Source of the DNA: Nocardioides speluncae
GTDB lineage: Bacteria > Actinomycetota > Actinomycetes > Propionibacteriales > Nocardioidaceae
Assembly: GCF_003121585.1 (NCBI RefSeq)
Contig: NZ_QEOO01000042.1
Coordinates: forward strand, 124,001-188,000
Length of the DNA stretch: 64,000 bases
Direction of reading: 5' to 3'
Each line of letters starts with the position of its first letter. Position 1 is the first letter of the stretch. The translations under genes were made by a program, and so were the position numbers. The notes under the pieces are model-generated. The model was not told the origin of the DNA and searched no databases. It saw nothing but the letters and a program-made list of their open reading frames with translations. Positions 1-64,000 of this stretch are shown piece after piece.

Positions 1-68
1 CGGCGTTCAGCCACGCCTTCAAGCGCTGGACCGGCGTTCCCCCCTCGGAGTACCAACCCGGGTCCTAA
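1..68 (+). CDS. AraC-family transcriptional regulator, C-terminal end (partial)
   Basis: Only the last 22 codons are in the window. The frame opens at base 3 and ends with TAA at 66-68, reading AFSHAFKRWTGVPPSEYQPG and a final serine. The pattern F-S-x-x-F-K-R-x-x-G-V-P-P-S-E-Y is the end of the second helix-turn-helix of AraC/XylS regulators. These bind DNA as activators through two HTH motifs. The effector domain lies upstream of the window, so its target cannot be inferred. A hairpin with a T-rich tail at 221-264 could terminate it. Confidence 0.75.
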   Translation, partial: AFSHAFKRWTGVPPSEYQPGS

Positions 69-220
69 TGGTCGGTGCACACATTCTGGGTTCGCCGGCG
101 GGAAGTGGTTCGTTCGCCGGGCTCCTCCAGAGTCCGGACCATGTCGAGCAGCCCGGCTTCCGCCAGACCGTCCATGACATCCGCTGGGCGATCCAGCAGT
201 AGCGCGACACGAACCAAAGG

Positions 221-264
221 AAGGGCCTCCGACCTGCACTTTCGCAGATCAGAGGCCCTTTTCT
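221..264. terminator. Factor-independent terminator-like hairpin between araC-type gene and tRNA-Asn
   Basis: A 9-bp perfect stem pairs 221-229 (AAGGGCCTC) with 252-260 (GAGGCCCTT). The inner part (GACCTGC and GCAGATC) extends it with one mismatch. The + strand stem is followed by TTCTT. It can end the + strand AraC-type gene. As the first structure 3' of the minus-strand tRNA it may also end that transcript. Confidence 0.6.
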
Positions 265-266
265 TG

Positions 267-339
267 CTCCCCCGGTTGGACTCGAACCAACAACCCTCCG
301 GTTAACAGCCGAATGCTCTGCCAGTTGAGCTACAGGGGA
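267..339 (-). tRNA. tRNA-Asn (GTT)
   Basis: The minus strand gives a 73-nt cloverleaf. Its acceptor stem pairs TCCCCTG with CGGGGGA plus discriminator G. The D arm contains AGCTCAACTGGCAGAGC, the anticodon loop is CTGTTAA (anticodon GTT), and the T loop contains GGTTCGAGTCC. It decodes AAC/AAU. No CCA is encoded, which is common in actinobacteria. Confidence 0.97.
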
Positions 340-408
340 TCGCTTGGCAGCGGAGGAAACCTTAGCAAGCAGTGCCGGACGCCGCGAAATCAGGAGGGGT
401 GTGGCGAG

Positions 409-888
409 TCAGCGGTCGCCGACCTCGTCGCGGGCTCGTTCGAGAGCGGCGATGGCGGCGGCCTTGACGTCGGGGGCGTCGGGGTCCAGGCCCTCGTCGT
501 ACTCGAAGGACCACTGGAGCGACTGGTCGCCGCGCGGCGCCCGGCGGGCGATCACGAACAGGCCGAGAGCGCCGCGGACCGGCGCATGCCGCTGGAGTAC
601 GACGCTCGCGGTGACCCGCTCCCTGACCAGCTCGAGCAGCAGCCCGGGATCGTCGACGGCGACGACGTGGACCGGGCGCTCCTCGCCCCAGGTGCCGACC
701 TCGGCAACGGTCAGCGTCGCAGCGTCGATGTCCCAGTCGGCCGCCTGCACCTGCTCCCACGGGATCCGTACGCCGCCGGGCAGGAACAGTGCGTCGCGGG
801 TGCCGACCACCTCCGCACCGTCGCCGGTGCGAGCCAGTGCGAGCACCCGCTCGCCGGCGAGCTTGCCAAGGCCACCGATCCGCTTCAC
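409..888 (-). CDS. Conserved hypothetical protein downstream of dnaG
   Basis: This reads as about 159 residues from the GTG at 888 (MKRIGGLGKLAGERVLALAR). An in-frame GTG at 912 would add eight residues. I prefer 888 because AAGG lies 7 nt upstream of it and the 912 start falls inside the arm of a long hairpin. There is no signal peptide or membrane segment. The body looks like a small beta-rich domain with a conserved W-E-Q-V-x-x-A-D-W stretch, and the C-terminus is a helix rich in Ala, Glu and Arg. It sits between dnaG and tRNA-Asn on the same strand. Function unknown. Confidence 0.7.
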   Translation of the reverse strand: MKRIGGLGKLAGERVLALARTGDGAEVVGTRDALFLPGGVRIPWEQVQAADWDIDAATLTVAEVGTWGEERPVHVVAVDDPGLLLELVRERVTASVVLQRHAPVRGALGLFVIARRAPRGDQSLQWSFEYDEGLDPDAPDVKAAAIAALERARDEVGDR

Positions 889-902
889 CCGGCCGCCTTC
901 AT

Positions 903-1065
903 TAGTGGTCACTCCCGGAGGTTCTTCGAGGGTCTGAGTGGTCAGGGTGCGTGCAGCGCAAGGCGTCGGAGGGAGGCGGGCCGGTGGCCCGTCGACCGAC
1001 GACGACGCAGCGATGTGCGTGCCCTGGCCGCTCAGGCCCCGATGAACTTCCGGGGGTGACCACTA
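903..1065. repeat. Very long imperfect palindrome (hairpin) between dnaG and the downstream gene
   Basis: The segment folds end to end. 903-924 pairs with 1044-1065, 930-955 pairs with 1014-1039, 963-968 pairs with 1003-1008, and the tip 977-982 pairs with 986-991. In the two main arms nine of the non-Watson-Crick positions are G-T pairs on the + strand, and none is A-C. The right arm covers the dnaG stop codon. Function unknown; it could be a processing or termination structure, or a mobile palindromic element. Confidence 0.75.
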
Positions 1066-2946
1066 GGTCCCCATCGCGAGCTCGCGGAGGGTACGGCGGT
1101 GCTGCTCGAGTGCGACCAGCTCACCGAACATCTTGTTGTACGCCGCGGCCTCCTCGACCGGGTTGGTGCGCTGGAGCTTCGACTTCACCTCGGTGATCCG
1201 GCGCAGCGCGGTCAGCTCCTGGAGCCGGTAGATGTGCACAGAGACGTACGCCGTGTCGGGTTCCTTCGAACTCCGTACCGGCTCCACTCCCAATGCGCTG
1301 ATCACGGACGACACCGCCGGGTCAGCGGTCGACTCGCGCAGCCGGGTCGCCCAGCCGCCGTCGGTCGCCCCCACTGCTGGTCCGCCGGCCGCTGCAATCG
1401 CATCCCAGACCGCGCGGTACGTCGGATGGGTAAAGTCATTGCTGCCCAGGTCGCCGCTCGCCGCGCCAACCAAACCAGGCTGCTGGATGAGCAGCCTCAG
1501 AGTGTCTCTCTCAAGGGCGAACCGAGGGTCGCGCAGGTCTGGAGCCGGCGGAGAAGCAGGTTCCGGCGGACCAGAGTCGCGTACCTGGCCGCCCTTCCTG
1601 GCCTGCTGGTTGCTGCGCCGGCCGAGGGCGCGGCGAAGCTCATCTCGCGCCTGCTCGATCTCGATGCCGATCACGGTCACGAGCTCGCGCGCAAACTCGT
1701 CGACCTTCGTCTTGTCACGAATGCTGGACACCAGCACGTCTGATGCTTCGCGGAGAGCGTCGATGCGCGCGTCAGCGCGATCCAGGTCATACCGGCTCGC
1801 GATGCTGCGGAGTTTGAGGTGAAACAGCGGAATGCGACGGGCCACGAGTTCCCGAACAGCGGCGGGACCCTGCTGCACCATCAGGTCGCACGGATCGAGA
1901 CCTGTCGGCTCGATTGCGGCGTACGTCTTTGAGACGAACACGGCCTCCAGGTCGTAGGCCCGCTCGGCCGCCTTCACACCGGCGGCGTCGCCGTCGAAGG
2001 TGAAGATCACCTCTCCCCTGGCGACCTCATGATCGAAGAGGAATCGGCGCAGGATCTTCGCGTGGTCCTCGCCAAAGGCGGTGCCGCAGGTCGCGACCGC
2101 GGTGGGTACGCCGGAGAGGTGGCAGGCCATCACGTCGGTGTAGCCCTCGACCACCACCGCCTGCGACGAGCGGGCAATCTCGCGGCGGGCCAGGTCGATG
2201 CCGTAGAGCACCTGGCTTTTCTTGTAGATCGGGGTCTCGGAGGTGTTGAGGTACTTCGCCTCGCGCCGGTCGTCGTCGAAGATCCGGCGGGCGCCGAAGC
2301 CGATGGTGTCACCGCTGGAGTCCCGGATCGGCCACAACAGCCGGCCCTGGAAGTTGTCGTAGTGGCCACGGCCGTGTCGGACCAGTCCGGACACGACCAG
2401 CTCCTCGTCACCGAACGCGAGCTGGCGCAGGTGCTTGTAGAGCGCGGCCTCGTCGCGCGGGGCGAAGCCGACGCCGAACTGCTCGGCGGCGGTCTGGTCG
2501 AAGCCGCGGCTGCCGAGGAACTGGCGGGCGACCAGCGCGTCCGGGGTGCCGAGCTGGTCGGCGTACCACTCCTGCGCCTTGTTGTGGGCCTCGACCAGCC
2601 GGCTCCGCTTCGGGCCGGTCGGCCGCTGCGGCTCCTCGCCGTCCTCGCGCCGCAGCTGGACGCCGTACTTGTCAGCGAGCCGCTCGATCGCCTCGTTGAA
2701 GTCGAGACCGTCGATCTTCATGAGGAAGGTGATGACGTCGCCGCCAGCTTGGCAACCGAAACAGTGGAAGAACCCCCGGGCCGGGGTGACGTGGAACGAC
2801 GGCGACTTCTCGTCGTGGAAGGGACACAGCCCCTTCATCGAGCCGCCGCCGGCGTTGCGGAGCGTGACGTACTGGGAGACGACGTCGTCGATGCGTGCCT
2901 TCTCCCGCACCTCTGCGATGTCGTCCTCACGGATCCGCCCTGCCAC
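1063..2946 (-). CDS. dnaG: DNA primase
   Basis: DNA primase synthesises the RNA primers for chromosomal replication in complex with DnaB. I read 627 residues from the GTG at 2946 (MAGRIREDDIAEV). A longer open frame reaches 2985 but its extra residues do not resemble the family. The CHC2-type zinc finger has C41, H44, C62 and C65. The TOPRIM core shows EGYTD and the acidic FDGDAAG motif. The C-terminal third, beyond a Gly/Pro/Ala-rich linker, matches the helicase-interaction domain. Length is typical. It is the first gene of a minus-strand group with the hypothetical gene at 409-888. A 9-bp inverted repeat lies 15 nt upstream of the start. Confidence 0.97.
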   Translation of the reverse strand: MAGRIREDDIAEVREKARIDDVVSQYVTLRNAGGGSMKGLCPFHDEKSPSFHVTPARGFFHCFGCQAGGDVITFLMKIDGLDFNEAIERLADKYGVQLRREDGEEPQRPTGPKRSRLVEAHNKAQEWYADQLGTPDALVARQFLGSRGFDQTAAEQFGVGFAPRDEAALYKHLRQLAFGDEELVVSGLVRHGRGHYDNFQGRLLWPIRDSSGDTIGFGARRIFDDDRREAKYLNTSETPIYKKSQVLYGIDLARREIARSSQAVVVEGYTDVMACHLSGVPTAVATCGTAFGEDHAKILRRFLFDHEVARGEVIFTFDGDAAGVKAAERAYDLEAVFVSKTYAAIEPTGLDPCDLMVQQGPAAVRELVARRIPLFHLKLRSIASRYDLDRADARIDALREASDVLVSSIRDKTKVDEFARELVTVIGIEIEQARDELRRALGRRSNQQARKGGQVRDSGPPEPASPPAPDLRDPRFALERDTLRLLIQQPGLVGAASGDLGSNDFTHPTYRAVWDAIAAAGGPAVGATDGGWATRLRESTADPAVSSVISALGVEPVRSSKEPDTAYVSVHIYRLQELTALRRITEVKSKLQRTNPVEEAAAYNKMFGELVALEQHRRTLRELAMGT

Positions 2947-2960
2947 GTCGCGGAGTCTAC

Positions 2961-2998
2961 GAGGTCGGCTGTGGTTTAGACCCACTGTGGCCGACCTC
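2961..2998. promoter_or_regulatory. Inverted repeat upstream of dnaG
   Basis: GAGGTCGGC at 2961-2969 is the exact reverse complement of GCCGACCTC at 2990-2998, with GTGG/CCAC inside. It lies 15-52 nt 5' of the dnaG start, where an operator or leader hairpin would sit. No known regulator site is recognised. The rest of the dnaG to L,D-transpeptidase spacer (2999-3153) shows nothing I can name. Confidence 0.35.
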
Positions 2999-3153
2999 CG
3001 CGGTCAGGTTTTCAGCCGCGGCCGACCCAACTCCCAGTGGCTAGTCCCTATGTGCCATGCCGACTGTCACATCGGGCCATGACCTCGCGTCGGCTCCGTC
3101 GTTGTCAGAGCAGGCAGGGAGGCTGTCTAGAGGGAACCACAACGGGATCAGAC

Positions 3154-3984
3154 ATGTTCGCATCGTGTCATCCCCGCCAGAAGGCCAGGACGAGGCCGAG
3201 GGAGCAGGCCGGGGAGCAAGGTCGTGTCAGCGCCACCATGTTGGTGCTGACGCTGTTGTGCGCCGCCGTCGTCGTCTGGGGCGTCAACTCTCGCTCGGAC
3301 GACTTCGACAGCTGGGACGAGCAGCCCGACCTCTCCAACCTCGTCGCATCCTCCACCAGGTCCACGCTCAAGGGCGCGCCCCGCGACCCCGCTCCGCGAG
3401 CCGCCACCGACGGCGCAGTCGTCCGGCCCAACCAGGCCACCGGGGTGTACGACGCACCCCGCGGCAACGCGTTCGGCAAGATCGGCCGCAACCAGTTCGG
3501 GCCGACCTGGCTGCCGGTCATCGCCGAGGAGGACGGCTGGGTCCAGGTCCTGCTCCCCTCTCGCCCGAACGGGTCGACGGGCTGGATCCCGGCCGACCGG
3601 GTACAGCGCCAGGTCTCGCCGTACCTGATCCGGGTGCACGTCGGCTCCCGCACCCTGGAGCTCTTCTTCGAGGGCAAGCGCACCGGCACGTGGCCGGTCG
3701 CCGTCGGCAGGCCCGAGACGCCGACCCCGACCGGGCGCACGTTCGTGCTCGGCTCGATCGCCGACGCGACGCAGTCCTCGCGGGTGATCCTGCCGCTCGG
3801 CGCCCACAGCCAGACCCTCGACACGTACGGCGGCGGCCCAGGCACCGTCGCCCTCCACGCCTGGTCGGACTCCTCGGTGTTCGGCACGGCCGCAAGCCAC
3901 GGATGTGTTCGCGTGCCCGACGACGCGCTCGACGAACTGACCAAGGTCCCACTCGGCACGGTCGTGCTGATCGACCGCAAATGA
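3154..3984 (+). CDS. L,D-transpeptidase (YkuD family) with SH3-like domain
   Basis: This predicted cell-envelope enzyme forms 3-3 cross-links in peptidoglycan. I read 276 residues from the ATG at 3154. A basic stretch is followed by a membrane anchor (about residues 27-45), a flexible linker, an SH3-like region (contains DAPRGNAFGKIGRNQFGPTW), then the YkuD catalytic domain. The catalytic motif is ASHGCVRV with Cys251 near the C-terminus. The ribosome site before 3154 is weak, and an alternative ATG at 3238 would shorten the cytoplasmic tail. It is followed by a secreted protein gene on the same strand 42 bp downstream. Confidence 0.9.
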   Translation: MFASCHPRQKARTRPREQAGEQGRVSATMLVLTLLCAAVVVWGVNSRSDDFDSWDEQPDLSNLVASSTRSTLKGAPRDPAPRAATDGAVVRPNQATGVYDAPRGNAFGKIGRNQFGPTWLPVIAEEDGWVQVLLPSRPNGSTGWIPADRVQRQVSPYLIRVHVGSRTLELFFEGKRTGTWPVAVGRPETPTPTGRTFVLGSIADATQSSRVILPLGAHSQTLDTYGGGPGTVALHAWSDSSVFGTAASHGCVRVPDDALDELTKVPLGTVVLIDRK

Positions 3985-4026
3985 CGACCCGATCCTGACA
4001 GGCAGCAACAGGGAGGAACCACCACC

Positions 4027-4899
4027 ATGAGACGCAACTTGATCGCCACCGCCGCAACCGTCGCGGTCGTGACGGCGACGGCCGGGTTCGCCGTCCTCGC
4101 CGGCTCGTCCGGTAGTACCGCGGCCGGCACCCCGTCGTCGGCGTACGCGTTCGCCGCGGAGGGCGCACTGCCGTTCGCCGGCCAGCCGTACGTCGAGTCC
4201 AGCGACGGCAAGACCCAGACCGCAAACCTGGTCGAGCTCCCGGACAACCCGCTCGCCGCGCTGGGTGCGGGCACGGTCTCGGCCGGCGACAACAAGGCCT
4301 CGGTCGAGATGCTGAACCTCTCGGTGGGCGGCGGTGTCTTCGACCAGCTTCCGGAGGTCCCAGAAGACCTCAAGAAGCAGTGCGACGCGCTCCCGGACAC
4401 CGGGATCGGTGACCTGCCGGTTCCCGAGCTGCCGGCCATCCCGGCGCTGCCGGTGCCCGGGCTGCCCGACCTCAACGACCTGCCCGACGAGCTGCCTGCC
4501 GATGACCTGCGCGAGTTGTGCCGGCTGCTGCTGACCCCGCCGAGCTCGCTGGTCGGGCTGGACCTGCTCAAGGTGTCCTGCAATGGCGCTACCGGCACGG
4601 TCGAGATGGGCGCGCTGACCGTGCTCGGGGTCAAGGTCCCAGCGCCCGCGATGACGCCCAACACCACGATCCCGGGTGGTCCGCTGTTCACGATCACGCT
4701 GAACAAGCAGACCAAGAACGCCGACGGCTCCTTCACCGTGAAGGGGATGGAGATCAGCCTCGGCGGTGGCGCGCAGGTGATCACGTTCGGCAACGCGACC
4801 TGCGCCAAGTTCACCAAGCCGACCAAGCCGACTCCGACCAACACGCCGACCGCGCCGTCGCCGACCCCGGTCCCGACGAATCTCCCGGTGACCGGCTAG
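4027..4899 (+). CDS. Secreted choice-of-anchor P-like protein ending in LPVTG
   Basis: This is a 290-residue exported protein. Residues 1 to about 33 are a signal peptide with two N-terminal arginines and an Ala/Val-rich core. The body resembles the actinobacterial choice-of-anchor P family and has several leucine/proline-rich segments. The last 28 residues are a Pro/Thr spacer ending exactly in LPVTG, followed at once by the stop codon. Sortase substrates normally continue with a hydrophobic segment and basic tail after LPXTG; here both are missing. A purine-rich site (CAGGGAGG) precedes the ATG. Its end overlaps the last bases of dgt on the other strand by 4 bp. Confidence 0.85.
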
Positions 4900-6194
4900 G
4901 TCTTCTGGACGACGAGCCGGTGGTGCCAGCGCACCGCCGACTCGTCGGTCAGCGAGGCGATCTGGTCGACAAGGACGCGCTGCCGCGCGGCGTCGTCGGC
5001 TGCGGCTGCCCAGTCGTCGGCGAACTGCCGGTCCAGCGCGTCCGGGCCTCGCGCGGTCAGTGCCTCGAACAGCTCGGCAATCAGCTCGCGCTGCCGGTCC
5101 ATCAGCGCCAGCCGGTCGTTGGCGCGCATCACGTAGTGGGCCGCGACGCCCTTCAGCACCGCGATCTCCAAGCGGGTCTGCTCCGGCACGACCAGGTCCG
5201 CCCGGTGCCGCACGAACGGCCCCTCCCCCGCCGCGAACGTCGCCGCCTGCACGCTGCCGCAGAACCGGCCGATCAGGTCGCTGGTGAGGTTCTTCAGCGC
5301 GGCCAGGTTGCGCCGGGTCCCGTCGTACGCCGTGACCGGCCAGCCCGCGATCGCCTGCAGCCCGGCGAGTACGCCGTCGAGGGTGCCGTCGTCGGCCTCG
5401 GCGACGTACCAGTCGCGGACCGTCGCCCACACCGCCGACCGCTGGTCGGCGTTCTCCAGCAGCGCCAGGTCGATCCGGCCGGCGACCACGCCGTCCTCGA
5501 CGTCGTGGACCGAGTAGGCGACGTCGTCGGCGAGGTCCATCACCTGCGCCTCCACGCACTGCCGCCGGCTGTACCGATCAACTGCCCCGGACCGCAGCCA
5601 GGCGAAGACGAGGTGGTCGTCGTCGTAGTAGCCGAACTTCCGGGTCTCCCGCGGTGACCCGTCGCCGTGAGCGCCGGTGGGCGGTGCGGCGGCCAGCCGC
5701 GGCCACGGGTACTTGGTGCAGGCATCCAGCGTGGCCCGGGTCAGGTTCAGCCCGGCCGAACGGCCGGCGCCGTCGAAGGTCTTCGACTCCAGCCGGGTCA
5801 GGATCCGCAGCGTCTGCGCGTTGCCCTCGAAGCCGCCGCAGTCGTCGCTGAGGCTGTCCAGCGCCTGCTCGCCGTTGTGCCCGAACGGCGGGTGGCCGAG
5901 GTCGTGGGCCAGCGCCGCGGTCTCGGCGATGTCCGGATGGCAGCCGAGCGCCCGCGCCAGGTCGCGAGCGACCTGCGCGACCTCCAGGCTGTGGGTGAGC
6001 CGGTTCCGCACGAAGTCGTCGGTCTGCGGCCCCATCACCTGGGTCTTAGCGGCCAGCCGCCGGGTCGCCGCTGCATGTACGACGCGCGCCCGGTCCCGCT
6101 CGAACGGCCGCCGCTCGGGCGCGTCGACCCGCTTGGGGGGTTCTGACACCAGACGCTCGCGGGCGGACTCGTCGTACAGGTCGTGGACGTTCAT
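4896..6194 (-). CDS. dgt: Deoxyguanosinetriphosphate triphosphohydrolase-like protein
   Basis: This HD-superfamily metal-dependent enzyme hydrolyses dNTPs to deoxynucleoside and triphosphate. It has 432 residues. Metal and catalytic residues are visible as H68 (LTHS), H97-D98 in [14 protein letters not shown], and H101 and H106. The remainder is helical as expected. It is the neighbour of dnaG in many actinobacteria. The start ATG at 6194 is preceded by TAGGGT eight bases upstream, suggesting a leaderless transcript, and shares the spacer with the divergent AMP-binding gene at 6250. Confidence 0.93.
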
Positions 6195-6249
6195 CGGTGG
6201 CGACCCTACTTGCCGGGAGTTGTTGGCCGTCGTACGTCAGGATCGGACC

Positions 6250-7362
6250 ATGACTGTCGAGGTCGACTTCTCCCTGCTGGACGTGACGCGCCAGGTCCCG
6301 GTCGACGACAACGACGCGTACCTGCGCGCAGCCCTCGCCTGGCACTTCGGTGCGGAGACCGGATCGGCGTTCTGGCTCAGGATCGCGCCCACGCTCGGCT
6401 TCGACCCGCTGACCGAGGTCACGTCGTACGCCGACCTGGCGAGATTCCCGAACGTGCTCGCCGAGCTGCGCACCGTGCCGGTGGCGGACCTGGTCCCGCG
6501 CGGCTACGGCACGCCCCCGCCGGTGCCGCAGATCTTCGAGTCCGGTGGCACCACCGGCGCACCCAAGCGCACCGTCCAGCTGCCCGACTGGATCGCGCAG
6601 ACCATCGAGTGGCACACCGACGACTGGACCTCCAGCGGCTACGTCCGCGGCCGCGGCCTGCTCGGCGTGATGCCGAGCGGTCCGCACGGCGTCGGCTACT
6701 TCGCCCGCCTTGTGTCGGCCGGGCTCGGTTCGGTGTTCCACACCGTGGATCTGGACCCACGGTGGGTGAAGAGGCTCGCCGCTCGCGAGGCGGCCGCCGA
6801 GGTCGCGGCCTACGTGTCGCACCTGGTCGAGCAGGTCGGCTACGTGCTGCAGACCCAGGACGTCGCGAACCTGCTGACCACGCCGCCGCTGCTGCAGCAG
6901 ATCGTCCGCCGCGACGACCTGCTCAAGCTGGTCCGTAGCAAGATCGGGTACGTCGTACTCAGCGGCGCGTCGATCGACGTCGACACCCTCGACCTGCTGC
7001 GCGCGATGCTGCCGGCCACGACGATCACGATGACCTACGGCAGCACCATGATCCTGTCCCAGACGCACACCCGCCCCGAGAGCCCCGACAGCCCTGCGTT
7101 CGAGTCGTTCGTCTTCGACCCCCGCTCGCCGTACGTCCACTTCCGGGTGATCGACCCGGCGACCGGCGAGCCGGTGCCGTACGGCGAGCGCGGCCAGGTG
7201 GTGATGAACCACATCAGCAAGGGCATGTTCCTCCCGAACAACCTGGAGCGCGACACCGCGATCCGGGTCCCTGGGCCGCCCGGGCAGGTCGGCGACTCGG
7301 TCACCGAGATCGCGCCGGTGGCCGCGTTCGAGGGCGAGCCGGTGATCGAGGGCGTGTACTGA
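6250..7362 (+). CDS. AMP-binding enzyme, LuxE-like acyl-activating ligase
   Basis: This is 370 residues from the ATG at 6250. The adenylate-forming signature SGGTTGAPK lies at residues 98-106, and a second conserved segment reads TMTYGSTMILSQ. The short length and the motif's early position resemble LuxE/acyl-protein synthetases or phenylacetate-CoA-ligase relatives rather than full acyl-CoA synthetases. It would activate an acyl group with ATP. It converges with the LuxC-like reductase, only 4 bp apart, which suggests a shared aldehyde-forming pathway. The substrate cannot be read from sequence. CAGGAT six bases before ATG suggests a leaderless start. Confidence 0.75.
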   Translation: MTVEVDFSLLDVTRQVPVDDNDAYLRAALAWHFGAETGSAFWLRIAPTLGFDPLTEVTSYADLARFPNVLAELRTVPVADLVPRGYGTPPPVPQIFESGGTTGAPKRTVQLPDWIAQTIEWHTDDWTSSGYVRGRGLLGVMPSGPHGVGYFARLVSAGLGSVFHTVDLDPRWVKRLAAREAAAEVAAYVSHLVEQVGYVLQTQDVANLLTTPPLLQQIVRRDDLLKLVRSKIGYVVLSGASIDVDTLDLLRAMLPATTITMTYGSTMILSQTHTRPESPDSPAFESFVFDPRSPYVHFRVIDPATGEPVPYGERGQVVMNHISKGMFLPNNLERDTAIRVPGPPGQVGDSVTEIAPVAAFEGEPVIEGVY

Positions 7363-7366
7363 CCGG

Positions 7367-8740
7367 CTACCGAGCGCGCGCGAAGCCCTTGTTCCACATC
7401 AGGAAGTCGGCCAGGAAGCCGTCGTGCGGCACCTCCGGCGCCGCGTGATGGGTCGGCAGCCGTCCCCAGTAGACGTTGCGCACGGTCGGCTCGGCCGCGA
7501 GGTCGTCGACGAGGTCCTCGTCGGCGGTCAGTACGCCGAGCACCAGGGTGTGGCGCAGCGCGCTCAGCCCGTCGGCGCGCGACCAGGGCGCCACCCACAC
7601 GCACGGGAAGCCCTGCTCGGCGCCGAGCGCCGCGGCATCCGGCCGGTCCAGGAGGTGGACGGCCGGGCGCAGCGCAGCGCTGCCGTCGCCGAGATCGGCG
7701 ACGATCTGGTCCGCCCCGCGGATCGGCACCGACCCGGCCGCGAGCGCCGCGACGTGCTCGGCGATCGCGGTGGCCCGGTTGATCGGCAGCATCGGCAGCA
7801 GGGCCCGCTCGTCGGTGATGGGCAGGACCGGGATCTCCGAGAGCCGGGCCGCGAGTGCCTCCGCCAGTGGCCGCGGGTCGCCTTGGTAAAGGATCGCGGT
7901 GGCGTTCACGCACGCCGTACCGCCGAAGGCGGCGACCGAGTCGACGATGACGTCGAGATAGTCGCGCCAGTCCTGGTCGGCGGTGATCAGGATCTTGGTC
8001 CGCCCCGGGCCGTTGACGAGCACGGTCGGGTCGCCGGCGTACTTGTCGACGACCGCCTGGCCGCCGTACACCATGCTCAGGTCGGCGGTCGCGACCAGCT
8101 CGTCGGCGCCGGCGTAGTCGGTCGGCAGGTACACCGCGTCGGCCGGCCGGAACCGCTCGCGCAGCGCGAGGATCAGGCGGTGGCCGGTGAACGGCTCCCG
8201 CCGGGACGGGCGTACGGCGACCCGGAAGCCGAGCGCCAGCGCCTGCAGCCACAGGCCGTGGATGCCGGGCGCGTTGCCCGACGCATGGACGCCGAGGACC
8301 TCGCCGCGGCGTGCCCACACCGCGCCGCCGGTGCCGGCGGGCTGCTCCCGCCGGTCTAGCAGCGCGCCGGCTGGCACCGCAGCGTCGATCGCCACGCCGG
8401 TCGTGACCAGCGCCTCGGCGACCGCGAGCGCGCCGGCACGGGTGACGGCGACCGGGAGACCGGAGACGCGGCTGGCGAGCCCGACGTACTCCTCGAAGGT
8501 CAGGCCACCGACCACCTCGCCGGTGAACGTCGTGGCGGTCTCGGCCAGCATGCCCAGCCGCTGCTGCTCGGGCAGTGGCCGGGTCCGCCGCTGCTCCTTC
8601 ACCGCCTGGTCGACGAACAACGGCGGCACGATCGACAGCTCGGCGACCGGGACACCGGCCACGTCGTCGATGACCTCGCGACGCCGGGTCCGGTAGCCGC
8701 CGTGCGGGCCCAGCGCGTCCACCGCGACCAGGTCGGTCAT
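7367..8740 (-). CDS. Aldehyde dehydrogenase superfamily protein, LuxC-like acyl-CoA reductase
   Basis: This has 457 residues from the ATG at 8740. A nucleotide-binding segment is seen at VHASGNAPGIHGLW (151-164) and the catalytic cysteine in FGGTACVNATA (Cys277). The family reduces acyl-CoA or acyl-enzyme to aldehyde with NADPH, or oxidises aldehydes. The spacing fits LuxC-type reductases, but ordinary aldehyde dehydrogenase is possible. The start overlaps the stop of the DinB gene by 4 bp (ATGA), so the two are translationally coupled. It faces the LuxE-like gene tail to tail. Confidence 0.75.
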   Translation of the reverse strand: MTDLVAVDALGPHGGYRTRRREVIDDVAGVPVAELSIVPPLFVDQAVKEQRRTRPLPEQQRLGMLAETATTFTGEVVGGLTFEEYVGLASRVSGLPVAVTRAGALAVAEALVTTGVAIDAAVPAGALLDRREQPAGTGGAVWARRGEVLGVHASGNAPGIHGLWLQALALGFRVAVRPSRREPFTGHRLILALRERFRPADAVYLPTDYAGADELVATADLSMVYGGQAVVDKYAGDPTVLVNGPGRTKILITADQDWRDYLDVIVDSVAAFGGTACVNATAILYQGDPRPLAEALAARLSEIPVLPITDERALLPMLPINRATAIAEHVAALAAGSVPIRGADQIVADLGDGSAALRPAVHLLDRPDAAALGAEQGFPCVWVAPWSRADGLSALRHTLVLGVLTADEDLVDDLAAEPTVRNVYWGRLPTHHAAPEVPHDGFLADFLMWNKGFARAR

Positions 8741-9555
8741 GCGTCGAGCTTTGCCGCGATCGCGTCGAGGTCGCGCACGGCGTACCGGTGGTGCTCCCAT
8801 TCCTCTTCGAGGATCGTGTGCAGGCAGGACAGGACCGTCTCCTGGTACGCCGTGTCGTGCGGGTTCGGACGGCTCTCGGCCAGCTGCTCGGGGGTGACCG
8901 TGGCGAGGAACTCGCGCACCATCGCGACCCGGCCCGCGCGGACTTCGAGCACCTCGGCGTACGGCGGGGTGCCGGTCGTGAAGACCGACATGTCGAAGCC
9001 CTCCGCGCTGCCGTCGTCCATCTGGCCGAGCGGGTGGAACGGCTGCTCGACCTGCAGGATCGCCTTGCGCAGCCACATGTCGGTGGCCAGCACCAGGTGC
9101 CGCACGGTCTGCGCGAACGACCACTCGCCGGCCACCGACTCTTCGACCGTGCCTGCCGGCATCGCCGCGGCCCGCTCGAGCGTGGCCGCCCAGGTGCGCT
9201 CGAGTGCCGCCCAGGCCGCCTGCAGGCGGTCCGGGTCGCTCGCACGCCGGTCGGCCCGTCCCGGAAAGCGGCGGTTGAGCTCGGCGTCGACGAACGGAGC
9301 GACGTCGACCCCGTTGACGACGAGGGAAGAGCTGCCGCCCTCGAGAAGCCACGGCGCGTCGATGTCGGCACCCTGCACCTCGACGCCGCGCATCACCACC
9401 CCGGACAGGTCCGCCCCGACGAAGCGGGAGCCACTCAGCCTGGATCCACCGATGGGCGCCGTAGCTCGGTAGGCGGCCATCGGTGGATCCAGGCTCAGGT
9501 CGGCGTCGAGGAACTCCGCGCCGCGCAGGTCATCGGTCCGGCCGAACGTCGCCAT
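8737..9555 (-). CDS. Pentapeptide-repeat plus DinB-family protein
   Basis: This has 272 residues. The N-terminal 80 residues contain pentapeptide-like A(D/N)LxG steps (LRGAEFLDADLS, FVGADLSGVVMRG, VQGADID). The rest is a four-helix DinB_2-type domain, with histidines at VRHLVLATD and EEEWEHHRYAVRDLDAI that could be the metal ligands. DinB-like proteins include thiol-dependent S-transferases, which in actinobacteria use mycothiol. No specific substrate can be named. The gene is first in an operon with the LuxC-like gene. A 19-bp perfect inverted repeat lies inside codons 21-40. GATAGT six bases before ATG suggests a leaderless promoter. Confidence 0.8.
   Translation of the reverse strand: MATFGRTDDLRGAEFLDADLSLDPPMAAYRATAPIGGSRLSGSRFVGADLSGVVMRGVEVQGADIDAPWLLEGGSSSLVVNGVDVAPFVDAELNRRFPGRADRRASDPDRLQAAWAALERTWAATLERAAAMPAGTVEESVAGEWSFAQTVRHLVLATDMWLRKAILQVEQPFHPLGQMDDGSAEGFDMSVFTTGTPPYAEVLEVRAGRVAMVREFLATVTPEQLAESRPNPHDTAYQETVLSCLHTILEEEWEHHRYAVRDLDAIAAKLDA
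9437..9495. repeat. Perfect 19-bp inverted repeat inside the DinB coding sequence
   Basis: Bases 9437-9455 are the exact reverse complement of 9477-9495. The 21-nt centre adds CGCC/GGCG pairing (9457-9460 with 9472-9475). It encodes SLDPPM...PIGGSRL in the N-terminal region. Such a long perfect palindrome is unusual in coding sequence. Confidence 0.8.
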
Positions 9556-9688
9556 TCCGGGACTATCTCACGCAGCCGGTGCCTGGTTCCGGTCGTGCAC
9601 AGCCACAACCGGCGTACGATCGATGAAGGTCGAGGGAACATCGGCGCCTCCAGCGCCGGTGCCGCCGGCCGCCAGGAGAGGCGGCGCC

Positions 9689-10057
9689 GTGGGTGGCCCG
9701 AAGTTCCCCTATCCCCATCGCTACCCGCAGCCGCTCGGCGCGCTCCGGCTTCGGCTGGCGCCGGCCTCCGGGAATGCGGCTCACGGCGTGTGGTGGCCCT
9801 ACAGCCGCGACCTCACCCGCGAAGCCGCCCACCTGGTCGACGACTTCCCGCCAGCGCGAGGAAAGGTCGACCGGATGGTCTACTCCCCCGACGACTGGGA
9901 GGTGGTGGCGGACGAGGTGCACACCAACCGTGGGCGGATCAAGGTGGGCTTCCTGCCGCCCGAGCACCCGGGCGGCGTCGTACTGCTGCGACTGGTCGGC
10001 TCCGAGATCGTCCAGCTACGAGTCGCCTGGGTGGCGCCCCGGATGCCCATCGCCTGA
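9689..10057 (+). CDS. DUF5994 family protein
   Basis: This is a 122-residue cytosolic protein of unknown function. The features recognised are WWPYSRDLTREAAHLVDDFP, a central DRMVYSPDDWE, then HTNRGRIKVGFLPPEHPGGVVLLR, the layout of the actinobacterial DUF5994 family. I chose the GTG at 9689 because AGGAGAGG precedes it by about 9 nt. An upstream ATG at 9623 in frame has no ribosome site and encodes a low-complexity Ala/Pro lead. These genes often occur in stress or sigma-factor neighbourhoods, but here it is alone. Confidence 0.75.
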   Translation: MGGPKFPYPHRYPQPLGALRLRLAPASGNAAHGVWWPYSRDLTREAAHLVDDFPPARGKVDRMVYSPDDWEVVADEVHTNRGRIKVGFLPPEHPGGVVLLRLVGSEIVQLRVAWVAPRMPIA

Positions 10058-10225
10058 CGCCGTACGACATGCTGGGCCCAGCGTCGCGTGCCGGTGACAG
10101 ACCGTGTCAGGCATGGAGGCGCCGGACGGAAGGAGTGCGACGTGAACCCGTCGTCCCCTTCGCCCTCTCGTGACTGAGGGTGACAAGACCAGGCTGACTG
10201 CCTGGTAGAAGGGATCGCCGCGCTC

Positions 10226-10324
10226 ATGGAGTCCCACCTCCGCTACGAGGAACGCCAACTGCTCAGCGTCCTCGACCGGCTCGCCCTCGACGCCGACCCG
10301 CGCGAGGTCCTAGGCCCGTTGTGA
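10226..10324 (+). pseudogene. Hemerythrin-domain remnant (C-terminal fragment)
   Basis: The frame 10226-10324 reads MESHLRYEERQLLSVLDRLA and then LDADPREVLGPL before TGA. This matches the last helix of hemerythrin/HHE proteins, whose E-x-H-x-x-x-E-E-R-x-L motif supplies iron ligands. In-frame codons continue upstream only to a TGA about 54 nt before, and no start or earlier helices are found. I infer a decayed gene end. The flanking 10058-10225 holds a 7-bp hairpin (ACCAGGC/GCCTGGT) but no other gene. Confidence 0.5.
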
Positions 10325-10339
10325 ACTGCGGGTCCTGGG

Positions 10340-11245
10340 TCAGAAGACGGAGACGTGGACGTGGTCGTAGTGGTTCGCGGTCGCGGAGCCGCGGTCCTCC
10401 ATCGCGCGCCAGCCTTCGCCGCTGCGCTCGACCGACCACATCGACTGGGAGTAGATGACGTAGCTGACGCCGAGGGCGGCGTAGTTGGCGCGGACGTACT
10501 CGGCGACCTCCCAGCCCCGGTCGCCGCTGACCATAATGTCCACGGCCTTGCCGATCCCGTGGTCACCGCCGCCACCGCGGAGGGTGCCGTAGATGGTGAT
10601 CTCGGGGAAGCGCGCGCACACGGCCTGGTGCACCTTCGCGATGCTGGAGCTGACGCCGCTCGGGACCGACGTACCGTTCTCGCACTCGCCGCCGATGCCG
10701 GGGACGACCTCCTCCGGCTTCTCCTTCTGGAGGTAGCCGGCGGTCACCCAGAACGCCTCGCCCTCCAGCACGATCTCCTCGCGCTCGTCGGCCTTGCGGC
10801 CGGTGACCAGCACCCGCTCGCCGGCGTCGAGGGTTCCGAGCTGCTCGGCCGACTCCTCTGACGAGCTCCAGAGGTTGAGCTCCTCGGTGCTCCAAAGCTT
10901 GATCTTGGCGTTCTTGACGGCGCGGCGGGTGGCCTCGCGCTCCTGGCGCGCCAGCTTCGCCTGGCGGGCCTTCTGCGCCTTCAAGGCTGCGGCGCGCTTG
11001 CGCTTCTTCTCCGCGGCCAAGTCACGGCTGAGCGAGCGGGATGCGGGCTGGTCGCGGTCCAGCGCACCGCCCAGGCCGGCTTCGGTAGCGATCCGGTCGG
11101 GCTTGCTCGGCTTGGCGCCGACCAGGCCTCCGCCGACTCCGGCGAAGGTGGCGGCAACAGCGACGGGAGCGGCGATCATGGCTGCCTTGGGCAGGCGGCG
11201 GGCATTGGAAACCCGCTTGTGGCGATGCTTGGCCACAGCGTTCAT
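10340..11245 (-). CDS. Secreted SH3-like/peptidase-like cell-wall protein
   Basis: This has 301 residues from the ATG at 11245 (AAAGG just before it). A signal or anchor segment (about 22-45) follows a basic N-terminus. Next comes a Lys/Arg/Ala-rich coiled coil (about 80-120), then an SH3-like region (LWSSSEESAEQLGTLDAGERV). The C-terminal domain has GDHGIGKAVDIMV and ends HYDHVHVSVF. These H-x-x-G-x-A-x-D and H-x-H motifs resemble the VanY/D-Ala-D-Ala peptidase fold and a domain common in actinobacterial mucin-like proteins. It is probably exported and acts on or binds peptidoglycan; catalytic activity is uncertain. Confidence 0.75.
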   Translation of the reverse strand: MNAVAKHRHKRVSNARRLPKAAMIAAPVAVAATFAGVGGGLVGAKPSKPDRIATEAGLGGALDRDQPASRSLSRDLAAEKKRKRAAALKAQKARQAKLARQEREATRRAVKNAKIKLWSTEELNLWSSSEESAEQLGTLDAGERVLVTGRKADEREEIVLEGEAFWVTAGYLQKEKPEEVVPGIGGECENGTSVPSGVSSSIAKVHQAVCARFPEITIYGTLRGGGGDHGIGKAVDIMVSGDRGWEVAEYVRANYAALGVSYVIYSQSMWSVERSGEGWRAMEDRGSATANHYDHVHVSVF

Positions 11246-11371
11246 CCTTTGCGTAGCTGACGGGGGCAGCGACCGGTGGTGCTCCCGAGAATCCGGCACA
11301 CGAGTCACGAGTGAAGCACATCAATCGGCGCCCGCCCACATCTGCGACTGGATTTCTGGCCGTGTCTCCCG

Positions 11372-12517
11372 TCACCCTCCGGAGGTCTCGGACGCCTCTT
11401 CGCGGACCGGACAGCCCGTCCCGTCGGTGTCGTCGAGCCACCCTTCGGGGAGTACGACGCGCTTGCGTGGCGACCCCTGGCGACCCCGCGGCGCACCCAG
11501 CTCGGACACCGGGAAAGGCGCGGTCGGGTCGAGCTCGGCGAGCAGCCGGTCCAGTGTCTGGAGGGTGTCGACCAGGGCCAGCGAGCGGCGCAGGTCGCCG
11601 CCGGCGGGGAAGCCCTTGAGGTACCACGAGACGTGCTTGCGGAACTCCTTGCAGCCCCGCTCCTCCCCCATGTGCTCGGCCAGCAGCTCGGCGTGCCGAC
11701 GCATCATCGCGGCGACCTCGCCGAGGGTCGGCAGCACCGCCGCCTGCTCGCCTGCGAACGCCGCCGCGAGGTCGCGGAACAGCCACGGCCGCCCCAGGCA
11801 GCCGCGGCCGACGACGACACCTGCGGCGCCGGTCTGCTCGACCATCCGCTGCGCGTCGGCGGCCTCCCAGATGTCGCCGTTGCCGAGGACCGGGATGTCG
11901 ACGCTGCTGGCCAGCTCGCCGATCGCGTCCCAGTCGGCCTCACCGGAGTACGCCTGCTCGACGGTCCGCCCGTGCAGGGCGATCGCGGCACACCCGGCCT
12001 CCTGGGCGATCCGGCCGGCGTCGAGATAGGTGAGGTGGTCCTCGTCGATGCCCTTGCGGGTCTTCATCGTCACCGGCACGCCGTACGGCGTCGCAGCGGC
12101 GACGGCGTGCTCCAGGATCTCGCCGAGCAGGCCGCGCTTCCACGGCAGCGCACCGCCGCCGCCCTTGCGGGTCACCTTCGGCACCGGGCAGCCGAAGTTC
12201 AGGTCGATGTGTGCCACGCCGTACTCCGCGCACAGGATCTCGGCCGCCTTGCCGATGTACACCGGGTCGGTGCCGTACAGCTGGACGCTGCGCACGGTCT
12301 CCAGCTCGTCGAACACCAGCATCGACTTGGTGGTCGCGTCCCCCTCGACCAGGCCGCGCGAGGTGATCATCTCGCAGACGTAGAGCCCGGCCCCCTGCTC
12401 GGCACAGAGCCGGCGGTACGCCGCGTTGGTGATGCCCGCCATCGGGGCAAGCACGACCGGCGTCTCGACCCGGAGCGGGCCCAGGCGCAGCTCGCGCGGC
12501 ATCGTGGCGACAGACAT
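11372..12517 (-). CDS. dusB: tRNA-dihydrouridine synthase
   Basis: This FMN enzyme reduces specific uridines in the tRNA D-loop with NADPH. It has 381 residues from the ATG at 12517. APMAGITNAAYR (24-35) binds FMN. Cys110 in NFGCPVPKV is the catalytic acid position, followed by RKGGGGAL. LHGRT and GNGDIW are further conserved barrel motifs. The C-terminal 60 residues are rich in charged and Gly residues and look unstructured. GACAAT six bases before ATG suggests a leaderless promoter. The upstream spacer carries an elaborate repeat array. Confidence 0.95.
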   Translation of the reverse strand: MSVATMPRELRLGPLRVETPVVLAPMAGITNAAYRRLCAEQGAGLYVCEMITSRGLVEGDATTKSMLVFDELETVRSVQLYGTDPVYIGKAAEILCAEYGVAHIDLNFGCPVPKVTRKGGGGALPWKRGLLGEILEHAVAAATPYGVPVTMKTRKGIDEDHLTYLDAGRIAQEAGCAAIALHGRTVEQAYSGEADWDAIGELASSVDIPVLGNGDIWEAADAQRMVEQTGAAGVVVGRGCLGRPWLFRDLAAAFAGEQAAVLPTLGEVAAMMRRHAELLAEHMGEERGCKEFRKHVSWYLKGFPAGGDLRRSLALVDTLQTLDRLLAELDPTAPFPVSELGAPRGRQGSPRKRVVLPEGWLDDTDGTGCPVREEASETSGG

Positions 12518-12587
12518 GTGCTCATTGTCGCCCGGCACGCCCTGCAAGCCCCAATCCGCCGACCCGCCCCGTGCCGACGCCAGTCGA

Positions 12588-12703
12588 CGCTGACCCGGCC
12601 CGTGTTGACGGTGGGACGCGTCGACCCGGCCGGTCTTCACCGTGTGCACGTCAACACGGGCCGGGTCGGCGGTTCTGAGCGTGAAGACGGGCCGGGTCGA
12701 CGC
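12588..12703. repeat. Four interleaved inverted-repeat blocks upstream of dusB
   Basis: Four 23-nt blocks start at 12588, 12618, 12649 and 12681, a spacing of 30-32 nt. Block 1 pairs with block 3 (19 bp perfect, 23 with one G-T). Block 2 pairs with block 4 (22 of 23). All four share GACCCGGCC or its complement. The G and C that differ between blocks 1 and 2 are matched in their own partners. The perfect pairings cross each other. Confidence 0.8.
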
Positions 12704-12781
12704 CCGCCCGAGCTTGCGAGGGCGGGGGTCGACTCGGGGCACGCCCGCCCGAGCTTGCGAGGGCGGGGGTCGACTCGGGGC
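12700..12781. repeat. Two perfect 41-bp tandem repeats, each with a hairpin
   Basis: 12700-12740 and 12741-12781 are identical. Each unit contains CCCGCCC...GGGCGGG around GAGCTTGCGA and ends with GTCGACTCGGGGC. They abut the interleaved blocks and lie just after the lipoprotein gene that ends at 12801. Confidence 0.85.
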
Positions 12782-12800
12782 TCCGCTGGCGGCGGTGGGC

Positions 12801-13511
12801 CTAGCCGGTCGGCGTGCCGGACGGCGTGGCCGAGCCGCTCGGCGTACCGCTCCCGCTGGGCTTGGGCGGCTTCGGCCGGTAGGGCTTGGCCTTGCCGATG
12901 GTGCCGTTCCACACGATCGGGTTGTACTCCTGGCCCGGGCGGAAGCTGACCGACTCCAGCTTGCCGTGCTCGGGGATCAGGTAGACCAGGCAGACGGTGG
13001 TGGTCTTGCCCGCCACGAAGCCCTTCGGGAACGGCTTGCTCGGGCAAGGCTTGAACGTGCTGGCGAAGTTCGAGGCCTGGACCAGCTTGTTGGTCTCCTG
13101 GTCGACGACGTAGAGCGGGACCGGGACGCCGGACAGATCCGTGTCCCCGGCGTTGGTGATCGACGCGTGCACGTAGTACGGCGTCGACTCCTTCGAGGCC
13201 GCGTCCAGCTTGAACGCGATGAAGTCCTTCACCGTGGTCAGCTCGATCTTGGACACGGTGATGTCGAGGACTCCGGTCACGTCGCTGCGCGGCTTCCAGG
13301 CGACGATCGCGTTGTCACCGAGCTTCAGTTCCGAGCCACCCTCGGTGAGCTCGACCCCCTCCGGCGCGGTGATCTCGGGGCTGGCCAGGGTGGAACTCGG
13401 CGGGTCCGACGGGTCGGCCGACGAGTCCGGATCGCCCCCGCAGCTCAGTGCGAGAGATCCGGCCAGAAGCAGGGCGAGTGCCGGTCGGATGGGGAGCGTC
13501 ATGCGCGACAT
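12801..13511 (-). CDS. Putative lipoprotein with Ser/Pro/Thr tail
   Basis: This has 236 residues. The N-terminus is a lipoprotein signal peptide ending LALSC (Cys24), though the -3 residue is Ala rather than Leu. An acidic linker follows. The beta-rich body (VTGVLDITVSKIELTTV...FKLDAASKESTPYYVHASI) resembles DUF4352-type immunoglobulin-like domains, in which added surface lipoproteins share a conserved 'alternative partner' fold. The end is a Pro/Lys then Ser/Gly/Thr tail. It is likely anchored to the outer face of the membrane; no role can be assigned. CACAAT seven bases before ATG suggests a leaderless start. Confidence 0.75.
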   Translation of the reverse strand: MSRMTLPIRPALALLLAGSLALSCGGDPDSSADPSDPPSSTLASPEITAPEGVELTEGGSELKLGDNAIVAWKPRSDVTGVLDITVSKIELTTVKDFIAFKLDAASKESTPYYVHASITNAGDTDLSGVPVPLYVVDQETNKLVQASNFASTFKPCPSKPFPKGFVAGKTTTVCLVYLIPEHGKLESVSFRPGQEYNPIVWNGTIGKAKPYRPKPPKPSGSGTPSGSATPSGTPTG

Positions 13512-13551
13512 TGTGCACCAATCGGGGCCGGCATTGGCATGTCACTACCGG

Positions 13552-14949
13552 TCAGCAGCCGACGAACCTCTCGGCGAAGTAGGCCGCGATGCCCTCGAGC
13601 GGGATCCGGTCCTGCTTCATCGAGTCGCGCTCGCGGACGGTCACGGCGTGGTCGTCGAGGGTGTCGAAATCGACCGTCACGCAGTACGGCGTACCGATCT
13701 CGTCCTGGCGGCGGTAGCGCCGGCCGATCGCGCCTGAGTCGTCGAACTCGACGTTCCAGTTCTTCCTCAGCTCGGCGGCCAGATCCTTGGACTTCGGCGA
13801 CAGGTCGGCGTTGCGGCTCAGCGGTAGCACCGCGACCTTGACCGGCGCCAGCCGCGGGTCGAGCCGGAGCACGGTGCGCTTGTCGACGCCGCCCTTGGTG
13901 TTGGGCGCCTCGTCCTCCTCGTACGCGTCGACCAGGAACGTCATCAGGCTGCGCGACAGACCGGCCGCCGGCTCGATGACGTACGGCGTGTACCGCTCGT
14001 CGGCGGCCTGGTCGAAGTAGCTGAGGTCGGTGCCGGAGTGCTTGGCGTGGGTCGACAGATCGAAGTCGGTCCGGTTGGCGATGCCCTCCAGCTCACCCCA
14101 CTCCGCGCCGGCGAACCGGAAGCGGTACTCGATGTCGACGGTGCGCTTGGAGTAGTGGCTGAGCTTCTCCTGGGCGTGCTCGTAGTGGCGCAGGTTCTCG
14201 CTCTTGATGCCGAGGTCGGTGTACCAGCGGGTGCGCTCGTCGATCCAGTACTGGTGCCATTCCTCGTCGTCACCCGGCTTGACGAAGAACTCCATCTCCA
14301 TCTGCTCGAACTCGCGGGTGCGGAAGATGAAGTTGCCGGGCGTGATCTCGTTGCGGAAGCTTTTGCCGATCTGGGCGATGCCGAACGGCGGCTTGCGGCG
14401 GCTGCTGGTGACCACGTTGGCGAAGTTGAGGAAGATGCCCTGGGCGGTCTCCGGCCGCAGGTAGTGCAGGCCGGACTCGTCCTCGATCACGCCGAGGTAG
14501 GTCTTCAGCAGGCCGGAGAACTGGCGCGGCTCGGTCCACGCGCCGCGGGTGCCGCAGTTGGTGCACGCGATGTCGGACATCGGCACGTCGTCGGGGTTGT
14601 CGATGCCCTTCTTCTCGGCGTACGCCTCCTGAAGGTGGTCGGCCCGGAACCGCTTGTGGCACGACTGGCACTCGGTGAGCGGGTCGGTGAAGGTGTCGAC
14701 GTGACCGCTGGCCACCCAGGTCTCGCGGGGCAGGATCACGCTGGAGTCGAGGCCGACGACGTCCTCGCGGCCCTGCACCATCGCCTTCCACCACTGGCGC
14801 TTGATGTTGTCCTTCAGCTCCACGCCGAGCGGACCGTAGTCCCAGGCCGATCTGGTGCCGCCGTAGATCTCGCCGCACGGATAAACGAAACCTCGCCGCT
14901 TGGCGAGGGAGACGACGTTGTCGACGGTGGATGCTGGCGGCTTCGCCAC
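13552..14949 (-). CDS. glyS: Glycyl-tRNA synthetase (dimeric, class II)
   Basis: It charges tRNA-Gly with glycine. It has 465 residues from the GTG at 14949, chosen because AGGAG lies 5 nt upstream; an open frame runs back to 14970. Class II motifs are present, including the [15 protein letters not shown] motif-2 region and the motif-3 region at [15 protein letters not shown] four-cysteine zinc insertion has C94, C97, C129 and C132. It is the single-chain alpha-2 type usual in actinobacteria. The C-terminal anticodon-binding domain is complete and ends FAERFVGC. Confidence 0.96.
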
Positions 14950-15007
14950 GGGTACTCCTGGTGGTCTCACACCGGCTGGCTGCCGGCGCTGGTTGGTCGA
15001 ACCCTTT

Positions 15008-15361
15008 CTAGCCTAACGACCGCGTCACCTCGATATTGAGGTCGCCTCCCGGGTGGACCACCTCGTAGGCGCTCGGCTCGTCGATCGCCCTGCTCAGCAG
15101 CGGCACCGCACCGATCTTCACGTCGTACGACGACAGCGCGCGGCGGTAGGCGCCGACGTTCTCCCACCGCGTGACCAGCGTCCACAGCGACGGCTCGTCG
15201 ACGTTGCGAGCCACCCAGCCGACGACATATCCGGGACGGTCGGCGAGCAGCGCGTGCGCAGCCTCGAGCTCCGGACGGAAGGCGTCGGCCTCGGGCGCGT
15301 CGATCCGGAATCGGTTCACTACGAGCACGCCGTCAGCATAGGGGCGGCCAGCGTGGGTCAT
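15008..15361 (-). CDS. Antibiotic biosynthesis monooxygenase (ABM) domain protein
   Basis: This is a 117-residue dimeric ferredoxin-like fold protein. The pattern VVNRFRI...[33 protein letters not shown] is typical of ABM-type proteins, which range from haem-degrading to small monooxygenases and stress proteins. I kept the ATG at 15361 because AGGTGAG sits 5 nt before it. Homologues often begin near the GTG at 15328. The start overlaps by ATGA with the stop of the small reading frame upstream, so the two look coupled. Confidence 0.75.
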
Positions 15362-15745
15362 CGGAGCTCACCTGTCAGGATGCGCACGCAGAGCGGCACC
15401 CAGGCGCGACACTCACGACCAGGGAAGTCGTCGCCGAGCGCGCTCTCCAGCTGGTCCATCGTGCGAACCCAGGCACGATAGGCGGGTCGCTGGCAGGTAC
15501 GCCGCCATGCCTGCCAGTCGGCCTCCGTCACGCAGGCATCGGGCTCGCGGCTCTCGACGCTCTCCAGGGCGGCGATCGCGTCGAGCGCCTCCCGGCGGCA
15601 CGCTGCAGCTCGGGCGTCACGGGCATGCTCAAGCGGGAAGTCATCGCCGGTGCCGCCCGTCGTCCCTGCGCGTCAGGTGTCGAATCTCGTTGGCCATCCA
15701 CAGCGCAGGCACGCCGCAGGCAATGAGCAACAGGATCCACGTCAT
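15358..15745 (-). pseudogene. Small membrane-anchored protein gene split by a frameshift
   Basis: From the ATG at 15745 a 34-residue product has one membrane segment (MTWILLLIACGVPALWMANE) and a basic tail, ending TGA at 15641. Moving one base forward at that stop, the next frame runs without interruption for 94 residues: DDFPLEHARDARAAACRREA, then a Trp/Arg-rich part ending [10 protein letters not shown]. This ends by ATGA overlap with the ABM gene. The second frame has no good start of its own (only an internal GTG at 15531). I infer one gene of about 128 residues with a one-base shift, or a sequencing error. Family unknown. Confidence 0.4.
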
Positions 15746-15802
15746 GCGAGTCAGTCTTCGGCGCGACGGGGCCGCTCACCATCGTCGTGGACGTCAGCAG
15801 CC

Positions 15803-15819
15803 TTGACGGCTAGCGTCAA
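15803..15819. promoter_or_regulatory. Palindromic operator over the -10 region of the HTH gene
   Basis: TTGACG and CGTCAA flank GCTAG. TAGCGT (15811-15816) lies seven bases before the GTG at 15824, the spacing of a leaderless promoter. The palindrome covers it, which suggests autoregulation by the HTH protein. Confidence 0.4.
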
Positions 15820-15823
15820 CGTC

Positions 15824-16789
15824 GTGGTGGCAGTAAGCGGGGAACGTCGCCGGCAGATCGAGCGTCAGGTGGCGGACATCCGTGCCGAAGGCGAACGCGC
15901 CGGCCTGCATCCGCACGAGGTCGCGTCAAGGATCTCCGACCAGGTGCCCGAAGTGTCTGCGCTCGAGGCGCACCGCCTGGGCCGCGGCTGGTCGAGGCGC
16001 GAGCTGTCAGCGCGATTGGATGAGCTGTACGCCGCCGATGGGCTAGCACCGCCGGGGGTGGCCGACGAAACCCTGTGCCGGTGGGAGCATGGCGACCGCG
16101 CACCGTCGTCGGAGCGCCTGGACTACCTGTGCCGGATCTATCGCACACGACCTGACCGGTTGGGCTTCGGTACGGACCACTCGTCGGAAAGCAACGGGCT
16201 GACGGTTCCCGGCCTCGTCGACTTGTGGCCGTACACATCCCGCGAGTCCGACCAGGAGCTGACACATCGGATGGCGTCGTCTGAGCGCGAGGTGACTGTA
16301 TTCGGTCTGACCCGGAATGCATACGCACGCGAGACGATGCGACCGGTCCTCGACGACGCCGCGGCGCGCGGGGTCCGGATCACGATGTACGTGATGGACC
16401 CGTGGTGTGCCTCCCGCCGTGACCGTTATCGAGTGGAGCCGGCGGAGGCAGCGATGGAGGATCCACATCGATACCTGCGCGAGTGCCTGGTCCCGCTGGC
16501 CAAATGCGCTGCGCGCTACGACAACTGGGAGATCTGGACCTTCGACTTCCCCGTTGCGTTCGCGGTGGAGAAGATCGACGAGGTGATCCGGGTGATGGCA
16601 TACGCACCCGGCCGGCGCGGCACCGAGTCTCCGATCCTCGCCCTGAACCCGGACTTCGCGGCGTACGAGTTCTTCGCCGGCCAGCTCGAATGGCTGCGTG
16701 CCCGTGCCGACGAGCCCGACGGCGAGCCGTGGCGCTCCAAGGACGTGCGGGTCCGGCCATTCGTGCTACCCGCAGACCTGCCGAGTTGA
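15824..16789 (+). CDS. Helix-turn-helix (XRE-like) regulator with C-terminal PLD-like domain
   Basis: This has 321 residues from the GTG at 15824; an equivalent GTG follows at 15827. An N-terminal helical region is followed by an HTH-like segment (LGRGWSRRELSARLDELYA...TLCRWEHGDRAPSSERLDYL). The C-terminal half (EREVTVFGLTRNAYARETMR, ARGVRITMYVMDP, NPDFAAYEFFAGQLEWL) resembles the phospholipase-D-like/DUF5919 domain found on actinobacterial XRE regulators. No HKD motif is visible, so it is likely a sensing rather than catalytic domain. It lies in a small accessory patch between glyS and znuA. The downstream znu promoter begins within its last codons. Confidence 0.75.
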   Translation: MVAVSGERRRQIERQVADIRAEGERAGLHPHEVASRISDQVPEVSALEAHRLGRGWSRRELSARLDELYAADGLAPPGVADETLCRWEHGDRAPSSERLDYLCRIYRTRPDRLGFGTDHSSESNGLTVPGLVDLWPYTSRESDQELTHRMASSEREVTVFGLTRNAYARETMRPVLDDAAARGVRITMYVMDPWCASRRDRYRVEPAEAAMEDPHRYLRECLVPLAKCAARYDNWEIWTFDFPVAFAVEKIDEVIRVMAYAPGRRGTESPILALNPDFAAYEFFAGQLEWLRARADEPDGEPWRSKDVRVRPFVLPADLPS

Positions 16790-16816
16790 CAATGGTTCTC
16801 AATTTATTGAGAATCG
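16786..16816 (+). promoter_or_regulatory. Zur box overlapping the znuA promoter
   Basis: TTGACA (16786-16791) and GAGAAT (16809-16814) are spaced 17 bp as -35 and -10. The palindrome TTCTCAA-TTTA-TTGAGAA (16796-16813) fills the space between them and overlaps the -10. It is AT-rich in a GC-rich genome. GAGAAT is seven bases before the znuA ATG, so the transcript is probably leaderless. Given the linked zur gene, this is the likely Zur operator. Confidence 0.8.
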
Positions 16817-16821
16817 TACTC

Positions 16822-17799
16822 ATGAACTTGCCTGCCGCCCGCTCTCGCGCCACCACTGCTGCGTTGGTCAGCGCCTCCGCTCTCATCCTTGCCGGATGCG
16901 CGGCGTTCTCCGACGATGCGGGCAGCGACTCGGGAACTGGTGGCCAAGTCGCTGCCGCGTTCTACCCACTGCAGTACGTCGCGGAGCGGGTGGCGGGCGA
17001 GTTCTACGACGTCGAGAACCTCACTCCCGCCGGCAAGGAGTCGCACGACCTCGAGCTCACCATCAAGGAGACCGCGGTGCTCTCCAAGGCCGACCTCGTG
17101 GTGTTCGAGAAGGGCTACCAGCCGGGTGTCGACGAGGCCGTCGAGCAGAACGCCACGGGCGAGACGCTCGACGTCGCCGAGGTGGTCGAGCTGCTCCCGC
17201 CCGCCGAGCACGACGGCGAGGAGCACCACGACGACGAACACGCCGAAGAGGAGCACGCCGCGGACGACGGCCACGACCACGGCGACCTAGACCCGCACTT
17301 CTGGCAGGACCCGGTCCGGATGGCCGACCTCGGTGACGCCGTCGCCGAGAAGCTGGCCGAGCTGAACCCCGACCACCAGGCCGACTACACGAAGAACGCG
17401 AAGGCGCTGCGCTCCGACCTCGAGACGCTCGACGGCGAGTACACCGAGGGCCTGAAGTCCTGCGAGCGCGACGTGGTCGTGGTCAGCCACGACGCGTTCG
17501 GCTACCTCGCCAAGTATGGCCTGCACCTGGAGCCGATCGCCGGCCTCTCCCCCGACGCCGAGCCGACGCCCGCGGGGCTCGCCGACCTCCAGCACCTGAT
17601 CGAGGAGGAGGGCGTCACCACGGTCTTCTACGAGACCCTGGTCAGCCCGAAGTTCGCGCAGACGCTCGCCGACGACGCCGGCGCCGAGGCCGCCGTACTC
17701 GACCCGGTCGAGGGCCTCACTGACGACACGGCCGGCGAGGACTACCTTTCTCTCATGCGCAGCAACCTGGCAGCCCTGGAGAAGGCCAACGGTTGTTAG
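16822..17799 (+). CDS. znuA: Zinc ABC transporter substrate-binding lipoprotein
   Basis: It captures zinc outside the membrane for ZnuBC. It has 325 residues; the lipobox LAGC gives lipidated Cys26. A His/Asp/Glu-rich loop (about 130-153), typical of zinc rather than manganese binders, lies before DPHFW. Probable ligands are H75 (ESHDLE), H159 (DPHFW) and the H in VSHDAFGY. The fold motifs FYPLQYVAERV and AGLSPDAEPTP are family markers. It starts the operon under the Zur box and overlaps znuC by 7 bp. Confidence 0.95.
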   Translation: MNLPAARSRATTAALVSASALILAGCAAFSDDAGSDSGTGGQVAAAFYPLQYVAERVAGEFYDVENLTPAGKESHDLELTIKETAVLSKADLVVFEKGYQPGVDEAVEQNATGETLDVAEVVELLPPAEHDGEEHHDDEHAEEEHAADDGHDHGDLDPHFWQDPVRMADLGDAVAEKLAELNPDHQADYTKNAKALRSDLETLDGEYTEGLKSCERDVVVVSHDAFGYLAKYGLHLEPIAGLSPDAEPTPAGLADLQHLIEEEGVTTVFYETLVSPKFAQTLADDAGAEAAVLDPVEGLTDDTAGEDYLSLMRSNLAALEKANGC

Positions 17800-18608
17800 A
17801 CGCGCCTGTCATCGAGGTGGTCGACGGCGCTGTCGCCATCGCCGGCCGCCCGATCCTGCGCGGCATCGACCTCTCGGTACGCCGCGGCGAGTTCGTCGCG
17901 CTGATGGGCGCCAACGGGTCCGGCAAGTCCACCCTGGTGCGCGCCATCACCGGGCTCCGGCCTCTCGTGGCCGGCCAGATCTCGCTGTTCGGCACCCCGC
18001 TCTCCGACTTCCGCGACTGGCACAAGGTGGGCTTCGTGCCCCAGCGGGCCGGCGCTGGTGGCGGCGTACCAGCGTCGGTGTGGGAGGTGGTCGCCTCCGG
18101 GCGGCTCACCCGGCGCCGGCTGCTGCGCCCGCTCGGCAAGGCCGACCGAGCCGCGATCGCCGAGGCGCTGGACGTGGTCGGCCTGGCCGACAAGACCTCC
18201 GAGGGGGTCTCCACGCTGTCCGGCGGGCAGCAGCAGCGGGTGCTGATCGCCCGCGCGCTGGCCGGTGAGCCGGAGCTCTTCTTCCTCGACGAGCCGACCG
18301 CCGGCGTCGACCTGCCGAACCAGCAGGCGCTCGCCGACGCGCTCCGGGTGCTGTCGGAGCGCGGCGCGACCATCGTCCTGGTCGCCCACGAGCTCGGGCC
18401 GATGGCGCCGCTGATCGACCGGGCGGTGGTGATGCGCGACGGGCGGGCGGTGTACGACGGCGCACCGCTCGCCGACCACGAGGTGCACGACCCGCACTTC
18501 GGCGAGGCGCACACCCACCATCACCCGCGGCCGGCGCACCACGACCACGCACCACACGTCGCCGCCCCGCTCGACCTCCGCGGCACCGAGGAAGGGGACC
18601 GCAGATGA
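17793..18608 (+). CDS. znuC: Zinc ABC transporter ATP-binding protein
   Basis: This is the ATPase driving zinc import, 271 residues. It starts at TTG 17793, which overlaps the znuA stop and is preceded by GGAGAAGG. Walker A is GANGSGKST (39-47), the signature is LSGGQQQRV, Walker B is LFFLDEPTA, and the switch histidine lies in LVAHELG. The C-terminal tail is rich in histidine (HTHHHPRPAHHDHAPH), unusual for an ATPase and possibly a cytosolic zinc buffer or sensor. Its stop overlaps the znuB start by ATGA. Confidence 0.94.
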   Translation: MLDAPVIEVVDGAVAIAGRPILRGIDLSVRRGEFVALMGANGSGKSTLVRAITGLRPLVAGQISLFGTPLSDFRDWHKVGFVPQRAGAGGGVPASVWEVVASGRLTRRRLLRPLGKADRAAIAEALDVVGLADKTSEGVSTLSGGQQQRVLIARALAGEPELFFLDEPTAGVDLPNQQALADALRVLSERGATIVLVAHELGPMAPLIDRAVVMRDGRAVYDGAPLADHEVHDPHFGEAHTHHHPRPAHHDHAPHVAAPLDLRGTEEGDRR

Positions 18609-19615
18609 GCGAGTTCCTCGACCTGTTCTCGCTGCCGTTCATGCAGCGAGCGCTGATCGCCGCGCTCTTCGCGGGGCTGGCGGCACCCGCGGTCGGCACC
18701 TACCTGGTGCAGCGCCGGATGGCGCTGATGGGCGACGGCATCGGCCACGTCGCCGTCACCGGCGTCGCGATCGGACTGCTCACCGGCCTCTCACCGACCT
18801 GGGCGGCGGTGGTCGTAGCGATCCTCGGCGCGATCGCGATCGAGCTGATCCGCGAACGAGGTCACGCCAACGGCGACGTCGCGCTGGCGCTGCTGTTCTA
18901 CGGCGGCCTCGCGGGCGGCGTACTCATCACCGGCATCGCCGGCCAAGGAGCGGCGACGCTGCAGAGCTACCTGTTCGGCTCGATCCTGACCATCTCGGTG
19001 TCCGACGTGCTGTTCACGATGGCGCTGGCCGCGGTCGTGCTGGTGGTGGCGATCGGGCTGATGCCGCAGCTGTTCGCGGTCGCCCAGGACCAGGAGTTCG
19101 CGCAGGTCGCGGGCCTGCGGGTGCGCACCTACAACCTGCTGGTCGCGGTGCTGGCCGCGGTGACCGTGACCGTGGCGATGCGCACCGTCGGCCTGCTGTT
19201 GGTCTCGGCGCTGCTGGTGGTGCCGGTCGCGACCGCGCAGCAGGTGTCGCGGAGCTTCCGGACCACCCTGTTCGCGGCGATGGCGCTCGGCGTGGCCGCC
19301 TCGATCGGCGGCCTCGCGCTCGCGGCGTACCTCTCCTTCGACGCCGCCGTTGCGCCTGGGCCTACGATCGTCTTGCTGTCCCTCGCCGGGTTCGTGGTGA
19401 CGCTCCCGCTCGGGGCGTGGCTGCGGCGCCGGCACCGCCTGCGGGAGCCGTTCCCGGAGGTCGGGAACGGCGAACACCTCGAGGTGCCCGAGAAGCACGA
19501 CCATGTCCACGGGTCTGACTGCGGCCATCCGGCCGTCCCGCACGGCGACCACGTGGACTACGTTCACGACGGACACCGCCACGCAGCCCACGGGAGTCAC
19601 TATGACGAGCACTGA
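18605..19615 (+). CDS. znuB: Zinc ABC transporter permease with His-rich tail
   Basis: This is the membrane channel of the zinc importer, ABC-3 family, 336 residues. About eight hydrophobic helices are visible between residues 12 and 275. The family loop LQSYLFGSIL and the segment VGLLLVSALLVVPVATAQQ are present. The last 55 residues form a hydrophilic tail rich in His and Asp (HDHVHGSDCGHPAVPHGDHV), predicted cytosolic. Together with the ZnuC tail this gives the transporter two zinc-binding tails. It overlaps zur by 14 bp. Confidence 0.94.
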   Translation: MSEFLDLFSLPFMQRALIAALFAGLAAPAVGTYLVQRRMALMGDGIGHVAVTGVAIGLLTGLSPTWAAVVVAILGAIAIELIRERGHANGDVALALLFYGGLAGGVLITGIAGQGAATLQSYLFGSILTISVSDVLFTMALAAVVLVVAIGLMPQLFAVAQDQEFAQVAGLRVRTYNLLVAVLAAVTVTVAMRTVGLLLVSALLVVPVATAQQVSRSFRTTLFAAMALGVAASIGGLALAAYLSFDAAVAPGPTIVLLSLAGFVVTLPLGAWLRRRHRLREPFPEVGNGEHLEVPEKHDHVHGSDCGHPAVPHGDHVDYVHDGHRHAAHGSHYDEH

Positions 19616-20024
19616 GCCGAAGTCCGCGCCTGTCCTCAGCGGGGTCCGCCCGACCAGGCAGCGGCTCGCGGTGGCCGAGGTCCTGGCGACCTTCGACGAC
19701 TTCCGCTCCGCCCAGGAGATCCACGCGCTGCTCGGCCGGCGCGGCGAGAACGTCGGCCTGGCCACCGTATACCGGACCCTGCAGAAGCTCGCCGACGGCG
19801 GTGAGGTGGACGTGCTGCGGACCGAGGACGGCGAGGCCGCGTACCGGCGCTGCTCCGACACCCACCACCATCACCTGGTCTGCCGCACCTGCGGCGCCAC
19901 CGTCGAGGTCGAAGGCCCGGCCGTCGAGCGCTGGACCAAGGCGATCGCCGCCGAGCACGGCTACGCCGACATCTCCCACACCCTCGAGATCTTCGGCACC
20001 TGCCCGAACTGCGCCAAGCGCTGA
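19602..20024 (+). CDS. zur: Zinc uptake regulator (Fur family)
   Basis: This is a zinc-dependent repressor, 140 residues from the ATG at 19602, which has GGGAG 6 nt upstream. The winged helix is at residues 14-70 (RPTRQRLAVAEVL, ATVYRTLQKL). The metal-rich segment is DTHHHHLVCRTCG with H88-H91. Structural zinc cysteines are C94, C97, C134 and C137. As last gene of znuACB-zur it probably represses its own operon through the palindrome before znuA, and other zinc genes elsewhere. Confidence 0.92.
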   Translation: MTSTEPKSAPVLSGVRPTRQRLAVAEVLATFDDFRSAQEIHALLGRRGENVGLATVYRTLQKLADGGEVDVLRTEDGEAAYRRCSDTHHHHLVCRTCGATVEVEGPAVERWTKAIAAEHGYADISHTLEIFGTCPNCAKR

Positions 20025-20045
20025 CCGGGCACAAAAGGTCAGCGG

Positions 20046-20822
20046 CTAGAGATTGGGGAGGGCGCCGCCGTAGCGGCGGTCGCGGCGGGCGTACTCGTCG
20101 ACGGCGGCCCAGAAGTGGCGACGGTCGACGTCGGGCCACAGCACGTCGCTGAACACGAACTCGGCGTACGCCGCCTGCCAGGTCATGAAGTTCGACAGCC
20201 GCTGCTCCCCCGACGTCCGCCAGACCAGGTCCGCGTCGGCGAAGTCCGGCACGTAGAGGTGCTTGGCGATCAGCTTCTCGTTGATCCGGTCTGGCTTCAC
20301 CCGCCCGGCCGCGACCTCCCGGGCGATGCTCTGCATGGCGTCGGCGATCTCGGCGCGGCCGCCGTAGTTGACGCACATCGTCAGCGTCAGTACGTCGTTG
20401 TGCCGGGTCTTCTGCTCGGCCACCTGCAGCTCGCGGATCACCGACTTCCACAGCCGCGGCGCGCGGCCGGCCCAGCGAACCCGGACGCCGAGCGCGCTCA
20501 TCTCGTCGACCCGGCGCCGGATCACGTCGCGGTTGAAGTTCATCAGGAAGCGCACCTCGTCGGGTGAGCGCGACCAGTTCTCGGTGGAGAACGCGTACGC
20601 CGAGATTGCCTTCACGCCGAGCTGCACCGCCCCCTCGATCACGTCGAACAGGGAGTGCTCGCCCTGTTGGTGGCCGGCGGTCCTCGGGAGCCCGCGCTCC
20701 TTGGCCCACCGGCCGTTGCCGTCCATCACGATCGCGACATGGCGCGGCACCAGCTCCGGCGGGATCGGCGGCGGAACCGCGCCGGACGGATGCGGCTTGG
20801 GTGGGCGCAGGGCACTTTTCAC
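20046..20822 (-). CDS. uppS: Undecaprenyl/polyprenyl diphosphate synthase (cis-prenyltransferase)
   Basis: It makes the long-chain polyprenyl diphosphate carrier for cell-wall synthesis. It has 258 residues from the GTG at 20822; the open frame extends to 20906 without family similarity. The catalytic Asp34 is in HVAIVMDGNGRWA. FSTENWSRSPDEV, the CVNYGGRAEI stretch and the RTSGEQRLSNF motif are conserved. TACTCT seven bases before the GTG suggests a leaderless start. It neighbours recO as in many actinobacteria. Confidence 0.94.
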   Translation of the reverse strand: MKSALRPPKPHPSGAVPPPIPPELVPRHVAIVMDGNGRWAKERGLPRTAGHQQGEHSLFDVIEGAVQLGVKAISAYAFSTENWSRSPDEVRFLMNFNRDVIRRRVDEMSALGVRVRWAGRAPRLWKSVIRELQVAEQKTRHNDVLTLTMCVNYGGRAEIADAMQSIAREVAAGRVKPDRINEKLIAKHLYVPDFADADLVWRTSGEQRLSNFMTWQAAYAEFVFSDVLWPDVDRRHFWAAVDEYARRDRRYGGALPNL

Positions 20823-20930
20823 GGGTTCAAGAGTAGGGACCTGTTGCGCGCACCCCGGCTGCGCCCAATATGCTGCGGGCCGCGGGGCACAACGGTGAGC
20901 GATCACCCGGAGCCAGGGAGGGCCCGTAGG

Positions 20931-21395
20931 GTGGCAGAGCCCAGTAACGACATCGAGCTGCAGCTATTTCACTTGTTCCGGCTCTCGAATGCGCTGCACG
21001 TGCGCACAACCTCGGGCCGCTACGAGTTCGAGCGCTCGGCGTACGGCATCTTGGCGCTGCTCGACGACAAGGGTCCGCAACGGTTGGGGGCGATCGCGGC
21101 GAACTACCGCCTCGACCCGTCCACGATCACCCGACAGGTCCAGGCCGTAGTCAGGCTCGGGCTGGCCGCCAAGGGTCCGGACCCCGCTGACCGGCGAGCC
21201 TCGCTGCTGTCGCTGACGCCGGAGGGGCAGGAGGCGATCCAGGTCGCGCGGGACGCCCGCCGGCAGCTGCTGGACCGGATCATGGGCAGCTGGACGCCGC
21301 AGGAGCGCGAGGACTTCCTCCGCGCGCTGACCCGCTTCAACGAGACCGTGGAGAACTGGATCGAGGGCGACCCGCCGCCGGAGCCGCCCGATTAG
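20931..21395 (+). CDS. MarR-family transcriptional regulator
   Basis: This is a winged-helix dimer of 154 residues from the GTG at 20931. An in-frame GTG at 20895 is an alternative start. The recognition region reads RLGAIAANYRLDPSTITRQV, followed by the wing DPADRRASLLSLTPEGQEA. The effector is unknown. It is divergent from uppS and converges with recO, so no target operon is evident. No distinct palindrome stands out near the start. Confidence 0.85.
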   Translation: MAEPSNDIELQLFHLFRLSNALHVRTTSGRYEFERSAYGILALLDDKGPQRLGAIAANYRLDPSTITRQVQAVVRLGLAAKGPDPADRRASLLSLTPEGQEAIQVARDARRQLLDRIMGSWTPQEREDFLRALTRFNETVENWIEGDPPPEPPD

Positions 21396-21404
21396 TCGGC
21401 GAGC

Positions 21405-22151
21405 TCAGCGCTCGACGTACGCCATCGAGCGCAGGCCGCGCTCCAGGTGCCAGGCGAGGTACGCCGCGACCAGGCCGTTGGCCTCCTTCAGGTGCCGCGG
21501 GTCGGCCGCCTCGACGGTCGGCCAGTCGCCGGCCAGCAAGGCGCCCAGCAGCGCCAGCGTCTCCGGCGCGGGATTGGCCGCGCCCGGGATCCGGCAGCTG
21601 CCGCAGAGCACGCCGCCGGCGGCCGGGCTGAACCATCGGTGCGGCCCGGCGAGACCGCAGCGGGTGCACGCGTCGAACGACGGGGCGTAGCCGGCCACCG
21701 CCATCGAGCGCAGCAGGTAGGAGTCCAGGACCTGCCCCGGCCGCCGCTCCCCCGACGTCATCGCGCGCAGGCCGCCGACCAGCAGCAGGAACTGCTGCAG
21801 CGAGGGCTGCTTCTCCTCCGAGGCGAGTCGCTCCGCGGTCTCCAGCATCACGGTGCCAGCGGTGTAGCGGTCATAGTCGTCGCCGAGACCGGCCGAGAAC
21901 GGCTCCAGCGTCTCGGCCTGGGTGATCGTGTCGAGGTTGCGCCCCTCGGCGAGCTGGAGGTCGACGTGGGAGAACGGCTCCAGCCGCGAGCCCCAGCGCG
22001 AGGTGGTACGGCGTACCCCCTTGGCGACCGCGCGCACCCGCCCGTGACCGCGGGTCAGCAGGGTGATGATCCGATCGGCCTCACCCAGCTTGTGGGTGCG
22101 CAGCACGATCGCCTCGTCGCGGTACAGGGGCACGCTCTCATTGTCGCTCAC
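21405..22151 (-). CDS. recO: DNA repair protein RecO
   Basis: It loads RecA at gaps with RecF and RecR. It has 248 residues from the GTG at 22151 (AGGGGTGG upstream). The N-terminal OB fold has YRDEAIVLRTHKLGEADRI. The zinc finger has CTRCG and, after about 20 residues, CGSCR. The helical C-terminal half is complete. An upstream in-frame ATG at 22187 is less likely because it overlaps the divergent kinase promoter. Confidence 0.93.
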   Translation of the reverse strand: MSDNESVPLYRDEAIVLRTHKLGEADRIITLLTRGHGRVRAVAKGVRRTTSRWGSRLEPFSHVDLQLAEGRNLDTITQAETLEPFSAGLGDDYDRYTAGTVMLETAERLASEEKQPSLQQFLLLVGGLRAMTSGERRPGQVLDSYLLRSMAVAGYAPSFDACTRCGLAGPHRWFSPAAGGVLCGSCRIPGAANPAPETLALLGALLAGDWPTVEAADPRHLKEANGLVAAYLAWHLERGLRSMAYVER

Positions 22152-22197
22152 GCCACCCCTCGTTTCGATGCCGGCGGCGTGCGACACACTGGCTCGC

Positions 22198-23694
22198 GTG
22201 CCGCTCCCCGAACAGCTCGGTCGCTTCCGCCGGATCCGCCGCCTCGGCAGCGGTGCGTTCGCGACGGTCTGGCTCTACCACGACGAGGAGCTGGACTCCG
22301 AGGTCGCCGTCAAGGCGCTCGCGGACAACATGGCCGCGAAGGACGACATCCGCGAGCGGTTCCTCGCCGAGTCCCGACTGCTGCGGCGCGCCGACTCCGA
22401 GCACCTGGTCCGCGTGTACGACGTCGGCGAGGTCGACGGCACGCCGTACTTCGTGATGTCGTACGCCGACCGCGGCTCGCTCGCCGATGTGATGGCGTCC
22501 GGGCGGCTGCCGTCGTACGCCGAGCTGGCCGACCTGGTCGAGCAGGCCGCGAAGGGACTGTCGGTGCTGCACGCGCTCGACATCGTGCACCGCGACATCA
22601 AGCCCGAGAACCTGCTGCTCAGATCCACCCCCCACGGCGGCCAGCGGCTGATGGTGGCCGACCTCGGCGTCGCCAAGAACGTCACCGGCGCGGCGGCGGG
22701 CACCTGGATCGGCACCCCGTCGTGGATGGCGCCCGAGCAGCGGGACACCCAGACCCCGCCCGACTCACGCGCCGACGTCCACGGGCTCGGGGCGGTCGCC
22801 TACGCGCTGCTCACCGGCCGGCCGCCGCAGCCGCGGCACCACGCCGGGCAGTCGATCCCGCTCCCGAGCGAGATCCGGCCGGTGCCGCTGGAGATCGAGC
22901 AGGTCGTGATGCGCGCGTTGGAGTACGACCGCGAGGACCGCTGGCCCGGCGTCGCCGCCTTCTCCGAGGCGCTGTCGGACGCGGCCCGCACCGCCGAGGC
23001 CGGCGGCCTGCGGCCCTCCGGGATCGTCGCCGACAGCCTGACCAAGAGGCGCGGGCGCGGGACCGTCGTCGCCGGCACCGCGTCGGACCCGGAGCCCGGG
23101 CGATCCAGACGCGCCATCGCGGGCATCGGCCTGATCGCGCTGTTGGCCGCGCTCATCGGTGGCGGATACCTCGTGCTCCGCAGCCCCGACGACCCGGGCA
23201 AGACCGACGAGCGCACGGCCAGTTCCAGCAGGAGCCCGAGCGCCAGCCCAACTGCGGAAGCCAACGACGCCACGCGCCCGTCGCAGTCGCCGACGCGGAC
23301 CAAGTCGCCGACTCGGCCGCCGTCGCTGACCCCGTCCGCGACCCCGTCGACCGGACCATCGACGACCCCTCCCCCGGAGCCGGACCCGCCGCCGTCGGAG
23401 CCAGCTGAGGCGCCGAGGACCAAGTACTGGGTGGACACCTTCTCCGACGCCGACGTGTACGCCGAGCCCAGCCGGGCCGGCGCCGCGACCGGGCGGCTGT
23501 ACGGCGGCACCGTCTACGTCTACTGCAAGGCGGCGGGCGAGCGGGTCGAGGTCGACGGCCAGTACAACCACTGGTGGCTGCTCACCGATCCGGACGAGGG
23601 CCCGGCCGAGCAATGGGTTCCGGCGTACTACCTCAAGAACTGGGGCAACGACGAGGCCAGGACCAACAGCGGAGACGTGATTCCCGACTGCTGA
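22198..23694 (+). CDS. Transmembrane serine/threonine protein kinase with extracellular SH3-like domain
   Basis: This has 498 residues from the GTG at 22198. The Hanks-type kinase domain (residues 9 to about 270) has GSGAFATV (17-24), Lys39 in VAVK, HRDIKPENLL (131-140), DLG at 155-157 instead of DFG, and MAPEQ. A membrane helix of about 22 residues follows (IAGIGLIALLAALIGGGYLV). Then comes a Ser/Thr/Pro-rich stalk and an extracellular SH3-like domain (DADVYAEPSRAG...YNHWWLLTD). CACACT seven bases before GTG suggests leaderless expression. It is a tandem paralogue of the next gene; the kinase domains are nearly identical in long stretches. Confidence 0.9.
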   Translation: MPLPEQLGRFRRIRRLGSGAFATVWLYHDEELDSEVAVKALADNMAAKDDIRERFLAESRLLRRADSEHLVRVYDVGEVDGTPYFVMSYADRGSLADVMASGRLPSYAELADLVEQAAKGLSVLHALDIVHRDIKPENLLLRSTPHGGQRLMVADLGVAKNVTGAAAGTWIGTPSWMAPEQRDTQTPPDSRADVHGLGAVAYALLTGRPPQPRHHAGQSIPLPSEIRPVPLEIEQVVMRALEYDREDRWPGVAAFSEALSDAARTAEAGGLRPSGIVADSLTKRRGRGTVVAGTASDPEPGRSRRAIAGIGLIALLAALIGGGYLVLRSPDDPGKTDERTASSSRSPSASPTAEANDATRPSQSPTRTKSPTRPPSLTPSATPSTGPSTTPPPEPDPPPSEPAEAPRTKYWVDTFSDADVYAEPSRAGAATGRLYGGTVYVYCKAAGERVEVDGQYNHWWLLTDPDEGPAEQWVPAYYLKNWGNDEARTNSGDVIPDC

Positions 23695-23747
23695 GCTGAG
23701 TACGCCCACTCGGTCGCATGTGGCCGACGTGCGGCAGACTGGCCCGC

Positions 23748-25583
23748 GTGTCGATTCCTGAACAGCTGGGCCGCCTCCGGCAGGTCCGCCGCCTGGGCCG
23801 AGGCGGATTCGCGACCGTGTGGCTCTACCACGACGAGGAGCTCGACTCCGAGGTAGCCGTCAAGGCGCTCGCCGACAACCTGGCCGAGGACTCCGACATC
23901 CGCGAGCGCTTCCTGGCCGAGTCGCGGCTGCTGCGCCGGGCCAACTCCGAGCACGTGGTCCAGGTGTACGACATCGGCGAGGTCGACGGCACGCCGTACT
24001 TCGTGATGTCGTACGCCGACCGCGGGTCGCTCGGCGAGGTGATGAAGACCGGCCGGCTGCCGTCGTACGCCGAGCTGTCCGACCTGATCGGGCAGGCCGC
24101 GAAGGGGCTGTCGGTGCTGCACGCGCTCGGCATCGTGCATCGCGACATCAAGCCCGAGAACCTGCTGTTCACCTCCACCGCCCACGGCGGCCAGCGGCTG
24201 ATGGTGGCCGACCTCGGCGTCGCCAAGAGCCTCTCCGGCGCGGCGCCGCTGACCCAGTCGGTCGGCACCCCGTCGTTCATGGCGCCGGAGCAGATGGACA
24301 CCCGGATCCCGCTCGACCCGCGCGCGGACGTCCACGGGCTGGGGGCGGTTGCCTACGCCCTGGTCACCGGCAAGTCGCCGCAGCCCCGGTACGTCGCCGA
24401 CCAGCCAGTGCCGCCGCCGAGCAGCATCCGTCAGGTGCCGCCGGAGGTCGAGCAGGTGATCATGCGGGCGATGGAGTACCGGCGCGAGAACCGCTGGCAG
24501 GACGTGCTGTCGTTCGCCCAGGCCCTCGACCACGCCTGCCGTGCCGCCGAGGCCCGCGGCGCCCGACCGGACGGCGCGTTCGAGGACGACGCGACCCGGC
24601 GGGCCGGCCTGATGTCACCGCCACCCGGCACCTACCCGGGCGCCCAGTCGTCGGGCGCCCACGGCTCGGGCCCCGCCATCTACGGCGCGTCGGCCGCCTC
24701 TCCACCACCCTCGCAGCAGCAGTACTCGGCGCCGTACTCGCCGCCGCCGGGCTCGCACCAGTCGCAGGGCTACCAGCCACCGCCGCCCAGCGGCGGGCAG
24801 CGGCGGGCGGGCGGCGGCGGGTCGAAGGGGATCGTGATCGCCGCCGCGGTGGGCGTCCTCGCCTTGATCGGCGCGATCGTCGGCGGCGTCCTGCTGCTCG
24901 GCGGCGACGACGACCCGAAGGCCGATCCGGACGACCCGCCGACCAGCGAGACCGTCGACCCGGCGGCCGCGCCCGAGGTGGGACAGTGCCGCAACCTCAC
25001 CTACGACCAGGCCGACGCGCTCTCCGACAACTCGCCGGTGGTCGACTGCGACGAGTCGCACACGACGCTGACCTACTACATCGGCGAGTACCCCGGTGAG
25101 GGCAGCGTTCCCGACAACGAGACGGCGGTGGCTGAATGCACCGACCAGTTGCCCGAGGCGATCGGTGTGTCGGGCGCTGACGCGAAGCTGACCGCGTTCA
25201 ACTTCCTCTTCTTCCAGCCCGACAACGAGGCGTGGGACGACGGCGAGCGGTGGTTCCGCTGCGACCTCGCGATCATCGTCGGGGAGGAGTTGACCCCGCT
25301 TCCCGACGGTACCGGGCCCTTCATCGACGGCGAGCCGGCCGACGCGGTCAGCGCCTGCCTGACCGGAGACGGGGCACGGACCACCTGCGACCAGGACCAC
25401 AACTACCGCGCCGTCGCCACGTTCGAGGCGACCGGCAGCGCCAGCAAGATTCCTTCGGACACGGAGTTCTACGCCCAGGGCGGCAAGAAGTGCCCGCGAG
25501 ACCCCGACTGGATGACCTGGCCGAGCGAGGCGGGCTGGAAGGGCGGCGACCGCACCGTGGTCTGCTACGACGCCGACTCATGA
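23748..25583 (+). CDS. Transmembrane serine/threonine protein kinase fused to a septum-formation-like domain
   Basis: This has 611 residues from the GTG at 23748. The kinase domain shares numbering with its neighbour: GRGGFATV, Lys39, HRDIKPENLL and DLG. A Pro/Ser/Gly/Gln-rich juxtamembrane segment leads to a membrane helix (VIAAAVGVLALIGAIVGGVL). The extracellular part has two repeated units marked by VDCDESHTTLTYYIGEYP...WFRCDLAII and TTCDQDHNYRAVATFEA...WKGGDRTVVCYD. This is the pattern of the actinobacterial septum-formation domain. An extracytoplasmic sensing role is inferred. Its stop overlaps the next gene by ATGA. Confidence 0.88.
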   Translation: MSIPEQLGRLRQVRRLGRGGFATVWLYHDEELDSEVAVKALADNLAEDSDIRERFLAESRLLRRANSEHVVQVYDIGEVDGTPYFVMSYADRGSLGEVMKTGRLPSYAELSDLIGQAAKGLSVLHALGIVHRDIKPENLLFTSTAHGGQRLMVADLGVAKSLSGAAPLTQSVGTPSFMAPEQMDTRIPLDPRADVHGLGAVAYALVTGKSPQPRYVADQPVPPPSSIRQVPPEVEQVIMRAMEYRRENRWQDVLSFAQALDHACRAAEARGARPDGAFEDDATRRAGLMSPPPGTYPGAQSSGAHGSGPAIYGASAASPPPSQQQYSAPYSPPPGSHQSQGYQPPPPSGGQRRAGGGGSKGIVIAAAVGVLALIGAIVGGVLLLGGDDDPKADPDDPPTSETVDPAAAPEVGQCRNLTYDQADALSDNSPVVDCDESHTTLTYYIGEYPGEGSVPDNETAVAECTDQLPEAIGVSGADAKLTAFNFLFFQPDNEAWDDGERWFRCDLAIIVGEELTPLPDGTGPFIDGEPADAVSACLTGDGARTTCDQDHNYRAVATFEATGSASKIPSDTEFYAQGGKKCPRDPDWMTWPSEAGWKGGDRTVVCYDADS

Positions 25584-26500
25584 CCGTCCAGCACCCGCCT
25601 GCCCGCGAGTACGCCGCCGCGCTGGCCGAGTCGGTGCACGGCATGATCCGGCCGCGCCTGCCGGACCAGCGTCTGCTCGACTCGATCGAGGACGCCGGGC
25701 TGCCGCGGGCGCGCCGTACCGTCACGGTCCGAGCGCTGCCGCAGGTGCCGCGCCGGGTGCCGGGGCCCGGGATCATCGAGGGCCGGCGGTCGCCGCGGGC
25801 CGTGCGGAACACGATGACCTCGTTCGTCGTCGAGCACCCCGAGGCCCGGTTCATCGTCGACCCGGCGATCTGCCGGGATGCCCGGACCCGGGTACTGCGC
25901 GAGATGCCCGCGCCGCTGCGAGCGGCGGTCACCCCGCCCTCGACCACGGTCGCGACCGTCGACCTGCTCGGCCACACCGCACGGCAGCTGGACTTCGCAC
26001 TGGCGACGCACGCCCACTGGGATCACGTTTCCGGCCTGCTGGACCTGCCCGGACTGCCCGTGCACCTGCGCGAGACGGAGCGGGACTGGGTGCTCGCCGG
26101 CGAGGCGGCGCCGGTCGCGGGCGTCCGTTCCGCGCTGGCCGAGCCGCGGCCGGTCGTGACCTTCGAGCTCGACGGTCCACCGGTCGCGACGTTCACGGCC
26201 AGCCACGACCTGTTCGGTGAAGGTTCGGTGGTGCTGGTCGACCTTGCCGGCCACACGCCGGGCAGCGTCGGCGTACTCCTGCACACCGAAGCCGGGTGGG
26301 TGCTGATCGCTGGTGACGCCGCATGGCACCACGAGCAGGTGGAGCTGATCCGGCAGAAGCCCGGCTTCCCCGGCCGGCTGGTCGACGTCGACCGGGAGGC
26401 GGCGTTCGCCACCCTGCACCGGCTGCACCTCGCCCGCCACCTGGCGCGGGTCGTCCCGACCCACGACCACGACTCGGCCGCGCACCTGATGCCCAGCTAG
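25580..26500 (+). CDS. Metallo-beta-lactamase-fold hydrolase
   Basis: This has 306 residues. The metal-binding motif is THAHWDHVSG with H144, H146, D148 and H149. Further ligands are in VDLAGHTPGSVG, LIAGDAAWHHEQ and VPTHDHDS. The N-terminal 70 residues are helical. No signal peptide is present, so it is cytosolic. The substrate is unknown; relatives include lactonases and glyoxalase-II-like hydrolases. It overlaps the kinase gene by 4 bp and is probably co-transcribed, which may link it to kinase signalling. Confidence 0.85.
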   Translation: MTVQHPPAREYAAALAESVHGMIRPRLPDQRLLDSIEDAGLPRARRTVTVRALPQVPRRVPGPGIIEGRRSPRAVRNTMTSFVVEHPEARFIVDPAICRDARTRVLREMPAPLRAAVTPPSTTVATVDLLGHTARQLDFALATHAHWDHVSGLLDLPGLPVHLRETERDWVLAGEAAPVAGVRSALAEPRPVVTFELDGPPVATFTASHDLFGEGSVVLVDLAGHTPGSVGVLLHTEAGWVLIAGDAAWHHEQVELIRQKPGFPGRLVDVDREAAFATLHRLHLARHLARVVPTHDHDSAAHLMPS

Positions 26501-26540
26501 TCCGGTCGCCCCGGGCGACAGCTGCTGGCAGGCTGGCGCC

Positions 26541-27308
26541 GTGCTGACTCAACTCGAGACCTATTACGACACCGTGCCTCGCGCGGCGGCCACCCTCGAG
26601 GAGGTCGGACCCTTCACGTTGTTCATCGCCGACCAGGACCGGACCAACTGGCAGTTCTATGCCCGCCCGCGGCTCGGCGAGACCGCGGCGGTGACGGCGG
26701 CCGACGTCCGCCGGGTGCTGGACCGGCAGCGCGAGCTCGGCGTACCCCGCGCCATCGAGTGGGTCGACGAGACGACGCCCGGGCTGCTGCCCGCGGTCCG
26801 CGAGGCTCTCGGCGTGGACGCGCCGGTCGCCGAGTGCCCGCTGCTGGTGCTGCCGCCCACGACGCTGGTTGAGTCACCCGAGTCCGGACGCTACGACGTC
26901 CTGGATGCCGACCACGCCGACCTGCCGCTGCAGATCGGCGCCGTCCACGCGGCCTTCGGCAGCACCGACGACGTCAGCCTCGGCGACCTTGGCGGATTCC
27001 CCGCCCTGATCCGCGACGGCAAGGTGGTCCTGGTCGCGGCGTACGACGCCGACGGGACCGTGATCGGCGGCGGCACCGGCTCGCCACGCGGCGAGACCAG
27101 CGAGCTGATGGGCATCGCGGTCCTCCCCCGGGCCCGTAAGAGCGGCCACGGTACGGCGATCACCGCAGCGCTGGTCAACGCCGTCCGGGACCGGGGGGTG
27201 CAGACCGTCTTCCTGTCGGCCGGCTCGGACGACGCGGCGTCGATCTACCGGGCGGTCGGGTTCGAGCGGGTCGGCACCGCCTGCATCCTGGAGGTGCCCG
27301 GTGGTTGA
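26541..27308 (+). CDS. GNAT-family N-acetyltransferase
   Basis: This has 255 residues from the GTG at 26541. The N-terminal half (to about 120) is a degenerate domain. The C-terminal GNAT domain carries ELMGIAVLPRARKSGHGTAI, in which R-x-x-x-x-G-x-G/A-like residues form the acetyl-CoA pyrophosphate loop, followed by FLSAGSDDAASIYRAVGFERVG. The acceptor is unknown. It overlaps the next acetyltransferase by 8 bp. CAGGCT six bases before GTG suggests a leaderless start. Confidence 0.82.
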   Translation: MLTQLETYYDTVPRAAATLEEVGPFTLFIADQDRTNWQFYARPRLGETAAVTAADVRRVLDRQRELGVPRAIEWVDETTPGLLPAVREALGVDAPVAECPLLVLPPTTLVESPESGRYDVLDADHADLPLQIGAVHAAFGSTDDVSLGDLGGFPALIRDGKVVLVAAYDADGTVIGGGTGSPRGETSELMGIAVLPRARKSGHGTAITAALVNAVRDRGVQTVFLSAGSDDAASIYRAVGFERVGTACILEVPGG

Positions 27309-27789
27309 CAACCTGCTTGAGGTCATCCGGCCGACGGCCGACCAGTGGCCGCTGTTCCGGGAGATCCGGCTGCGCTCGCTGGCCGACGCCCCGGAGGCCT
27401 ACGGGTCGACGCTGCCGCGTGAGCAGGCGTTCACCGAGGCCGACTGGCGGGAGCGGATGGGGAGCTCACCGGTCCTCGTGCTCGACGGCGAGCGGCCGGT
27501 CGCGATGGGCGCAGCCTGGCGGGACCAGCCGGGCTGGGTCATGGTGGTGGGGATGTGGACCGACCCGGCCTACCGCGGTCGCGGCCTGGCCGGGCAGGTC
27601 CTCGACGCGTTGGTCGAGGCCGCCCACGCCGAGGAGCTCCGGGTCTATCTGTGGGTGACCCAGGGCAACTCCGCCGCCCGCTCGGCATACCAGCGCTACG
27701 GCTTCGTGGCCACCGGCGAGGCGGAGCCGAAAAGCCCCGACCGCCCACACCTGCTCATGGACAAGATGGTCCTGCCGCCGCCCGGATAG
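27301..27789 (+). CDS. GNAT-family N-acetyltransferase
   Basis: This is a single GNAT domain of 162 residues. The acetyl-CoA motif is VGMWTDPAYRGRGLAGQVLD and motif B includes LWVTQGNSAARSAYQRYGFVATGE. The start GTG at 27301 lies within the previous gene's end (AGGTGCCC upstream), indicating coupling. The stop TAG lies inside the arm of a 25-bp palindrome that also separates it from convergent leuA. The substrate is unknown. Confidence 0.88.
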   Translation: MVDNLLEVIRPTADQWPLFREIRLRSLADAPEAYGSTLPREQAFTEADWRERMGSSPVLVLDGERPVAMGAAWRDQPGWVMVVGMWTDPAYRGRGLAGQVLDALVEAAHAEELRVYLWVTQGNSAARSAYQRYGFVATGEAEPKSPDRPHLLMDKMVLPPPG

Positions 27790-27847
27790 TCCAGAACGTT
27801 TGACATCACCATCGGTCGAAAAGTGATGTCAAACGTTCTGGACTATC
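27785..27847. repeat. Palindromic repeat, copy 1 (25-bp perfect arms)
   Basis: 27785-27809 is the exact reverse complement of 27823-27847, with a 13-nt loop. The arms begin GATAGTCCAGAACG. The same arms occur at 59032-59096 with a different loop. It lies between convergent GNAT and leuA genes and contains the GNAT stop codon, so it may also terminate both transcripts. Confidence 0.9.
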
Positions 27848-27852
27848 GACCC

Positions 27853-29628
<1,776 letters not shown>

Positions 29629-29647
<19 letters not shown>

Positions 29648-29676
29648 CAGCGAAGGAGCAGCCGACCGCGCATCAT
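29629..29676 (-). CDS. leuL: leuA leader peptide
   Basis: This 15-codon frame reads MMRGRLLLRCRSEVR then TAA. Three consecutive leucine codons (CTG, CTC, CTT) sit where a stalled ribosome would cover the first arm of the attenuator hairpin. GGTGGGG precedes the first ATG. The position, about 70 nt before leuA, and the Leu run match leucine attenuation leaders known from other actinobacteria. Confidence 0.8.
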
Positions 29677-29730
29677 GACGAACCCCACCATAGCCCGCTG
29701 GCTAGGCCATGTCTCCTAAGGTTGGCGGAC

Positions 29731-30711
29731 GTGGACATCTCACAGATCGATCCGGGCGACCTGGACCTCGAGCTGGCCGGCCAGCTCGCCGCTATTGCGA
29801 GTACGGCGATGGAGGGGGTCGCGATGCCGCCGCCGACGGCCGAGGGGTTCTGGCTGGCCCACACCGTCGCCGCCGAGGGTCCGCCGATCGACGGGCTGTG
29901 GGTGGCGCGCGAGGACGGTACGCCGGTCGGCTACGCCACGACCGCATCCTCGCAGCGCCGGAACCTGGAGGCGGCTCGCCTCGGCGGCGCCGTACTCCCC
30001 GATCATCAGCAGCGCGGCGTGGGCCGGGCGCTGCTCGACCGGGTGCGCGCCGGTACCGACCGCCGCTACCTGTTCGCCACCGCGTGGGAGACCACGGCCG
30101 GCGAGCAGGCGCTGCCGCGGCTCGGCTTCGAGGACCTGTCCTCGATGATCATCCGCCGCATCTACCTCGACGAGCCGGCTGCGGCCGAGGACGATCTCCG
30201 GGACGAGGTCAAGGCGGCGGCCGGCGACTACGAGCTGTTCCGGCAGGTCGGGCCGACCCCCGAGGCGGAGCTGCCGGACATGGTCGTGCTCCGCGAGGCG
30301 ATCAACGACGGGCCGTCGCGCGGCGTGGACTACGAGGACTGGCCGACGTCCCGGATCGCCGCCTACGAGTCGTCGCTGGTCACCCGCAAGCAGACCCAGC
30401 ACACGGTCGTCGCCCGGCACCGCGAGAGCGGCGAGCCGGCCGGGATCACGATCGTCTGCGTCGACGAGATCCGGCCGCTGGTGGCGGCCCAGGAGGACAC
30501 CTCGGTGCTGCGCGCGCACCGCGGCCACCGGCTGGGCCTGGCGCTCAAGCTGGAGATGATCGACTGGCTGCGCGCGGACCGCCCGGACGTCGGCATCGTC
30601 GACACCTGGAACGCCTCCCAGAACGAGCACATGATCACGGTCAACGACCGGCTCGGCATGAAACCAGTGGCCCAGAGCTGGACGTTCCGCTTTGATCGAG
30701 AGCGTGAGTGA
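29731..30711 (+). CDS. Two-domain GNAT acetyltransferase
   Basis: This has 326 residues from the GTG at 29731. The N-terminal GNAT half has LPDHQQRGVGRALLDRV; the C-terminal half has TSVLRAHRGHRLGLALKLEM and NASQNEHMITVNDRLGMKPV. Each has an R-x-x-G-x-G/A-type pyrophosphate loop. The two-GNAT layout resembles mycothiol synthase and Eis-like enzymes, but the sequence is distinct. It is divergent from leuA. Its end overlaps the next, paralogous gene by 8 bp. The substrate is unknown. Confidence 0.82.
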   Translation: MDISQIDPGDLDLELAGQLAAIASTAMEGVAMPPPTAEGFWLAHTVAAEGPPIDGLWVAREDGTPVGYATTASSQRRNLEAARLGGAVLPDHQQRGVGRALLDRVRAGTDRRYLFATAWETTAGEQALPRLGFEDLSSMIIRRIYLDEPAAAEDDLRDEVKAAAGDYELFRQVGPTPEAELPDMVVLREAINDGPSRGVDYEDWPTSRIAAYESSLVTRKQTQHTVVARHRESGEPAGITIVCVDEIRPLVAAQEDTSVLRAHRGHRLGLALKLEMIDWLRADRPDVGIVDTWNASQNEHMITVNDRLGMKPVAQSWTFRFDRERE

Positions 30712-31681
30712 CCTTCGCATCGAACAGATCGACCCGGCCGAGCTGACTCTGGAGCTGGCCGAGGAGCTGGCCGCGATCAAGGCGGCCGCCCAGGCCGACA
30801 TCCCGGTCCCGAGCGAGGACGGCGCGACGTTCCTGCATGCGGTCCAGTACGGCGACGGCAGCGGACCGGCCGATGGGCTGTGGGTGGCGCAGCGCGACGG
30901 CGTACCGGTTGGGTTCGTCCGTGTCGAGCTGCCCAAGACCGAGAACACCCACCTCGCGAACCTGCGCGGTGCCGTGGCGCCCGCCGAGCAGCGTCGTGGC
31001 GTGGGTCGGCGGCTGCTCGAGGAGGTGCTCGCCGCGACGGACCGGCCTCGGATCCGGGCTCGCGCCTGGGCGGGTACGACGGGCGAGCCGGCGCTGCAGG
31101 CCCTCGGCTTCCGGGCCGACCACACGCACGTGATCCGCCGCCTCGACCTGACGCGCGAGCACCCGGACTGGGCGACGCTCCGCAAGGAGGCCGAGGTCGC
31201 CGCCGACGACTACGAGCTGCGCCGGCACATCGGGCCGACGCCGCCTGCGGACATGGCCGCGATGATCGCGCTGCGCGAAGGCATCAACGACGCGCCGGAG
31301 CCCGGCGACTACGAGGTCTACACGCCCGAGCGGATCAGCACCTACGAGGAGTCTCTGATGCGCGGCGGCGAGACGCCGTACGCCATTCGCGCGTACCACC
31401 GCAGCACCGGCGAGCCGGCCGGGCTCACCTTCGTCATCGTCAACGAGAGGCGTCCGGCGAAGGCCGACCAGGAGGACACCTCAGTGCTGCGCGCGCACCG
31501 CGGACACCGCCTCGGGCTGCTGCTCAAGCTGGAGATGATCGACTGGCTGCGCGCCGAGCGGCCGGACGTCGAGGTCGCCGACACCTGGAACGCCTCGACC
31601 AACCAGCACATGATCGCGATCAACGAGCGGCTCGGGATGACCCCGCTCGCGACCAGCGTCGTCCATATCCTCGACCGGTGA
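30704..31681 (+). CDS. Two-domain GNAT acetyltransferase (paralogue of the preceding gene)
   Basis: This has 325 residues from the GTG at 30704. It shares architecture and many identical stretches with the previous gene: VAPAEQRRGVGRRLLEEV in the first GNAT unit and EDTSVLRAHRGHRLGLLLKL in the second. The acetyl-CoA loops are intact in both halves, suggesting either two active sites or one catalytic and one structural. Tandem duplication is clear. A longer start (TTG, 30692) is possible but the GTG fits the stop overlap better. Confidence 0.82.
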   Translation: MSDLRIEQIDPAELTLELAEELAAIKAAAQADIPVPSEDGATFLHAVQYGDGSGPADGLWVAQRDGVPVGFVRVELPKTENTHLANLRGAVAPAEQRRGVGRRLLEEVLAATDRPRIRARAWAGTTGEPALQALGFRADHTHVIRRLDLTREHPDWATLRKEAEVAADDYELRRHIGPTPPADMAAMIALREGINDAPEPGDYEVYTPERISTYEESLMRGGETPYAIRAYHRSTGEPAGLTFVIVNERRPAKADQEDTSVLRAHRGHRLGLLLKLEMIDWLRAERPDVEVADTWNASTNQHMIAINERLGMTPLATSVVHILDR

Positions 31682-31697
31682 CTGGTCCTCGGTCAGC

Positions 31698-32402
31698 TCA
31701 TTGCACCACCCGGAACCCGTTCGCCCGACCCAGCTTCCGCAGGCTCTCGATGCCAGGTACGCCGTCGAACGGCGGCGGCACGGTCTGCTTCTGCCACTTG
31801 CCGTAGGCCTTGCGGAACTCGGTGCCGGCGTACCCGTCGACGAAGGCCGCGCTCCGCAGGCCCTCCTTGCGCAGTGCCTTCTCCACGATCAACACGTCGG
31901 ACTCATGGAGGCCCTCGCCCTGCGGCCGGAACTGGTCGCGCTCAGCGGCCTCGCGCACCTTCCCGAGGTCGACCGCCGGCATGTTCGGCGCGCCGGGGCG
32001 CCAGATCCGGACTCCGTTGATGTCCTCGGTCCAGCCGCGGTAGCGCTGACCCCACTTGCGGGTGATGAACGAGATCGCGACCTTGTCCACCTTGCCGGTG
32101 CGCAGGATGTCGGTGCTGTAGCAGTTTCCGTCGCCCGAGCTCACCGCGACGTGGCCGTGCCGGCCGTTGGTCCACCACACAGGCACTCCGAGCGGCGGCG
32201 TACTCGTCGTACCGTGCCGGAACTCCGCAGCGTGCCAGCCATCCTCGGCCGAGGCGTACAGCGGTCCGACGTTGAACGCGCGGCGCGCGAACACCAGGCA
32301 CCAGCCGAACCACGTGGGGCCGGCGGGCGCGGTCGGTGTCGGGTTTGTCACCTGGCCCTTCGCCCAGTCGACGGCGGCCCGTCCCTTCCTGATCTCGGCC
32401 AT
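31698..32402 (-). CDS. CHAP-type peptidoglycan amidase-like protein without signal peptide
   Basis: This has 234 residues. The N-terminal half (WFGWCLVFARRAFN, GVPVWWTNGRHGHVAVSSG) gives the Cys and His pair of CHAP/NlpC-like cysteine hydrolases: a C in GWC, an H in GHVAV, then a polar residue in NCYSTD. The C-terminal 70 residues resemble a peptidoglycan-binding repeat (VLIVEKALRKEGL...FRKAYGKWQKQ). No signal peptide is seen. It follows a tiny acidic protein gene with a single base between stop and ATG. It resembles phage lysins, but no other phage genes are near. Confidence 0.7.
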   Translation of the reverse strand: MAEIRKGRAAVDWAKGQVTNPTPTAPAGPTWFGWCLVFARRAFNVGPLYASAEDGWHAAEFRHGTTSTPPLGVPVWWTNGRHGHVAVSSGDGNCYSTDILRTGKVDKVAISFITRKWGQRYRGWTEDINGVRIWRPGAPNMPAVDLGKVREAAERDQFRPQGEGLHESDVLIVEKALRKEGLRSAAFVDGYAGTEFRKAYGKWQKQTVPPPFDGVPGIESLRKLGRANGFRVVQ

Positions 32403-32403
32403 C

Positions 32404-32640
32404 TCACATCTCCAACCGTGAGGTCATGCTCTCGGTCTCCGACAGGCGCTTGCCCGGGACCTCGTCTGGGAGGGCGTCGCCCCAGTCTTCGTTGTCGCTG
32501 TCCTCGAACGCCTGGAAGTCGTCCTCGGTGTCCAGATCGGGATCGTCGGCAAGCGCTCCTGGCGACTCGCCGATTGGCAGCAGTGCGTCCTCGTCGACCA
32601 CGTCGATCGACCCGGAGTCGTCGACCGGCTCGTACTCCAT
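32404..32640 (-). CDS. Small, highly acidic protein paired with the CHAP protein
   Basis: This 78-residue protein is dominated by Asp, Glu, Ser and Gly (DDPDLDTEDDFQAFEDSDNE) with no hydrophobic core and probably little structure. GAAGGGAAG lies upstream of the ATG. The stop is one base before the CHAP gene's ATG, so they are co-translated. I do not recognise the family. It might act as a partner, inhibitor or export tag for the CHAP protein; this is inference from position and charge only. Confidence 0.6.
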   Translation of the reverse strand: MEYEPVDDSGSIDVVDEDALLPIGESPGALADDPDLDTEDDFQAFEDSDNEDWGDALPDEVPGKRLSETESMTSRLEM

Positions 32641-32774
32641 CTCGTGCTTCCCTTCGCCAACGGTGTCTCTCGGCCGGCGTCCCGAGTCGCATGCGGCCCT
32701 GACCCGGCCAGCCTGGCACGACGGCCCCGTGGAGCCGTGGCACTTTCGGGAGACCCTTGGGGCAGGCTTTACCC

Positions 32775-33278
32775 ATGGCCCACTCGACTGCCCGGCTGCT
32801 GGTCGTCCACCACTCCCCGACGCGGAGCATGCGGCGGCTCACCGACGCCGTGGTCGCGGGCACAGGCGACGACGCGATCGAGGGCGTGGAGGTCGTGGTC
32901 CGGCCGGCGCTGGAGGCGACCGCGGACGACGTCCTGGCCGCCGACGGCTACCTGCTCGGCACTCCGGCCAACTTCGGCTACATGTCCGGAGCGCTCAAGC
33001 ACTTCTTCGACTCGACCTTCCTCCAGGTCGGCGGCGCGCTCGATCCGACCGGCGCGGCGAGCGAGTCGAACGGAACTACCGCCAAGCGACCGTTCGGCCT
33101 CTACGTCCACGGTCGCTACGACCTCACCGGCGCGGTCCGGTCGGTGCTGTCGATCACCGGCGCCCTGCAGTGGCGGCAGTCGTACGACGTACTCGAGGTG
33201 ATGGGTGAGGTGACAGCGGCGAGTGAGCAGGCGGCGTACGAGCTGGGCGGTACGATCGCGGCACTGCTAGACCAGTGA
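32775..33278 (+). CDS. Flavodoxin-family NAD(P)H-dependent oxidoreductase-like protein
   Basis: This has 167 residues from the ATG at 32775. The flavodoxin fold starts RLLVVHHSPTRSMRRL (an FMN phosphate-binding loop) and has YLLGTPANFGYMSGALKHFFD, the typical FMN-binding G-T-P-x-x-x-G motif, and later PFGLYVHGRYD. Cytosolic, probably FMN-dependent; electron partner unknown. The upstream frame to 32757 adds six residues only. It stands alone, followed by the septum-formation lipoprotein pair. Confidence 0.83.
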   Translation: MAHSTARLLVVHHSPTRSMRRLTDAVVAGTGDDAIEGVEVVVRPALEATADDVLAADGYLLGTPANFGYMSGALKHFFDSTFLQVGGALDPTGAASESNGTTAKRPFGLYVHGRYDLTGAVRSVLSITGALQWRQSYDVLEVMGEVTAASEQAAYELGGTIAALLDQ

Positions 33279-33315
33279 GCAATGCCTGATTTGTCACCTA
33301 CGCCCAAGGACCTGC

Positions 33316-34146
33316 GTGTCACTCACCACCGTCTGTGTCGCCCGCCGGCCGCGTTCCACGGTCGCCTGGCTCGTTGTTGTGATGGCACTCGCGGTCGGCT
33401 GTGGCGGCGACGGCGACCAGGGCTCGAACGTCGACCCGGACCAGGTCGACGCACTGACGGCACCCGAGCTCGGCGTCTGTCGCGACCTGGTGCCGGAGGA
33501 CGTCAGCCATCCCAGCAACGCCAGCAAGACCGTGAACTGCGCCGACAAGCACACGGCCGAGACCTACGCGGTCGGCCCACTGCCCACCGAGTTCAAGGAC
33601 GCCGAGTACGAGGACGAGAAGCTTGGCGCCTTCGCCTACAAGACCTGCGCGACCGCCTTCCAGAAGTTCCTCGGCGGCGACGAGTCGCTGGTGATGCGCA
33701 CCATCCTCAGCTGGGCATGGTTCCGGCCCTCGGAGAAGGCCTGGGAAAGCGGCGCCCGGTGGTACCGCTGCGACGTGGTCGGCGGCAGCGAGCAGAGCGA
33801 GGAGTTCGTCAAGCTCCCGAAGTCGGCCAAGGGCCTGCTGTTCGGCCCGCCGCCGGACAAGTGGCTGGTCTGCGCCAACGGCAAGACCGTTGCCGGCTCC
33901 GAGAAGGTCCCGTGCACCCAGAAGCACACCTGGCGCGCGGTCTCCACGATCAAGCTCGGCAACCCCGACGACTCCTACCCAGGCGACGAGGCCGTCGAGT
34001 CCCGGACCAGGGACTTCTGCTCCCAGCAGGTCGGAGCGTGGCTGAGCTACCCGGTCGACTACGACTTCGGCTACACCTGGTTCCACGAGGCCGAGTGGAA
34101 GGCCGGCAACCGGCGCTCGATCTGCTGGGCGAGGACCACCGCATGA
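33316..34146 (+). CDS. Septum-formation family lipoprotein
   Basis: This has 276 residues from the GTG at 33316. The signal peptide ends in lipobox LAVGC (Cys29), so it is anchored on the outer membrane face. Two domain repeats follow: LGVCRDLVPEDV...VNCADKHTAETYAV...WYRCDVVG and WLVCANGKTV...VPCTQKHTWRAV...SICWAR. The paired cysteines and C-x-x-x-H pattern match the septum-formation domain also seen at the end of the second kinase. It overlaps the following paralogue by ATGA. Confidence 0.8.
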   Translation: MSLTTVCVARRPRSTVAWLVVVMALAVGCGGDGDQGSNVDPDQVDALTAPELGVCRDLVPEDVSHPSNASKTVNCADKHTAETYAVGPLPTEFKDAEYEDEKLGAFAYKTCATAFQKFLGGDESLVMRTILSWAWFRPSEKAWESGARWYRCDVVGGSEQSEEFVKLPKSAKGLLFGPPPDKWLVCANGKTVAGSEKVPCTQKHTWRAVSTIKLGNPDDSYPGDEAVESRTRDFCSQQVGAWLSYPVDYDFGYTWFHEAEWKAGNRRSICWARTTA

Positions 34147-34982
34147 GACGTGCGGCCCTCGCCGGTGTCGCGTTGCTCGTCGTGCTCTCCGGCTGCAGCG
34201 GTGACTCGGGCGACTCCGACGCCGACTCCGATGCCGACCCGACCGGCTCACCGTCGCCCTCGACGTCGACCTCGGCCGCACCGGCCAAGGCGGCGCCGTT
34301 CCCCAAGAAGGACGCCTGCTACCGGCTGACCTTCGAGCAGGCGGTGGCGCCGACCGCCGAGGATGACTCGGTCGGCTGCCGGACCAGCCACACCGCGCAG
34401 ACCTTCCACGTCGGCCGCCTGGACACCGTGGTCGATGGCCACCTGCTGGCCGTGGACTCGGCGTACGTCCGCAACCAGCCGGTCCGCGAGTGCCCGCGAC
34501 GGCTCGCCACCTACCTAGGTACGACGCCGTCCGAGCTCCGCCTGAGCATGCTGCAGGCGGTGTGGTTCACACCGACCGTGGCCGCGTCGGACGCCGGCGA
34601 GGACTGGTACCGCTGCGACGTAATCGCGCTGGCCACCGGTGGCCGGCTGGCGCCGCTGCGCGGCCAGCTCGCCCGGGCGCTGGCCAGCCCGGCTGGCCGG
34701 GCCCGGTACGGCGTCTGCGCGAGGACCGAACCCGGCACCAGGAACTTCCGCCGAGTGATCTGCACGCCCGCCACCGCCTGGCGGGCGATCTCGACCGTCA
34801 ACCTTCGCGGCCGCGACTACCCGGGCCAGAAGGCCGTTCAGGCCGCCGGCCAGAGCCCGTGCGAGGACGTCGCCCGCCGGCAGGCCGACGACCCGCTCAG
34901 CTTCACCTGGGGCTACGAGTGGCCGACCAAGCAGCAGTGGGACGCCGGGCAGCGCTACGGCGTCTGCTGGATGCAGCGGTAG
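34143..34982 (+). CDS. Septum-formation family lipoprotein (paralogue)
   Basis: This has 279 residues. The lipobox LSGC gives Cys18. A Ser/Asp/Pro-rich linker leads to the same two-unit domain (DACYRLTFEQAV...VGCRTSHTAQTFHVG...WYRCDVIA; GVCARTEPG...VICTPATAWRAIS...GVCWMQR). It is a tandem copy of the preceding gene but quite diverged. In its second unit the usual C-x-x-x-H-x-W-R-A becomes C-T-P-A-T-A-W-R-A, losing the conserved histidine. The role is inferred to be extracytoplasmic, perhaps at the septum. It converges with era. Confidence 0.78.
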   Translation: MRRAALAGVALLVVLSGCSGDSGDSDADSDADPTGSPSPSTSTSAAPAKAAPFPKKDACYRLTFEQAVAPTAEDDSVGCRTSHTAQTFHVGRLDTVVDGHLLAVDSAYVRNQPVRECPRRLATYLGTTPSELRLSMLQAVWFTPTVAASDAGEDWYRCDVIALATGGRLAPLRGQLARALASPAGRARYGVCARTEPGTRNFRRVICTPATAWRAISTVNLRGRDYPGQKAVQAAGQSPCEDVARRQADDPLSFTWGYEWPTKQQWDAGQRYGVCWMQR

Positions 34983-35010
34983 CCGGTCGGGCCGGACGGG
35001 CAAACGGGCG

Positions 35011-35928
35011 TCAGAAGCCCAGTCGGCGCAGCTGCTTCGGGTCGCGCTGCCAGTCCTTGGCGACCTTGACGTGCAGGTCGAGGTAGACCGGCGTACCCAG
35101 CATCGCCTCGATCTGCTTGCGGGCGGCGGTGCCGACCTCGCGCAGCCGGGCGCCGCGGTGGCCGATCACGATCCCCTTCTGCGAGTCGCGCTCGACGAAG
35201 AGGTTGGCGTGGATGTCGAGCAGCGGCCTGTCGTCGGGGCGGCCCTCGCGCAGGCCCATCTCCTCGACTACCACCGCGATCGAGTGCGGCAGCTCGTCGC
35301 GGACGCCTTCCAGCGCGGCCTCCCGGATCAGCTCGGCGGCGATCGCCTCCTCCGGGGAGTCGGTCAGCTCGCCGTCCGGGTACAGCATCGGACCTTCGGG
35401 CATCATCCCGACCAGCAGGTCCTCAAGCAGCTTGACCTGTTCACCGGCCACCGCCGACACCGGCACGATCTCGGCCCACTCGGTCCCGGTCTCGGTGCCG
35501 AGCGCCTGGATCGAGAGCAGGTGGGCGCCGATCTGCTCGGGGGTCGCGAGGTCGGTCTTGGTGGCGACCGCGACCTTGGTGGTACGCCGTACCTTGGCCA
35601 GCTCGTTGACGATGAACCGGTCGCCCGGCCCGATCTTCTCGTTGGCCGGGAAGCAGACCGCGACCACATCGACCTCGGCCCAGGTGGTGGTGACCAGGTC
35701 GTTGAGCCGCTCCCCCAGCAGCGTCCGAGGGCGATGCAGGCCCGGGGTGTCGACCAGGATCAGCTGGGCGTCGTCGCGGTGCACGATGCCGCGGACCACG
35801 GTCCGGGTGGTCTGGGGGCGGGAGCTGGTGATCGCCACCTTGGTGCCGACGATCGCGTTGGTCAGCGTCGACTTGCCGGCGTTCGGCCGGCCGACGAACG
35901 ACGCGAAGCCGCTCTTGAACTCACTCAC
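35011..35928 (-). CDS. era: GTPase Era
   Basis: It binds 16S rRNA and assists 30S assembly. It has 305 residues from the GTG at 35928; the long frame upstream belongs to another gene's shadow. G1 is GRPNAGKST (13-21), the switch region is SSRPQTTR, G3 is DTPG and G4 is TKTD. The C-terminal KH domain has GIVIGHRGARLREVG. The start overlaps the stop of the siderophore-interacting gene by 4 bp, an unusual partner; in most relatives era follows corC and cdd, which here lie 8-14 kb away. Confidence 0.96.
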   Translation of the reverse strand: MSEFKSGFASFVGRPNAGKSTLTNAIVGTKVAITSSRPQTTRTVVRGIVHRDDAQLILVDTPGLHRPRTLLGERLNDLVTTTWAEVDVVAVCFPANEKIGPGDRFIVNELAKVRRTTKVAVATKTDLATPEQIGAHLLSIQALGTETGTEWAEIVPVSAVAGEQVKLLEDLLVGMMPEGPMLYPDGELTDSPEEAIAAELIREAALEGVRDELPHSIAVVVEEMGLREGRPDDRPLLDIHANLFVERDSQKGIVIGHRGARLREVGTAARKQIEAMLGTPVYLDLHVKVAKDWQRDPKQLRRLGF

Positions 35929-36713
35929 TGCTGTGCCTCTCGCGCCGCGTCGTAGTCCGCCCAGATCTGGTCGTCGCTCTTGCCTGCTGCCTTGCCTGCG
36001 CGCCAGATCGGCCCGGGGTCGATGGCCCGGTCGACAGCGCGGGGCTGCCGCGGCTGGCCGCTGCGCCAGTAGCCCATCACGTCGTACGCCGTGCTCGGCA
36101 GCTTGACCTCGCGCATCAGGTGCTTGCGGATCGCGCGCATCTGCGCCGACTCGCCGGCCATCCAGAAGTAGCCCTCGCCGTCCGGCCACTCGATCGCCTC
36201 GACCACCGACGCGGTCGCGGTCTCGGCGCCGGGCGGCGGCTCGACCCAGGTGACGTCTCCGACGACGTACCCGTCGATCTCGCCGTGCGGCGCCTCCACC
36301 CAGGCGGTGACCGGGAGGTCGGTGACGGTCTCGGTGATCCGGGCGATCGCCGGCAGCGCGGTCAGGTCGCCGACCAATAGCAGCCAGCCCGCGGTGTCTG
36401 GCATCTTGAACGAGGCCTTCGGCTCACTGATCGTGACGGTGTCGCCGACGCAGTCGGTCGACGCCCACTCGGTGACCAGGCCGTGCTCGTGGACCACGAC
36501 GTCGAGGGTGAGCTGGCCGTCGCGCCAGGACCGCACCGTGTAGTAGCGGGTCTGGAACTGTCCCGGCACCGTCAGCGCGACCCACTCGTCTGGCACCCCG
36601 GTCGACGCGAACCCGACGAGCCCGTCGCCCCCGAGCACGATCCGCACGAAGTGCGACGACAGCTGCTCACGGCGTACGACCTCCGCCTGGAACTGTTGCG
36701 CCCGCGTGCTCAC
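35925..36713 (-). CDS. Siderophore-interacting protein (ViuB-like flavin reductase)
   Basis: This has 262 residues. The FAD-binding R-Y-Y-T-V-R motif (FQTRYYTVRSWR) and the NAD-binding region GWLLLVGDLTALPAIARI identify the ViuB/YqjH family, which reduces ferric siderophores in the cytosol. YFWMAGESAQMRAIRKHL is the C-terminal family signature. TAGGGT six bases before GTG suggests a leaderless promoter. No iron box is evident upstream. It is coupled to era by overlap. Confidence 0.88.
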   Translation of the reverse strand: MSTRAQQFQAEVVRREQLSSHFVRIVLGGDGLVGFASTGVPDEWVALTVPGQFQTRYYTVRSWRDGQLTLDVVVHEHGLVTEWASTDCVGDTVTISEPKASFKMPDTAGWLLLVGDLTALPAIARITETVTDLPVTAWVEAPHGEIDGYVVGDVTWVEPPPGAETATASVVEAIEWPDGEGYFWMAGESAQMRAIRKHLMREVKLPSTAYDVMGYWRSGQPRQPRAVDRAIDPGPIWRAGKAAGKSDDQIWADYDAAREAQQ

Positions 36714-36778
36714 CCGCCAACCCTAGTTTGCGCACGGCCCAGCTACGTCATTCGGTTCGGCCGCTATTGCCGCCACCA

Positions 36779-36842
36779 CGTATGACGTCCCGCGGGACGT
36801 CATACGAACCGTCACCCATGGCGACCGGTTCGTATGACGTCC
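36779..36842. repeat. Overlapping palindromes giving two exclusive hairpins
   Basis: 36779-36806 is a perfect 28-bp palindrome (unit CGTATGACGTCC and its complement). Its right half, 36795-36810, also pairs perfectly with 36827-36842. The three copies of the unit therefore permit two alternative stems. It lies between the siderophore-interacting gene and the end of tmsB. Confidence 0.85.
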
Positions 36843-36851
36843 GCGAGCCGC

Positions 36852-38129
36852 TCAGCTGAGCCAGGTGGGGCGGAGGGGGAAGGGCGGGGTGCCGTCGTCG
36901 GCGGTCTTGGCGGCGAGCACGTGGGTGAGCTGGAGCTCGTTGCGCTCGAAGGCGATGCGCGAGCCGCACATGTAGAGGCCCCACACCCGAGCGGTGCCGA
37001 TCCCGACCTCGTCCACGCACGCGTCCCAGTTGTCGACCAGGTTCTGGCACCAGCCGGCGAGGGTCTTCGCGTAGTGCTCGCGGAGGTTCTCGACGTGCTG
37101 CACCTCGAGGCCGACGTTCTGCGCCTCGGTCACGATCTTGCCGGCGCCGGTGAGCTCGCCGTCCGGGAAGACGTAGCGGTCGATGAACGCGCCCGTCGAC
37201 TCGCCACGGTTGTGCGGACGGGTGATGCAGTGGTTGAGCAGCCGGCCGCCGGTCTTGAGCCGGTCACGCAGGAAGGAGAAGTACGCCGGGTAGTTCTTGA
37301 CCCCGATGTGCTCGGTGAGGCCGATCGAGCTGACCGCGTCGAAGTTCGACTCGACCACGTCGCGGTAGTCGGAGTGCCGGACCTCGGCCAGGTCGCCGAG
37401 CCCCTCCCGGTCGATCGCCGCCTTGGCCCACTCGGCCTGCTTCAGCGACAGCGTGACCCCGATCGCCTTCACGCCGTACTCACGCGCGGCGTGCCGGACC
37501 ATGCCGCCCCAGCCGCAGCCGACGTCGAGCAGCCGGTCGCCGGGCTTGAGGTCCAGCTTGCGGCAGACCAGGTCGTACTTCTCGGCCTGCGCCTCCTCCA
37601 GCGTCGAGTCCTGGGTCGGGTAGACCGCGCAGGTGTAGGTCATCGACGGGCCGAGCACCATCTCGTAGAACCGGTTCGACACGTCGTAGTGGTGGTGGAT
37701 GGCCTCGGCATCGCGCTCCTTGGAGTGCCGCAGCCCCTCCACCAGACGGCGCCACCGTGGCAGGTGCTCCTGTACCGGGACCGGCGGCATCTTGAGGTGC
37801 TCGACCCCGAGTCCGCGCACCAGCCGGACTGCCTCCAGCGGGCTCGGCGTCCGGAAGTCGAAGTGGTTGAGCATCGCCGCCATCGCGGGGTACGGGTCGC
37901 CCGGGTGGGCGCCGATCATCTCGAGGTCGCCCATGACGTACGCGCGCGCCAGACCGAGCTGGCCGGGCGCAGTGAGGATGTAGGAGAGCCCCCGCTCGTT
38001 GAGCAGGTTCAAGGTGACCTCGGCGTCGGGCGGACCGGTCTCGCTGCCGTCGTATGCCGTGAACCGGACGGTCATGCCGTCCTTGAGGAGGGTGTTGATC
38101 GCCGCACCAATGGTGATGGTCTCGGTCAT
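36852..38129 (-). CDS. tmsB: Fatty-acid 10-methylene methyltransferase (TmsB-like, cyclopropane synthase family)
   Basis: This S-adenosylmethionine enzyme methylates oleoyl phospholipid chains to 10-methylene fatty acids, a step toward tuberculostearic acid. It has 425 residues. The SAM site is LLDVGCGWGG (200-209) and HHHYDVSNRFYE (145-156) is the cyclopropane-synthase family marker. The N-terminal 130 residues are the lipid-binding extension. Assignment to TmsB rather than ordinary Cfa rests on the tmsA neighbour, whose stop overlaps its ATG by 4 bp. 10-Methyl fatty acids are known in Nocardioidaceae. Confidence 0.85.
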   Translation of the reverse strand: MTETITIGAAINTLLKDGMTVRFTAYDGSETGPPDAEVTLNLLNERGLSYILTAPGQLGLARAYVMGDLEMIGAHPGDPYPAMAAMLNHFDFRTPSPLEAVRLVRGLGVEHLKMPPVPVQEHLPRWRRLVEGLRHSKERDAEAIHHHYDVSNRFYEMVLGPSMTYTCAVYPTQDSTLEEAQAEKYDLVCRKLDLKPGDRLLDVGCGWGGMVRHAAREYGVKAIGVTLSLKQAEWAKAAIDREGLGDLAEVRHSDYRDVVESNFDAVSSIGLTEHIGVKNYPAYFSFLRDRLKTGGRLLNHCITRPHNRGESTGAFIDRYVFPDGELTGAGKIVTEAQNVGLEVQHVENLREHYAKTLAGWCQNLVDNWDACVDEVGIGTARVWGLYMCGSRIAFERNELQLTHVLAAKTADDGTPPFPLRPTWLS

Positions 38130-39517
38130 CGTCTTCTCACCGCCTTGTCGTAGAGATTCGTCAACCTGTCTGCTGCGTCGTACCGCTGCTTCACCGCCGC
38201 GAGATGAGCCCCGTTGTAGAGCTCATCGAAGGTCGCCTTGTCATAGAAAGCCTCGGAGTAGAGCGACTTATGCCCGTCGAGCTCGTGCACCTTGGCCTCG
38301 ATCGCCCGGTTGCGCGGCGCGTCCGGCGCGTCCGGTCCCACCGCGACGGCGCCCCAGAAGCCGACGTTGACGTAGGTGGTGCCGGCCGTCAGCGGGTACG
38401 ACGGCCAGGTACGGGCGCTGCCTTCGCCGTCGGGCTCGCGGAGCCGGAGCGGGCACAGCCACACCGGCCGCATCCCGACCTCCGCGTCGAACCAGGCCAG
38501 GAACTCCGGCAGCCGGTCCACCGGCACCTCGATGTCCTGGATCACCTTCTCCGCCTGCGGCCGCCCGGCCCTACGGTCGAGGCGGGCCGCGACGCCGAGC
38601 TTGGTGTCCAGCGCGACGAGCTTCCAGTAGACGTCGGAGCGGCGGTAGCGGCGCGGCCAGAGCCGGCGTACGACGGGGTGCTGGGCGCCGAACGCCCGGC
38701 TGCACCAGAACCAGTCGGTGTCCCAGCGCCACAGATAGTCGTAGAAGCCGAGGTGGTCGATCTCGCGCCGCTGGAGCGACTTGTAGAAGACGTCCTGCCG
38801 CGTGTAGTCGCTGGTCGGGCCGTCGGCGTCGTCCCAGCGCGCGAGCGTCAGGTAGCCCTCCCCCGGCTCGAACACCACGCCGTCCAGCCCGTCGACCCGC
38901 TCGCCGTGCCACTCACGGGTCTCGGTGATCTCCTCGATCGCCTTCGCCAGCAGCTGGAAGTCGTCGAACCGGACGTGGCGCAGCGCGACCTGCCCCGGCA
39001 CCGGCTCCAGCTCGATCTTCAGCCGGGTCGCGTAGCCCAGCGAGCCGTAGGAGTTCGGGAAGGTCGCGAAGAGGTCGGCGTGCTCGTTGTCCGGTGTCGC
39101 GATCACCACCTCGCCGCCGCCGGTGAGGATGTCCATCTCCAGGACGCTCTCGTGAGGCAGGCCGCTGCGGAAGCTGGTCGACTCGATGCCCAGGCCGGTC
39201 ACGGCGCCGCCCAGGGTGATCGTGCGCAGCTGGGGTACGACGAGCGGGATCAGGCCGTGCGGCAGGGTCACGTCGACCAGGTCCTCGTAGGTGCACATGC
39301 CCTGGACGTCGGCCGTGTGCTTGACCGGGTCCAGCGCGATCACGCCGCCGAGCCCGCTCACGTCCAGCCCCGGCGCGTCTGTCTTCGCCCGCGGGCGGAA
39401 CAGGTTCGAGGTCTTCTTGGCCAACCGCACGGGCGCGTCCGCCGGTATGGCGTCGTACGACTCTTGGAGCCGGGCGACCGCCTCCCGGTGCTGGTCCCAG
39501 CCGACAGGAGAGCTCAC
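38126..39517 (-). CDS. tmsA: FAD-dependent 10-methylene fatty acid reductase (TmsA-like)
   Basis: This reduces the 10-methylene group to 10-methyl. It has 463 residues from the GTG at 39517. The N-terminal FAD_binding_4 domain has TADVQGMCTYEDLVDVTLPH, VVPQLRTITLGGAVTGLGIES and NSYGSLGYATRLKIELEP. The C-terminal half (RRYRRSDVYWKLVAL, MRPVWLCPLR) matches the DIMINUTO/DWARF1-like branch seen in actinobacterial Rv0449c relatives. The gene order tmsA-tmsB with overlap is the same as in known tms loci. No tmsC-like gene is seen nearby. Confidence 0.82.
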   Translation of the reverse strand: MSSPVGWDQHREAVARLQESYDAIPADAPVRLAKKTSNLFRPRAKTDAPGLDVSGLGGVIALDPVKHTADVQGMCTYEDLVDVTLPHGLIPLVVPQLRTITLGGAVTGLGIESTSFRSGLPHESVLEMDILTGGGEVVIATPDNEHADLFATFPNSYGSLGYATRLKIELEPVPGQVALRHVRFDDFQLLAKAIEEITETREWHGERVDGLDGVVFEPGEGYLTLARWDDADGPTSDYTRQDVFYKSLQRREIDHLGFYDYLWRWDTDWFWCSRAFGAQHPVVRRLWPRRYRRSDVYWKLVALDTKLGVAARLDRRAGRPQAEKVIQDIEVPVDRLPEFLAWFDAEVGMRPVWLCPLRLREPDGEGSARTWPSYPLTAGTTYVNVGFWGAVAVGPDAPDAPRNRAIEAKVHELDGHKSLYSEAFYDKATFDELYNGAHLAAVKQRYDAADRLTNLYDKAVRRR

Positions 39518-39578
39518 ATCTCCAAACCTAGCGGCACATCTGATGCCTGCGCATAGATGTTTTTCAACCCGTGGAAGC

Positions 39579-40874
39579 TCAGCCGACCGCCGCTTGCGCG
39601 AGCAGCGCGGAGTCGACCTGGCTGTCGCGCCGGTCGAGCCGCGCCTTCAGCCGGTCGGCGGCCAGGTCGAGCCGGCCGGCGTCGATCAGCACCCGGATAA
39701 CGGTGTCGTCGAAGACCTCGCGCTGGGCGTTCGAGCCGCCGATCCTGATGAACGACGGCTCGGCCCGCAGCAGCAGGTCGGCGGCGGTGGCACTGTCGCC
39801 CTCGACGTACGACGCCAGCCCGAGCACCAGGTCCGGGAGTACGTCGGCCGCGCCGGGCACGTCGTACTCGTGCGACTTGGCGGCCAGCCGGCGCAGCCCG
39901 TCGGCGTCGCCGGCGCTGGCCAGGCCGAGCGCGATGTGGGCGCCGGTGAACACGAACGTCAGCCCGTCGACCAGCGGTGCGACCGCCTCGCCGACCGACT
40001 GCCCAGCCGACTGGGCCACCGGGTCGCTGCCGTAGGGCACCAGCCCGGACAGCTGACAGCGCCACAGCAGCGACGTGGCGTCGCTGATCCGCTTCCCGGT
40101 GATCGGCGCGATGCCGGCGACGTACCGGGCCAGCGCCGCCGCTCCGTCGCCGAGGGCCAGCTCGTGGAGTGCGGCGTGCCAGCGGAGGTGTCCGGTGAGG
40201 TCGGCGGCCTGGTCGGTGCTGGGCAGCCAGCCGTCGAGCCAGGCCAGGCCAGACACGTGGTCGCCGGTCTCGAAGTAGACGTGCGCCAGCGGATGCGCGC
40301 CCACCAGACTGGCCGGGTGCTGGTCGAGGACCTTGGTCGCCAGCCGGTGCGCCTCGTCGAGGTCGCCGAGGTCCTGCGCGTTCATCGCGAGATAGCCGAG
40401 CAGCGCGGGATGGTCGCCGACGAGGTCAACCGCGCGGCGCAGCCGCGCGGTGTTCTTGGCGTAGCGGTCGGGGTCGGCCACCCGCTCGTCGAAGAAGACC
40501 GCGATGTCCAGCCCGACCAGGTCGTCGGGGAACTCCTCGTTGTGCTGCAGCCACGTGGTGTACGACGCCCACAGGCCGACCCGGACCGTCGCCCGGGTCG
40601 CCGACACCAGCGACCGCTCCCAGTCGTGGTCGGCGCGACCCGCGAGCGCGGCTGTCAGCTCGGCGTCTGCGTCGATCCCGGGCACCCCACCGATCACGGC
40701 AAGCAGCGCGCCCATCGCCCGGCCCACCGCGAAGGTCGGGTCGGCCTCGACCACCTCCCGCAGCACGTCCTCACCGCCGGTCGTGCGCGCGAAGTAGACG
40801 TCGAGGAAGCGGTTCCAGTGCGCAGCCGCCTCGCTCGTCGCCGACAGCGGCCGTCCCCACGCGTCCGTGCTCAT
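39579..40874 (-). CDS. Tetratricopeptide-repeat protein (TTC38-like)
   Basis: This has 431 residues from the ATG at 40874. All-helical TPR-like units are visible, for instance AVDLVGDHPALLGYLAMNAQ, LGDLDEAHRLATKVLDQHP and HVSGLAWLDGWLPSTD. The overall pattern fits the TTC38 family, whose biochemical role is unknown. It is cytosolic. TAACGT seven bases before ATG suggests a leaderless start. Upstream is the divergent sigma-factor cassette, so both may share a control region. Confidence 0.78.
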   Translation of the reverse strand: MSTDAWGRPLSATSEAAAHWNRFLDVYFARTTGGEDVLREVVEADPTFAVGRAMGALLAVIGGVPGIDADAELTAALAGRADHDWERSLVSATRATVRVGLWASYTTWLQHNEEFPDDLVGLDIAVFFDERVADPDRYAKNTARLRRAVDLVGDHPALLGYLAMNAQDLGDLDEAHRLATKVLDQHPASLVGAHPLAHVYFETGDHVSGLAWLDGWLPSTDQAADLTGHLRWHAALHELALGDGAAALARYVAGIAPITGKRISDATSLLWRCQLSGLVPYGSDPVAQSAGQSVGEAVAPLVDGLTFVFTGAHIALGLASAGDADGLRRLAAKSHEYDVPGAADVLPDLVLGLASYVEGDSATAADLLLRAEPSFIRIGGSNAQREVFDDTVIRVLIDAGRLDLAADRLKARLDRRDSQVDSALLAQAAVG

Positions 40875-40937
40875 ACTGGCCACGTTAATCAGTGACGGAC
40901 TCGGCACAACCCCAGAGGCTCCTCGACGCATCAACAC

Positions 40938-40964
40938 GGCAACCGAAGAAAAACATCTGTCGAG
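40938..40964 (+). promoter_or_regulatory. Possible ECF-type promoter of the sigma cassette
   Basis: GGCAACC (40938-40944), a 16-bp gap, then CGAG (40961-40964) precede the sigma gene by 9 bases. The spacing equals that of the better GGAACT-N16-CGTT site at the second cassette. The -10 match is weak. Confidence 0.3.
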
Positions 40965-40973
40965 AGGTAAGGC

Positions 40974-41495
40974 GTGCGCGACACCAAGGAACAGGAGTTC
41001 GCCGACTTCTTCCACGCATCGTGGCGCCGGCTCTACCCCGCCACGTTCGCGATCGCCGGCGATGCCCAGTTGGCCGAGGATGCGCTGCAGACGGCGTTCT
41101 CGAAGGCGTACGCCGCGTGGCCGAAGATCTCTATGGCGATCAGCCCGCTGGCGTACGTCCGCCGAATCGCGGTCAACGAGGTTCTGGCGGTGCGACGCCG
41201 GGCGTGGTTCCGATCGGAGCGGCCGACTGCGGTGCTCGACGAGGACCGCGCTGGCCGGGGCCACGAGGACGGCGTGGTCGAGCACGACTCGATGTGGCGG
41301 GCGGTGTGCGAACTGCCGCCACGGCAGCGCGCGATCGTCGTACTCCGCTACTACGAGGACCTCGATGAGGCGCAGATCGCCGAGGTCCTCGGGTGTAGCC
41401 GCGGCACCGTGAAGTCGCAGGCCTCGTCCGCCCTGGCCAACCTGCGGCGGCTCTACGACACCGAACCCGATCTGAACGGAGCCCGAGATGCCTGA
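40974..41495 (+). CDS. SigE-family RNA polymerase sigma factor
   Basis: This is an ECF sigma factor of 173 residues from the GTG at 40974 (AGAGGTAAGG upstream). Region 2 is FFHASWRRLYPATFAIAGD with QLAEDALQTAFSKAYAAW. Region 4 is LPPRQRAIVVLRYYEDLDEA and EVLGCSRGTVKSQASSALANL. It belongs to the actinobacterial SigE-like ECF group with a cognate membrane partner. Its stop overlaps the start of the next gene by 8 bp, so the partner is probably its anti-sigma or output protein. Confidence 0.9.
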   Translation: MRDTKEQEFADFFHASWRRLYPATFAIAGDAQLAEDALQTAFSKAYAAWPKISMAISPLAYVRRIAVNEVLAVRRRAWFRSERPTAVLDEDRAGRGHEDGVVEHDSMWRAVCELPPRQRAIVVLRYYEDLDEAQIAEVLGCSRGTVKSQASSALANLRRLYDTEPDLNGARDA

Positions 41496-42738
41496 CCTGA
41501 CTGAACCTCACTGGAATGGCGACCAGCTTGTCGCCGAGAGCCTCGCCCGCCGGCTGGACGGACTCGAGCCACCCGCTGGCAACCTGGCCGCGGTCACCAG
41601 ACAGGGAAGTCGCCTTCGCCGACGCCGCGCCAGCTTCGTAGCGACGGCCGGACTGGCGGCCGTCGCCTGCGGCGCCGTGATCGCCGGCCAGGCGATGATC
41701 GGCGGGCCCGGCGGCTCCGCCGAGGCCTACGCCCCGCTCGGCGCGCTCGACCTCAGCAAGGGGCTGCGCGCCTACTCGGTGGGCGACGGCAAGGTCCACC
41801 TGGCCGGCCGGACGTTCGACGAGGGCGACGTCCGCTACCTCGACACCTCGGCCCGCGCCGTCCCCGCCGGTGTGGTCTTCTTCGACTCCAAGCTGCGGCC
41901 GCACCTGCTCGACGCGAGCGGCAACGTGTCCCGGCTGGGTGACGGGTCGACGGCCGGGCTGGACGACTTCTACCCCACCACGGTCGCCGACGTCACCAGC
42001 AGCGTGGTCGGCTGGACGGTCCGGCACGACGACCGGATCCAGATCGTGCTGTACGACGTGGACGCGCGCGAGCAGGTCGGCACCCGCGACGTGCCGTGTG
42101 CGGGCGACGCCTGCGACGACGTACGGCTGGACGGGCTGGACGACGGCATCGCCTTCGTCCGCACCCCCGACGGCATGTTCACCTGGGACACGGGCGACGA
42201 CAGCTGGACCAAGATCGCCGGGCCGGAGACCCGGATCGCCGACGTCCACAACGGCGTCGTACTCCACGACGGCCCGGCCCCGACCCACACCGGGCCGGTT
42301 GCCGACTGGCGGTTCGTCAGCGGCGCGATCGATGCCCAGCTCACCTTCGACGGCAAGTACGTCCTGAACTGGTCGAGCACGCTGAAGGCGACCACTCCCG
42401 GTGCGCCGGACCTGAAGCTCGACGTACCGGTGGATGACCTGGGCTTCTACACCATCGACACCGACGGCTCGGTCCTGGTCGCGATGATGGGCGGCGACGG
42501 GTCCACCGAGGCCAGGCCAGCCGACCCGGGCACGCTCCCGGAGCTCGGCACGGAGCCGGGGGCCGAGGTGACGCTCAAGGTTCCGCTCAGCGATATGGCC
42601 AGCCCCGGCGAGGAACTGCCGAGCGACTCGACGTACAAGGACACCTTCTTCGACTGCGAGGTCCCGTCCGGCGAATGCGAGAAGCTCGGCGAACACGAGG
42701 TCAACGGCGACCCGATGTTCGTGGGCAACGACATGTAG
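41488..42738 (+). CDS. Membrane-anchored beta-propeller-like protein, partner of the sigma factor
   Basis: This has 416 residues. A short cytosolic segment with an RLRRRR patch at about 42-48 precedes a membrane helix (about residues 50-70). The long extracellular part has repeated beta blades (VVGWTVRHDDRIQIVLYDV, DGIAFVRTPDGMFTWDTGDD, DLGFYTIDTDGSVLVAMMGG). No classical zinc anti-sigma motif is seen. Position and topology suggest it controls, or is controlled by, the overlapping sigma factor. Family not recognised beyond actinobacterial sigma-linked proteins. Confidence 0.75.
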   Translation: MPDLTEPHWNGDQLVAESLARRLDGLEPPAGNLAAVTRQGSRLRRRRASFVATAGLAAVACGAVIAGQAMIGGPGGSAEAYAPLGALDLSKGLRAYSVGDGKVHLAGRTFDEGDVRYLDTSARAVPAGVVFFDSKLRPHLLDASGNVSRLGDGSTAGLDDFYPTTVADVTSSVVGWTVRHDDRIQIVLYDVDAREQVGTRDVPCAGDACDDVRLDGLDDGIAFVRTPDGMFTWDTGDDSWTKIAGPETRIADVHNGVVLHDGPAPTHTGPVADWRFVSGAIDAQLTFDGKYVLNWSSTLKATTPGAPDLKLDVPVDDLGFYTIDTDGSVLVAMMGGDGSTEARPADPGTLPELGTEPGAEVTLKVPLSDMASPGEELPSDSTYKDTFFDCEVPSGECEKLGEHEVNGDPMFVGNDM

Positions 42739-42748
42739 GCCACACGCC

Positions 42749-43594
42749 TCAGGCGACAAGCCGTCCACGGCCCGGCGACGGGCCGTGGACGGCTTGGTCG
42801 ATCGTGACAGCGACGTAGGTCGGCGAGTGCATCACCTGGTCCCAGGTGAACCTGAGCACCGTCCAGCCGTGCACCACCAGGGCGTTGTACCGCCAGCAGT
42901 CGCGATCATGGTCAGACTTCTTGGCATGCCAGGTCCAAGAGTCGGCCTCCAGCACCAGCCTTCGTTCGCGATCGACCACGTCGGGATGGAGGGTCACCTC
43001 CCCAACGTCGATGGGTGGCTGTGGAAGCACATCAAGCCCGCAGTCCAGAGGGATCGCGCGCAGCACGGATTCGAACGGGTTGGCGGCGCCGCGGTCGGCA
43101 TGGGCCGCCACCCGTCGGGCCTTCCCAGCGCTACGCCCCTTGCACGCACGCACGGCGTAGCAACTCGCCCCGCCCGATGTCGCCGGCCCGCAGCGCGGAG
43201 TCTGCGACTGCAAGCGCCTCGTGAACGGAAGAGCACGAGCGCAGTCGACGACGGTGCGCAGCTTGCTGGTGACATGTCCGCAGATCTCGTCCGTCCCAAG
43301 GTTGCTCCAGTGCATCTCGACGGTCGCCTGGGTGTCCGGTGGTATCCGGCGGCCACGGCGCACCGTCACCGACGGGCGCTCCGGGACGGTCTTCACCTTC
43401 CAGCCCCAGTGCAGGGCGGCGCTGGTGTGGGACACGACGCCGGACAGCTCGGCGGCACGTCGCAGGACCCCGGCCTCCGGCAAGGCGTACCGATGGCGAG
43501 CGACGCGCCAGATCTCGCCGCGCCTGCGCGCCGTACGCACCCGACACACTGTCGTCATGGAGAGCAGCTCCGAGCGCGTTGCCACGCCGGTCAT
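42749..43594 (-). CDS. DUF559-domain protein (AbiEi-like N-terminus) with an out-of-frame stretch
   Basis: This has 281 residues. The N-terminus GEIWRVARHRYALP resembles AbiEi-type winged helices. The C-terminal DUF559 region, a Vsr-like endonuclease fold, has NPFESVLRAI...LHPDVVDRERRLVLEADSWTWHAKKSDHDRDCWRYNAL...VLRFTWDQV. Between residues about 122 and 153 the expected family sequence is missing from this frame. The next frame instead reads HEALAVADSALRAGDIGRGE, the normal family motif. Two compensating one-base shifts would explain it. Function is probably nucleic-acid related but unproven; it may be damaged. Confidence 0.72.
   Translation of the reverse strand: MTGVATRSELLSMTTVCRVRTARRRGEIWRVARHRYALPEAGVLRRAAELSGVVSHTSAALHWGWKVKTVPERPSVTVRRGRRIPPDTQATVEMHWSNLGTDEICGHVTSKLRTVVDCARALPFTRRLQSQTPRCGPATSGGASCYAVRACKGRSAGKARRVAAHADRGAANPFESVLRAIPLDCGLDVLPQPPIDVGEVTLHPDVVDRERRLVLEADSWTWHAKKSDHDRDCWRYNALVVHGWTVLRFTWDQVMHSPTYVAVTIDQAVHGPSPGRGRLVA
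42757..42796. terminator. 18-bp hairpin with GCGA loop between convergent genes
   Basis: 42757-42774 pairs perfectly with 42779-42796; the loop is GCGA, a GNRA tetraloop. It follows the sigma-partner stop by 18 bp and lies inside the last codons of the DUF559 gene. There is no T-run. A bidirectional terminator is the simplest reading. Confidence 0.6.
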
Positions 43595-43687
43595 CCACAG
43601 GGGTACACCCGGCCTACCAATGTGGGGGCTAGGATCGCGTGGGCTCGGCGCGTCGCGAAGTTTGGTCGTTGGGGCGGTTGGCCCGAG

Positions 43688-43990
43688 TCAAACCAGATGA
43701 ACGACGACGCCGACGCCGCCGAACTCCCGGATCGCGGCCTCGTCCGCCTCGGCAACGGCATCCGCCCCCATCACCACGACCGCCTCCAGCCCGCCCGACC
43801 CCGACGAAATCGCCATCGCGATACACACCTGCACCGCCGACAGCTGCAGGGACGGCAGCGAGACGGTGGCGCCGGCGTACGTCCGGCCGTCGGTGTCGCG
43901 GACGGCGGCGCCCTCGGCGGCGCGGGTGCGGGCGCGGGTGGCGCGGGCGAGGGTGACCAGCTTGGCGTCCTCGGCGGAGAGGTCAGGCAT
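43688..43990 (-). CDS. cdd: Cytidine deaminase-like protein (short form)
   Basis: This has 100 residues from the ATG at 43990; a GTG at 43996 would add two. The sequence AVRDTDGRTYAGATVSLPSLQLSAVQVCIAMAISSG resembles the core of cytidine deaminases. The usual zinc motif H/C-A-E and P-C-x-x-C is not conserved: the expected Ala-Glu is replaced by VQVC, and no PCxxC follows. It may be a non-catalytic relative. In related genomes this gene sits between corC and era, which fits its place in this region. Confidence 0.65.
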   Translation of the reverse strand: MPDLSAEDAKLVTLARATRARTRAAEGAAVRDTDGRTYAGATVSLPSLQLSAVQVCIAMAISSGSGGLEAVVVMGADAVAEADEAAIREFGGVGVVVHLV

Positions 43991-43999
43991 AGCCACAGG

Positions 44000-44647
44000 C
44001 TAGAGGGACTGCAGGTAGGCCAAGACAGCCGCCACCCGCCGGTGGGCATCGCCGTCCGGCGGCAGGTCGAGCTTCATGAAGAGGTTGCCGATGTGCTTCT
44101 CCACGGCCGCGGTGGTTACCACCAGCCGGGCCGCGATCGCCGCGTTGGTCAGCCCCTCGGCCATCAGCGACAGCACCTCCAGCTCGCGCGGGGTGAGCCG
44201 GTCGACCACCCGCACCACGCCGCGGGCGCCGAGCAGCTCGCGCATCACCTCCGGGTCCACCACCACTCCCCCGGCCGCCACCCGGTCGACCGCGGCGAGG
44301 AACTCGGCCACGTCGACCACGCGGTCCTTCAGCAGGTAGCCGACGCCACCCGGCGCGGTCGCGAGCAGCTCGGTCGCCGAGGCCACCTCGATATGCGCGG
44401 AGATCACCAGCACCGGGATCGGCTCCGGCAGCCGCTGCAGCGCCAAGGCCGCGCGCAGCCCTTCGTCGGTATGGGTCGGCGGCATCCGGACGTCGGTGAC
44501 GACCAGGTCGTACGACGCAGGCGGGGCGCACCGCTCCTCGAGCGCGGTGCCGTCCTCGACCCAGTCCACCTCGTGTCCGGCGGAGCTCAGGATCTCGACC
44601 ACGCCGACCCGGGTGAAGGTCGAGTCCTCCGCCAGCAGAACCTTCAT
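44000..44647 (-). CDS. NarL/LuxR-type response regulator
   Basis: This has 215 residues. The receiver domain has acidic ED at 8-9, the phospho-acceptor Asp in YDLVVTDVRMPP, and Lys in YLLKDRV. The output domain is a LuxR HTH (LTPRELEVLSLMAEGLTNAAIAARL). It overlaps the kinase gene by ATGA. The pair is divergent from a MacB/FtsX exporter; a palindrome in the shared promoter is its likely target. It probably activates the exporter on sensing an envelope or antimicrobial signal. Confidence 0.93.
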   Translation of the reverse strand: MKVLLAEDSTFTRVGVVEILSSAGHEVDWVEDGTALEERCAPPASYDLVVTDVRMPPTHTDEGLRAALALQRLPEPIPVLVISAHIEVASATELLATAPGGVGYLLKDRVVDVAEFLAAVDRVAAGGVVVDPEVMRELLGARGVVRVVDRLTPRELEVLSLMAEGLTNAAIAARLVVTTAAVEKHIGNLFMKLDLPPDGDAHRRVAAVLAYLQSL

Positions 44648-45900
44648 AGGGGCACCTCGATCCGGGCGACGGTCGGGCCACCGTCGGGGCTGTCGACGGC
44701 GAACACGCCGTCGTGCACCGCGAGCCGGTCGGCGATGCCCACGATGCCAGAGCCGGCGCCGGTCGCGGCCGCGCCACCCACGCCGTCGTCGCGCACCTCC
44801 GCCACCAGCGCGCTCCCGATCACCCCGATCCGGACGTCGACGGTGGTCGCCTGCGCGTGCTTCTCCGCGTTCCCGAGGAGCTCGCACAGCGCGAAGTAGA
44901 CCGACCGCTCGAGCGCCGGGTCGAGCCGGTCGGGTACGGCCGCGTCGACCCGGACCGCGAGCACCGACCGGCGCCCCACCCGCTCGATCGCGTCGGGCAG
45001 GCCGCGGTCGCGCAGCACCGGCGGGTCCAGCTCGTGCACCGTCTCGCGCAGCGCCGCCAGCGCGTCGCTCACCTGCTCGGCAGCGGTATCCAGCCGAGCA
45101 CTGCCCCCGGCCTCGTGCCGGGCCAGGCCAATCGTCGCCGCGAGCGCGACCAACTGCTGTTGTACGCCGTCGTGGAGGTCGCGCTCGATCCGGCGCCGCT
45201 CGGCGTCGAAGGCCCGCGCCAGCCGGGCGCGGGAGTCCTGGGCGGCGGCCAGCGCCTGCTGCGCCTCGTGCTCGCTGGCGCCCAGCAGCAGCCGGGCCAG
45301 CGCGGCCCGCGCCGCGGCGTACACCACGATCAGCGGGAGTACGACGAGCAGTGCGGCCAGTCCGCCCGCGGCGGCCGGCCAGGCCTCGGCAGGGGTGTCG
45401 ACGACATTGCCGTAGAGGTCGACCTGGTCGTCCAGCACCAGCACGACCAGTGGTGCCGACAGCAGGGCCGCGACCGACGACAGCAGTGCGCCCGGCAGCA
45501 GCAGGTCGGCGATGGCCAGCGGTCCGGCCATCAGCAGCGCATAGCCGAGCTCACGCCAGGTGGCGGGCTCGCGGCGGCGTACCGCCAGCCACGACCGCAG
45601 CCCCGGCTCGTTGACCGGAAGGTGGGGGTCGGCCGGCTCCGGAAGGCCCATCAGCCGCAGCCGGCGGCGTTCGACCTGGCCGATCGGGATCCCGCTGAAC
45701 GCGACGCCGACCAGCAGCACCGCGCCCACGCCGACCGGCAGCGTCAGCACGCCGAGCCCGACCGCGGAGACGAGCAGGATCAGCAGCGCGAAGCCGAGTA
45801 CGACGCCGCTGAGCAGGTAGCCGAGCGCGCGCCACGGCCACGCCGTCAGCAGCAACCGGTGCGGACGGGACAGCGCTCGCCACACCTCGGACCCGTCCAC
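44644..45900 (-). CDS. Sensor histidine kinase (HisKA_3 type)
   Basis: This has 418 residues from the GTG at 45900. Membrane helices lie at about 25-70 and 120-205, with a putative sensor region in between. The dimerisation motif is AERRRIERDLHDGVQQQLVALA with the phospho-accepting His in DLHDGVQQ. The ATPase has LCELLGNAEKHA and VRDDGVGGA. It partners the NarL-type regulator it overlaps. TAGCGT seven bases before GTG suggests a leaderless promoter within the 110-bp spacer shared with the exporter. Confidence 0.92.
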   Translation of the reverse strand: MDGSEVWRALSRPHRLLLTAWPWRALGYLLSGVVLGFALLILLVSAVGLGVLTLPVGVGAVLLVGVAFSGIPIGQVERRRLRLMGLPEPADPHLPVNEPGLRSWLAVRRREPATWRELGYALLMAGPLAIADLLLPGALLSSVAALLSAPLVVLVLDDQVDLYGNVVDTPAEAWPAAAGGLAALLVVLPLIVVYAAARAALARLLLGASEHEAQQALAAAQDSRARLARAFDAERRRIERDLHDGVQQQLVALAATIGLARHEAGGSARLDTAAEQVSDALAALRETVHELDPPVLRDRGLPDAIERVGRRSVLAVRVDAAVPDRLDPALERSVYFALCELLGNAEKHAQATTVDVRIGVIGSALVAEVRDDGVGGAAATGAGSGIVGIADRLAVHDGVFAVDSPDGGPTVARIEVPL

Positions 45901-45935
45901 GCTGGCAACGCTAGTGGGCTCCCCGGGTCGAGGTC

Positions 45936-45953
45936 GGTAGGGCCTGCCCTACC
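45936..45953. promoter_or_regulatory. Palindrome in the kinase/exporter divergent promoter
   Basis: GGTAGGGC and GCCCTACC flank CT, a perfect 8-bp arm palindrome about 35 bp before the kinase GTG and 58 bp before the exporter ATG. It is the best candidate binding site for the adjacent response regulator. Confidence 0.55.
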
Positions 45954-46010
45954 TTCGATCCGGCAGCCCGCACCAGCGACCGCAGGCGCGATAACGGATG
46001 GACTTGAGCC

Positions 46011-46769
46011 ATGAAGTCCAACCAGCCCTCCGAGGACGCCGTCCAGCTATGGCGCGCGACCCGAACCTACGGCCGCCGGGTCACCGCGCTCGACGACGTC
46101 ACCCTCGGCTTCCGGGCCGGCTCCTTCACCGCGGTGATGGGCCCGTCCGGCTCCGGCAAGTCCACGCTGCTGCAGTGCGCTGCCGGCCTGGACCGGCTCA
46201 CCAAGGGCCAGGCGTTCGTCGGCGGCGTCGACGTCACCCGGCTGCGCGAGAAGCAGCTGACCCGGCTCCGCCGCGAGCGGCTCGGGTTCGTCTTCCAGGC
46301 GTTCAACCTGCTGCCTGCCCTGACCGCCAAGCAGAACGTGGCGCTGCCGCTCCGCCTCGCCGGCGAGCGCAGTGACGTCCGGGCGCGTGCCCGGGCCGCG
46401 CTGGCCGCGGTCGGCCTCGCCGACCGCAGCGGCCACCTCCCCGGCCAGCTCTCGGGCGGCCAGCAGCAGCGGGTGGCGATCGCCCGCGCCCTGGTCACCC
46501 GGCCGGAGGTGGTCTTCGCCGACGAGCCGACCGGCGCGCTGGACACCAACACCGCCCGCGACATCCTCAGCCTGCTCCGCTCGGTCTCCCAGGACCACGG
46601 CCAGACGATCATCATGGTCACCCACGACCCTGTGGCTGCGTCGTACGCCGACCGTGCGTTGTTCCTGGCCAACGGGCGGGTCCGCGATGAGCTGCTCGCG
46701 CCGGCCGCCGCCGAGGTGGCCGCGAGGATGACCGACATCGAGCTCGAGACGGCGGGAGTCGGGCGATGA
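46011..46769 (+). CDS. ABC transporter ATP-binding protein (MacB/LolD-like)
   Basis: This is the 252-residue ATPase. Walker A is GPSGSGKST, the signature LSGGQQQRV, Walker B VVFADEPTGALD, and the switch is MVTHDPV. FVFQAFNLLPALTAKQNV is the MacB/BceA-type Q-loop region. It pairs with the large FtsX permease it overlaps by 4 bp (ATGA). The system probably extrudes or removes a peptide or antibiotic from the envelope; the partner two-component system lies divergently upstream. Confidence 0.93.
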   Translation: MKSNQPSEDAVQLWRATRTYGRRVTALDDVTLGFRAGSFTAVMGPSGSGKSTLLQCAAGLDRLTKGQAFVGGVDVTRLREKQLTRLRRERLGFVFQAFNLLPALTAKQNVALPLRLAGERSDVRARARAALAAVGLADRSGHLPGQLSGGQQQRVAIARALVTRPEVVFADEPTGALDTNTARDILSLLRSVSQDHGQTIIMVTHDPVAASYADRALFLANGRVRDELLAPAAAEVAARMTDIELETAGVGR

Positions 46770-49297
46770 CGAACCTGGCGCTGCTGCCGACGGCCATCCG
46801 CGGGCTGCGGCTGCGGCCGATGACCCTGGTCGGGCCGCTGGTGGCGGTCGGGCTCGCGGTGGCCGCGTTCGTGGTCGCGATCTCGGTCGTGGTCGCGGCG
46901 AGCGAGGGCAAGAGCGACGAGCCGCTGCGCTACCGCGCCGCCGACGTGGTGGTCGCCGTAGAGCCGACCCTGCGCATCCCGCTGCCTGAGGGCAGCTACA
47001 CCGACTTCACGCCACCGGACCCGGTCGGGCTCGGCGAGGACGCGGTACGCCGGCTGGCCGACGTCGCCGGAGTCGACAGTGCGATTGCCGACTACGCATC
47101 GCCCGGCGCCCTGCTGTCCGGCGGCCGTCCGGTCGCGAAGGACGAGGACACGGTCTTCCGCGGCTGGAGCAGCCGGCTGCTGGCCGGCACCGAGCTGATC
47201 TCGGGCCGGCCGCCGGGTGCCGGCGAGGTCGCCGTACCGACCGGCCGCGGTGTGGGCGTCGGTGACCGCGTCCAGCTGCTCACGCCCGCCGGCCGGCAGA
47301 CGGTGACCGTCTCGGCGCTGGTCGAGGACCCGGGTGCGGAGCGAGAGCTCGGCGTCCTGGTCGACGACGACACCGCCGCCGAGCTGGCCGGCCACCGGGC
47401 CGCGGCAGTCGGACTCTTCGGTGGCGCGGATCCCGACGACCTCCAGGCAGCGGTCAAGCGCGAGTTCAAGGCGCCTGCCGGCTTCAAGGACCGGGTCCAG
47501 GTGCTTACGGGCGACGACCGTGCCCGGGCCGAGGTCGACCGGCGGGCGGTCGTGCTGGCCGACACTGTGGCGGTGGCCGGTGTGGTGATGGCGGTGTCAG
47601 GCTTCGTGGCGCTCTTCACCACCGCCAACACCTTCGCGCTCGGCGTGACCCGGCGCCGGGGTGAGTTCGCGGTACTCCGGCTGGTCGGCGCCACCCGGCG
47701 CCAGCTCAGGCTGAGCGTGCTGGTGGAGGCGCTGTTCGTCGCCGTCGCCGGTGGCCTGCTCGGGCTGCTGGTCGGGCCGCCGCTGACCGGGCCGTTCGTG
47801 CGGCTCCTGGTCGACAACGAGCTGGCGCCGAAGGACTTCACGGCGCCGCCGTCGCCGCTCGCGCTGACGATCGCGGCTGGTGCGGCGGGCGCGGTCGCGC
47901 TGCTAGCGGCGTACGGCGGCTCCCGCCGCGCCTCGAAGATCCGTCCGGTCGAGGCGGTGGCCGAAGCCGGTGCCGACGTACGGCGCCCGGGCGTGCTCCG
48001 GCTGGCGTTCGGCGTGCTCTGCATCGGCTCGGCGGTGGTGATCTCGCTGATACTGCCGACCGGCCTGGAGGTCGTGCTCGCCGGTGCGGTGATGCTCAGC
48101 TGGCTGGTGCTGATCGGCCTCGCCGCCATCGGGCCGGTGATCGTGCCCCGGGTGGCCAGCGGCCTGCTCCGGCTCCGGGCGTGGGAGCTCCCGCGGGCCT
48201 CGTCCCGCCGGGCCGTCCGGCGTACCGCCGCCACCGCGATGCCGATCGCAATCACCGTCGGCCTCTGCGCGACCATGCTCGGCCTGACCGATGTCGCCGT
48301 CGCCGCCAGCAACAAGGAGTCCGCCGATGCGATCACCGCCGACCAGGTGGTGGTGCCCGGACCGTCCGGTCTGCTCGACCGCGAGGTCGCGACCGCGTTC
48401 GCCGGCATCGACGGCGTCCGGGCGGCGATGCCGCTGCGCACCAGCGAGATCGTCGCCGGCTCCGAGGTGGACTCCTTCGAGCGGGCGGCCTGGCTGGTCG
48501 ACCCGGCCACGCTGACCGAGGTCACCGCGCTTCCGGTTGGGGCCGGCAGCCTCTCCCAACTCCAGCCAGGTACCATCGCGCTGTCCACCGGTCTCGCCGG
48601 CGCGATGGGCGACCTCGACGTCGGTGACACCGCCAAGTTCCGTGGCCCCGACGGTCGGCCGACAACCGCCAAGGTGGCCGCGCTGCTCGACCTGCCGATG
48701 CTCTCGGTTGAGGCGGTGCTCCCCTACCCGGCCGCCGAGGTCACCCCGTACGCCGACCGCGTGCTCGTCTCCTACGACGAGGACCTCGACGCGGCCGCCC
48801 GAGATCGGGCCGCCGCTGCGGTCGCAGAGGAGGCGGAGGCGATCGGCGCCGAGGCGGCGCCGGCAGCCGAGCTGAGCTCGGCCCAGGCCGAGGCACAGGC
48901 CGGCTCGAACAAGCTGGTGATCCGGATCATCCTGGCCATCGCGGTCCTGCTCGGCGCGGTCTCGCTGGTCAACTCGGTGCTGATGTCGGTCGAGGACCGG
49001 CGCCGCGAGGCGGCGGTGCTGCGTCTGGTCGGCGCCGACCGGGCACAGGTCCGCAACTGGCTGCTCACCGAGTGCGCGGGCGTGGTGCTCGCCGGACTAC
49101 TGCTCGGGCTGGCGGTGTACGCCGTGATCGCCGTGCCGATGGTCCTCAACCAGCCCGCCCTCGGCCGCCTCCCCGCACCACCGGTCACCGACGTCTGGGT
49201 GGTCGGCGGCGCCCTCACCGCCATCGCCTTCGCGAGCACAGCACTTGCCGCCGCCGCCCTGGGAAGGGTCGCGCCCTCCGCAGCCCAGGAGCGCTAG
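46766..49297 (+). CDS. FtsX-family ABC transporter permease
   Basis: This has 843 residues with about ten membrane helices in two FtsX-like units. One N-terminal helix is followed by a large extracellular domain (about 45-265), then a cluster with FALGVTRRRGEFAVLRLVGATRRQLR, the FtsX coupling motif. A second large extracellular domain follows, then a C-terminal cluster with EDRRREAAVLRLVGADRAQVR. This two-unit layout is typical of actinobacterial antibiotic-linked exporters. Its stop is followed by a 34-bp hairpin. Confidence 0.92.
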   Translation: MTNLALLPTAIRGLRLRPMTLVGPLVAVGLAVAAFVVAISVVVAASEGKSDEPLRYRAADVVVAVEPTLRIPLPEGSYTDFTPPDPVGLGEDAVRRLADVAGVDSAIADYASPGALLSGGRPVAKDEDTVFRGWSSRLLAGTELISGRPPGAGEVAVPTGRGVGVGDRVQLLTPAGRQTVTVSALVEDPGAERELGVLVDDDTAAELAGHRAAAVGLFGGADPDDLQAAVKREFKAPAGFKDRVQVLTGDDRARAEVDRRAVVLADTVAVAGVVMAVSGFVALFTTANTFALGVTRRRGEFAVLRLVGATRRQLRLSVLVEALFVAVAGGLLGLLVGPPLTGPFVRLLVDNELAPKDFTAPPSPLALTIAAGAAGAVALLAAYGGSRRASKIRPVEAVAEAGADVRRPGVLRLAFGVLCIGSAVVISLILPTGLEVVLAGAVMLSWLVLIGLAAIGPVIVPRVASGLLRLRAWELPRASSRRAVRRTAATAMPIAITVGLCATMLGLTDVAVAASNKESADAITADQVVVPGPSGLLDREVATAFAGIDGVRAAMPLRTSEIVAGSEVDSFERAAWLVDPATLTEVTALPVGAGSLSQLQPGTIALSTGLAGAMGDLDVGDTAKFRGPDGRPTTAKVAALLDLPMLSVEAVLPYPAAEVTPYADRVLVSYDEDLDAAARDRAAAAVAEEAEAIGAEAAPAAELSSAQAEAQAGSNKLVIRIILAIAVLLGAVSLVNSVLMSVEDRRREAAVLRLVGADRAQVRNWLLTECAGVVLAGLLLGLAVYAVIAVPMVLNQPALGRLPAPPVTDVWVVGGALTAIAFASTALAAAALGRVAPSAAQER

Positions 49298-49305
49298 CCA
49301 CCCGT

Positions 49306-49453
49306 GCGCGGTCGGCTCGGCCTCGGACGCCTGCGGGCGGCGTCCAGCGGCTTGGCCGCGGCGCGCGCCAACGGAGCGCAACCAAAGGCGGCGGCCAAGC
49401 GCGCGACGCGCCGCCGCAGCGCCCGCAGGCGTCCGAGGTCGGGCCGACCGCGC
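49306..49453. repeat. Long hairpin (34-bp uninterrupted stem) between convergent genes
   Basis: 49306-49339 pairs with 49420-49453 with no mismatch; two pairs are G-T on the + strand. Inner stems 49340-49344/49405-49409 and 49351-49359/49391-49399 continue it, leaving a loop of about 31 nt. It lies between the exporter (+) and corC (-), where it can terminate both. Confidence 0.85.
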
Positions 49454-49464
49454 CCCCGAACGTC

Positions 49465-50757
49465 TCAGCCGGTCTCGGAGATCTCCGACGGACGGTCGAG
49501 GCGGGTGATCAGCACCGTGTCGATCCGGTTGCGACGGCCGGAGACGCCCTCGGCCTCGAACCGGAGCCCGTTCACCTCGACGGTCGAGCCCGGGATCGGC
49601 ACCCAGCCGAGGTGCTTGGCCATCAGCCCACCGATGCTGTCGACCTCCTCGTCCTCGACGGCCACGCCGACGGCCTCGTCGAGGTCGTCGACCGGGAACC
49701 GCGACGAGACCCGGGTCTGGCCGCTCGGCAGGTGCTGGACCTCGATCTCCTCGGTGTCGTACTCGTCGGTGATCTCGCCGACGATCTCCTCCAGGATGTC
49801 CTCGATGGTGACCAGACCGGAGGTGCCGCCGTACTCGTCGACGACCACCGCGATGTGCTGGCGGCGGGCCTGCATCTCCTTCAGCAGCTCGTCGACCGGC
49901 TTGGAGTCCGGCACGAAGTGCGCCGACCGCAGCACCGAGTCGATCCGCTCGGAGGTCTCTGCCTCGGCGTCCTCGAAGTCGCGCCGTGCGACGTCCTTGA
50001 GGTAGGCGAAGCCGACGATGTCGTCGAGGTTCTCGCCGATCACGGGGACCCGGCTGAAGCCGCTGCGCAGGAACAGCGAGCGGGCCTGGCGCAGCGTCTT
50101 GTGCCGCTCGATGAACACGATGTCGGTGCGCGGCACCATCACCTCGCGGGCGATGGTGTCGCCGAGCTCGAAGACCGAGTGGATCATCTTCCGCTCGCCG
50201 GACTCGATCACCGCCGACGCCTCGGCGAGGTCGACCAGCTCACGCAGCTCGGTCTCGGTCGCGAACGGGCCCTCGCGGAAGCCCTTGCCGGGCGTGATCG
50301 CGTTGCCGAGCAGGATCAGCAGCCGCGGCAGCGGTCCCAGCACCCGGGTGGCCAGCACCATCGGCAGCGCCGAGACGAGCGCGATCCGCTCGTTGTGCTG
50401 GCGGCCGAGGGTGCGCGGACCGACGCCGATAACGGCGAACGAGACCACCAGCATCACGCCGATCGAGGTGAGTACGGCGGGCCACCAGGCGCCGTCGTAC
50501 CCGTCGTGGAGCTGCAGAGTGACCAGCACGATCGCCGACACCTCGCAGAACATTCGCAGCAGCAGCGCGGTGTTGAGGTAGCGCGGCGGGTCGTCGAGGA
50601 TCGTGAGCAGCCAGCGGGTGCCCGCCCGGCCCTCGGCGGCGATCTCCTCGGCCCGGGCGCGCGAGAACGACGAGAGCGCCGCGTCGGCCGCCGAGAACAC
50701 CCCGGCGAGGACGACGAGCGCCGCCGCGGTGACCAGCAGCGTGAGGTCGCCGGTCAT
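49465..50757 (-). CDS. corC: CorC/HlyC-type transporter (CNNM/CBS domain protein)
   Basis: This has 430 residues from the ATG at 50757. The DUF21 membrane domain (about 1-150) has three to four helices. Two CBS domains follow ([20 protein letters not shown] and [26 protein letters not shown]). The C-terminal transporter-associated CorC_HlyC domain contains [19 protein letters not shown]. It is predicted to take part in divalent-cation efflux or homeostasis. It overlaps ybeY by ATGA in the conserved phoH-ybeY-corC operon. Confidence 0.92.
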
Positions 50758-51226
50758 CGCAGGTCGGTTGCGGCGGCGGACTCTGCGGCCGCCCAGGCCG
50801 CCAGCAGGTCGCCTTGCAGACCGAACATCACCTTGTGCTCCTCGGGCTCGGCGTGGTCGTAGCCCAGCAGGTGCAGGATGCCGTGGACGGTGAGCAGCTC
50901 CAGCTCGGCCTCGGTCCCGTGGCCGGCGGTCGCGCCCTGCCGTTCGGCGACGTCCGGGCAGAGCACCAGGTCGCCGAGCACGCCCTCCTCGGGCTCCTCG
51001 TTGACCAGGCCGGGCCGCAGCTCGTCCATCGGGAAGGCGAGCACGTCGGTCGGGCCCTCCTTCTCCATCCACTTCTCGTTGAGCTCGGCGATCGTCGGCT
51101 CGTCGACGGCCTTGATGCACAGCTCGGCCAGTGGGTGCACCCGCATCCGGTCCATCACGAACCGCGCCAGCGCGGCGAGCTGCTTCACGTCCAGGTCGTG
51201 GCCGGACTCATTGAGCACCTCGATGC

Positions 51227-51230
<4 letters not shown>
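50754..51230 (-). CDS. ybeY: Endoribonuclease YbeY (rRNA maturation factor)
   Basis: This zinc-dependent endoribonuclease acts in 16S rRNA 3'-end maturation and ribosome quality control. It has 158 residues from GTG. The catalytic motif is HGILHLLGYDH, giving three histidine zinc ligands. DVLAFPMDEL and LGDLVLCPDVA are the family's conserved strands. It overlaps both neighbours (phoH upstream and corC downstream) by 4 bp. Confidence 0.95.
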
Positions 51231-52243
<1,013 letters not shown>

Positions 52244-52378
52244 AAGGCCCGGCGTGCGGGCGTCCTCTCGGTCGGAATTGTCGCCCTCCATGCTACGCGA
52301 GTGGGCCACGCCCGTCGCCAGCGTTTTCCACAGGCTGCCCTCGAGCGGCAGCCGGATCGGAAGGTACGCCGGTACGCT

Positions 52379-52402
52379 GGGCCCACCCACCTGGGTGGGT
52401 CC
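52379..52402. promoter_or_regulatory. Palindrome upstream of a small membrane protein gene
   Basis: GGGCCCACCCA and TGGGTGGGTCC pair around CC (52379-52389 with 52392-52402) with one G-T. It lies 19 nt before the ATG at 52421, overlapping where a promoter or operator would be. The two-base centre suits a protein-binding palindrome better than an RNA hairpin. Confidence 0.4.
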
Positions 52403-52420
52403 TGCGAAGGGAGCGTCACC

Positions 52421-52678
52421 ATGGATGACCGTCGACTGGAACCCTCCGGCGACCCCGGCCACTCGTCGGTCAGCGATGTCTGGACGCCGCCCCGACTGCC
52501 CGCCGAGCACGAGCGGATGGGACTGAGCCGCAACACCGAGGAGGGTGCCCTCCTCGAGTTCGCGAACGCGCTCAACCCGTCCCGCCTCAGCCACCGGCTG
52601 GTCGCCTGGATCGCGCTGCTCGCGCTCGGCCTGCCTCTGCTGCTCTCGGTGATCAGCCTGCTCCGCGGCGACGCCTGA
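52421..52678 (+). CDS. Small membrane protein, C-terminally anchored
   Basis: This has 85 residues from the ATG at 52421, with GAAGGGAG upstream. The first 55 residues are hydrophilic (EPSGDPGHSSVSDVWTPPRL) and a single hydrophobic helix follows (LVAWIALLALGLPLLLSVIS). This gives a tail-anchored topology. The family is not recognised. It is divergent from phoH and converges with the HIT gene. Coding is supported by GC-rich third positions and the ribosome site. Confidence 0.6.
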   Translation: MDDRRLEPSGDPGHSSVSDVWTPPRLPAEHERMGLSRNTEEGALLEFANALNPSRLSHRLVAWIALLALGLPLLLSVISLLRGDA

Positions 52679-52690
52679 CGGGTTTGTCGC

Positions 52691-53050
52691 TCAGCCGGGC
52701 GGCCAGGTCAGCGGGCGGCCGCCGAGCAGGTGCAGGTGTGCGTGGAAGACGGTCTGGCCGGCGCCTGGTCCCGTGTTGAAGACCAGCCGGTAGCTGTCGC
52801 CAAACGCCTCCTTGTCGGCGACCGCGGCGGCGGCACCCACCAGCTCGGACATCGTGGTCGGCTCCCAGTGGGCGACCTCGGCGGCGTTGGCGTAGTGGCT
52901 GCGCGGCACGATCAGCACGTGCGTGGGCGCCTGCGGGTTGACGTCTCGGAAGGCGACCACGGTCTCTGTCGCGTGCACGATCTCGGCCGGGATCTCACCC
53001 GCCACGATCTTGCAGAACAGGCAGTCGGCGGACGGTTCGGGTGCGCTCAT
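52691..53050 (-). CDS. HIT-family nucleotide-binding protein (HinT-like)
   Basis: This 119-residue purine nucleoside phosphoramidase-like protein has the histidine triad HAHLHLLGG with H105, H107 and H109 near the C-terminus. CLFCKIVAGEIPAEIVHAT at the N-terminus is the zinc-binding HinT start. It is a stable member of the hrcA-dnaJ-rsmE-HIT-phoH gene order. TAGTGT six bases before ATG suggests a leaderless promoter, facing the second sigma cassette. Confidence 0.94.
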   Translation of the reverse strand: MSAPEPSADCLFCKIVAGEIPAEIVHATETVVAFRDVNPQAPTHVLIVPRSHYANAAEVAHWEPTTMSELVGAAAAVADKEAFGDSYRLVFNTGPGAGQTVFHAHLHLLGGRPLTWPPG

Positions 53051-53108
53051 GGCTCCACACTAGAAATCCGCCGAGCGGGTGTGTCAACCGGTGACCCGGG
53101 TCGCGCGT

Positions 53109-53134
53109 GGAACTACCGTGAGAAGTCCAACGTT
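53109..53134 (+). promoter_or_regulatory. ECF-type promoter of the second sigma cassette
   Basis: GGAACT (53109-53114), 16 bp, then CGTT (53131-53134) match the general ECF consensus GGAAC-N16-CGTT. It is 19 bases before the sigma factor's ATG at 53154, which fits autoregulation. Confidence 0.6.
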
Positions 53135-53153
53135 GCCGGCTCTGAGGATCGCG

Positions 53154-53690
53154 ATGGCACCCACCGCGCGTTCCGAGTGGGACGCCGACCTGCACGATCC
53201 CGACCGGGCGATCGAGCAGCTGTACGCCGCCCACTGGCGGCAGCTTGTCCGGCTCTCGGTGCTGCTGGTCCGCGATCTCGGCCAGGCCGAGGAGATCGTG
53301 CAGGACGTCTTCGTGGCCACTCACGGCCGCTGGCGCAAGCTACGCGATCACGACAAGGCGGTCGCCTACCTGCGCCAGGGTGTGGTCAACCGCTCCCGCT
53401 CCGCGCTCCGGCACCGGGGCGTGGTCGAGCGGCACCTGGCCAGCGCGGCACCACCTGACGACGAGCCGGGCGCCGACGAGCCGGTGCTGCAGGCGGCCCG
53501 GCGCCGCGCCGTACTCGATGCGCTGGCCGAGCTGCCGCAGCGCCAGCGCGAGGTGGTCGCGCTGCGCTACTACCTGGACCTCTCCGAGACCGAGATCGCC
53601 ACCGCCCTCGGCATCAGCCGGGGCTCGGTCAAGAGCCACGCCTCGCGTGGCCTGGCCGCCCTGCGACACCTGCTGGAGGAGCCGTCATGA
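53154..53690 (+). CDS. SigE-family RNA polymerase sigma factor
   Basis: This has 178 residues from the ATG at 53154 (GAGGATCG upstream). Region 2 is LYAAHWRQLVRLSVLLVRDL with QAEEIVQDVFVATHGRW; region 4 is LPQRQREVVALRYYLDLSETEIATAL with SRGSVKSHASRGLAAL. It belongs to the same ECF type as the cassette at 41 kb. It overlaps its partner gene by ATGA. The GGAACT-N16-CGTT site upstream suggests it drives its own transcription. Confidence 0.92.
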   Translation: MAPTARSEWDADLHDPDRAIEQLYAAHWRQLVRLSVLLVRDLGQAEEIVQDVFVATHGRWRKLRDHDKAVAYLRQGVVNRSRSALRHRGVVERHLASAAPPDDEPGADEPVLQAARRRAVLDALAELPQRQREVVALRYYLDLSETEIATALGISRGSVKSHASRGLAALRHLLEEPS

Positions 53691-54760
53691 CCGACTCGAA
53701 CGACGAGCGCCGGCTGCGCGGGCTCCTCGACGACGCGGTGTCCGACATCGAGCCTCGCAATGCCCTTGACCAGATCCGTGCCCGTACCAAGGAGAATCAG
53801 ATGACCGACCGCCGACCGTGGATCTGGGGAGTCGGCGGCGCCGTCGTCGCCACCGCTGCGACCGTGGCGCTGATCGCGGCCGTTGGTACGCCGGGCGGCG
53901 ACGAGGCCGACAAGGAGGACCCGGTCGCCCCGACCGGTTCGGTCAGCGAGAACGTCGACCCGACGACCGACGTCACCCCGACCGAGCCCGACGGCCCCGA
54001 CCCGTCCGAGTCCGGGGAGCCGGCCACCGGCGAGAAGCAGGCCGTCGGCGTCTACTACCTCGGCGACACCCCGTCCGGCGCCGGGTTGTACCGCGAGTTC
54101 CACCAGGTCCCGGAGGAGAGTGCGCTGCTCGGCGCGTTGCGCGAGGCCACCGTGGTCGAGCCGGCCGATCCCGACTACCGCACCCCATGGCTCGGCGTCA
54201 TGACCATCGACTCGGCCGAGGTGGACGGCGACGTGCTTCGGATCGGCCTGTCCGACGTCGCCGAGCGACCCGCTCGGATGACCGACCGAGAGGCCGAGCT
54301 CGCGATCCAGCAGCTGATCTATACCGCACAGGCGGCGGTCCAGCAGCGGCTGCCGGTGCAGTTCGAGGTCTCCGGCAACCCGGTGGCCGAGACCCTCGGC
54401 GTACCCACCTCGGAGCCGCTTACCCAGGCCGCGGAGCTCGACGTCCTCGCCCTCGTGTCGCTCACCACGCCTGCCGAAGGCCAGACGGTCAGCGGAGGCC
54501 GGCTGGAGTTCTCCGGGCGGGCCAGCTCGTTCGAGGCGACCGTGCCCTGGCAGCTCCGGCAGGGCGACGAGGTGATCAGACGCGGGTCCGTCATGTCGAG
54601 CGGTGACTGGATGACCCGCCTCGCGGCATTCGAGGGGGCAGTCTCGGTCGCTGGATTGACTCCCGGCACCTACACGTTCGCCGCGATGACCGACGACCCG
54701 AGCGGTGGCGCCGAAGGCAACGGTCCGAGTGAGGACACTCGAACCATCGTTGTGAAGTAG
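53687..54760 (+). CDS. Membrane protein with GerMN and Gmad2 domains, partner of the sigma factor
   Basis: This has 357 residues. A cytosolic segment of about 40 residues, a membrane helix (WGVGGAVVATAATVALIAAV), then a Thr/Pro/Glu-rich stalk. The extracellular GerMN domain has AVGVYYLGDTPSGAGLYREF and ELAIQQLIYTAQAA. The C-terminal immunoglobulin-like Gmad2 domain has LTTPAEGQTVSGGRLEFSGRA and GSVMSSGDWMTRLAAF. The cytosolic part could bind the overlapping sigma factor. Similar sigma/GerMN pairs are common in actinobacteria. Confidence 0.85.
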   Translation: MTDSNDERRLRGLLDDAVSDIEPRNALDQIRARTKENQMTDRRPWIWGVGGAVVATAATVALIAAVGTPGGDEADKEDPVAPTGSVSENVDPTTDVTPTEPDGPDPSESGEPATGEKQAVGVYYLGDTPSGAGLYREFHQVPEESALLGALREATVVEPADPDYRTPWLGVMTIDSAEVDGDVLRIGLSDVAERPARMTDREAELAIQQLIYTAQAAVQQRLPVQFEVSGNPVAETLGVPTSEPLTQAAELDVLALVSLTTPAEGQTVSGGRLEFSGRASSFEATVPWQLRQGDEVIRRGSVMSSGDWMTRLAAFEGAVSVAGLTPGTYTFAAMTDDPSGGAEGNGPSEDTRTIVVK

Positions 54761-54776
54761 TCGCTAACTTGGCGGC

Positions 54777-55820
54777 ATGCAGCTCAGCCCCCGCGACCTG
54801 AACCGGACCTTCCTGCACCGCCAGCACCTCCTGGAGCGGACTACGCGCCCGATCCCGCATGTCGTGGAGCACCTCATCGGGCTGCAGGCGCAGGAGAACC
54901 TGCCGCCGTACCTCTCGCTCGCGGCTCGGCTGGCCGAGTTCGACCCGTACGCCGTCTCCGCCGCGCTGGAGGACAAGTCGCTGGTGCGGCTGCTGTGCAT
55001 GCGCGGGACCATCCACCTGCTGGTGCCCGGCGACGCGCTCACGCTGCGCCAGTGGACCCAGCCGTGCCAGGACCGCGAACGCAAGCACAGCCAGAACGTC
55101 ATCGAGGCGCTCCACCTCGACACCGCGGAGGTCAACGCCGCGATCTCCGAGGCGCTGCTCGACGGGCCGCTCGCGATGAAGACGCTGGGCGAAGCCCTCG
55201 AGGAGCGCTTCCCCGGCGTGCCGGGCAACGCGCTGGCCCACCTCGCCCGGATCAACCAGCCGCTGGCCCAGCTGCCGCCGCGCGGCCAGTGGAAGAAGCC
55301 GGGCGGCGTGATCTACCAGTACGTCGACCGCTGGCTGGGCGAGCCGCTGCGAGAGCCGGACGTGGCCGAGATCGTCCGCCGCTACCTGCGCGCCTACGGC
55401 CCCGCGACCGCCGCCGACGTCACCGCGTGGTCCGGCGTCACCCGGCTGGTCCCGGTGCTTAAAGGCATGGACGACCTCGTCCAGCACGCGGGAGAGAACG
55501 GCAAGACCCTGTACGACGTACCCGAGGGCGAGATCGTCACCGGCGAGACCCCGGCGCCGGTGCGTCTGCTCGGCGTCTACGACAACGTCTGGCTCTCGCA
55601 CGCCGGCCGCGACCGGGTGACCGATCCGGTCAAGCGGAAGAACTGGATGGGCGTCAACGGCGGCATCGGTAACACGATCTTCGTCGACGGCATGCTCGAA
55701 GGCATGTGGCGGGTCGAGGACGGCACGATCACCGTGACGACCTACCGCGACCTCACCAAGCCCGAGCAGTCCGACCTCGACGAGGAACTGGACCGCGCCA
55801 AGGTTCTCCTCGCCCGCTAG
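54777..55820 (+). CDS. Winged-helix DNA-binding domain protein (HTH_42/AlkZ-like)
   Basis: This has 347 residues from the ATG at 54777. The pattern LNRTFLHRQHLLERTTRPI, HLIGLQAQENLPPYLSLAARL, CMRGTIHLLVPGD and YLRAYGPATAADVTAWSGV matches the HTH_42 family. That family includes the DNA glycosylase AlkZ and YcaQ, which act on cross-linked or alkylated DNA. The AlkZ catalytic Q-x-Q is present as QAQ. A repair role is plausible but not shown. A TAACTT six bases before ATG suggests a leaderless start. Confidence 0.82.
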   Translation: MQLSPRDLNRTFLHRQHLLERTTRPIPHVVEHLIGLQAQENLPPYLSLAARLAEFDPYAVSAALEDKSLVRLLCMRGTIHLLVPGDALTLRQWTQPCQDRERKHSQNVIEALHLDTAEVNAAISEALLDGPLAMKTLGEALEERFPGVPGNALAHLARINQPLAQLPPRGQWKKPGGVIYQYVDRWLGEPLREPDVAEIVRRYLRAYGPATAADVTAWSGVTRLVPVLKGMDDLVQHAGENGKTLYDVPEGEIVTGETPAPVRLLGVYDNVWLSHAGRDRVTDPVKRKNWMGVNGGIGNTIFVDGMLEGMWRVEDGTITVTTYRDLTKPEQSDLDEELDRAKVLLAR

Positions 55821-55878
55821 TCGGACAAGTTGCCCCACGCGAAACTGTCCGTGCCCGCTGGAAGTTTCCGACGGGATG

Positions 55879-55912
55879 GGGCAGTTTCACTAGGTACCTA
55901 GTGAAACTGCCC
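55879..55912. terminator. 34-bp perfect palindrome between convergent genes
   Basis: Bases 55879-55912 are fully self-complementary (centre GGTACC, unit GGGCAGTTTCACTA). It separates the AlkZ-like gene (+) from rsmE (-). Two looser related segments (GAAACTG, GCCCCA) lie upstream at 55832-55848. A bidirectional terminator is likely. Confidence 0.65.
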
Positions 55913-55917
55913 GCCCC

Positions 55918-56658
55918 TTACGCCCAGCGAGACGTCCGGGCGAGCAGCGCGCTGGTGGCGGCGAGGCCGGCGGTGGAGGTGCGGAGCACTTCGGTGCCGA
56001 GCCGGACCGAGGTTGCGCCTGCGGCTGCGAAGGCGGCGAGCTCCTCGTCGGTGATGCCGCCCTCGGGGCCGACCACGACCACGATCGACCCGGATTCGGG
56101 AATCGCCACGGACGCGAGCGAGGTTGTCGCTGCCTCGTGGAGTACGACGCTCACCTCGGCCCCACGCAGCAGCTCGGCGACCGCGTCGGTCGTCGCCAGC
56201 GGTGCGACCGTGGGGAACCAGGAACGGCGGGACTGCTTGGCCGCCTCGCGCGCGGTCGAGCGCCACTTCGCGAGGGACTTCTCGGCGCGCTCGCCGCGCC
56301 ACACCGCGACGCAGCGTGCGGCCGCCCACGGCACGATCGCCTCGACGCCGATCTCGGTGAGCACCTCGACGGCCAGCTCGCCGCGGTCACCCTTGGGGAT
56401 CGCCTGGACGACGGTGATCGACGGCGCCGGCCGGTCGGCGTACGCCAGGTCGGTGACGCCGATGGTGAAGACCTTCTTACCGGTGCTGGCGACCTCGCCG
56501 GTGACCGACGTACCGGCGCCGTCGGTGAGCACTACCCGCTCACCGACGCGCAGCCGGCGGACCGTGACCGCGTGATGCGCCTCGTCGCCGGTCACCTCGA
56601 CCGTGCCGCCGACGCCGACCCCGGCCAGCGTCGGAACCAGATGGACCGGGAGGCTCAC
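55918..56658 (-). CDS. rsmE: 16S rRNA (uracil-1498-N3)-methyltransferase
   Basis: This SPOUT-fold enzyme methylates U1498 of 16S rRNA. It has 246 residues from GTG. The N-terminal PUA-like domain has GDEAHHAVTVRRLRVGE. The knotted C-terminal domain has VVVVGPEGGITDEELAAF and VRLGTEVLRTSTAGLAA, the SAM-binding trefoil motifs. It is next in line after dnaJ with a 16-bp gap, so it may be transcribed from the hrcA promoter. Confidence 0.95.
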   Translation of the reverse strand: MSLPVHLVPTLAGVGVGGTVEVTGDEAHHAVTVRRLRVGERVVLTDGAGTSVTGEVASTGKKVFTIGVTDLAYADRPAPSITVVQAIPKGDRGELAVEVLTEIGVEAIVPWAAARCVAVWRGERAEKSLAKWRSTAREAAKQSRRSWFPTVAPLATTDAVAELLRGAEVSVVLHEAATTSLASVAIPESGSIVVVVGPEGGITDEELAAFAAAGATSVRLGTEVLRTSTAGLAATSALLARTSRWA

Positions 56659-56674
56659 AGGCGTGACCGCTGGC

Positions 56675-57850
56675 TCAGTGCTGGTTGAACGCGTCGCGCA
56701 GCCGGCCGAAGACCGACTTCGGCGTGCTCGGCTTGATCGTGCCGTCGGGGCTCAGCTCGTCACGCGCGGCGGCCAGCTCCCGCATCAACAGCTCCTGCCG
56801 GCCGTCGAGCTTGGTCGGCGTCTCCACGACCACGGTCACGATCAGGTCGCCGCGGGTGGTGCCGCGCAGGCCGGGTACGCCGCGGCTGTGCATGATGTGC
56901 TCCGCGCCGGACTGGGTGCCGGCCTTCAGCTCCAGCTGGAACGAGGTCTCGCGCTTCGACTTGTCCTCGGACGGGAGGTCGGCCTCCAGCGTCGGGATCT
57001 TGATCGAGGTGCCGAGCGCTGCGGCGGTCATGGGCACCGAGACCGTGCAGTGCAGGTCGTTGTTGTGGCGGGTGAAGGTGGCGTGCGGGGCGACGTGGAT
57101 CTCGACGTACAGGTCGCCGGCGGGGCCGCCGCCCGGCCCGACCTCACCCTTCTCGGCGAGCTGGACCCGGGTGCCGGTGTCGACGCCGGCCGGGATCCGC
57201 ACCGTCAGCGAGCGCCGTGCCCGCACGCGGCCGTCACCGGAGCACTCGCGGCACGGCTCGGGGATGATCGTGCCGAACCCGCGGCAGGCTGCGCACGGCC
57301 GGAGGGTGCGGATCTCGCCCAGGAACGAGCGCTGGACGTGGGCGACCTCGCCGGCGCCGTGGCAGGTCTCGCAGGTCACCGGCTTGCTGCCGGGAGCCGC
57401 GCCGTCGCCGTTGCAGGTCTCGCAGAGTACGGCGGTGTCGACCTTGATCTCGCGGCTGATCCCGAACGCGGCCTCGGCGAGCTCGACGTCGAGCCTGATC
57501 AGGGCGTCCTGGCCACGGCGCACCCGCGGCCGCGGACCGCGGCCGGCCGCCGTACTGCCGGGCGCGCCGCCGCCGAAGAACGCGTCCATGATGTCGGTGA
57601 ACGAGAAGCCGGCGCCCTGGCCGAAGCCCGGGCCACCGAAGATGTCGGAGCCACCGCGGTCGTACGCCGCGCGCTTCTGCGGGTCGGACAGCACCTCGTA
57701 GGCGTGCGAGATCTCCTTGAACTTCTCCTGCGTCGCGGGGTCCGGGTTCACGTCAGGGTGCAGCTGCCGGGCCAGACGCCGGTATGCCTTCTTGATCGTG
57801 TCGCCATCCGCGTCGCGGTCGACTCCGAGGAGGTCGTAGAGGTCCTGCAC
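56675..57850 (-). CDS. dnaJ: Chaperone protein DnaJ (DnaJ2-type)
   Basis: This DnaK co-chaperone has 391 residues from GTG. The J domain has HPD at 31-33. A Gly/Phe-rich linker follows. The zinc domain has four CxxCxGxG repeats ([32 protein letters not shown]), then the substrate-binding C-terminal domains. Linkage to hrcA marks it as the DnaJ2 type of actinobacteria, whose first copy normally lies with dnaK-grpE. It is probably under HrcA/CIRCE control. Confidence 0.96.
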
Positions 57851-57894
57851 GTGGTGTGTCCTTCGTGGGTCTTGTTGGGAGGGCGGCCTGGCGC

Positions 57895-58917
57895 TCAGGC
57901 CTCGTCGAGGATGCGCGAGACGTAGCGCGCCACCGCACGCACCGCCGCCATCGTGCCGGGATAGTCCATGCGGGTCGGTCCGACGATGCCCAGGCTGGCC
58001 AGCGCCTCGTCGCCCGGGCCGTAGCCGGTGGCGACCACGCTGGTGCTGGCGAGCTCCTGGTAGGGACCCTCGTGGCCGATGGTGACCGTGATGGTGCCGC
58101 CGGTGCTGGCCTCACCAAGCAGCTTGAGGAGTACGACGTGCTCCTCCAGGGCTTCCAGCATCGGCCGGATCGTGGTGTCGAAACCCTCACCGAAGTGGGC
58201 GAGGTTGGCCGCCCCGCCAACCGCGACCCGCTCGTCGGAGCGGTGGTCCGACATCGCCTCGACCAGCGCGGCCACCACGGCCTTGGCGGCCGGCGCGATC
58301 GGCTGTCCGACCTGGTCGGGGAGGGTGGTCAGGGCGGCGGCAGCGTCGGAGATTCGCTCGCCGGCCACCGCCCGGTTGACCCGGACCCGGAGATCGGCGA
58401 GTACGTCGTCAGTCAGCGGGTCGGGCAGCTCGACGAGCCGCTGCTCCACCCGCCCGGTGCTCAGGATCAGCACCAGCAGCAGCCGGATCGGGGCCAGCGC
58501 CACGATCTCGACGTGCCGCACCGTGCTGCGCGAGAGCGTGGGGTACTGCACGACCGCGACCTGGCGGGTCAGCTGCGCCAGCAGCCGGACGCTGCGCTGC
58601 ACCACGTCGTCGAGGTCGACCGCACCGTCGAGGAACGTCGCGATTGCCCGCTTCTCGGCGGTGCTCATCGGCTTGACGGTGGTGAGCCGGTCGACGAACA
58701 GCCGGTAGCCCTTGTCGGTGGGCACCCGCCCCGCACTGGTGTGCGGCTGGGTGATGAACCCCTCCTCCTCGAGCACGGCCATGTCGTTGCGCACCGTCGC
58801 GGGAGAGACCCCGAGCCGGTGCCGCTCGACCAGCGCCTTGGAGCCGACCGGCTCCTCGGTGGAGACGTAGTCCTCAACGATCGCCCGGAGTACGGCGAGC
58901 CGGCGGTCCTCGACCAT
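57895..58917 (-). CDS. hrcA: Heat-inducible transcription repressor HrcA
   Basis: This is a 340-residue repressor of chaperone genes that binds CIRCE. It starts at the ATG at 58917 with GGAGAAGGAGGAG upstream. The N-terminal winged helix has [20 protein letters not shown] and [20 protein letters not shown]. The GAF-like and dimerisation regions extend to [11 protein letters not shown]. The CIRCE-type repeat 38 nt upstream indicates autoregulation. It heads hrcA-dnaJ-rsmE. Confidence 0.96.
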
Positions 58918-58954
58918 GGCTCCTCCTTCTCCGTATTGCTTCGTGCACTCGTCG

Positions 58955-58981
58955 CTGGCACTCACGCTGACTGAGTGCCAA
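58955..58981 (-). promoter_or_regulatory. CIRCE operator of hrcA
   Basis: On the minus strand it reads TTGGCACTC, nine bases, GAGTGCCAG. It matches the CIRCE pattern TTAGCACTC-N9-GAGTGCTAA except for one mirrored base in each arm and the terminal base of the right arm. It is 38 nt upstream of the hrcA ATG. Confidence 0.9.
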
Positions 58982-59031
58982 GCCTACTAGACCAGTAGCC
59001 CCAAGAGTCCGTCGTCGCGACCGCGCAAGCC

Positions 59032-59096
59032 GGATAGTCCAGAACGTTTGACATCACTTCTGGGCCGAAAGTGATGTCAAACGTTCTGGACTATCC
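59032..59096. repeat. Palindromic repeat, copy 2 (28-bp arms)
   Basis: 59032-59059 is the reverse complement of 59069-59096, with a 9-nt loop. The central 25 bp of each arm are identical to the copy at 27785-27847; the loops differ. Here it lies in a divergent spacer (hrcA and DUF2470), so it cannot be explained as a terminator of convergent genes. Confidence 0.9.
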
Positions 59097-59147
59097 ACGC
59101 GGCGAGACAGGTGGGTGGGCGATCTGTCCTGGCCGATCAAGGCCGCA

Positions 59148-59166
59148 TTAGGTTAGGCTCACCTAA
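59148..59166. promoter_or_regulatory. IdeR/DtxR iron box
   Basis: The 19-bp site TTAGGTTAGGCTCACCTAA matches the IdeR/DtxR consensus TTAGGTTAGGCTAACCTAA at all but one position. It is 22 bp before the GTG of the DUF2470 gene, which has a full AGGAGG site. Iron-replete repression of that gene is expected. Confidence 0.9.
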
Positions 59167-59187
59167 CTCGGACATCAGGAGGCCGTT

Positions 59188-59913
59188 GTGGAAGCTGTCG
59201 ACCGTACGCCCACGTCGTTCACTCTCGCCGCCGAGGCGCGCAGCATCCTGTCCTGCCCGGGCGCGGTGAGCCTGGTCGTGGACGGCGTCGAGCAGGTGCA
59301 CGGCAACCCGCGGCTGGTCATGGAGGACCGCGATGGCGTGCCCGTGTTCGTCTGCCCGGCCGGCTCGCCGGTCGACCAGGCGGCCGACAGCCGGCGTACC
59401 GCACTGCTCGAGATCAGCAGCGGCCTCGCCGAGCACCAAGGGATGCCCATCCCGCCCTCAGTGGTGATGGCAGCGAGGCTCCGCAGCGGCGGGCACGCCT
59501 GCGCCGACGCGGATGCGAGCGGGGACTGGCGCGCGGCCGTGGTCGAGACCCGCAAGGTGGTGCTGGTCCGGCCGGGGCTGCCCGGCGAGCCCGAACGCCA
59601 TCTCCCGGTGCCGGTCGAGGACTTCCGGAGCCCAGTGCACGATCTCAACGCCGGTTACCTGCAGAAGTCCGTCGAGCACGCCAACCACTGCCATCAGCGC
59701 GAGCTGCGGCACTCGGTCGCCCAGGCCACCCAGACCCGACTCGACGACATCGCCGGGGTGGCCCTGGCCGACCTCAGCCCGGACGGCGTCACCCTCCGCT
59801 GGGTCGACGCCGGTGGCGCGCGAGCCCGAGAGATCCGGTTCCCGGAGTCCGCGCGGACCCCGGTCGAGCTGGGCCAGCACCTGCGCCGCGAGCTGCACGC
59901 CGGCATCTGCTGA
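59188..59913 (+). CDS. DUF2470 domain protein (HugZ-like), iron regulated
   Basis: This has 241 residues from the GTG at 59188 (AGGAGG, 6 nt). The N-terminal part (PTSFTLAAEARSILSCPGA...RRTALLEISSG) resembles the split-barrel flavin/haem-binding fold. The C-terminal half has DFRSPVHDLNAGYLQKSVEHANHCHQRELRH and GVALADLSPDGVTLRWVD, the DUF2470 module of haem-utilisation proteins such as HugZ. Haem degradation or iron release is inferred. The iron box upstream supports induction under iron limitation. Confidence 0.85.
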   Translation: MEAVDRTPTSFTLAAEARSILSCPGAVSLVVDGVEQVHGNPRLVMEDRDGVPVFVCPAGSPVDQAADSRRTALLEISSGLAEHQGMPIPPSVVMAARLRSGGHACADADASGDWRAAVVETRKVVLVRPGLPGEPERHLPVPVEDFRSPVHDLNAGYLQKSVEHANHCHQRELRHSVAQATQTRLDDIAGVALADLSPDGVTLRWVDAGGARAREIRFPESARTPVELGQHLRRELHAGIC

Positions 59914-59949
59914 CGCGGCGCCGCTTCGGCGCCAGGTAGGTTCGCCTGC

Positions 59950-60798
59950 ATGGCGGACTTCACCGAGGTGGGCGACCGGGTCTGGGTGGCGAACTACGAC
60001 TGGTTCGACCTCAACGTCACCCTGGTCGGCGGCGAGCGCGGACTGCTGGTCGTGGACACCCACTCCTCCGAGCCCGCAGCCAAGGAGGTGGTGGCCGACG
60101 TACGCCGGCTCGGCGCGGGCGAGGTGATCGGCATCATCAACACCCACGAGCACTTCGACCACACCTTCGGCAACGCCATCTTCCGCGACGAGTACGGCGA
60201 GCTCCCGATCCACGCCACCGAGTGGGCCGCCGAGCACACCATCTCCGCGGGCGAGCGGATGAAGCGGAACTACGAGAAGTCCGACGACCCGCATCGCGAC
60301 GAGGTGATGGCGGCCCCGATCGTGCCGGCCGACCACACCTTCTCCTCGGTCGGCACGGTCGACCTCGGCGACCGAGCGGTGGAGCTGATCCATCCCGGCC
60401 GCGGTCACACCGCCGGCGACCTGGTGGTGCTGGTGCCGGACGCAAACGTCCTGGCTGCCGGAGACCTGATCGAGGAGTCCGCTCCCCCGGTCTTCGGCGG
60501 CGACTGCCACCCGCTGGACTGGCCGACCTCGCTCGACCTGGTCCTGCAGCTGCTGAACGGCACGTCGGTCGTGGTGCCCGGTCACGGCGCCGTCGTCGAC
60601 CGCGCGTTCGTGGAGGACCAACGCTCCGACATCGGCGTGGTCGCCGAGACGATCCGCGACCTGGCCGGGCGTGGCATACCTCTCGACGAGGCGCTGGCGG
60701 CGGCCGAGTGGCCGTTCCCGGCCGACGGCCTCGCCAAGGCGGTACGCCGCGGCTACGAGCAGCTGCCCCGGCACGCCCGCCAGCTGCCGCTGATCTGA
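59950..60798 (+). CDS. Metallo-beta-lactamase-fold hydrolase
   Basis: This has 282 residues from the ATG at 59950. The metal motif NTHEHFDHTFGN has H, H, D and H; further ligands are in HPGRGHTAGD and VPGHGAVVD, with LAAGDLIEE. TAGGTT seven bases before ATG suggests leaderless expression. The sequence is closest in pattern to quorum-quenching or Zn-dependent hydrolases of class B type, but the substrate is unknown. It lies downstream of the iron-regulated gene but has its own promoter-like box. Confidence 0.87.
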   Translation: MADFTEVGDRVWVANYDWFDLNVTLVGGERGLLVVDTHSSEPAAKEVVADVRRLGAGEVIGIINTHEHFDHTFGNAIFRDEYGELPIHATEWAAEHTISAGERMKRNYEKSDDPHRDEVMAAPIVPADHTFSSVGTVDLGDRAVELIHPGRGHTAGDLVVLVPDANVLAAGDLIEESAPPVFGGDCHPLDWPTSLDLVLQLLNGTSVVVPGHGAVVDRAFVEDQRSDIGVVAETIRDLAGRGIPLDEALAAAEWPFPADGLAKAVRRGYEQLPRHARQLPLI

Positions 60799-60841
60799 AA
60801 TCCGCTGGCGCTCGCTACAGGCGGGCCATCAAGGTGAGGCC

Positions 60842-61261
60842 ATGACCCTGCGCATCCAGTGCCTCGACATCGACGCCGCCGACCCCGACCGCTTAGCCCA
60901 CTTCTGGGCCGAGGCGCTGGAGTGGCGGCGTACTCACGACTCGGCTGACGAGGTCGCCCTCGAGCCTGCCGAGCACTCGATCTGGGACGGGGTCGCGCCG
61001 GACCTGTTGTTCATCCGGGTCCCGGAGGCCAAGGCCGGAAAGAACCGGATGCACTTCGATCTGCGCCCGGACGACCAGGAGGCCGAGGTCGCCCGACTGG
61101 AGGCGCTCGGCGCGACCCGCATCGACGTCGGCCAGGGCCCGAACGTCAGCTGGGTCGTGATGGCCGACCCGGAGGGCAACGAGTTCTGCGTACTGAAGCC
61201 GCTGACAGCGGAGCAGCGGGCGGAGCTCGATGCGATCATCTCCGCCCGCCACACCGGCTGA
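60842..61261 (+). CDS. VOC-family (glyoxalase-like) protein
   Basis: This has 139 residues. The DUF/VOC pattern is CLDIDAADPDRLAHFWAEALEW, DLLFIRVPEAKAGKNRMHFD, LEALGATRIDVGQ and WVVMADPEGNEFCVL, the common actinobacterial 'glyoxalase_6' type. Metal ligands are likely H76 (RMHFD) and the C-terminal Glu. It may act in resistance or small-molecule metabolism; the substrate is unknown. It abuts the DUF1707 gene end to end. Confidence 0.86.
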   Translation: MTLRIQCLDIDAADPDRLAHFWAEALEWRRTHDSADEVALEPAEHSIWDGVAPDLLFIRVPEAKAGKNRMHFDLRPDDQEAEVARLEALGATRIDVGQGPNVSWVVMADPEGNEFCVLKPLTAEQRAELDAIISARHTG

Positions 61262-61747
61262 TCAGGTGCGTGCGTAGGGCTGGTGGTACGCCGCGTGCCA
61301 CCGGCGCCGGCGCCGCGAGCTACCCAGGCACCACACCACGCCGAGCCCGACGAAGAGCACCCACCACGCGTCCAGCACGATCGCGAGGCCGATCAGGACC
61401 AGGAGCATCGGGAACACGGGCAGCCGAAAGCCACGCGGCCTGCCAGGGCGAGGCCGGGCGGCGGCCACCCTGGCCGGCGCGCCCGGATGGGGGGCCGGCA
61501 GGTCACGGAACAGCTGCTGCAGGTCGCCGCCGGTCTTGGCCGCGAACGCGGCGGCCAGCCGGTCGTCGTACTCCTCGCGGCTCAGCCGGCCCTGGGCGAA
61601 GTGCTCGCCCAGGGCCGAGGCGGCCTCTTCTCGCTCGGCGTCTCCGACCCGGAGGCTGCCGTTGGCGGACGCAACCTGCTGCAGGGCGAACTCCGCCCAC
61701 GGCCGGGGCCGTGCCGATGACCAGGGCTGCTGCGGCCGGGCGGTCAT
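61262..61747 (-). CDS. DUF1707 SHOCT-like membrane protein
   Basis: This has 161 residues. The N-terminal DUF1707 module reads LRVGDAEREEAASALGEHF and GRLSREEYDDRLAAAFAAKT, which resembles SHOCT short helical domains. A Pro/Arg linker follows and two hydrophobic helices (VFPMLLVLIGLAIVLDAWWVLFVGLGVVWCL) with a basic tail. Such genes often pair with PadR regulators, as here by ATGA overlap. The role is unknown; envelope stress linkage is inferred. Confidence 0.85.
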   Translation of the reverse strand: MTARPQQPWSSARPRPWAEFALQQVASANGSLRVGDAEREEAASALGEHFAQGRLSREEYDDRLAAAFAAKTGGDLQQLFRDLPAPHPGAPARVAAARPRPGRPRGFRLPVFPMLLVLIGLAIVLDAWWVLFVGLGVVWCLGSSRRRRRWHAAYHQPYART

Positions 61748-62460
61748 TCCGGCTCACCCTCGGCAAGGAGGCCGTAGAGACGGCGCCGGGTCTCGCTCAG
61801 GATCTCGGCCGCCTGGGCCCGCTGCTCGTCGCTGCCGTTGGCCATCACCTGCCACACCGCGCCCATCACCTGGCCGATCACCGGCTTGAGATCGCCTACG
61901 CCGGCGGCCGCGGCCTGCTCGGTCTCGGTCGCCTCGAAGGGACGCCAGGTCGCCGCCAGCTCCTCGGTGCGCTCGGCGACGTACGCCCGGCCATCGTCGG
62001 TGAGGTCGAGCAGACGCCGGCCGTCAACCTCGCGGCCGGCAACCAGGCCCTCGTCCTCGAGCTGCTGCACGGTCGGGTAGACCGAGCCGGGGCTCGGCTT
62101 CCACGCGCCGCCACTGCGCTCGGAGATCTGCTGGATCACCTGGTAGCCGTTCATCGGCTCCCGCGACAGCACGTCGAGGATCGCCGAGCGGACGTCGCCG
62201 CGGCGTACCTTCGGGCCGCGCGTGCCGCCGCCGAGGTCCGGGCCACCGAAGCTGCGCACCAGGTCCTGCACCCACGGAGGCGGGCCGGGACGTCCGGGCC
62301 GACCACCGTGTCCGCTGTGCCAGCCGCCGCCAACCCATCCGGGTCCCTGCTTGGTCATCTGACGCACCTTCTCCTCACCGATCCAGTCGACCATGTCGGT
62401 CGCCATCGCCCACACGCCGCCGCCGCGGCGGCCGCAAGGGTCGGTTCCGTACCCTCTCAT
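61744..62460 (-). CDS. PadR-family transcriptional regulator
   Basis: This has 238 residues. A Gly-rich lead of about 80 residues precedes the PadR winged helix (AILDVLSREPMNGYQVIQQISERSGGAWKPSPGSVYPTVQQLEDEGL, here cited only for its G-Y-Q-V and P-S-P-G-S-V-Y-P-T motifs). The C-terminal helices are typical. GGAGGAG precedes the ATG. Palindromic sites upstream suggest autoregulation. The overlapping DUF1707 gene is the probable co-regulated product. Confidence 0.9.
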   Translation of the reverse strand: MRGYGTDPCGRRGGGVWAMATDMVDWIGEEKVRQMTKQGPGWVGGGWHSGHGGRPGRPGPPPWVQDLVRSFGGPDLGGGTRGPKVRRGDVRSAILDVLSREPMNGYQVIQQISERSGGAWKPSPGSVYPTVQQLEDEGLVAGREVDGRRLLDLTDDGRAYVAERTEELAATWRPFEATETEQAAAAGVGDLKPVIGQVMGAVWQVMANGSDEQRAQAAEILSETRRRLYGLLAEGEPE

Positions 62461-62480
62461 AGCTCCTCCGATGTCCGCAG

Positions 62481-62509
62481 TATCGCGATACGTCGACGAT
62501 ATATCGCGA
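62481..62509. promoter_or_regulatory. Candidate PadR operator
   Basis: TATCGCGATA (62481-62490) and GATATATCGCGA (62498-62509) form inverted arms around CGTCGAC. AT-rich and palindromic, it lies 21-49 bp upstream of the padR ATG, where it could cover the promoter. Confidence 0.5.
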
Positions 62510-62608
62510 CCGTTCGGAAGCCAAGGGCTTTGCCCACTTCCTCAGCCAACGCTCAGCGGTACGGCGCGCCGCCGAAATCGGCACCTGCCGCCGACCTAGC
62601 GTGACCCG

Positions 62609-63469
62609 GTGACTTTCGACCGTTATGGGGCGGACGTGCTGTCGTCCGGCTGGAGGGAACCGGCGCGCGGCCGCGCGGTGGAGCACGGTGCCGAGATCGG
62701 CCTGGTCGTCGAAGAGGTGACCACCGACTGGTGCGGCGAGATCGTGGCCGTGGACCGCGACCTGCACACGCTCACCCTCGAGGACCGGCGCGGCACCCGC
62801 CGTGCATTCCCGCTCGGGCCCGGCTTCCTGCTCGAGGGCAAGCCGGTGATCCTGGTCGCGCCGGTACGCCGCGCAGCGCCCGCCAAGCCGACCCGGACTG
62901 CCTCCGGCTCGGTCGCGGTTCACGGGGCCAAGGCGCGGGTCGCCCGAGCCTCCCGGATCTTCGTCGAGGGCCGGCACGACGCCGAGCTGGTCGAGAAGGT
63001 CTGGGGCGACGACCTGCGGCTGGAGGGTGTGGTCGTGGAGTACCTCGAGGGTGCCGACGACCTGGCCGACCACCTGCGTGAGTTCGGACCCAGCCCGCAC
63101 CGGCGGGTCGGCGTACTCCTCGACCACCTGGTCGAGGGCTCCAAGGAGAGCCGGATCGCGCGTTCGGTCCAGAACTCGACGGTCGGCGAGCACGTGCTGA
63201 TCGTGGGCCACCCGTTCATCGACATCTGGGCCGCGGTCAAGCCGCACCGGGTCGGGCTGGAGGAGTGGCCCGCCGTACCGCGCAGCATCGAGTGGAAGAA
63301 GGGCATCTGCCAGTCGCTCGGCTGGCCGCACGCCGACCAGGCCGACATTGCGCGGGCCTGGAAGTTCATCCTCTCGCGTGTCGGCTCCTACGCCGACCTG
63401 GAACCCGCACTTCTCGGTAGGGTCGAGGAACTCATCGACTTCGTCACAGGAGATGGCACCGATGTCTGA
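62609..63469 (+). CDS. DUF3097 family protein
   Basis: This has 286 residues from GTG. The family pattern is seen in DRYGADVLSSGWREPARGR, RASRIFVEGRHDAELVEKVWG and VGVLLDHLVEGSKESRIA, and HPFIDIWAAVKPHRVG. The E-G-x-x-D and D-x-x-x-x-x-S-K residues recall TOPRIM-type acidic clusters, as noted for DUF3097. A nucleic-acid role is possible but unproven. TAGCGT six bases before GTG suggests a leaderless start. It overlaps the next gene by 8 bp. Confidence 0.88.
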   Translation: MTFDRYGADVLSSGWREPARGRAVEHGAEIGLVVEEVTTDWCGEIVAVDRDLHTLTLEDRRGTRRAFPLGPGFLLEGKPVILVAPVRRAAPAKPTRTASGSVAVHGAKARVARASRIFVEGRHDAELVEKVWGDDLRLEGVVVEYLEGADDLADHLREFGPSPHRRVGVLLDHLVEGSKESRIARSVQNSTVGEHVLIVGHPFIDIWAAVKPHRVGLEEWPAVPRSIEWKKGICQSLGWPHADQADIARAWKFILSRVGSYADLEPALLGRVEELIDFVTGDGTDV

Positions 63470-63980
63470 CACCAACGACCCGCAGGAGCCCGTAGAACTC
63501 GGCAAGCAAGAAGCCGGCGCCCCACCGCCGCCTCCTCCGCCCGCCCCCGAGAGCAGCTACGGCCAGACGCCGTACCCAGCGCCGCCGCCAGGTGCGCCTG
63601 GCCAGCCGTACGCCGGTCAGCCCGGCGCGCCGGCCGCCCTCTCGCCCTCCGACGAGAAGCTCTGGGCCGGCATGGCCCACTGGGGCGCGCTGATCGCGGG
63701 CATGGTCACCGGCCTGGCCTTCCTGGCGCCGCTTCTGGTGCTGGTGATCAAGGGCAACGCGTCACCGTGGGTCCGCCGCAACGCGGTCGAGTCGCTGAAC
63801 TTCCAGCTCTCGATGCTGATCTACTTCATCGTCTCGGTGGTCCTGATCTTCGTGCTGATCGGCATCCTGACCACGATCGCGCTCGGCGTCGCCTGGCTGG
63901 TGTTCACGATCATGGGTGCGGTCAAGACCAACAACGGCGAGGACTACAAGTACCCGATGACGATCCGGATGGTCAGCTAG
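63462..63980 (+). CDS. DUF4870 membrane protein
   Basis: This has 172 residues from the ATG at 63462. The first 60 residues are Pro/Gly/Ala/Tyr-rich and probably disordered. The DUF4870 core has DEKLWAGMAHWGALIAGMV, WVRRNAVESLNFQLSMLIYF and several hydrophobic helices (about four). Such small membrane proteins are abundant in actinobacteria with unknown function. It is coupled to the DUF3097 gene by overlap and ends just before the window edge. Confidence 0.85.
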   Translation: MSDTNDPQEPVELGKQEAGAPPPPPPPAPESSYGQTPYPAPPPGAPGQPYAGQPGAPAALSPSDEKLWAGMAHWGALIAGMVTGLAFLAPLLVLVIKGNASPWVRRNAVESLNFQLSMLIYFIVSVVLIFVLIGILTTIALGVAWLVFTIMGAVKTNNGEDYKYPMTIRMVS

Positions 63981-64000
63981 CCGGAGGTTCGCACGGAACC

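Follow-up and report, generated by a model that had tools for sequence, protein, structure and literature searches.

The hairpin at the end of dnaG

The window analysed here, a stretch of 64,000 nucleotides of the Nocardioides speluncae genome, carries a long hairpin where dnaG gives way to the next open reading frame (Table 1). The near-complete pairing of its arms that had been predicted from the letters alone was confirmed by an ungapped count (903-924 against 1044-1065, and 930-955 against 1014-1039), in which the 48 pairs comprise 39 Watson-Crick and 9 G-T pairs, with no A-C and no other combinations. As also predicted, all nine non-Watson-Crick pairs are G-T on the + strand (two-sided p = 0.004 if G-T and A-C were equiprobable), and the TAG stop codon of dnaG lies within the right end of the element. 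The nine pairs are, nonetheless, not independent, because four of them (948/1021, 949/1020, 952/1017, and 953/1016) derive from a single motif, GTGCGTGC, present on both inner arms. Here and below, G-T and A-C counts were taken from ungapped or strand-symmetric alignments or from named columns, since predicted folds cannot hold A-C pairs.

Table 1. Coordinates of the hairpin, its parts and the flanking genes within the window.
Feature	Position	Strand	Basis or remark
Whole element, in core orientation	903..1065	+	163 nt, terminal TAs included; full-length matches to 22 other copies in the genome, and fold
Left outer arm of the TAGTGGTCAC type, TA at 903-904	903..924	+	Pairs with 1044-1065; two-sided changes among 23 copies
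Left inner arm, GTGCGTGC at 947-954	930..955	+	Pairs with 1014-1039
GCAAGGCG, 5' strand of the conserved internal loop	958..965	+	Near-invariant (n = 50 members), which is partly built in by selection on core letters
Apical stem and loop	966..1002	+	Fold and alignment of copies
CGACGCAGC, variant of the conserved CAACGCnGC, 3' strand of the internal loop	1003..1011	+	A to G at 1004
Right inner arm, GTGCGTGC at 1015-1022	1014..1039	+	Pairs with 930-955
Right outer arm, TA at 1064-1065, holding the dnaG stop codon (- strand, 1065-1063)	1044..1065	+	Arm pairing
dnaG, DNA primase	1063..2985	-	TIGR01391, E 5.9e-110
Next open reading frame, function unknown	409..912	-	Candidate starts GTG 912-910 (inside the element) or GTG 888-886, read from the sequence

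The predicted RNA fold of positions 895-1075 reaches -139.9 kcal/mol on the + strand (z -14) and -99.2 kcal/mol on the - strand (z -6), values that were equalled by none of 200 shuffles in either case. Comparison with the covariance models of Rfam 15 returned nothing at gathering score except tRNA elsewhere, and nothing in 860-1110 with E up to 10, so that assignment to a known RNA family was rejected; a tRNA gene lies at 267-339 of the window on the - strand. The open reading frame that follows dnaG had no NCBIfam match, and an ATG at 902-900 was rejected as its start, being out of frame.

A dispersed element with a shared core and exchangeable arms

The hairpin is not a feature of dnaG; it represents a single copy of a gene-less palindromic element that is dispersed and occurs in many Actinobacteria. 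A DNA search with positions 903-1065 gave matches in 21 of 58 related genomes (N. speluncae included), of which two among the weakest lack the core and are probably chance, and found 15 near full-length places in N. speluncae itself. A terminal-motif search together with the fetched loci yielded 23 full-length copies more than 90% identical in this genome, the dnaG element being 90.9-96.9% identical to the 22 others over the whole length; the element has recently spread within one genome. The core pattern occurs at 82 places in the N. speluncae genome (reversed-pattern control, 0) and matched 14 of 39 genomes overall, while a stricter version recovered at least 109 stretches from public genomes, with Nocardioides, Kribbella, Streptomyces, Kitasatospora, Actinomadura, Microbacterium, Frankia and others among the matches listed. 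One core match outside the Actinobacteria, in a Rhodanobacteraceae MAG, may reflect horizontal transfer or a mis-binned contig. The element is short (about 160-205 bp among the copies measured), non-coding and multi-copy, and is bounded by terminal inverted repeats, the attributes by which MITEs are recognized.

What the copies share is a core, GTGCGTGC..GCAAGGCG on one side and CAACGCnGC..GTGCGTGC on the other, enclosed by self-complementary arms that differ between subfamilies. Within N. speluncae alone the same core stands under about 10 sets of outer arms, each self-complementary, as sorted by eye from a table of 91 rows (81 from this species) in which some ends are over-extended by the fold. 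Even copies as close as these 23 differ in their outer arms, where paired positions change on both sides, and the inner part is nearly fixed; at element positions 11 and 153, for example, the pair is G-C in 12 copies, C-G in 5, T-A in 5, and T-G in 1. The G at 1004 (pair 62/102) is unique to the dnaG copy among these 23. The core looks as though it has been maintained on one strand in the form of a folded RNA, with the outer arms still changing.

Two loci of N. speluncae show other arrangements of the ends. At contig 11, positions 427152-427474 (1500-1823 of the fetched locus), a tandem pair of copies has a common TA, as if one had inserted at the end of the other, and another locus (L040, 1552-1579) contains a 28-nt palindrome made solely of TAGTGG-type ends and devoid of core, which may be what a deletion left behind or else a minimal form of the element. 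End-only palindromes of this kind, 50-67 bp long, are found in Streptomyces and Kitasatospora genomes.

Pairing is conserved on one strand

The original prediction took the bias at dnaG as a sign of selection for pairing on the + strand, a view supported by the homologous copies. Out of 149 core matches, 131 passed the arm-score cut and 126 were unique; the orientation of these members was fixed by the core sequence and their arms were aligned with strand-symmetric scores. The dnaG copy is absent from this set, and from the 199 elements considered below, because its G at 1004 escapes the core pattern. The arm pairs of the 126 members include 6212 Watson-Crick, 876 G-T, 93 A-C, and 632 other pairs, and 112 members are G-T-rich, 3 A-C-rich and 11 tied, so that A-C differences are not as frequent as G-T in homologous copies, a frequency that would have spoken against such selection. 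Over 199 elements the bias depends on the distance from the core, with G-T:A-C ratios of 510:6 at 1-20 nt, 274:83 at 21-50 nt, 34:32 at 51-60 nt, 41:47 at 61-80 nt (mostly outside the element), and 6:1 at 81-90 nt. When arms were grouped into 89 clusters, distances 26-60 gave 147:47; G-T predominated in 50 clusters and A-C in 13, and 26 were tied.

Covariation was assessed in 50 members, namely 49 of the 199 elements chosen for dissimilar inner arms plus one close copy of the dnaG element. Their consensus structure has 27 pairs, 20 of which show two-sided changes. Standard pairs occupy 96.2% of cells, whereas shuffles reach 79.4% and slid versions no more than 54.5%, and two-sided cells number 179 vs. 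52; no shuffle out of 500 reached any of five measures, a contrast that relatedness among the 50 members inflates. Of 1324 cells, 1274 are standard when read on the core strand and 1021 on the opposite one, and the core strand has 262 G-T cells against 9 A-C, or 107 against 9 once the four repeat-motif pairs are removed. Because core letters decided membership, GCAAGGCG and CAACGCnGC are invariant partly by construction. Both covariation and the use of G-U on one strand, the signature of a conserved structured RNA, are present. With 20 of 27 pairs covarying and G-T at 262 against A-C at 9, structural selection on one strand is therefore supported.

Insertion sites and candidate mobilizers

The end motif GTGG...CCAC was matched 33 times, two of these matches looking like chance. 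A TA is found at the left end in 20 of the 33 and at the right end in 27, a disparity that a plain 2-bp duplication does not predict; the base preceding the element is C in 27 and the base following it G in 22, and in 12 the stop codon of a flanking gene falls on a terminal TA. These flanks point to CTAG or TA as putative targets, often at stop codons. Some copies of the AGCCCGG type resemble, in our reading, 3-bp TNA duplications.

In Kitasatospora xanthocidica five copies, and one more in a further genome (G124), have a near-identical interior and different flanks, all of the form CTAG...CTAG. For one such site 12 element-free genomes were available, 11 of them readable: CTAG stands there in 4 (G124, G059, G104, and G106), TCAG in 6, and CTAA in 1. 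Within 60 nt of the empty site CTAG occurs once in G124 and twice in each of the other three. Empty sites among the loci fetched earlier were too diverged to be read. In G104, the empty site has CTAGGGCCTAG before the anchor, which may be the footprint of a lost copy or chance.

The 18-bp end of the K. xanthocidica copies opens, with one mismatch, the repeated sequence at four contig ends of that genome, and elements of 938 bp with such ends exist at three loci of related genomes (L279, L280, and L284); a 182-residue transposase stretch of the last matches NF033580, an IS5 family model (E 8e-47). CTAGG-type inverted ends were seen around IS5 matches at 15 of 30 loci from related genomes, some of these loci representing one and the same IS. 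When the ends of IS5 elements from one of these genomes (G022) were compared with the arms of N. speluncae, two loci (L188 and L211) differed by 2-4 mismatches in 20 and a third (L189) by 5, and no other match with up to 4 mismatches was present in the 681,884 positions of the fetched N. speluncae loci. The CTAGGGCGTGTCTGACAA arms of Kitasatospora are shared with IS5 ends, and the L188 and L211 arms of N. speluncae nearly so. Since no core is present at the IS loci, the core is not simply an IS5 remnant. The element is MITE-like in having nearly identical copies at separate sites, insertion points of the CTAG type and, for related arm types, arms shared with IS5 ends.

The IS5_3 transposase, found in 18 of 58 relatives, is absent from N. 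speluncae and from three copy-rich genomes (G008, G010, and G014), and a further search, run without a positive control, was also empty. For TAGTGGTCAC ends, 57 motif places (control, 6) were obtained, and inspection of 13 loci for a second end revealed no pair at transposon length. In four Streptomyces and Kitasatospora genomes most TAGGGCCTGTCTTCRAACTC ends are separated by 50-67, about 176 or 205 bp, and none at IS-length spacing was seen by eye. Arms of the TAGTGGTCAC type may depend on a different DDE transposase for their movement; alternatively, their partner may have been lost or may lie in gaps of the N. speluncae assembly, which consists of 51 contigs at 96.7% completeness. An IS630 origin, suggested by the TA ends, is disfavored, no matching inverted ends having been seen around the single DDE_3 match in N. 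speluncae. On contig 19 of N. speluncae (L164), a split-frame IS630-like transposase lies beside an open reading frame that resembles, by eye, a group II intron reverse transcriptase.

Proposed mode of spread and alternative explanations

We consider it probable (about 0.7) that the element is an actinobacterial MITE-like repeat, moved in trans by a DDE transposase, and that its core persists in folded form on one strand. A transposase encoded elsewhere, of the IS5 family where it can be traced, would recognize the outer arms and insert the element at CTAG or TA sites, often at the stop codon of a gene. The core inside the arms, which is conserved across genera, would be maintained folded on one strand, most likely as an RNA that might be bound or processed via the internal loop GCAAGGCG/CAACGCnGC. 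We infer that transposition occurs in trans, that RNA and not single-stranded DNA is the selected molecule, and that elements with TAGTGGTCAC arms move likewise; RNA appears the likelier molecule because G-U is used freely and a Y1 transposase is absent.

A more speculative and rather improbable extension would make the core a selfish RNA riding successive transposon ends, its fold kept across Actinobacteria and its ends, hence its transposase, exchanged, with the RNA acting in trans. Such an RNA could, for example, bind the transposase or a host RNA-binding protein via the GCAAGGCG/CAACGCnGC loop.

Single-stranded DNA, folded as in IS200/IS605 or REP elements, could instead be the molecule under selection; it would equally account for a hairpin that spans the whole length, for a strand-specific structure and for a mixed orientation to genes. 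We regard this as unlikely. Y1 HUH transposases were found in 0 of 39 related genomes (positive control, 5 of 14), which also led to the rejection of an IS200/IS605 or RAYT origin, and the ends of the element are symmetric and common to DDE IS5 elements. RNA, moreover, accommodates G-T pairs much more readily than DNA does, and such pairs fill 262 of the 1324 cells.

Less likely still is that the symmetry arose without structural selection, by template switching during replication that copies one arm onto the other, a mechanism proposed for RNA hairpins in the accessible part of one source (PMC8794818). In the outer arms (element positions 7-19) we counted 33 two-sided against 16 one-sided cells, as this process would produce, and it may contribute there together with selection on the core. 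It predicts perfect pairs, however, rather than G-T pairs that lastingly outnumber A-C on one strand, and the same wobble pairs persist across genera.

It is very unlikely that the hairpin is an RNA element belonging to dnaG or its neighbor, whether an antisense or processing element, as the original prediction also suggested, or an attenuator. In its favor, the element covers the dnaG stop and parts genes that abut or overlap in relatives. A search with positions 500-1900 matched 53 of 58 genomes, and in the 20 relatives that were fetched and aligned at the dnaG spacer the element is absent from every one. Elsewhere the same element lies between many different genes and in all four orientations to its neighbors: relative to the core direction, 114 of the 126 members have scorable genes on both sides, oriented (-,-) in 42, (+,+) in 32, (-,+) in 25, and (+,-) in 15, and the remaining members are inside a called open reading frame (4) or unscorable (8) with a simple gene caller. 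Empty spacers in relatives and mixed orientation speak against dnaG-specific regulation; a secondary effect of the element on the dnaG operon is possible. A chance or decayed palindrome without function, which would fit just the few mismatches of one copy, is practically irreconcilable with the shuffles, copy number, covariation and strand bias.

Relation to known repeats

Hairpins of bacterial MITE-like repeats are mostly regarded as by-products of inverted ends. To our knowledge the present element has no sequence tie to ERIC/IRU, Correia/NEMIS, RUP or YPAL, with which it is compared here by description. According to the accessible parts of the sources (PMC2229807, PMC10969869, PMC2267715), these MITE-like palindromes are likewise short, non-coding dispersed repeats with end-to-end hairpins and TA-type ends, which form stable RNA hairpins and are mobilized in trans by an IS transposase; the mobilizer of RUP is IS630-Spn1, and effects of RNase III or E are known for NEMIS and ERIC. 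Unlike them, the actinobacterial element has a single core that recurs under many unrelated arm types and in several genera, shows covariation and favors one strand, and the traced partner of the element belongs to the IS5 family, in contrast to the IS630 partner of the RUP type.

The Caulobacter CIR and other stem-loop repeat families are also repeats with a conserved predicted RNA structure, which 57 of 92 repeat families share in the accessible text of one survey (PMC2229807, PMC2267715). CIR differs in having two arms with a linker and a GANTC loop, and the parts of these sources available do not mention an exchange of arms around a conserved core. Elements of the IS5 family (NF033580) have similar ends (CTARGGCGTGTCTGAYAA or CTAGGGCGTGTCTC-like) and CTAG-type sites, but encode a transposase and lack the core. 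REP/REPIN sequences with their RAYT are dispersed intergenic palindromes as well, although they measure 20-40 bp in the accessible part of the description (PMC3733652) and no Y1 transposase was found in the 39 relatives surveyed here.

Novelty is limited, because conserved predicted structure in bacterial repeats is already known from what these papers make available (PMC2267715, PMC2229807); what distinguishes this element is that its exchangeable ends enclose a shared core whose structure is under selection on one strand. Strong one-strand covariation across genera, in one core under unrelated arm types, makes a functional RNA cargo, its binding partner and the exchange of ends testable, and a repeat present dozens of times in the N. 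speluncae genome would also gain a name. No title or abstract opening in the literature searched, in which subscription papers were mostly outside reach, describes this family; the accessible text of the MITE review (PMC10969869) mentions neither Streptomyces, Actinobacteria nor Nocardioides, and that of the stem-loop survey (PMC2267715) does not mention Streptomyces.

The window holds other repeats as well. A hairpin of about 70 nt with ATAGTCCAGAACGTTTGACATCAC arms represents a second palindromic repeat; its copies at 27782-27850 and 59030-59098 are 88% alike, and a further N. speluncae copy near position 2339 of another fetched locus (L028) gives it the appearance of another dispersed family. 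At 49306-49453 there is an inverted repeat with 34-nt arms that are 94% complementary and 80 nt apart.
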